Assembly (NCBI GenBank): GCA_013153315.1
Contig: JAADES010000027.1
Location: forward strand, 1-32,232
Origin: Aquificota bacterium
GTDB lineage: Bacteria; Aquificota; Aquificia; Aquificales; QOAS01
Length of the DNA: 32,232 nucleotides
Reading direction: 5' to 3'
Part shown: positions 1-32,232 of the stretch, in pieces
How the letters are laid out: every line of letters begins with the position of its first letter
Numbering within the stretch: position 1 is the first letter of the stretch
The notes under the pieces: model-generated
Seen by the model: the letters and a program-made list of their open reading frames with translations, nothing else
The model's database searches: none
What the model was told of the DNA's origin: nothing
Translations under genes and position numbers: made by a program

Positions 1-1
1 T

Positions 2-103
2 TGGATACCTTTAATAACAGGTGTAATTATCGAGTCGGGATTTATTTTCTTAATGGTCTTTTTGTGGAAAATTTTTAATGAGGAACCAAAAATGGGTAAA
101 TAG
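2..103 (+). CDS. C-terminal fragment of a membrane protein (truncated by window edge)
   Basis: Open frame from base 2 ending TAG at 101-103: WIPLITGVIIESGFIFLMVFLWKIFNEEPKMGK*, a hydrophobic TM-like tail. Confidence 0.45.
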   Translation, partial: WIPLITGVIIESGFIFLMVFLWKIFNEEPKMGK

Positions 104-129
104 AAAGCCTTTAAATATAAAACCCCTTT

Positions 130-624
130 ATGCGCTTTGTAGATGTTAGGAACCAACTAGGAAAAAACTTTTGCGATTACCTTTTAACCAAAGAAAGGAA
201 ATATTGGAAAGAAATCCTATCTTTGGAAGTTCCTCCCGAATTTTTACCTTACAAGGAAGAGAGAATAAAAACTTACCAACAACTTTTGGAGGAATATAAA
301 AACCTCCTACCGGCAAAGGATATAGAAAAAGTTATTTTCCTCGGAAGGGATATGAACAACCGAGGTCTATACTTTGAAGGGCACGAAATAATAGAGAAAT
401 ACTGGTTAACCTACAAAGAAAAATATAAAAAATTTCTTCAGGCCCTTATTCAGGTTTCCATAGCAAATATGCACCTTGAAAGTGGAAATCTAAAAGGTTA
501 TCACCGTATGAAAGAGTTGGCCATTAAAAACCTCTCGGAGTATTCGGGAAATTTATTCAACATAGATGTGGAAAAGTTAAAAAATATCCTCCAAAAGGTA
601 GGGGAATTTTTTATCTCCTATTAA
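130..624 (+). CDS. DUF309 family protein
   Basis: ORF 164 aa; LYFEGHEIIEKYW...KKFLQALIQVSIANMHLESGN resembles the DUF309 core. Confidence 0.75.
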   Translation: MRFVDVRNQLGKNFCDYLLTKERKYWKEILSLEVPPEFLPYKEERIKTYQQLLEEYKNLLPAKDIEKVIFLGRDMNNRGLYFEGHEIIEKYWLTYKEKYKKFLQALIQVSIANMHLESGNLKGYHRMKELAIKNLSEYSGNLFNIDVEKLKNILQKVGEFFISY

Positions 625-679
625 AGAACGTCAGAACAAAAACCAAAAAGGATTGGTTCAAAATTAACACCTTAGGCGG

Positions 680-3475
680 ATGAATTTGTTAAATATCCCC
701 AAAGAGTGGATAGATAAGGCACGACCTTTTTTGTTCAATGAAGATTTGGTTTTTTTCTCCCTCGAAGAAATACTAAAAAATCACCCCCATCCGCGGACAC
801 TTTTGGAATACCTTAATGAGAGAAGATTTATTCTCCTAACGAGGATACTGGACCAATCTTCCTGTCTAAGGAAGTTTTTAATTAGACACCCTACGGCCTT
901 TGAAGAAAACCTCCCCGGCTTGTGGTATAGATTCAAGAAAAAAGAGACCTACCTAAAGGAGTTGGAAAAATTTTCCGAAAAATTTTCCGACGTTTCCGAA
1001 CTTTTGGCCTTTTACCGCCACTATGAGCTTTTGAGAATTTTCTCAAAAGAACTCTTACAAACGGCGACCTTGGAAGAGATACTGGCCGAATACTCCCACA
1101 TGGCCGACGCTTTGGTGGAATACGCCTACCGTAAAGCCCTCGAAAAAAATATCCGCCGTTGGGGCGAACCTATAACCAAAACGGGGCAATTGGCGGGAGG
1201 GCTAATCCTCGGTTTGGGAAAGCTGGGCAGTGAAGAGCTCAATTATTATTCCGATATAGATTTAATTTTCCTCCACGAAACGGACGAAGGTAAAGCGGGA
1301 AGTTTGAGCTTACCCCAATTTTTCGAAAAGGTCTTCAAAGATACCATTTCCATACTAACCAAAATAACCCCCGAAGGGAAACCCTACGAGGTTGATTTAG
1401 ACCTTCGTCCCTTTGGTAAAAGTGGCCCCATAACAATGTCCCTAAGAAGCGCAGAGCTTTACTATGAAAGCTACGGCCGAACTTGGGAAAGGTTTGCACT
1501 ACTTAGAGCCCGTCCTGTTGCTGGAAAAATAGAACTATACAACTGGTTTTGGAACGAAATTCAGCTCCCCTTTGTCTACAAACAGCCCACCGACCCCAAA
1601 GTAATCGAAGAAATCCGCCTAATGAAAAAGAAAATGGAAGCCCTAACAAAAAAGAAAATTCTCAATCAAATAAATGTTAAAACGGGCCGCGGGGGGATTA
1701 GGGAGGTTGAATTTACTGTCCAAGCTTTGCAAATATTGCTTGGCAAAGACAGCCCCTTTTTAAGAGAAAGAAACACCTTCCGAGCAATATGGAAACTCCA
1801 CCAAAAGGGAATTTTTAGCGATGAAGAGGCCTATATGTTGGAAAAAGCTTATTCCTTTTTGAGGAAATTGGAGCACCGTATCCAATTGAAGGACTGTATT
1901 CAAACCCAAAACCTAAAAAAGAACGATGTTCCCTTTTATACGAAGGCTTTAGGCTTTAAAGATGAGAACCAATTTTGGACAGAATTTAACAAACACACCC
2001 AAAGGGTGCATTCCATATTTGAAAATCTCCTACCCGAGAAGAAGGAAGAAAAACTTTCCCCTATCGCCGAGGCGGTTATTACCTCTTCGGTGGAACCCTT
2101 AAAGGAGATATATGCCGATGTCCCTCCGTGGATTTTAGAAAGGTTGGTAATAACCCTATCGGCGGTTTGGGAAGGTAGGGAAGGAATCTATTTAAGTGAA
2201 AAAGAAAAAGAAAATTTCCTCGCCTGGGTGGACTATATTGTGGACTCCATTCTAAGGAGTCCTATGCCCGATATTACCCTTACCAACTTTATAAAATTCC
2301 TCCAGAACCCCACGGGAAGAAAATTGTTGTTCCTCCAACCGTCCAAAAAGTTGTATGAGACCCTATTTAGAATTTTTTCCGTATCCAGCTACCTAACCAA
2401 CAAGATATATGTAAGTCCCGACCTTGTGGAGGATATTCTTACCCTCTATAAGGAATACCCTACCAAGGAAGAAATAAAAAAAGACCTCCAAGAGTTCAAA
2501 AAAACAAAAAACCTTCCCTATATAAACCTTATAAGGAGGTTCGAGACCTCTTGGACAATAAGAATGGCCCTTATATTTATAACCGACCCCAATAAGGAAC
2601 AAAACATAACAAAACTTTTTGAGGCTCTAACCGACCTAACCGAAGTGGTTTTGGAGGATATATGGAAAGAACTATTCAAAGAGGAAATCCCTCTGGCTCT
2701 CTTTGCCCTCGGTAAGTTCGGCAGTAGGGAATTAACGCTGGCCTCCGATTTGGATTTGGTTTTTGCCTTTAAAGACCTGGAAAGTAAAAACCGTTATTTA
2801 AACAAACCCCAAGAGTTGGTTAGATTTATAACAACCCACACCTCCGAAGGATACCTTTATAAAGTTGATTTCCGACTAAGGCCTATGGGAACAAAGGGGG
2901 AGCTTGCCCCCACCCTCGATTATTACGAAGAATACTTTTCCAAACATGCCCGAACCTGGGAACGGCTTGCTTGGGTTCGTTCCCGCTTTATAGTGGGCGA
3001 TACCGAAGTCGGCAAGAGGTTGGAAAAATTTGTGGAAAAATTCCTCTTTGAAAAACCCTTAACCCAAAAGGAAGAAAAGGAAATTTTCGAAATGAGAATG
3101 AGATTGCAACAGGCTTCCAAAGATAGTTCTAACCGCTACGACCTAAAAATGGGCTTCGGCGGTTTAATGGACATTGAATTTTTAGTTCAATACCTCCTAT
3201 TAAAGGAAAAGAAAAAAATTGAAAATACCTACCGAGCCTTGGAATTTTTGGAAAAGAAATATCCCCAATTGGAAGAATTAAAAGACCACTATAAGTTCTT
3301 CAGAACTTTGGAAACCTCCCTAAGGCTAATAAAACCCTCCGGCGGTAGTGTTATAACCCACAGCGACCTACCCAAGGTGGCCGCATTTTTAGATTTCCAA
3401 CCTTCGGAACTTCAGGAAGAGATTAACAAACGGAGGAAATTGGTAAGGGAAACCTTTTTGGAGTTTTTGGGTTAG
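680..3475 (+). CDS. glnE: Bifunctional glutamine synthetase adenylyltransferase/deadenylyltransferase
   Basis: 931 aa; two nucleotidyltransferase modules, each with a G-K-(L/F)-G-S-x-E-L...SD(I/L)DL(I/V)F motif, plus GRGGIREVEF and GFGGLMDIEF. Confidence 0.95.
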   Translation: MNLLNIPKEWIDKARPFLFNEDLVFFSLEEILKNHPHPRTLLEYLNERRFILLTRILDQSSCLRKFLIRHPTAFEENLPGLWYRFKKKETYLKELEKFSEKFSDVSELLAFYRHYELLRIFSKELLQTATLEEILAEYSHMADALVEYAYRKALEKNIRRWGEPITKTGQLAGGLILGLGKLGSEELNYYSDIDLIFLHETDEGKAGSLSLPQFFEKVFKDTISILTKITPEGKPYEVDLDLRPFGKSGPITMSLRSAELYYESYGRTWERFALLRARPVAGKIELYNWFWNEIQLPFVYKQPTDPKVIEEIRLMKKKMEALTKKKILNQINVKTGRGGIREVEFTVQALQILLGKDSPFLRERNTFRAIWKLHQKGIFSDEEAYMLEKAYSFLRKLEHRIQLKDCIQTQNLKKNDVPFYTKALGFKDENQFWTEFNKHTQRVHSIFENLLPEKKEEKLSPIAEAVITSSVEPLKEIYADVPPWILERLVITLSAVWEGREGIYLSEKEKENFLAWVDYIVDSILRSPMPDITLTNFIKFLQNPTGRKLLFLQPSKKLYETLFRIFSVSSYLTNKIYVSPDLVEDILTLYKEYPTKEEIKKDLQEFKKTKNLPYINLIRRFETSWTIRMALIFITDPNKEQNITKLFEALTDLTEVVLEDIWKELFKEEIPLALFALGKFGSRELTLASDLDLVFAFKDLESKNRYLNKPQELVRFITTHTSEGYLYKVDFRLRPMGTKGELAPTLDYYEEYFSKHARTWERLAWVRSRFIVGDTEVGKRLEKFVEKFLFEKPLTQKEEKEIFEMRMRLQQASKDSSNRYDLKMGFGGLMDIEFLVQYLLLKEKKKIENTYRALEFLEKKYPQLEELKDHYKFFRTLETSLRLIKPSGGSVITHSDLPKVAAFLDFQPSELQEEINKRRKLVRETFLEFLG

Positions 3476-3501
3476 CTTTTCCCTTTAAATAATCCCTCTC
3501 G

Positions 3502-4242
3502 ATGGAAAGATTTTTTGGTCAAGTCCAAAAAGATAAAGCCATCATCGATGAAGATTTTCACCACCTAAAGGTCAAAAGAATTAAAAAAGGCCAGCAGATA
3601 GAGGTTATCGATAGAAATACCTTTCAACCCTACCTTTGTGAGGTTGAAAAAATAGAAAAGAGAAAAGCCCTTTGTAAGGTATTAGAACAACTACCTAAAA
3701 ATGTTCCCTTAGTAGATATTACCCTTTTGCAGTGTGTTCCCATAAAAGTTTCCACTTTGGACGAGATAATACCTCCTATAACCCAAGTGGGGGTTTCTTC
3801 TTTAGTCCCCACAATTAGCGAAAGAAGTTTTCAAGACCCCAAAGTCATAGAAAGAAAAATTCCCCGTTGGGAAAAAATTTCATTGGAAAGCCTAAAGCAG
3901 TGTGGTAGACACCAACCTTTAAAAATAGAAAAACCCCTAAAGTTGGAGGATTTAAAAAACTATCTACCTTCCGAAGGTCTATTTATTTTCCCCTTCGAGA
4001 GGGAGAACAACCAAACCCTCGGAAAGGTTTTAAAAAATGCCCAACCTTCCCAAAAGATTTTTATTGTGGTGGGCCCCGAAGGAGGATTTTCGCAAAGAGA
4101 AGCCCAACTTTTGGAAAAAATAGGTTTTATTCCCGTCTCTTTGGGAAATTTTATATTGAAAGCCGAAACGGCGGCGGTTGTAGCTTCGGCTTTAGTTTAT
4201 AACCTGCTGGTGGAAAAATTAAAAGAAACTCAAACCATTTGA
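3502..4242 (+). CDS. rsmE: 16S rRNA (uracil1498-N3)-methyltransferase
   Basis: 246 aa; HHLKVKR near N-terminus, IFIVVGPEGGFSQREA and LGNFILKAETAAVVA SPOUT motifs. Confidence 0.93.
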   Translation: MERFFGQVQKDKAIIDEDFHHLKVKRIKKGQQIEVIDRNTFQPYLCEVEKIEKRKALCKVLEQLPKNVPLVDITLLQCVPIKVSTLDEIIPPITQVGVSSLVPTISERSFQDPKVIERKIPRWEKISLESLKQCGRHQPLKIEKPLKLEDLKNYLPSEGLFIFPFERENNQTLGKVLKNAQPSQKIFIVVGPEGGFSQREAQLLEKIGFIPVSLGNFILKAETAAVVASALVYNLLVEKLKETQTI

Positions 4243-4745
4243 AGGAGCTCAATAATAGCCCTTTTTACGTCCTCTTTATTTCTTGCATCTACGGGAACCA
4301 CCTTTATATAGTCGTCAACCTCCAGGTGGGCCATTATCTCTTCCAAATCCTTACTTTCGGGTAAATCCAACTTGGTAACCCCAAAGACCACGGGAATATC
4401 GTAATGCTGTTTAATTCGCTTATAGATTTCCAAAGCCTCTTCTATGGAAGCGGGGTCGGTGGCGTCAACCAAAATAATAGCCCCAATAATTCCTTTGCTC
4501 AATATGTCGAACATAAAGTCGAACCTTTTCTGTCCGGGGGTTGCAAATATGTGAACTTCCGTATTAGGGTCGATTTTAATCTTTCCCATATCCATAGCCA
4601 CGGTGGTTGTTTCCTTTTCGGGAAACTCGTGGGGGTGGGAAATTTTCTTTTCCGTCAGAAGGGGGTCTATTTGGGAGGCACTTTTTACAAAGGTGGTTTT
4701 TCCACTTCCGAAGGTTCCCGTTACGAGAATTTTAAAAACAGCCAT
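4230..4745 (-). CDS. Small Ras-like/COG2229-type GTPase
   Basis: 171 aa; P-loop GTFGSGKTT, switch region TTTVAMDMG, FATPGQKRF, TKLD motif. Confidence 0.8.
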   Translation of the reverse strand: MAVFKILVTGTFGSGKTTFVKSASQIDPLLTEKKISHPHEFPEKETTTVAMDMGKIKIDPNTEVHIFATPGQKRFDFMFDILSKGIIGAIILVDATDPASIEEALEIYKRIKQHYDIPVVFGVTKLDLPESKDLEEIMAHLEVDDYIKVVPVDARNKEDVKRAIIELLQMV

Positions 4746-4785
4746 ACCAAAAATTGATTTTAAAAATAAACCAAAAGGAGGAAGG

Positions 4786-6588
4786 TTATTCTACAGTTAC
4801 AGTTTTTGCTAGGTTTCTCGGTTGGTCAACATCCAACCCCAATTGGTCGGCTATATGGTAGGCAAATAATTTCAAAGGAACAACAGTAATTAAAGGTGTC
4901 CATTCCTCATCTGTATATGGAATTGATAAAAACTTTTCAGATTTTTGTTTTAAAACCTTATCCCCTTCAAATCCCACCGAAATAACCCTTCCCTTACGGG
5001 ATAGAACTTCCTCCAAATTGGAAAGGATTTTGTCGTAAACGCGGTCTTTGGGGGCAATTATTACAACGGGCATATTTTCGTCTATTAGGGCTATTGGGCC
5101 GTGCTTCATTTCGCCTGCGGGATAGCCTTCGGCGTGGATATAAGAAATCTCTTTGAGTTTTAAAGCTCCCTCCAAGGCTGTAGGATAGTTTAGCCATCTG
5201 CCCATAAAAAGAATACTACTAGAGTGTTTATACTTGCTAGCTATATCACTTATTTTCTCATTAAGCTGGAGAGTTTTTTCTACCGATGAAGCTATCTTTT
5301 TAAATTCGTCTATACGGTTATAGAAATCTTCCTTAGAAATTAAATTTTTTTTATGAGCTAATAAAATAGAAATAAGATAAAGAAGTGTTAACTGCGCACT
5401 ATAGGTTTTAGTTGCAGCGACACTGATTTCGGGGCCCGCATGGGTGTAAAGGGTAAAATCGGCCTCCCTATCCAGGGAACTACCTACTACATTAACAATT
5501 CCGACCACCGTAGCCCCCTTTTCCTTAGCACTTAGGGCGGCAAAGCGGGTGTCGGCGGTTTCGCCCGATTGGGAGATGGCCAAGACCAAGGTGTTTTCAT
5601 CTATAGGAACATCGGCATAACGGAATTCGGAGGCATAAATAACTTCGTTGGGAATTTTTGCATTTTTTTCTATCCAATATTTTCCGACCAAACCGGCATG
5701 ATAGGAACTGCCGCAGGCTATAGTAATAATACGGTTAATATTCTTAATATCGAACGGTAAATTCAAATCCTGGGAAAGGAATCCTCCTATAGTGTCGGAT
5801 ATGGCTTTAGGTTGTTCAAAAATCTCTTTCAGCATGAAGTGTTTGAAGCCCCCTTTTTCGGCCGAAAGGATATCCCACGGAACAACAAAAATTTCTTTGC
5901 TGACCGGCAGGCCTTCGAAGTTAAAAATATCAACACTATCCTTTGTTAGAACCGCTATCTCCCCGTCGTCGAGAGGAATAACATTGCGGGTGTAGGGCAG
6001 TATGGCGGGAATATCGGAAGCCAAAAAATTTTCCCCCTTACCCAAACCGACAATTAGGGGGGAACCCTTTTTAACCGCTACAATCTTGTCGGGTTCGAAG
6101 GTTGATATTACCGCAAAGGCAAAAGCTCCCTTTAGCCGTTTAATAGCTTTTAAAACGGCCTCTAAAAGGTTTCCTTTGTAGTATTCCGCAATAAGGTGAA
6201 CTATAACTTCCGTATCGGTCTGGGATTGGAATTTATGGCCTTTTTTAATAAGCTCCTCTTTGAGTTCCTGGTAATTTTCTATTATCCCGTTGTGGACTAT
6301 GGCAAAATTTTTCCCTTCGTCGGTTTGGGGGTGGGCATTTTCCACCGAAGGGGCCCCGTGGGTAGCCCAACGGGTGTGGCCTATACCTATATGGGATTGG
6401 TAGGATTTGCCCCACAAAGCCCTTATGAGCTCTCGAATTTTTCCAACTTTTTTTTCAACAACTAGTTTTCCCTTTTCTATTATGGCTATTCCAGCGGAAT
6501 CATATCCTCTGTATGTCAATTTTTCTAAAGCTTTTAATATAACTGGAATAGCATTATTATTACCTATATATCCTACAATTCCACACAC
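4786..6588 (-). CDS. glmS: Glutamine--fructose-6-phosphate aminotransferase (isomerizing)
   Basis: 600 aa; MCGIVGYIG N-terminal Cys nucleophile, GHTRWATHG, two SIS domains, C-terminal DQPRNLAKTVTVE. Confidence 0.98.
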   Translation of the reverse strand: MCGIVGYIGNNNAIPVILKALEKLTYRGYDSAGIAIIEKGKLVVEKKVGKIRELIRALWGKSYQSHIGIGHTRWATHGAPSVENAHPQTDEGKNFAIVHNGIIENYQELKEELIKKGHKFQSQTDTEVIVHLIAEYYKGNLLEAVLKAIKRLKGAFAFAVISTFEPDKIVAVKKGSPLIVGLGKGENFLASDIPAILPYTRNVIPLDDGEIAVLTKDSVDIFNFEGLPVSKEIFVVPWDILSAEKGGFKHFMLKEIFEQPKAISDTIGGFLSQDLNLPFDIKNINRIITIACGSSYHAGLVGKYWIEKNAKIPNEVIYASEFRYADVPIDENTLVLAISQSGETADTRFAALSAKEKGATVVGIVNVVGSSLDREADFTLYTHAGPEISVAATKTYSAQLTLLYLISILLAHKKNLISKEDFYNRIDEFKKIASSVEKTLQLNEKISDIASKYKHSSSILFMGRWLNYPTALEGALKLKEISYIHAEGYPAGEMKHGPIALIDENMPVVIIAPKDRVYDKILSNLEEVLSRKGRVISVGFEGDKVLKQKSEKFLSIPYTDEEWTPLITVVPLKLFAYHIADQLGLDVDQPRNLAKTVTVE

Positions 6589-6656
6589 ACTTTTATTATA
6601 TCTAAGAACCCCAGAAAGTTTTGCAAAAATTCAAAAATAAAAAAATCAAGGGAAAA

Positions 6657-7868
6657 TTAAATTCGGTCGTCCAAAACTTCTATACAAGGAAGATTGTTGC
6701 CCGATAGAAGCTCGAGAAAAGCTCCCCCTCCTGTGGATACCCAACTTATGGCGTTGTAAACACCCGCTTTGTGGATTGCATAGTCGGTATCGCCTCCACC
6801 CGCTATGGTTAGGGCGGGACTTTCGGCTATTATTCGGGCTATGCCGAAAGTTCCTTCTTTAAAGCGGTCTAACTCGAAAACCCCCATAGGGCCGTTCCAA
6901 ATTATGGTTTGGGCATCGGCCAATATTTCTTCAGCAAGTTTTAAAGAGGCCGGGCCTATATCCAAGCCCATCCATCCTTCGGGAATTTCTTGCCAAGCTA
7001 CCAATTTTGTGGGTGTGTTGTCGGAAACTTCCTTACCAATTAGAAAATCTACAGGTAGGTAAAGCTTAACATCCAACTTTTTGGCTATGTCGATAATGTC
7101 GGCGGCGGTTTCCAGTAAATCCTCTTCTACCAAGGAACTGCCCACATTGTAGCCCATAGCCTTCAAGAAGGTGAAGGCCATAGCCCCGCCTATAAAGATT
7201 TTGTCCACCCGTTTTAAAAGGTTTTTAATAACCGCCAGTTTGGAAGATACTTTCGCCCCTCCCAAAACCGCCACAACAGGCCTTTGGGGGTTTACCAACG
7301 CCTTGGTGAAATAGGTAATTTCTTTTTCGAGCAAGAAGCCCATTACTGCGGGTTTTAGAAGTTGGGGAACCACATAAGTAGAAGCGTGTTTCCTATGACA
7401 GGTTCCGAAAGCATCACCAACATAAAAATCCCCGAGCTTGGCCAACTGTTTGGCAAATTCTATATCTCCTTTTGTTTCCCCTTTATGGAAGCGTAAATTT
7501 TCAAGCAAAATAACATCGCCCGAATTGGAATTATTTACAATTTCCTCAACTTCGGGACCTACACAATCGGGGGCAAATTTAACATCTTGACCCAACAGTC
7601 GGGACAATCTTTTAGCCACAGGTTTTAGGGAATATTTTGGGTCTACCCCTTTGGGTCTCCCTAAATGGGACATTAATATAACCGTAGCCCCTTGGTCAAG
7701 AAGGTATTCAATGGTAGGAAGGGCCGCCCTAATCCTCAAGTCGTCAACAATATTGCCTTGCTCATCCAGTGGAACATTGAAATCAACCCTTACGAGAGCT
7801 TTCTTATTTCTAACATCAATGTCCCTTAGGGTTTTCTTGGTTAACATAGCTATTCTTATTATTGGCAA
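6657..7868 (-). CDS. pgk: Phosphoglycerate kinase (actual start possibly Met at 7850)
   Basis: RVDFNVPLD, LMSHLGRPKG, VLGGAKVSSKL, GGGDT motifs. Confidence 0.97.
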   Translation of the reverse strand: MPIIRIAMLTKKTLRDIDVRNKKALVRVDFNVPLDEQGNIVDDLRIRAALPTIEYLLDQGATVILMSHLGRPKGVDPKYSLKPVAKRLSRLLGQDVKFAPDCVGPEVEEIVNNSNSGDVILLENLRFHKGETKGDIEFAKQLAKLGDFYVGDAFGTCHRKHASTYVVPQLLKPAVMGFLLEKEITYFTKALVNPQRPVVAVLGGAKVSSKLAVIKNLLKRVDKIFIGGAMAFTFLKAMGYNVGSSLVEEDLLETAADIIDIAKKLDVKLYLPVDFLIGKEVSDNTPTKLVAWQEIPEGWMGLDIGPASLKLAEEILADAQTIIWNGPMGVFELDRFKEGTFGIARIIAESPALTIAGGGDTDYAIHKAGVYNAISWVSTGGGAFLELLSGNNLPCIEVLDDRI

Positions 7869-7921
7869 ATTAAATATTCCCCTTGGGGGTTTTCCTTAAA
7901 TGCTCTTTTAATCTTTCCCCT

Positions 7922-8464
7922 ATGAGGAAACTATTGGTTAACAAAATCCTAAAGGTGGGAAGGTTTTTATTTGAAGCCGGGGTTGTAGATTATTTTTCAG
8001 GTAATCTCTCCATCCGTTGGAAAAATCAGATTTTTATAACCCGCTCGGGGAGTCCTTTGCCGTTATTAAAACCCCAAGATGTGATTGTGATTAAGGAAGG
8101 TAAACCAATAGTAGGTAAACCTTCTTCGGAATATATCGTCCATAGGGCTATTTATGAAAAAACCGACCACAGGGCGGTAGCCCACGCCCACCCCCCGACG
8201 GTGGTAAAAATAGCTTTCCAAATGGAGGAAGATAAATATATTCCCCGCGACAGTGAAGGCCGTTATCTTTTAGGGGAGGTTCCAATAGTTAGGGTATCGG
8301 TGCCTTCTGCCTCTAAAGAGTTGGCCGAAGCGGTTTCGGAAAAACTAAAGAAGTGTCCTTGTGTTGTTGTTTATTCCCACGGGGTTTTTTGTGCAGGGGA
8401 CGATTTAGAAAAAGCCGCAGGCTTAATAACCGCATTGGAACAATCGGCTAAGGTTTTTAAATAA
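7922..8464 (+). CDS. Class II aldolase/adducin family protein
   Basis: ORF 7883-8464, start likely Met at 7922 (MRKLLVNK); SGNLSIR, AHAHPPT metal-binding His motif, SHGVFCAGDDLEKA. Confidence 0.88.
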   Translation: MRKLLVNKILKVGRFLFEAGVVDYFSGNLSIRWKNQIFITRSGSPLPLLKPQDVIVIKEGKPIVGKPSSEYIVHRAIYEKTDHRAVAHAHPPTVVKIAFQMEEDKYIPRDSEGRYLLGEVPIVRVSVPSASKELAEAVSEKLKKCPCVVVYSHGVFCAGDDLEKAAGLITALEQSAKVFK

Positions 8465-8483
8465 AGATGAAAAGAAAAGAAAA

Positions 8484-9488
<1,005 letters not shown>

Positions 9489-9545
9489 TCAACTATCTTA
9501 AATGTTTCTAAAAAACCTATAGAAGGAAGTTAACCTATAAATTCG

Positions 9546-10016
9546 ATGCTGGTTAAGGAAGGTTTTTTACATCAGGGGGAAAAATTTCGTTTTGCCATAG
9601 TAGCCTCACGCTTTAATTCTGCTTTAGTCGACCGCCTAATAGAGGGAGCTAAAGACTGCCTCCGGCGGCACGGTGTCAAGGAAGAAAATATTGTGGTGGT
9701 TAAAGTTCCCGGCGCTTGGGAAATTCCTTTGGCGGCCAAAAAGATGGCTAAGAATCCTCATATAGATGCCGTTATTGCTTTAGGAGCTGTAATTCGAGGT
9801 GCCACCCCCCACTTCGAATATGTCGCCGCGGAAGTTTCCAAAGGTTTGGCCAACCTTTCTTTAGAACTGGAAAAACCTATAACCTTCGGTATTATTACAG
9901 CCGACACCTTAGAACAGGCTATAGAACGCGCCGGCACAAAAATGGGTAACAAAGGTTGGGAAGCAGCTTTAGCCGCCCTCGAAATGGTTTCCCTTTTAAA
10001 AAATTTGGAACCTTAA
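9546..10016 (+). CDS. ribH: 6,7-dimethyl-8-ribityllumazine synthase
   Basis: 156 aa; [53 protein letters not shown]. Confidence 0.97.
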
Positions 10017-10052
10017 AAGGAGGAAATTAATTAACCCCCTTATTAGAAATAT

Positions 10053-12017
10053 CTAAACCTCTAAAACCTTCCCTTTCTCCTTAATAAACTCAATTAATCT
10101 TTTATAAACTTCGTTGGAACTTAAAGTTTTAGCGTCCCCTACGAGGATTAGCTTTCTTTTTGCCCTCGTAAGGGCTACGTTTAACCTTCTTAAATCCTCC
10201 AAAAATCCTATTTCCTCCTGGGGATTGCTCCTTACGAGGGAGATTATTATTACTTCCTTCTCCCTACCTTGGAAACCGTCAACCGTTTTTACTTCCACGT
10301 CGGGAATGAGTTGTTTTAGATAATCTTCGTGGTCTTTATAGGGGGTAATAACTCCTATATCCTCCGAAGGGATACCCATTTTTTTAAGTTCCTCAACGAG
10401 GTTCTTAACGAATTTAGCCTCCTCGGGGTTGTATTTGGAAAAGCTTCCTCGGCGGGTTTTTTCCATAAATTTCCCTTTGGTGTCTATAAATACTATGGGA
10501 GTATCGTCCAAGGCGGGGTTGTCGCTTTTTTGTTTTGCTATATCGGAAAGTTTTATATCCTTAACACTGTCGTGGGATATTAATTCCCCGTTATAAAACT
10601 CCTTCGAAGGGAATTCTTTAATAAGGTCGTTCATACGGTATTGGATGCGTAGCATATAGCTGGCTTCGGGGTAGAGGTCGATAAACCTTTCGAACATTGT
10701 ATAGGAAAGGTCTTTGGCGTCGGGGTGTAAAACGGTGGGTGGAAGTTGCTTATGGTCTCCCGCCATTATTACCTTTTTGGCTTTTATCAGTGGTATAAGA
10801 GCCGAAGGTTCGGTCGATTGGCTGGCTTCGTCCAAAACCAAAACCTCAAAGGTTCGGTTTTCCAAAAATTCGTTCCCCGCGGTGGAATTTGTAGCCAATA
10901 CCACATCGGCGGTTTTTAATATTTCGTCCACAATTTGGTTTTCTATTTTTTTCTTTTCCTCTATTAGGTTTTTTATTTGGTTTTGGAGCTCTATCCATTT
11001 GGCCATCGACTTTATTTTGGAAAGCTTTATTCCGCGGGTCTTTTTGTTCTGCCTAGCCAGTTCCAATATTTGTTTGTCGGAAAGTCCCCTCCTCCATTGG
11101 GGGGTCGGTTTTAGATAGTTGGCCTGCTCCTCTTTTATTTGGTCTATTTTCTTTTCTATCTCTTGGATTTCTTTATACCTCGGGTGGTGCTGAACTTTGT
11201 AATCCAGAGAATGTTCTATTAGCTCTTTAGAAACCCTTGCGGGGTGTCCTACTCTTACCACATCGAGGTTTCTTTTTATTAATCTCTCCATTAGGTTGTC
11301 CACGGCGGTGTTGCTGTCGGCGGTGGCCAAAACCTGCTTTTTCTCGTTCTTTACCAGTTGCTCTATTATTTCCACCAAGGTGGTCGTTTTTCCCGTTCCC
11401 GGGGGGCCGTGGATTAGGAATAGGGGATTGCTACCGAGAGCCTTTTTTACCGCCTCCAGTTGGTATTGGTTTAGATTTTCATTAAAGGGTTTAATTTCCT
11501 TTTCTTCCACCTTTAGGAGGTTTTTGCCCTTCCCTAAAACAACCTCTTCGGGGTAATTGGTTTTACCCTCCTCAAAGAGGGTAAGGGCTTTGTTCATCCT
11601 TTTGAAGGTGATGTCGTTAACATAGAGGTCAACCCTCCAATAGCCGCGGGTCAAATCGGGCGGAGGGTCGCTAAAGGCTATATCGAGGTATTTTTTACCT
11701 TTTTCGTAAACCGTTCCTTCTACACCTTCCTTTAGGGGGTTGGTTCGGCTTACCAAAACAACATCGCCCACTTTTATCTGGTGGTTTTCGGGCATGTCGG
11801 GACGGCCGAAGCGGTAAACCTTGTAGCCCCCGACTATTTCACCCTTATAGGAGGCTTTTAAACCTAAAATTGCCCTTCCCCTTTGTTCCCTCTCTTTACC
11901 GGTTAAAAGTTGAATTTCCCTTATATGGAATTCTTTTTCGGCTTCCCTTTCCAGTTCTATCAGTTTTTTAAAATGGTTGGAATACTCCTTGCGGTCTTTG
12001 AATACTTTTTTTGGCAT
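10053..12017 (-). CDS. SF1 DNA/RNA helicase, IGHMBP2/DNA2-like (Upf1-like group)
   Basis: 654 aa; HGPPGTGKTTTLVEII Walker A, LDEASQSTEP Walker B, GDHKQLPPTV, TVDGFQGREKEVII, LNVALTRAKRKLILVGD. Confidence 0.92.
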   Translation of the reverse strand: MPKKVFKDRKEYSNHFKKLIELEREAEKEFHIREIQLLTGKEREQRGRAILGLKASYKGEIVGGYKVYRFGRPDMPENHQIKVGDVVLVSRTNPLKEGVEGTVYEKGKKYLDIAFSDPPPDLTRGYWRVDLYVNDITFKRMNKALTLFEEGKTNYPEEVVLGKGKNLLKVEEKEIKPFNENLNQYQLEAVKKALGSNPLFLIHGPPGTGKTTTLVEIIEQLVKNEKKQVLATADSNTAVDNLMERLIKRNLDVVRVGHPARVSKELIEHSLDYKVQHHPRYKEIQEIEKKIDQIKEEQANYLKPTPQWRRGLSDKQILELARQNKKTRGIKLSKIKSMAKWIELQNQIKNLIEEKKKIENQIVDEILKTADVVLATNSTAGNEFLENRTFEVLVLDEASQSTEPSALIPLIKAKKVIMAGDHKQLPPTVLHPDAKDLSYTMFERFIDLYPEASYMLRIQYRMNDLIKEFPSKEFYNGELISHDSVKDIKLSDIAKQKSDNPALDDTPIVFIDTKGKFMEKTRRGSFSKYNPEEAKFVKNLVEELKKMGIPSEDIGVITPYKDHEDYLKQLIPDVEVKTVDGFQGREKEVIIISLVRSNPQEEIGFLEDLRRLNVALTRAKRKLILVGDAKTLSSNEVYKRLIEFIKEKGKVLEV

Positions 12018-12090
12018 AGCAGGGATTTAAAATTTAGGAACTTCTTTCGGAGTTTAGAAAAAAAAGAAATAAACCTCGGGAAGGAAGGAA

Positions 12091-13332
12091 TTATTCCGCA
12101 CTTTTTCCGAAAACGGTAATAAAAGCCAATACCCAAATAAGGACAAAAAATAAAACCGCCAAATGGTATTTCCTATATTTAAGGGCAACTATAAAGGCAA
12201 TAACGGTTTGGAGCATGTAATAAAAGGCGAAGGATTTGGAAGCGTAGGCAATTATTTGGAAAATGTTGGCACTCCATATAAGCACAATGTCAATAAGAGC
12301 CAATAAAAGGTAGCCTAAATTAGAGGAAATCCTTCCGTGGGTTTCCATATACAAAAGTCCCCCGGCGCTGGCTGTATCGGCAACGGCGGCACTAAATTGA
12401 CTGACCAAGGGGCCAACCTTAATGAGAAAACCTAAAACCAGCGATAAGGAGGCGGCTAAAACAATAATGGCGGTGGCCGAAAGGGGCATATTGTTCAACA
12501 GGTGGAACAGCGGAGTTATAAGCAATATAAAGGTAACGTAAATAAATCCCGAAATGATTTGTGCCAACCGCATGCTTTTTATTCGTTCCTCTACGGTAAA
12601 TTTCTCTTTCAAATATTTGGAGGTCTCAAACCCCTGAACTATTAGCAATATTCCCGCAAGTATTTGAAGGGTTTCAAAGGTTATAGGTTTAAAAGTCCCT
12701 TCGAAGGAAAAATGTTTTTCAAACAGCGTAAGGTCGTGAACGGCCAACCCAACAAGGAAGGAAAAAATTATTGAAAGGTTTATAGCCACCCCGTAGCGGT
12801 CTAAGAAAGCTAAAAAATCTAACCCTTTAAGGAAACCCGATATTCCTATAAACAACAATAGGGCCGTTGTTAATAAATTTTCCAAAAAGGGGTCTCGATG
12901 GAAAAAACCCGAAAAAATAAAGGCCGAAAGCAATCTTAAATAAAAGGCGACGGAAATAATATAGGAAAAGGCCAAAACTAGGTTGGAAAATCTTTCCAAC
13001 TCAACGAGGAAGATATGTAATTTCCTTTCGGGGGTTTGTTCGTAAATTAATGGTTCCGCATAGCGGATATTGAACCTTAATGCCGTTCCTATAAGGTAGG
13101 CCAAGGTAACTATCCCCGCCATAGCTAAAACGGCGTAATCGCCCACCGCATAGTAGAGCAAGGGGGCACAGACCAAATAACCACTCCCAATGATGGAAGC
13201 TAAGGGAATAACTGTAGCCCGCCAAAGCCTATTTCTTTCCAACTTTGGGTTTAGGAAAAAGGCGAACGCCAAAAGGAAGGCAATTGCTGTAATCCAATCC
13301 AAATAGGTTAGTTTGCTTAAGGAGACATCCAT
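12091..13332 (-). CDS. Multi-pass membrane protein, amino-acid-permease-like
   Basis: 413 aa; about 10 or more hydrophobic segments, IIGSGYLVCAPLLYY-type early TM motif. Confidence 0.65.
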   Translation of the reverse strand: MDVSLSKLTYLDWITAIAFLLAFAFFLNPKLERNRLWRATVIPLASIIGSGYLVCAPLLYYAVGDYAVLAMAGIVTLAYLIGTALRFNIRYAEPLIYEQTPERKLHIFLVELERFSNLVLAFSYIISVAFYLRLLSAFIFSGFFHRDPFLENLLTTALLLFIGISGFLKGLDFLAFLDRYGVAINLSIIFSFLVGLAVHDLTLFEKHFSFEGTFKPITFETLQILAGILLIVQGFETSKYLKEKFTVEERIKSMRLAQIISGFIYVTFILLITPLFHLLNNMPLSATAIIVLAASLSLVLGFLIKVGPLVSQFSAAVADTASAGGLLYMETHGRISSNLGYLLLALIDIVLIWSANIFQIIAYASKSFAFYYMLQTVIAFIVALKYRKYHLAVLFFVLIWVLAFITVFGKSAE

Positions 13333-13342
13333 AGTTTGAAAA

Positions 13343-14701
13343 TTAATTGCTTACCAAGCTATGTTCTTCCAGAAACTCCTTAAGGGTTTTTAAAGCCCTT
13401 TGGGCCATTTTAAGTTTCCTTTCTTTTTTATTTCTAACCTTTTTAGGGAGAGGTGGAAGAAGTCCAAAAACGGGGTTCATAGGTTGGAGTTCTCCCTCTT
13501 TGGTGGTTATGTAATTTAATAGGGCCCCTATCATGGTTTCTTTGGGAAAGGTTAAAGGTTCTTGACCTCTTAAAAGGCGGCCGGCGTTTATTCCCGCCAC
13601 AATTCCCGTAGCCGCCGATGCTACATAGCCTTCCACACCGGTAATTTGTCCCGCAAAGAGGAGTTTGGGAAATTTTCTTGCTTGCAAGGTTGGTTTTAAA
13701 AGCTTGTTACTTTGTAGGAAAGTGTTCCTATGAACCGAACCGAGGCGAACAAATTTAGCGTTCCTTAAACAGGGGATTAATCTAAAAACCCGTTTTTGTT
13801 CGGGGTAGGTTAATTTAGTTTGAAAACCTACCAAAGAAAGTAATGTTCCCTCTTTGTTTTCCTTCCTAAGTTGGACAACCGCATAGGGTTCTTTTCCCGT
13901 GCGGGGGTCTATAAGGCCGACAGGTTTCATTGGGCCGTAGCGGAGGGTATCCTTTCCCCTTTCGGCCATAACTTCTATAGGCATGCAACCTTCAAAATAA
14001 CAAGCCTTTTCAAAATCTTTAGGCTCTACCTTTTGGGCTTTTAATAGTTCCTCTACAAATTTTTCATATTCCTCCTTTGTTAGAGGGCAGTTGAAATAAT
14101 CTGCACCACCCTTGTTGTAGCGGCTTCCCCACCATCCTTTGGAAAAATCGACCGTTTCGGCGTCCACTATGGGAGCTATAGCATCGTAGAAATGCAAATA
14201 TTCGGCTCCCAATTTTTTCTTTATATCCTCCGAAAGGTTTTCCGAAGTTAGGGGCCCGCTTGCAACTATTACCACATCGTAATCCTCAAGGGGGATTTCT
14301 TTAACCTCTTCCCTTATAAGGTTTATGTTGGGATTTTCCTCCAAACGGCGGGTTATGTAATCGCTAAAAATTTCTCTATCCACCGCCAACGCACCGCCCG
14401 CGGGAACTTCGGCCTTTTGGGCGGCCTCCAACACCAGAGACCCCATCATTTTCATTTCTTCTTTGAGCAAACCGCTTCCTGTGGTTATATCTTTACCCCC
14501 CAAAGAGTTGGAACAAACAAGCTCTGCCAGCTTTCCCGTTTTGTGGGCGGGGGTCATCTTTTTGGGCCTCATTTCATAAAGGTCGACTTTGAAACCCTCC
14601 TTTGCCAGCCTATGGGCCGCCTCTACTCCCGCCAATCCTCCGCCTATTACCGCTACTCTTGCCTTGTTTTCCTCTTTGGGAATGTTTTGATTTTGTTCCA
14701 T
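13343..14701 (-). CDS. trmFO: FADH2:5,10-methylenetetrahydrofolate-tRNA-(uracil-54-C5)-methyltransferase
   Basis: 452 aa; VIGGGLAGVEAAHRLA, MRPKKMTPAH, LVCSNSLGG, LFAGQITGVEGYVASAATGIVAGINAGR. Confidence 0.97.
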   Translation of the reverse strand: MEQNQNIPKEENKARVAVIGGGLAGVEAAHRLAKEGFKVDLYEMRPKKMTPAHKTGKLAELVCSNSLGGKDITTGSGLLKEEMKMMGSLVLEAAQKAEVPAGGALAVDREIFSDYITRRLEENPNINLIREEVKEIPLEDYDVVIVASGPLTSENLSEDIKKKLGAEYLHFYDAIAPIVDAETVDFSKGWWGSRYNKGGADYFNCPLTKEEYEKFVEELLKAQKVEPKDFEKACYFEGCMPIEVMAERGKDTLRYGPMKPVGLIDPRTGKEPYAVVQLRKENKEGTLLSLVGFQTKLTYPEQKRVFRLIPCLRNAKFVRLGSVHRNTFLQSNKLLKPTLQARKFPKLLFAGQITGVEGYVASAATGIVAGINAGRLLRGQEPLTFPKETMIGALLNYITTKEGELQPMNPVFGLLPPLPKKVRNKKERKLKMAQRALKTLKEFLEEHSLVSN

Positions 14702-14779
14702 CTTAGGGATTGAAGATAGTTATCCAACAAGAGGAATTGACTTTTAAGGTTTGGCAATTTCTTTATAAGGAAGAAAGAT

Positions 14780-16390
<1,611 letters not shown>

Positions 16391-16396
16391 AATTTT

Positions 16397-17344
16397 TTAA
16401 CTCCTTTTTTTGGAACTTTTAACTTCGAACCATTTAACGATACCGTAAACAAAACCTAAAACAAGAATTATTACGGCCAAACTTATTTTGAACTCTATAG
16501 GTTTGTTGTGTTGGAGAGAGGTTATTAGGGCCTCCCTGATGGTTGCGGCCAAAGCAACGCTAACGAAGGAAGAAACGGCAAATTCTCCACCCAGCATAAA
16601 TTTAATTTCGCTGTTAAGAAGCTCCAAAATAGTCCACAAAATTAAGAGGTCACCGAGGGCCGCTATTATACCGTGGGCTATACCCCCTTGGGCAATGTGG
16701 AGAATATCGGTAATAAACAGGTAAATAATAAATGCCGCCAAAATTATAAGGCCGGCCAATATAGCGGAGTCAAGCATTAACCCGACCTTTTTGGCTATAC
16801 CTAAGATAAACCTTCCCCAACGGCCGAGGTATAGAAGGAGTTTTGTTTCCGAATCAACGTAGTAGGAAATTAAAACGTCCAAATTTAGGTCTAACACTTT
16901 ATTTAAGGATTTCAACGCCGAGCGGAGCTTTTCTATTGTTTCTTCATCCTTTTGTTCTCGGATAACCTCAAAGATTTTGGAGTTAAAAAAGTTCCTCGCG
17001 TAGTCTATTAGCACAATGATATGGTGGGGAGAAAACCCTAATTGGAAAAATTTTTCTCCCATTGAAAGGAGATAGTTCAAATAAGCAGCATCATAGTTCC
17101 CTTCAAATAGTCGGTCATACCATTGGGAAAATTCTTTTTTTACCTTTTGAAGGTCGCTTTCATCCAATTCCTGCCGAAGGTCGGTGAATTTTTGAATAAC
17201 CTCCTCTATAAGTCTTAAAAATTCTTCCTTATAAGGTTTTAAATAGTTAGCCAAAAACTTTATACGTTCGGCATCCCTTCTTCCCAATTGGTGGAGTCTT
17301 AAAAGTCTTTCAATTTCGTATTCTAAGGTTGCTGTTACCGTCAT
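16397..17344 (-). CDS. Protoglobin/globin-sensor-like domain fused to PsiE-like membrane domain
   Basis: 315 aa; N-terminal half WYDRLFEGNYDAAYLNYLLSMGEKFFQLGFSPHHIIVLIDYARNFF resembles protoglobin helices E-G; C-terminal four-TM region with LWTILELLNSEIKFMLGGEFAVSSFVSVALAATIREALI resembles PsiE. Confidence 0.65.
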   Translation of the reverse strand: MTVTATLEYEIERLLRLHQLGRRDAERIKFLANYLKPYKEEFLRLIEEVIQKFTDLRQELDESDLQKVKKEFSQWYDRLFEGNYDAAYLNYLLSMGEKFFQLGFSPHHIIVLIDYARNFFNSKIFEVIREQKDEETIEKLRSALKSLNKVLDLNLDVLISYYVDSETKLLLYLGRWGRFILGIAKKVGLMLDSAILAGLIILAAFIIYLFITDILHIAQGGIAHGIIAALGDLLILWTILELLNSEIKFMLGGEFAVSSFVSVALAATIREALITSLQHNKPIEFKISLAVIILVLGFVYGIVKWFEVKSSKKRS

Positions 17345-17391
17345 TGGGTTTATTAATTTAAGGCTCCTATAAAAGGGAAAAATTTAAAAAA

Positions 17392-19173
17392 CTAGGAGTA
17401 GTTAACTTTTAATTTCCAAAAACTGTATAAACCTTTCTCAATTATCTCCTTAAGTTCTTCTTCGGTAAATATCTGCCCCTCCTGGGGTCTCTTTTTTATT
17501 TGAAAAACTAAAACGGTATCCCCATCTTCCAACACTAAATTTTTACGGTTGAATTCTATTTCCTTTTGAAGGAGCTCCTTTAAAACCTGTGCCGTCGATT
17601 GGTGGGATATGTAAGAAACTACTTCTTTTGTATCAAGAATTTTTTTAGCTTCCTCAAAAGGTATAGGTTCAAAATCAAGTTCTCCTTTTTTGGGTTTTAA
17701 CATATTTAGCGAAAAGGTATTGGTCAAATAAACTTTCCCAGACATAACTTTTTCCTCCTCAAAGGGGATTTTAAAAGCTTCCTTGTCCTTATGGAGGACG
17801 GTTAAAGGAACATAATCCTCGAGGTAATAACCGAAGGCAAAGCTTACCCCCGTAGGGCCGTTAAAGGATAATTTTTTATTGGCAAAAAGGTGTTTATTTT
17901 TGCGGAAAAAGTGTGCCAAAACATGGCCTATAGTTTCAAAATTCTTTTCCGGTATCTGTTGGTTTTGTAAAGGCCCCTTGTAAAGGATATATAAAGTTTC
18001 GGGTGCTTGGAGTGGTTTTTCCCTATCCTTTAGAAGGATTTGTATCTTTTTGGTTTCTTTAGTAGGAGGAATTATTTCAAACAGCTCGTTAAAGTTTTTT
18101 TGAGGAACCTTTCTATCGTCCTCTATTGTGTAAATCTTTTTATAGGAAGTGTTGGATTTGTAAATGTAAAACTCCGTAGGGAGGCGTTTTTTAGAAAAAA
18201 CTATCCCGGAAAGGATAGAAACCGCGACCACCTTTTGGGTGTGGGCTATTCGAATATTTCCTCCAAAAGGTGTTAGAGCTTTAAAGACTTTCTCCTTAAG
18301 TTCTTCCAAAAGTTTATCCAACCAACGGCGGATTTTTAGGAAATCTTCCTTTTTTTCCTCCAGCGGGTTGTTGTAATGGAAGGGCTCCTCTATATGGAAA
18401 ACCTTTTTTAGGTATTCTTCTCCGAAAGGAAATTTTTCTTCAAATTCCAACGCGTGGTTTTTGTTGAATAGAACCGAAACGGGTATCTGTAAATCGGTTA
18501 AAAACTTATCGAGGTCTTGGATAGTTTTCATTTCCTCGGAGGGGAAAACCAAAGGTAGTTTTTTGCTTTTGGCGGTTTTAAGTTTGACTTCCAAACCGTT
18601 AACGGGTTCAATGTTTCCGTTTTCCAACAGAACACCTGTAAAGGCTAAATTTTCAGCCGCCTTTAAATAGCGTAGTGCCGAATAAAGGGCTAAGGTAAAG
18701 GACAAGCCTTCGAAATTTGTTTTTTCAAAAACTACAAAGAAACTTTTATTGGTTAGTTTCTTAACCCTTTCCAAACCCTGCCTTATTTCGTTAGCTTTTA
18801 AAAATAGTCCCTCGTCGGGAAAAATGATTTCTTCGGCCTCTATAGGGACTATAAGAGCCTTAACAATTTCACCTTCTTTATCGTTTTTCACAACGGGAAA
18901 TTTAGCCTCTATAGCTTCCCCTGTTAATACTTGGGTTGCTAAAGAAGTTTCTACACCCAACCTTTGGGCAAATAGTTCTATAGAAACCTTGTCCAGATGG
19001 TGGCGAAGGATTTTAAAGATTAAATAATTGGGGTTTATAGGAAAGCTTTCTTTGAAGGGCCCTTTAGCGGGAAAAAATTGAAGAAATAAATCAATATCGC
19101 TCCTCTCAACGGTTTGCAGTTTTTTAGCCTTATCTTCTAGCAAGAGATAGATATTTTCCAAATTCCAACCCAT
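17392..19173 (-). CDS. CalpL-like effector: Lon-type protease + SAVED-like sensor + C-terminal DUF1874/AcrIII-1 (Crn2) ring nuclease
   Basis: 593 aa. Lon-like: NFEGLSFTLALYSALRY (Ser ~158) and GNIEPVNGLEVKLKTAKSKKLPLVFPSEE (Lys ~197). SAVED-like middle: LSFNGPTGVSFAFGYYLEDYVPLTVLHKDKEAFKIPF. C-terminus: GKVYLTNTFSLNML...YISHQSTAQVLKELLQKEIEFNRKNLVLEDGDTVLVFQIKKRPQEGQIFTEEELKEIIEKGLYSFWKLKVNY, closely matching AcrIII-1 (KVYLANAFSINML...SIGHDSTIQLINSL...[36 protein letters not shown]). Confidence 0.85.
   Translation of the reverse strand: MGWNLENIYLLLEDKAKKLQTVERSDIDLFLQFFPAKGPFKESFPINPNYLIFKILRHHLDKVSIELFAQRLGVETSLATQVLTGEAIEAKFPVVKNDKEGEIVKALIVPIEAEEIIFPDEGLFLKANEIRQGLERVKKLTNKSFFVVFEKTNFEGLSFTLALYSALRYLKAAENLAFTGVLLENGNIEPVNGLEVKLKTAKSKKLPLVFPSEEMKTIQDLDKFLTDLQIPVSVLFNKNHALEFEEKFPFGEEYLKKVFHIEEPFHYNNPLEEKKEDFLKIRRWLDKLLEELKEKVFKALTPFGGNIRIAHTQKVVAVSILSGIVFSKKRLPTEFYIYKSNTSYKKIYTIEDDRKVPQKNFNELFEIIPPTKETKKIQILLKDREKPLQAPETLYILYKGPLQNQQIPEKNFETIGHVLAHFFRKNKHLFANKKLSFNGPTGVSFAFGYYLEDYVPLTVLHKDKEAFKIPFEEEKVMSGKVYLTNTFSLNMLKPKKGELDFEPIPFEEAKKILDTKEVVSYISHQSTAQVLKELLQKEIEFNRKNLVLEDGDTVLVFQIKKRPQEGQIFTEEELKEIIEKGLYSFWKLKVNYS
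17743..17760 (-). promoter_or_regulatory. Candidate internal ribosome-binding site and in-frame start for a free-standing Crn2 ring nuclease (17392-17745)
   Basis: Minus strand reads GAGGAGG (17754-17760), 8-nt spacer AAAAAGTT, ATG (17743-17745), in frame, one residue before SGKVYLTNTFS, the first strand of the ring-nuclease domain. Confidence 0.5.
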
Positions 19174-19233
19174 TTTTAACTCCCTAGAAATATCTAACGA
19201 AGGAAAAAGTTGAATATTGACCTTTAGGAGGTT

Positions 19234-20172
19234 TTAATCCAAAAGTTGCAACCTTAGGTTGGTTTTAAAAATATCCCCAATAAAGTTTTCAGGGTTTATG
19301 GGCAAAGTAATTCTTGGGAAAAGAATACCATTCCAAAGTTCTATTATTTTGTCCTCCAACTCTAAAAATATTTTGCCCAGCCTTCCCACAAAGTCGGGTC
19401 TCGGTTCTATAACCAACAAACCTTTTTCGGGATAGTATCTCCACATTAAGTTCTCGTTCCAACCTGAAGTAGTTTCTTGGTCCGCAGCTTTTGCAAGCTT
19501 TCTTTGGGCCTTAAACTCTTTCAGTAAGGCGTTTATTTTTTGGGTTTCTTCCATTTCCTTTAGAACCATAGCCTGCAAGGTTCCATAGCGGCGGGCTTCC
19601 TCTTTTTTGAATTCTTTTTTTATACCCCCCCGAATTTTACCCGCCCCCTTGCGCCAGCCTTTATAAACTTCCCAAATTTCTTGAATTTTTCCTAAAGGAA
19701 TTTTTCCAACCTTCAAAACTACCCTATCCGGGAGAATTTGGGAAAACCAACTTAGGGGAAACCAAATAAACAACTTCGGTTGGGCTATATATACCTTCCG
19801 GTAAAGGTCTAAATCTTTCAACTCCTCGTTAGGGGACAAAATTTTTACCAAAACATCATCGGGAGTTGCAAACTGATAGAACTCCGAAAGGGGCACTAAT
19901 CTAACTTCCCCAACTTCTGGATTTATATCCCACACAACAAAAAGTAAAGGAAGCCCATCTATAGATGGTGTTATTTCAATTACATCCCCAACTTCTGGTT
20001 TTTCTGGAATTTTAAAATCCTTATTTAGTTCTTTTTCAATTTTTTCCTTGGGAAGGTTTACCTTTTCTTTTCCTTCAAGGTTGGTTTCCACAAAAATATC
20101 TTCCAAAGGGATATCTTCCAAGGGTTCCTTCATGAGTTTATAAAGTTCAAATAGTTCCTCTAGACGGTTCAT
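19234..20172 (-). CDS. CalpT-like candidate anti-sigma / protease substrate with MazF/PemK-like SH3-barrel region
   Basis: 312 aa; EVGDVIEITPSIDGLPLLFVVWDINPEVGEVRLVPLSEFYQFATPDDVLVKI resembles a MazF/PemK-like barrel; charged linker follows; lies between the sigma-like gene and the protease gene, as expected for CalpT. Confidence 0.55.
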   Translation of the reverse strand: MNRLEELFELYKLMKEPLEDIPLEDIFVETNLEGKEKVNLPKEKIEKELNKDFKIPEKPEVGDVIEITPSIDGLPLLFVVWDINPEVGEVRLVPLSEFYQFATPDDVLVKILSPNEELKDLDLYRKVYIAQPKLFIWFPLSWFSQILPDRVVLKVGKIPLGKIQEIWEVYKGWRKGAGKIRGGIKKEFKKEEARRYGTLQAMVLKEMEETQKINALLKEFKAQRKLAKAADQETTSGWNENLMWRYYPEKGLLVIEPRPDFVGRLGKIFLELEDKIIELWNGILFPRITLPINPENFIGDIFKTNLRLQLLD

Positions 20173-20174
20173 TT

Positions 20175-20975
20175 TTATTTTTCCTCCTTACAGGTCTTTA
20201 AACGGAGTTGTTCGCACAGTTCGGACAGGTAATTAATCACAAAGGTTCTAACATCTTCGAGGTCAAATCCGTATTGGTCCCGTAAACGTTCGAGGAATTT
20301 TATAACCTTGTCCTTCTTTCGGGAAGCATCTTTATAAATTGCCGTTTGGCTTTTATTTCCCCACAAACACTTGTAAACTTCTTTCCCGTCCTTAAGAAGG
20401 AAATAACAAAAATATTTGAAATCCTCGGGAGGGACTTCTTTATGAAATATCTCCTTTAGGTGGATTATCTCTAAAGCTTCAATTTCCTTTTCCGGGAAGA
20501 TGGTTAAAATTTCTCCCTCCTTTAGACGCTGGGCAAATTCTTCCCCTTCGGGGGATTGTTGGATTTCTATATCTTCCACCACTAAAGTTTTTGTTTCTTT
20601 CCTCCAAAGGTCTATTAAAAAGTTCCTAACAAGGGTGTATAAATATCGCTTGCACTCAACCAGTTTGGTGATTAAAACTTCCAACCCGCGGCGGGTATTG
20701 GGAGAAACCAACTTTAGGATTAGTTCCGAAATTAAATCGTCCAAACATTGGGTGTAGTCAAGCCTTTTTTTGGAACAAATAGCCTCAACTAAATCGGATA
20801 CTTGAGAAAGATTTTGTTTTGCTTTTAAAGAAGTCGCCGCTTTAGCAGAAACAATTCTTATAACCCGTTTTAGTTGCGTTTGTAACATTAACCAGCTGTG
20901 GTTATCTAAAGTTTTATTTCTAATAAGTTCTGCAATAAGTTCACAAATATCTTTGTGGGAAGGCTCACCCATCAT
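20175..20975 (-). CDS. ECF-like sigma factor (CalpS-like)
   Basis: 266 aa; region 2-like LVECKRYLYTLVRNFLIDLWRKETK; region 4-like segment ALEIIHLKEIFHKEVPPEDFKYFCYFLLKDGKEVYKCLWGNKSQTAIYKDASRKKDKVIKFLERL; start overlaps the upstream gene. Confidence 0.65.
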   Translation of the reverse strand: MMGEPSHKDICELIAELIRNKTLDNHSWLMLQTQLKRVIRIVSAKAATSLKAKQNLSQVSDLVEAICSKKRLDYTQCLDDLISELILKLVSPNTRRGLEVLITKLVECKRYLYTLVRNFLIDLWRKETKTLVVEDIEIQQSPEGEEFAQRLKEGEILTIFPEKEIEALEIIHLKEIFHKEVPPEDFKYFCYFLLKDGKEVYKCLWGNKSQTAIYKDASRKKDKVIKFLERLRDQYGFDLEDVRTFVINYLSELCEQLRLKTCKEEK

Positions 20976-21495
20976 TCTCTCCCGTATTAAATTTTTTTAA
21001 TTCAAAAGCAACAACTTGCTTAAGCCGTGGGTCGCAGGCTTCTTCGGGGCAAAAACCGCAAAATTCTGAGCACTCTAATAGTATCTCCTTGGCAAAACGA
21101 AATAAATAACACACCTGCCGCCCGTCCCTTAATTTAAAAACTTTAGAAGGTCGGGGAGAAATCCACCGACAGTTGGAATTGTTATTAAAGTTGCACTTTG
21201 AAAGGTCTATTTCTAAGCTTTCCTGAGTATGGAGATTTAAATCTATATCGGTTTGGCAATAGAAATTTTCCTCCGAAGTAGAAAGAAAAACAATAAAAAC
21301 CTCATTGGGTTCTTCCCTGTGAACAACCTTAAAAGGTCTTCTCTCTTTGAAATGCCAACCGAGGGGAGAGAAAGCTCTTTTTAAAAAATCCTTACAACGG
21401 TTTTCGAAAAAATATCCAAACCTGCAGGGTTTTATCCAATTTTTATTCTCACTTTGGAGATTTTCAAAAAGTTTTTCAAACTCGGGGTGTAACAT
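20965..21495 (-). CDS. Cys-rich protein of unknown function, first gene of the CalpL-like cassette
   Basis: 176 aa; ORF overlaps the downstream sigma-like gene by 11 nt; C-terminal CSEFCGFCPEEAC cluster. Confidence 0.7.
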   Translation of the reverse strand: MLHPEFEKLFENLQSENKNWIKPCRFGYFFENRCKDFLKRAFSPLGWHFKERRPFKVVHREEPNEVFIVFLSTSEENFYCQTDIDLNLHTQESLEIDLSKCNFNNNSNCRWISPRPSKVFKLRDGRQVCYLFRFAKEILLECSEFCGFCPEEACDPRLKQVVAFELKKFNTGENDG

Positions 21496-21503
21496 AAAAA
21501 TAA

Positions 21504-21523
21504 TTTTCCCGAATTAGGGAAAA
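21504..21523. promoter_or_regulatory. Inverted repeat TTTTCCC-N6-GGGAAAA just upstream of the cassette
   Basis: Perfect 7-bp arms at 21504-21510 and 21517-21523, 8 bp upstream of the first ATG of the minus-strand cassette; possible operator or leader hairpin. Confidence 0.4.
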
Positions 21524-21592
21524 ATTTAGACCTCTTTGCAATTTATAAAAACAATCTTTAAACCTAATAAAGTTTGTTTAAAGGAGGAAATA

Positions 21593-22384
21593 ATGCCCGC
21601 AAAGGTTTATGTAATAACATCGGGAAAAGGTGGTGTCGGAAAATCTACCACCACCGCAAATATAGCGACCGCCCTGGCAAAGTTGGGAAAAAAAGTCCTG
21701 GCCATAGACGCAGATATCGGTCTTAGGAACTTGGACATGCTATTAGGTTTAGAAAACAGAATTGTTTACGACATTTTAGACGTTGTGGAAGGGCGGGTTC
21801 CACCCGATAAGGCCTTTGTAAAAGACAAACACGGCCTGCCTCTATATCTGCTGCCAGCCAACCAAACCAAAAACAAAGATGCAATAACCGAAGAGCAAAT
21901 GGTGGCTCTGGTAAAAACACTAAAAGAAAACTACGATTTTGACTACATACTAATCGACTCTCCCGCGGGTATCGAGCAGGGTTTTAAAAACGCCGCCGCT
22001 CCCGCCGATGCGGCCTTAATTGTGGTAAACCCCGAAGTTTCATCGGTTCGCGATGCCGACCGCGTGGTAGGTCTGCTGGAAAATATGGGCAAAAATGAAA
22101 TGTATCTGGTAATCAACCGAATTAACTGGAAAAAAGTAAAAAAAGGCGAAATGATGTCGGTTGAAGATATAGAAGAGATTATTAAACTGCCCGTAATAGG
22201 CGTTATCCCCGACGAAGAAAAAATGGTTGATTTCACCAACAAAGGGGAACCTATCGTTTTGCACGAAAAATACGACGCAGCCAAAGCTTTTATGGACATA
22301 GCCCGCCGTTTAACAGGGGAAAATGTCCCTCTAAAGTTCTACGGCATGAAAAAAGGATTGTTAGGTTTTCTGTTCGGCGATTAA
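21593..22384 (+). CDS. minD: Septum site-determining protein MinD
   Basis: ORF 21536-22384, start Met at 21593 after AAAGGAGG; VITSGKGGVGKSTTTANIATALA deviant Walker A, C-terminal MKKGLLGFLFGD membrane-targeting helix. Confidence 0.96.
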   Translation: MPAKVYVITSGKGGVGKSTTTANIATALAKLGKKVLAIDADIGLRNLDMLLGLENRIVYDILDVVEGRVPPDKAFVKDKHGLPLYLLPANQTKNKDAITEEQMVALVKTLKENYDFDYILIDSPAGIEQGFKNAAAPADAALIVVNPEVSSVRDADRVVGLLENMGKNEMYLVINRINWKKVKKGEMMSVEDIEEIIKLPVIGVIPDEEKMVDFTNKGEPIVLHEKYDAAKAFMDIARRLTGENVPLKFYGMKKGLLGFLFGD

Positions 22385-22441
22385 TCGAAAACCCTCGATA
22401 GAGGCCTTACGGTTATTCGGCATAAAAAGGAGGTTTGTATT

Positions 22442-22696
22442 ATGGGAATATTGGATTTTCTCTTCGGAAAACGCTCTTCCAGTGCAAAGGAAGCCAAAAA
22501 AAGGCTTATGATGGTTCTCGAATACGAACGGAAAAAACTTCCCCCCAACTTTGCCGAACTATTGAAGAAAGACCTTATAGAAGTTTTTTCCAAATATCCC
22601 CAATTTGATGTATCCAACATAGAGGTGGAAATAAAGAAAAATCCCCAACACAATACGGAGGAACTTTGGATAGCTATACCTTTTAAGGAAAATTAA
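22442..22696 (+). CDS. minE: Cell division topological specificity factor MinE
   Basis: 84 aa; MGILDFLFGKRSSSAKEAKKRLMMVLEYER, preceded by AAAGGAGG, directly after minD. Confidence 0.93.
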   Translation: MGILDFLFGKRSSSAKEAKKRLMMVLEYERKKLPPNFAELLKKDLIEVFSKYPQFDVSNIEVEIKKNPQHNTEELWIAIPFKEN

Positions 22697-22699
22697 ACC

Positions 22700-23053
22700 T
22701 TAATCGTCGCTTTCCATTTCAAGGCTTTTTAAATACAACTCCTGACCCCCTATTATTTCGGTATTTAGTGAACCGCAATTGGGACACTTCCGCGAAAGTT
22801 TTTCCCCCATGGTGGAAGTTTTTCCGCAATCTCTGCATTGGATTTTTAAATCTTCCATTTCAATAACCAGCTCGGCCTCTTCGCAAATTGTTTTTTCCTT
22901 GAAGGTATCGAAGGCCAGCTGAAGCAGGTCAGGCTCTATACCCGATAACCTACCTACACCAACAACAACCTTAGTCACTTTTTTTGCGCCATATTGGCGG
23001 GCATAATCCTCTATAAGGTTCATAAGGGAGGAAACTATAGAAAACTCGTGCAT
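22700..23053 (-). CDS. hypA: Hydrogenase maturation nickel metallochaperone
   Basis: 117 aa; MHEFSIVSSLMNLIED, two CxxC motifs (CRDCGK, CPNCGS). Confidence 0.95.
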   Translation of the reverse strand: MHEFSIVSSLMNLIEDYARQYGAKKVTKVVVGVGRLSGIEPDLLQLAFDTFKEKTICEEAELVIEMEDLKIQCRDCGKTSTMGEKLSRKCPNCGSLNTEIIGGQELYLKSLEMESDD

Positions 23054-23090
23054 GCAAGCTTATCTTACGGCACTAATCTTTTAAAAGGTT

Positions 23091-24212
23091 TTAAGCGGCA
23101 TTTTCCATTAATTTTTTAAACTCTTTAAAAATGTAATAACTGTCGTGGGGGCCGGGAGAAGCTTCGGGATGGTATTGAACGCTCAATATAGGCAGTTTAG
23201 AATGCCTCATACCCTCTAAAGTGTTATCCAAAAGATTTATATGGGTTATTTCCATTTCTTTGGGAAGTGTATTTTCGTCAACCGCAAAGTTGTGGTTTTG
23301 GGCGGTTATTTCCACGTGGCCGGTTAGAAGGTTTTTAACCGGGTGGTTTCCACCGTGATGACCAAATTTCAGCTTGTAGGTTTTAGCGCCCAAGGCCAAG
23401 CCTATTATTTGGTGGCCTAAGCAAATTCCCATAACCGGCTTTTTTCCAAAGAAGTGCTTTGCCAGCTCTATACCGTAAACCACATTTTCGGGGTCTCCCG
23501 GCCCGTTGGACAAGAATATTCCGTCGGGATTGAGTTTTTCTATTTCTTCGAAGGGCAGATTGGGAGGCAAGACCGCTACCCTGCAGCCTTCGGAAACAAA
23601 ACGCCGCAATATGTTGTATTTAACGCCAAAATCAACCACGGCCACCAGCGGGCGGTCGTTAAGTTTTTTTCTATAGCCTTTATATAAATCCCAGTCTGCG
23701 ATATCCCAATAGTAAATATCGCGGGTGGCAACTTTGGAAACCAAATCCTGTTTTGATATATCGGGAATATTTCGGGCTTTTGCCACAACGCTTTTAGGGT
23801 CTAAATCCTCGGTTGAAATAACTCCCCTTATAACCCCTCTCTCTCGAATTTTCTTAACCAAGGCACGGGTATCTATTCCCCAAATTCCAACCACTCCGTA
23901 TTCTCTTAGGTAGCTATTTAAGTCTTTTTTTGCCCTCCAGTTGGAGACTATAGGCGAAAGCTCTTTGATTACAAAACCGTTAACTTGCACTTTGTCGCTC
24001 TCGATATCTTCATCGTTTACCCCGTAGTTGCCTATTTGGGTGTAGGTCATCGTTACTATTTGACCTTTGTAGGAAGGGTCGGTAAGTATTTCTTGGTAAC
24101 CTGTCATGGAGGTATTAAAAACCACTTCCCCCCCGGTCTCTCCTTCCGCCCCTAAGGAGTAGCCTATAAAAACCGTTCCATCTTCCAATCCGAGGATAGC
24201 CTTTTTAAACAT
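23091..24212 (-). CDS. carA: Carbamoyl-phosphate synthase small subunit
   Basis: 373 aa; VVFNTSMTGYQEILTDPSYKGQIV, SNGPGDPE, MGICLGHQI, VQYHPEASPGPHDS. Confidence 0.98.
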   Translation of the reverse strand: MFKKAILGLEDGTVFIGYSLGAEGETGGEVVFNTSMTGYQEILTDPSYKGQIVTMTYTQIGNYGVNDEDIESDKVQVNGFVIKELSPIVSNWRAKKDLNSYLREYGVVGIWGIDTRALVKKIRERGVIRGVISTEDLDPKSVVAKARNIPDISKQDLVSKVATRDIYYWDIADWDLYKGYRKKLNDRPLVAVVDFGVKYNILRRFVSEGCRVAVLPPNLPFEEIEKLNPDGIFLSNGPGDPENVVYGIELAKHFFGKKPVMGICLGHQIIGLALGAKTYKLKFGHHGGNHPVKNLLTGHVEITAQNHNFAVDENTLPKEMEITHINLLDNTLEGMRHSKLPILSVQYHPEASPGPHDSYYIFKEFKKLMENAA

Positions 24213-24243
24213 CCTAAAAAGGGTTTATTCTATTTTTCCTTTT

Positions 24244-25014
24244 ATGTCCGACCAAAGCTTGAAAGCTATCTTAAAACTTCTAAAGGAGTTAGGTTTTGAT
24301 GAGTTTTACCTACCCAAGGAAATTGATAATGTCCCACCGTTGGAAATTAACAAAACTGTTCCAAAAGAAGAAAGACCTAATAATCAACCTTCTACGGGAC
24401 AAGAAACAGAAGCCCAAAAAGGGGAAGAGAATAAAAACTTACCCGATAAGGTAGTTCTATTAGACAAACTCTACGAGGAAAATAAAAATTGTTGCCGTTG
24501 TGAGTTGTGTAAAAATCGAACCAAAATAGTGTTTTACGATGGCGACCCCCATTCCAAGGTTATGTTTGTAGGGGAAGCCCCCGGGGAGGACGAAGATAAA
24601 CAAGGAAAACCTTTTGTTGGGCGGGCGGGACAATACCTAAATAGGGTTTTGGAAAAACTTAACTGGGATAGGTCAAAAATTTACATAACAAATGTGTGTA
24701 AATGCCGTCCGCCCGGAAATAGAAAGCCAAAACCGTTGGAAATGCAAACCTGCATGTCGGTTTTCTTAAAAAAGGAACTTCAAATAGTCAAACCTAAGGT
24801 AGTCTGCTGTTTAGGGGCTACCGCAGCCGAAGCTTTTTTAGGTAAACAGGTTAGGATAACCAAAGAGAGAGGAAAATTTATGCCAAATCCTCTCTTTATG
24901 GAAAGTAAGCTCTTTTTGACCTACCACCCGGCTTATGTTTTAAGAAACCCATCGGCAGGAAAAATTTTCGAGGAAGACCTTAAAAGGCTAAAGGAATTTG
25001 TGGAAAACCTTTAA
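24244..25014 (+). CDS. Type-4 (Fe-S) uracil-DNA glycosylase
   Basis: 256 aa; CRCELCKNRTKIVFYDGDPHSKVMFVGEAPGEDEDKQGKPFVGRAGQYLNRVL, NVCKCRPPGNRKP, YHPAYVLRNPS. Confidence 0.93.
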   Translation: MSDQSLKAILKLLKELGFDEFYLPKEIDNVPPLEINKTVPKEERPNNQPSTGQETEAQKGEENKNLPDKVVLLDKLYEENKNCCRCELCKNRTKIVFYDGDPHSKVMFVGEAPGEDEDKQGKPFVGRAGQYLNRVLEKLNWDRSKIYITNVCKCRPPGNRKPKPLEMQTCMSVFLKKELQIVKPKVVCCLGATAAEAFLGKQVRITKERGKFMPNPLFMESKLFLTYHPAYVLRNPSAGKIFEEDLKRLKEFVENL

Positions 25015-25017
25015 AGG

Positions 25018-25569
25018 TTATTCATAACCTTTTTCCTTCATAACCTCGGCGAGGTATTTTCTATAGATAAAGTTCCAATCGTCGCTTCCTATTAAAATGT
25101 TCCTCTTTAAGGCTTCTTCTTCGGCTCGTTTCATAGCCTCGTTTTCTATGGCCTTTTGCTCGGCAACAGCCTCGCGGATTATCTTCGCCATTTTCTTTCT
25201 TATGTTGTAAGGTTCGTCGTATATTTCTATTTCGTCGTCTTCCATTATCCAATCCATTATTCGGCGGGCTATTTGATTTGCCCTTTCGAAGGGATTTAAA
25301 TGGATATTCCTTTCTTCGGCCAACTTCCTTTTTATTAAAGCCACCGCACGGACACTATCGAGACCCGTTTCGTCCAGCAGATGGAGGTTGTCCTTTAGAA
25401 TTTTCTTTGCATCCTCTATAAGTTGCTTTTCCTCCTTTTGGGCTTCCTCAAATATTTGTTTGACCTTGAAAACAAAAGTATCTTTATCAACTTCCACAAC
25501 TTGGGTTTCAACCAGCTCTTGCACCAAACGGTTTATTGTTTTTTCTAAAATTTTGGGGTGTAGTCTCAT
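25018..25569 (-). CDS. DUF507 family protein
   Basis: 183 aa; two repeats of a MRLHPKILEKTINRLVQELVET / LDSVRAVALIKRKLAEERNIHLNPFERANQIARRIMD-type helical unit. Confidence 0.75.
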   Translation of the reverse strand: MRLHPKILEKTINRLVQELVETQVVEVDKDTFVFKVKQIFEEAQKEEKQLIEDAKKILKDNLHLLDETGLDSVRAVALIKRKLAEERNIHLNPFERANQIARRIMDWIMEDDEIEIYDEPYNIRKKMAKIIREAVAEQKAIENEAMKRAEEEALKRNILIGSDDWNFIYRKYLAEVMKEKGYE

Positions 25570-25593
25570 TATTTTCTCCCGCGAAGAGAGGGT

Positions 25594-25986
25594 TTATTTT
25601 TTTATAACCAAAGCGAGTAGAGTTTCTAAAATTTCCCTTTCTTTTTCTATAGCTTCCATCTCTTCACGGGTTTTTGCCGCCGCCAGCTTTTTAACAACCT
25701 CTTCATATTTTTTCTTAATTTCGCCGGGGTCTATTTCACCGATGGGGGTAGCCTCTTCGGCCAAAATAGTGACCTTTTTGGGGGTTATATCTACAAAACC
25801 TTCGGTTACAAAATAACCCTCTTCCTTTTTGCCGTCAAAATAGACCAACCCCGGTTTTAGGGCCGACATTAGATACATGTGATTTTCCAAAACACCAACC
25901 TCTCCCTCTTCGGTGGGTATGTTAACCAGTTCAACTTCTCGAGCAAAGGCGTAACCTTTAGGGGTTACAATTTCAACCTTTATCAT
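25594..25986 (-). CDS. atpC: F0F1 ATP synthase epsilon subunit
   Basis: 130 aa; VEIVTPKGYAFAREVELVNIPTEEGEVGVLENHMYLMSALKPG. Confidence 0.95.
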   Translation of the reverse strand: MIKVEIVTPKGYAFAREVELVNIPTEEGEVGVLENHMYLMSALKPGLVYFDGKKEEGYFVTEGFVDITPKKVTILAEEATPIGEIDPGEIKKKYEEVVKKLAAAKTREEMEAIEKEREILETLLALVIKK

Positions 25987-26069
25987 AAAAGTTAGGATTA
26001 TAAGACCAACCTTTTTGGTGAAAGCTAAACAAATAAAGCGCCTTTAGAAGGAGGTTAAATTAATTCCCG

Positions 26070-27092
26070 ATGTCGGAAGAAAAAAATAATAATTCCCAGC
26101 AGGTGGAGCTTACCCCCGTTGAAAAAGGAGCCATTATTTTAGCCCTTACCGACCCCGATATTGCCGCCGAAGTTGTCAGCGAACTAACCCCCAACGAGCT
26201 AAGAAATCTTATTTTAGCCTTCGATAAACTCCGCACAGTTAGCAAAGAAGTTATAGATGCCGTAATTCAGGAATTTATACAGTCTTACGAAACTCTATTA
26301 CATACTCCCTCCCTTGACCCCGAAGAATTTATTAAGCGGATAATAGATAAGGTTCCGCCCAACATAAGGGAGGTTTTGGAAAATCTATTAAATCAGCCGG
26401 CCATAAAAATAAAGCTTCAGCAGTTGGAAATGTTGCCGCCCAAGCAGTTGGCCAATTTGTTAAAAAAGGAACACCCTCAAATTATCGCTGTTATTCTTAG
26501 CTTGCTTAGTCCATCCACGGCTGCAAAGGTTTTAAAACACTTTCCCGAACCTTTAAAGTTGGAAGTTGTTAAGCGTATGGCCCTATTGGAAAGCATTCCC
26601 GCCCAGCAAATCCAAGAGATAGCGGAAAACTTCTTACAAGAAATAAAAGAGTTTGTCGGGGAAGAAATTAGAATTGACGGAACAAAACAGGCGGCAAACC
26701 TACTAACTTCCTTAGACCGCTCCACTGCGGAGGAAATTATAGAAAAGTTGGAAGAGGAAGACCCCGATTTGGCCGACAAAATCCGCGAGAAAATGTTTAC
26801 TTTTGAAGATTTGGCCAAACTCTCGGACAAAGATATAGTTGAAATTCTCAAGGCGGTAGACAAACATACCTTAACCTTGGCTTTAAAAGATGCACCCAAG
26901 GAGATTGTAGACAAGTTTTTACGCAATATGTCCAAAAGGGCCGCCCAAATATTGTTGGACGATATGGAAGCCCTCGGAAAGGTTCGAATGTCGGATATAA
27001 TCCGTGCAAGGCGGCAACTTGTTAATATCGTTAAACGTCTCGTGGAACAAGGTTTAATAAGTCTCCATGAGGAGGAAGAGGAAGAAATTTAA
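26070..27092 (+). CDS. fliG: Flagellar motor switch protein FliG
   Basis: 340 aa; KEHPQIIAVILSLLSPSTAAKVLKHFPE, MFTFEDLAKLSDKDIVEILKAVDKHTLTLALKDA, C-terminal EEEEEI. Confidence 0.97.
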   Translation: MSEEKNNNSQQVELTPVEKGAIILALTDPDIAAEVVSELTPNELRNLILAFDKLRTVSKEVIDAVIQEFIQSYETLLHTPSLDPEEFIKRIIDKVPPNIREVLENLLNQPAIKIKLQQLEMLPPKQLANLLKKEHPQIIAVILSLLSPSTAAKVLKHFPEPLKLEVVKRMALLESIPAQQIQEIAENFLQEIKEFVGEEIRIDGTKQAANLLTSLDRSTAEEIIEKLEEEDPDLADKIREKMFTFEDLAKLSDKDIVEILKAVDKHTLTLALKDAPKEIVDKFLRNMSKRAAQILLDDMEALGKVRMSDIIRARRQLVNIVKRLVEQGLISLHEEEEEEI

Positions 27093-27097
27093 ACCCT

Positions 27098-28354
27098 TTA
27101 AAGTTTTACCTTTACTATTTGCCCTTCTTTGGCATCGGTGGTGTTTTCCACCGTCAGGTAATTTTCGGTAAGGATTTGGGAATTTTTTAATACCAACCCC
27201 CTAACGGTTTTGCCTCTCATTTTTTCCCTAAAAAGTTTTCTTTTTTCTTTATCCAGCTCCTTTAAAAGGTTTACCCTTTCTTTAATTACCTTGGGTGGAA
27301 CTTTGGGTTTTAATTGGGAGGCTTTGGTAAAGGGGCGGTCGGAATAAGGAAAGATATGCATGTAGGCTAAAGGTAGCTTTTTTATAAATTCCAATGTTTC
27401 GGAGAAATCCTTTTCAGTTTCGGTAGGAAAGCCCGCGATAACGTCGGTGCCGATGGCGGTAATCGGACGGCGGGAAACTATTTCGTTAACTATACGGGCA
27501 TATTGCTCGGTTGTGTAGTTTCTTTTCATAAGTTGCAAAATCCTGTCGCTACCGCTTTGAAGAGAAAGGTGGAAGTGGGGGGCTATTTTGGGGCTGCTGG
27601 TAATTAAATCCAAAAGGTTTTTATCAATTTCTGCCACCGACATGGAGGAAAGGCGGTAGTATTCCACGCCATCTATTTTTATTAACTCTTCCAAAAGTTT
27701 AAGCAAATTTGTGCCGTCCTTTAAGTCCCAACCGTATTGGGAAAGTTGGGTTCCCGTTAGGACTATTTCTTTATAACCTTGGTCGGCCAACCTCTTAACG
27801 GCCTCCACCACCTTTGGAAGGGGAACACTTCTAACTTTCCCACGGGCGTAGGGTATTACACAAAAGGTGCAGAAGCTGTTACAACCTTCTTGAACCTTCA
27901 AAAAGGGTCGGGTATGTTCAAAGGACACTACGAGGTCGAAATTTTTAACTTCCCCTTGGCGGAAAATTTCACCTACAAAAACCTTTCCGGGATTTTTTCT
28001 TTCAAGGTATTCCTCCACCAGTTTAAGAATTTCCCTTTTGTGGGTATTTCCTACAACTAAATCCACTTCGGGTAGTGAAGCCAATTCTTGGGGAGAAACC
28101 TGGGCGTAACAACCCGTGGCCACTACTACAGCCTCGGGGTTTATTCTTTTCGCTTTGTAAATGTATTTTCTACTATCTCTGTCGGCACCCTTGGTTACAG
28201 TGCAGGTGTTGATTATGTAAATATCGGCCCTTTCGGGGAATTCTACCTCTTTATAACCCTTCAAAAGGAATTTCGTCCGTATAAAGTCCGTATCAAATTG
28301 GTTCATTCGGCAGCCTAATGTTACTGTTGCAAACTTTAGGTTTTTTTGCTCCAC
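27098..28354 (-). CDS. mtaB: tRNA t6A37 methylthiotransferase MtaB-like radical SAM protein
   Basis: 418 aa; TLGCRMNQFDTD, NTCTVT, radical SAM CNSFCTFCVIPYARG, MiaB-family TRAM-like tail. Confidence 0.88.
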   Translation of the reverse strand: MEQKNLKFATVTLGCRMNQFDTDFIRTKFLLKGYKEVEFPERADIYIINTCTVTKGADRDSRKYIYKAKRINPEAVVVATGCYAQVSPQELASLPEVDLVVGNTHKREILKLVEEYLERKNPGKVFVGEIFRQGEVKNFDLVVSFEHTRPFLKVQEGCNSFCTFCVIPYARGKVRSVPLPKVVEAVKRLADQGYKEIVLTGTQLSQYGWDLKDGTNLLKLLEELIKIDGVEYYRLSSMSVAEIDKNLLDLITSSPKIAPHFHLSLQSGSDRILQLMKRNYTTEQYARIVNEIVSRRPITAIGTDVIAGFPTETEKDFSETLEFIKKLPLAYMHIFPYSDRPFTKASQLKPKVPPKVIKERVNLLKELDKEKRKLFREKMRGKTVRGLVLKNSQILTENYLTVENTTDAKEGQIVKVKL

Positions 28355-28407
28355 AAGGTTTGGTATATAATCGCTTGTCCTTTGATTGAAAATAGTTGTT
28401 ATTAGGT

Positions 28408-28426
28408 TTTTCCTTTAAAAGGAAAA
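28408..28426. other. Short inverted repeat between acpS and mtaB
   Basis: TTTTCCTTT-A-AAAGGAAAA perfect palindrome; possible weak hairpin in the leader of mtaB. Confidence 0.3.
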
Positions 28427-28480
28427 GTTAATAGCTCCAAACCCTAAATAAGGTTAAGGCAATATTATTCCAACTCCTGT

Positions 28481-28858
28481 TTAAGTTTTTCTTTTTTCCA
28501 CTATTTGGGCTACGGCAACCGAAAATTTCCTTTCGTGGGCAATTGAAATTATTATCTCCTTCGAATGGAGTTTCAACAGTTTTTTTTCTTCCCCCAAAAG
28601 GTTAACTTGGGCAGGATAACCCTTTTTTCCCAAAACTTCTATTTGTTTAAATTTCAGAACCTTTCCAAAAGTTTGAAAGAAAGCTTTTATAACCGCCTCT
28701 TTTGCCGCCCATCTGGCTGCCAGACAGGGAATAAAATCCTTGTAGGAACGGCAATATTCTATTTCCCTTTCGGTGTAAATCTTTTTTAAAAACCTTTCCC
28801 CAAAGCGGTTTATACCTTCTTCTATCCTTTTGTTTTCGACTATATCTATCCCTAACAT
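28481..28858 (-). CDS. acpS: Holo-[acyl-carrier-protein] synthase
   Basis: 125 aa; MLGIDIVENKRIEEGINRFGERFLKKIYTEREIEYC, LAARWAAKEAVIKAF, ISIAHERKFSVAVA. Confidence 0.95.
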   Translation of the reverse strand: MLGIDIVENKRIEEGINRFGERFLKKIYTEREIEYCRSYKDFIPCLAARWAAKEAVIKAFFQTFGKVLKFKQIEVLGKKGYPAQVNLLGEEKKLLKLHSKEIIISIAHERKFSVAVAQIVEKRKT

Positions 28859-28869
28859 GGAAAATGTAG

Positions 28870-29208
28870 ATGCTACCCAGCTGGTTAAAGTTTGTCCTAA
28901 TAATTTTTATCCTTGCCTTGGGTGGTTTTACTTGGATTTCCTACCAACAACAGAAGGAATGGGAGAAATTTAATTCAACCTTGGTCTGGTTAGAAAAAAA
29001 TAAAACCTATTCCTGTGAAGTTGGAAAAATTTATTCTTCCCAATGTAGGTTTGAATGTTTCGATATATATACCGCGACGAGGTATTTATTAGTTCCCGAC
29101 GATTGTGAAGTTTTAAAAACGGAACTCAAAGAGGGGAAAGTTATAAAGTTCCAACCTGTGGCCAATTACAACCCCAACGGTAGTTTAAAAGTTAAGATTC
29201 TTCCCTAA
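28870..29208 (+). CDS. Hypothetical small protein with N-terminal TM helix/signal anchor
   Basis: 112 aa; LKFVLIIFILALGGFTWISY N-terminal TM; 3' end overlaps engB end by 17 nt. Confidence 0.6.
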   Translation: MLPSWLKFVLIIFILALGGFTWISYQQQKEWEKFNSTLVWLEKNKTYSCEVGKIYSSQCRFECFDIYTATRYLLVPDDCEVLKTELKEGKVIKFQPVANYNPNGSLKVKILP

Positions 29209-29779
29209 GGTGTTGATTTATAACTTTCAAAAGTTGTTGTTTTCCTTTTCTATCCTTGGAAGAGGTTTGAACAACTTCTGCCACCCCAAACTCTCTTAAC
29301 TTTTTAAGGGTTTGTCCTATATCTTTTTGGTTGGCTTTATCGGTTTTAGTTAATACTACAGCGTAGGGGATTCCCAAATATTGGAGCCATTCCATCATTT
29401 GAAAATCTTGCTCGGTAGGGCCTACTTTTGCATCTACCAAAACAAGGACTAAAGCAATATTATCCCTTCGGGTGGTAAAGTAATCTTCCATTAACCTTTT
29501 CCAGTTTTCTATTTCTTTCCTGTCCCCGCGGGCGAAACCGTAGCCGGGTAAATCCACCAGGTAGACCTTATTTTTTTCAAAATCCCATTTGAAGTAATTG
29601 ATAGCCCTAGTTCTACCAGGGGTTTTACCTACTTTAGCTATCGAACTGTTGGTTAGATAATTCAATAAAGAAGATTTCCCCACATTGGAACGCCCAACAA
29701 AAACAATCTCTTTTCGGTTTTCCTCTATAGGAGGTAAATCCTCTATTTTGTAAACACTTTTTAAAAACTTTACCGTCAT
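29192..29779 (-). CDS. engB: Ribosome biogenesis GTPase YsxC/EngB
   Basis: 195 aa; FVGRSNVGKSSLLNYL, TPGRTRAINYF, VDLPGYGFA, TKTDK. Confidence 0.96.
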   Translation of the reverse strand: MTVKFLKSVYKIEDLPPIEENRKEIVFVGRSNVGKSSLLNYLTNSSIAKVGKTPGRTRAINYFKWDFEKNKVYLVDLPGYGFARGDRKEIENWKRLMEDYFTTRRDNIALVLVLVDAKVGPTEQDFQMMEWLQYLGIPYAVVLTKTDKANQKDIGQTLKKLREFGVAEVVQTSSKDRKGKQQLLKVINQHLREES

Positions 29780-29850
29780 GAGGTTAATAATTTTGGTTGT
29801 CCTTTAAAGGTTAGCTTTAAAGCTTCTTCCTCGAAGAGTATATTAACCTG

Positions 29851-31050
29851 ATGGCACAAAAAAGGGTAATCGTAAGCGGAATGCGTCCTACGGGTAAACT
29901 CCACCTGGGACACTATTTTGGGGTTATCAAAAATTGGTTAAAACTCCAAGACAAGGAAGGTGACAAATATATTTTCATCGCCGATTGGCACGCTTTAACA
30001 ACCTCCTACACCAATGTAGAGAAATTGAAAGAAAACATAGAACAACTCATGTTGGATTGGTTGGCCTGCGGCCTAGACCCTGAAAAGAATGTGCTATTTA
30101 TCCAATCAAAGGTTAAAGAACACGCCGAACTTTATCTGCTTTTTGGAATGATTACCCCCAAAAGTTGGTTGGAATTAAATCCAACCTATAAGGATTTGAA
30201 ATATAACCTCCTTAAGTTGTATAATTTGAAAGCCCAATTTTTGGAAAAGGTATTGCCCTTAGTACCTGCATTGGTTGAAGGTTTGAAACTAAAAGTGGAG
30301 GACGAAAAAAAATTCAAAGACCTATTGGCCGAAGAAATAAGCGAGGCTATAGTTAAAGCTTTGTTTGAGGGATATGTGGAAGCTGAATTGTTAAAAAAAC
30401 TCAATATAGATAAAAAATTACTCTACCAAATCGATACCTACGGATTTTTAGGCTATCCCGTCTTGCAAGCAGCGGATATTCTAATTTACAAAGGAAATAC
30501 AGTCCCCGTCGGGGAAGACCAACTGCCCCATATAGAGCTAACAAGAGAAATAGCCCGTCGCTTTAATCGCCTTTATGGAGAAACCTTTCCCGAACCCCAG
30601 CCTTTGTTAACCGAAACGCCCAAAGTTGTTGGTATAGATGGACGGAAAATGTCAAAATCCTACAATAACGCTATCTATCTAAGTGATACAGCCGAAGAAG
30701 TAGAGCAAAAAGTGAGAAAAATGGTGACAGACCCCCAAAGGGTTAGAAAAACTGACCCTGGCCGTCCCGAAATTTGCCCAGTCTTTACCCTTCATAAGTT
30801 GTTTACCGATGAACAGACCCTAAAAATGATAGAAGAAGATTGCCGAACAGCCCGTATAGGTTGCGTCCAATGTAAGAAAATCCTCGCACAGAACATAAAT
30901 AACTTTTTAGAACCTATTAGGGAAAGGAGAAATTATTACGCTTCCAATAAAGGTGAATTGTGGGATATTTTCAATCAAGGAAGTGAACAAGCTAGAAAAG
31001 TAGCCTCTCAAACAATGGAAGAAGTCCGCAAAAAAATGAATCTTCCTTAA
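29851..31050 (+). CDS. trpS: Tryptophanyl-tRNA synthetase
   Basis: 399 aa; SGMRPTGKLHLGHYFG (HIGH), GYPVLQAADIL, GRKMSKSYNNAIYLSD (KMSKS); extra helical insertion between the two halves of the catalytic domain. Confidence 0.95.
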   Translation: MAQKRVIVSGMRPTGKLHLGHYFGVIKNWLKLQDKEGDKYIFIADWHALTTSYTNVEKLKENIEQLMLDWLACGLDPEKNVLFIQSKVKEHAELYLLFGMITPKSWLELNPTYKDLKYNLLKLYNLKAQFLEKVLPLVPALVEGLKLKVEDEKKFKDLLAEEISEAIVKALFEGYVEAELLKKLNIDKKLLYQIDTYGFLGYPVLQAADILIYKGNTVPVGEDQLPHIELTREIARRFNRLYGETFPEPQPLLTETPKVVGIDGRKMSKSYNNAIYLSDTAEEVEQKVRKMVTDPQRVRKTDPGRPEICPVFTLHKLFTDEQTLKMIEEDCRTARIGCVQCKKILAQNINNFLEPIRERRNYYASNKGELWDIFNQGSEQARKVASQTMEEVRKKMNLP

Positions 31051-31114
31051 TTAGGTTGTTTTTATTTCTTTTTTCCTTGCAATGCTTTCAATAAACTTAA
31101 CCAATCTTAGGAAA

Positions 31115-31876
31115 ATGGCTATAGAACTTCTTACGGGAAAAGAAATAGAGAAAATGAAAGCAGCCAACAGAATAGTGGCCGAAGCACTTGAATACCTTAA
31201 GGATTTAGTTAAACCGGGAGCTACAGCTTGGGATTTGGAAATGGCAGTAAGAGATTGGCTGAAAAGAACTTATCCTAAAGCAAATCCGGCTTTTTACGGT
31301 TACAGGGGATATCCCGCTTATCTATGTGTTTCGGTAAATGAAGAAGTTGTTCATGGTATCCCCAGAAAAGAGAGAATATTAAAAGAAGGCGATATTGTTA
31401 GTATAGATTTTGGCGTAGAGCTGGACGGTTACTATGGAGACAGTGCAAAAACCTTCAAAGTTGGGGAAGTCTCAAAAAGTATAGAAAAACTTCTCGAGGG
31501 AACAGAAAAAGCTCTATACGCCGCAATAGCAGAAGCTTATCCGGGAAATAATTTAGAAAACCTATCAAAGGTTATATATAAAACCTTGCGTAAATACCAC
31601 CTACACCCTATTTGCAAATACGGAGGTCATGGAATAGGAAGAAAACTTCATATGGAACCTTTTGTAGCTAACTGTCCCGGTGTAGGCCCTAAAATGAAGC
31701 TCCAACCCGGCATGGTTTTAGCAATAGAACCTATGGCGGGTTTAAAAACATCAAAAACAAAAGAACTTTCCGATGGTTGGACAGTTATAACATGGAATAG
31801 AACTCCCGCCGCTCATTTTGAGCATACAGTGGCAATAACAGAAAAGGGGCCCCTAATACTGTCAAAATTAGATTAA
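31115..31876 (+). CDS. map: Methionine aminopeptidase type I
   Basis: ORF 31082-31876, start likely Met at 31115 (MAIELLTGKEIEKM); VSIDFGVELDGYYGDSAKTF, GGHGIGRKLHMEP, AIEPM, FEHTVAITEKGP. Confidence 0.97.
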   Translation: MAIELLTGKEIEKMKAANRIVAEALEYLKDLVKPGATAWDLEMAVRDWLKRTYPKANPAFYGYRGYPAYLCVSVNEEVVHGIPRKERILKEGDIVSIDFGVELDGYYGDSAKTFKVGEVSKSIEKLLEGTEKALYAAIAEAYPGNNLENLSKVIYKTLRKYHLHPICKYGGHGIGRKLHMEPFVANCPGVGPKMKLQPGMVLAIEPMAGLKTSKTKELSDGWTVITWNRTPAAHFEHTVAITEKGPLILSKLD

Positions 31877-31883
31877 TTTCCTC

Positions 31884-31912
31884 TTGACAAAATCAATTTC
31901 GAGAAATAAATT
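31884..31912 (+). promoter_or_regulatory. rRNA operon promoter candidate P1
   Basis: TTGACA (31884-31889), 17-nt spacer, TAAATT (31907-31912). Confidence 0.65.
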
Positions 31913-31968
31913 GTAAATTTTCCGTTTACAGGAAAGGTTCTTTAAAAAGCCGACCTTCAAAAAAGGTG

Positions 31969-31996
31969 TTGACAAAAGAAAAAGAAGGAATAAATT
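31969..31996 (+). promoter_or_regulatory. rRNA operon promoter candidate P2
   Basis: TTGACA (31969-31974), 16-nt spacer, TAAATT (31991-31996); inside tandem repeat unit A. Confidence 0.7.
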
Positions 31997-32051
31997 AAAA
32001 ATGTTGCGTTGGCGGAAAGGGTTCTTTAAAAAGCAAACCTTAAGAAAGGTG

Positions 32052-32079
32052 TTGACAAAAGAGAAAAAAGGAATAAATT
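32052..32079 (+). promoter_or_regulatory. rRNA operon promoter candidate P3
   Basis: TTGACA (32052-32057), 16-nt spacer, TAAATT (32074-32079); inside tandem repeat unit B. Confidence 0.7.
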
Positions 32080-32088
32080 AAAAATAAT

Positions 32089-32104
32089 GTCCTTGATGAA
32101 GGAC
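32089..32104 (+). other. Leader hairpin upstream of 16S rRNA
   Basis: GTCCTT-GATG-AAGGAC perfect 6-bp stem, downstream of the promoters and upstream of the 16S start. Confidence 0.5.
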
Positions 32105-32183
32105 GGCTCCTTGGCAACTGAATAGGGAAGGTTCCACCCAAAGAAGTGAGGTGGCGCAAATAGTTCCCCTACGAAAAAAGTTA

Positions 32184-32232
32184 AGTAAGAAGAGTTTGAC
32201 CCTGGCTCAGCGCGAACGCTTGCGGCGCGCCT
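32184..32232 (+). rRNA. rrs: 16S rRNA, 5' end (truncated by window edge)
   Basis: AAGAGTTTGACCCTGGCTCAGCGCGAACGCTTGCGGCGCGCCT matches the conserved 5' end of bacterial 16S rRNA; start position approximate. Confidence 0.93.

Follow-up and report, generated by a model that had tools for sequence, protein, structure and literature searches.

In this work, we describe a gene encoding a globin-PsiE fusion protein in a stretch of 32,232 nucleotides from an Aquificota bacterium (contig JAADES010000027.1, here called the window). The reading frame lies at positions 16397-17344 on the reverse strand (-), to which the coordinates of all its parts given below also refer; it is intact, encodes 315 residues followed by a stop codon, and is single-copy in its genome. 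Residues 8-166 (16847-17323) form a protoglobin or globin-coupled-sensor (GCS) domain, matching Pfam family PF11563, Protoglobin, with an E-value of 3.8e-19 and 69.7 bits against a cut-off of 25; residues 194-306 (16427-16765) match PF06146, PsiE, over model positions 8-120 of 122 (E-value 2.1e-15, 57.4 bits against a cut-off of 23.9). Both scores are far above the curated cut-offs and bear out the fusion of a globin-sensor domain to a PsiE-like membrane domain, which had been proposed in a first-pass annotation. The four transmembrane (TM) helices proposed for the C-terminal half were likewise recovered: they are predicted at about residues 192-214, 224-244, 257-277 and 283-305, in agreement with the helices of the structural model and with the hydropathy profile of this region, in which two peaks are strong and two are weaker. 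Linker helices connect the globin to TM1 (residues 134-186, 16787-16945), within the modelled helices 134-172 and 175-218. At the C-terminus Pfam found PsiE alone, cyclase, kinase and MCP transmitters being absent; no STAS domain was matched in the protein at E-values up to 10. The probability that the gene is an artefact, be it a mis-joined contig, a frameshift or a chance similarity, is practically nil: strong profile and fold matches speak against it, and this reading is refuted by the independent assemblies, six in number, that carry the same fusion, Phe99 included.

An AlphaFold2 model, built on 56 homologues, reached a mean pLDDT of 85 and a pTM of 0.58, with pLDDT above 90 over most of the globin and 66-87 over the membrane part, the relative placement of globin and PsiE being unreliable. 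The modelled globin superposes with a TM-score of 0.87 both on the haem-bound GCS globin of G. sulfurreducens (GsGCS, 2w31) and on that of AfGcHK (5ohe), which, together with the RsbR-type 7o0i, are also the best solved relatives by sequence. A globin fold was obtained, and the lack of any structural similarity to globins, envisaged in the first-pass annotation as a possible outcome, did not arise. The fold search returned no solved relative of the PsiE half. The N-terminal half of the protein has the GCS globin fold, and the C-terminal half is a PsiE domain.

The PsiE half shares Glu241, Lys248, Phe260, Ala267 and Arg270 with E. coli PsiE (b4030), which matches PF06146 at 1.3e-22. All 63 proteins have Glu241 (16622-16624), in predicted TM2, and all 61 that cover the position have Arg270 (16535-16537), in predicted TM3; the two residues may pair. 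The E. coli protein differs in being a stand-alone polypeptide of 136 residues with no sensor, and in matching the NCBIfam PsiE models, while the fusion protein matches no NCBIfam model, those of the PRK02833 equivalogs included. A PsiE-family gene has also been described in a transmissible protein-quality-control locus (PMC5347186).

The globin is normally a haem-based gas-sensing domain. Its relatives feature a proximal His at position F8 and a usual, not universal, distal Tyr at position B10; both residues are missing in the window protein. Residue 99 (17048-17050), checked at the codon level and in alignments, is a Phe replacing the proximal His, as had been noticed beforehand, and sits exactly at F8, in the column that in GsGCS 2w31 holds the proximal His of the IGxxH motif. 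Across the aligned Aquificota relatives, 55 sequences have His in this column, and the 7 members of the genus to which the window belongs (hereafter, the genus) have Phe; in none of the alignments does the window protein have a His at F8. Similarly, residue 47 (17204-17206), at B10, is Glu where relatives carry the distal Tyr. Among 52 full-length Aquificota relatives from outside the genus, 51 have His at F8 and 48 have Tyr at B10; within the genus, F8 is Phe in all 7 species, and B10 is Glu, Ser, Thr or Ala. The haem-type combination is likely ancestral, because GsGCS also features His at F8 and Tyr at B10.

In the alignment of the genus, a further set of characteristic residues is found at the FG corner and the start of helix G (residues 105-114, SPHHIIVLID, 17003-17032), where Ser105, His107 (17024-17026), His108 (17021-17023) and Asp114 are fixed. 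Ser105, His108 and Asp114 are genus-specific, and replace Pro, Tyr and Asn of the relatives; His107 is common to nearly all relatives with His at F8, GsGCS included. This divides the earlier suggestion that either His of the PHH motif might serve as an alternative haem ligand: the occurrence of His107 in haem-type relatives makes it a weak choice of replacement ligand, and His108, as a genus-specific residue, would be the better candidate.

The fusion is not peculiar to this organism, as might have been supposed. It is present in 7 of 7 genomes of the genus. A single-sequence search gave matches in 89 of the 136 Aquificota genomes, many of them spanning the full length; searching 391 genomes with a profile yielded another 14 near-full-length proteins, spread over 10 families from outside the Aquificota. 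Six of these 14 proteins were scanned against Pfam, as were two further Aquificota proteins, and all eight contained both domains. Given its occurrence through the Aquificota and in 10 sampled outside families, globin-PsiE is an old and widespread architecture. Judged by its residues, it would ordinarily be haem-competent, nearly all members keeping the F8 His and most the B10 Tyr.

On a tree of the PsiE half, from which the sensor columns were left out, the state of F8 changes four times, and loss counts are to be read as lower bounds for the sample of genomes searched. The changes fall in the genus (Phe), in family f115, outside the phylum (Gln, Leu), in a pair of eroded sequences and in one sequence with Tyr. 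The whole-protein tree also features four changes, and places the genus as a 100/100 clade beside family f5. The two f115 proteins have lost both the F8 His and the B10 Tyr, keep both domains and feature no His at 107 or 108; according to the trees, this loss is independent of that in the genus. The eroded pair, from Aquificota (L057:732-1532 (+) and L058:746-1546 (+)), has kept PsiE and features an eroded globin region with no protoglobin match. The Tyr sequence, from family f2 (L056:961-1848 (-)), has kept the B10 Tyr and possibly binds a Tyr-ligated haem. Some Aquificota contain a stand-alone PsiE of about 145 residues, and in the f5 homologues (L017 to L032) some 30 extra residues separate the globin core from the last globin helix.

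No phylum-wide conserved neighbourhood was found among the Aquificota families compared, and no pathway emerges from gene order. In the genus, the gene converges with pyrH, and in the f5 genomes sampled it is flanked by dapA and dapB. In two distant lineages it adjoins secA, following it in one f3 genus (L095-L097, L119) and preceding it in f115 (L160, L161), either by chance or because of a possible connection with protein export. No plasmid-borne copies were found. Four co-directed frames of 593, 312, 266 and 176 residues lie upstream of the gene (17392-21495 (-)). The first encodes a protein that combines a Lon-like protease domain with a STIV B116-like domain at its C-terminus; full-length relatives of it were found in family f2, but not in most of the genus; the other three have no Pfam match, and the whole stretch looks like an acquired island. 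Elsewhere in the window, 14780-15616 (-) encodes only the C-terminal half of UvrB (278 residues, UvrB model positions 404-658). The uvrB gene is split genus-wide, as seen here and at G000:C47:19254-19529: a C-terminal half of about 260-290 residues occurs in 7 of 7 genomes, and in several of them the N-terminal half is a frame of about 410-430 residues on a different contig. Finally, 12091-13332 (-) encodes a strongly hydrophobic, permease-like membrane protein of 413 residues with no Pfam match.

The substitutions at the haem site are not explained by a loss of haem biosynthesis, a cause we rejected, ferrochelatase being present in 7 of 7 genomes: the genus still makes haem. Cytochrome bd is found in 6 of the 7 genomes, and a haem-copper oxidase in none of the 7. 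Anaerobic or low-oxygen life was likewise discarded as sole cause, f5 having the same oxidase pattern, yet keeping His at F8. Loss of the haem site is moreover specific to globin-PsiE, because the other protoglobin gene found in 4 of the 7 genomes keeps the F8 His in all four.

Taken together, these data favour, with a probability of roughly 0.7, a membrane-anchored GCS with PsiE as its output module, the sensor of which has been converted to haem-free operation in the genus, in the manner of RsbR. The F8 His and the B10 Tyr have been lost in the genus, with the fold and the output staying under selection. The loss of the F8 His does not by itself prove loss of haem, because globins with unorthodox ligation, such as HGbRL, exist (PMC4476040). 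The main rival is in fact a globin still binding haem through another ligand, most plausibly His108, or at a swapped site, and remaining a sensor of gas or redox state, though with a changed ligation. This would fit the fixation of His108 in place of Tyr in all 7 species, together with Phe99, the ability of the genus to make haem, and the precedent of a GCS globin whose proximal and distal sites are swapped, with Lys-His ligation (PMC4476040). We consider it unlikely, however, because the B10 Tyr has been lost too, with different substitutes within the genus (Glu, Ser, Thr, Ala), which is not what is expected of a tuned haem pocket, because His107 is also found in haem-type relatives, and because the independent f115 pair lost F8 and B10 with no His at 107 or 108. 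Of the non-haem or alternatively ligated switch of the first-pass annotation, the non-haem branch has accordingly gained from the loss of B10, the fixation in 7 of 7 species and the f115 case, and ligation by His107 has lost ground.

The globin might also be a decaying remnant, or a mere structural or assembly domain, PsiE being the sole working part in a lineage heading to a stand-alone PsiE. The PsiE half is indeed better conserved within the genus than the globin (81% against 62% identity), a faster evolution of the globin that part-way decay would also give, and other Aquificota feature an eroded N-terminus (L057, L058) or PsiE alone. Yet the fold-forming residues persist, with a strong profile match in all seven species, and the FG corner is the most conserved globin stretch in the genus, 11 of 15 positions being invariant over residues 103-117, against a mean of 31%, with new residues fixed. 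In the one pair of the genus that is not saturated, all others being so, the globin features a dN of 0.045 and a dS of 0.9, that is, a dN/dS of about 0.05, and it remains under purifying selection. In addition, the PsiE tree places the genus with f5, apart from the eroded clade. The conserved FG corner and the low dN argue for a retained, partly new function of the globin rather than decay, which we regard as improbable, more so than altered ligation. More speculative still is the idea that Ser105, His107, His108 and Asp114, fixed when the haem site was lost, form a new ligand or metal site, or a dimer contact, gating PsiE, and that haem sensing has been swapped for other inputs more than once.

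Among known systems, GsGCS is the best match by both sequence (phmmer 1.3e-10; family profile 2.6e-45) and fold. Its full-length form continues into a transmembrane domain, and we presume that it may itself be a globin-PsiE protein. It differs from the window protein in that it retains the F8 His and the Tyr of column 47, and in its bis-His ligand at E11 (PMC4476040), where the window protein has Phe. The stressosome globins (7o0i, matching the family profile at 4.8e-19, and B. subtilis RsbR) resemble it as globin-fold sensors without a classical enzyme output, and RsbR is a globin sensor that lost haem (PMC4476040); RsbR, however, carries a C-terminal STAS domain and works in the cytosolic stressosome, in contrast with the membrane PsiE found here. 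AfGcHK, HemAT and DosC/BpeGReg share the sensor fold and the domain order, but are haem-bound and feature established kinase, MCP or cyclase transmitters, instead of a PsiE output and a globin missing both haem-site residues. The B. anthracis sporulation inhibitors pXO1-118 and pXO2-61 (3pmd, 3pmc) are globin-like sensor domains that contain no haem, their pocket being occupied by a ligand of another kind; they are weak fold matches (TM 0.68-0.72), have no sequence match to the window protein and differ in architecture. No published description of a globin-PsiE fusion was found in the open-access literature, and a haem-less globin-PsiE variant of the GCS kind appears undescribed in the open-access papers searched.

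According to the haem-free reading, the cytoplasmic globin, probably dimeric through its G and H helices as in other GCSs, would repack in response to an input other than a gas on haem iron; it might bind a small ligand in the pocket vacated by haem, interact with a partner protein, or respond to temperature or to the state of the membrane. The linker helices would then carry the signal to the PsiE bundle of four TM helices, of which the conserved Glu241 and Arg270 may be the functional element. In the relatives, O2, NO or the redox state at the haem would set off this relay instead.

Although PsiE is a common annotation in bacteria, we know of no established activity for it, and because of this its output role is inferred from domain order. 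That PsiE is so widely fused to a haem-sensor fold provides it with an input, and hence with a handle for studying it. As natural controls, the haem-less genus and the haem-less family f115 would separate the role of the globin fold from that of haem.
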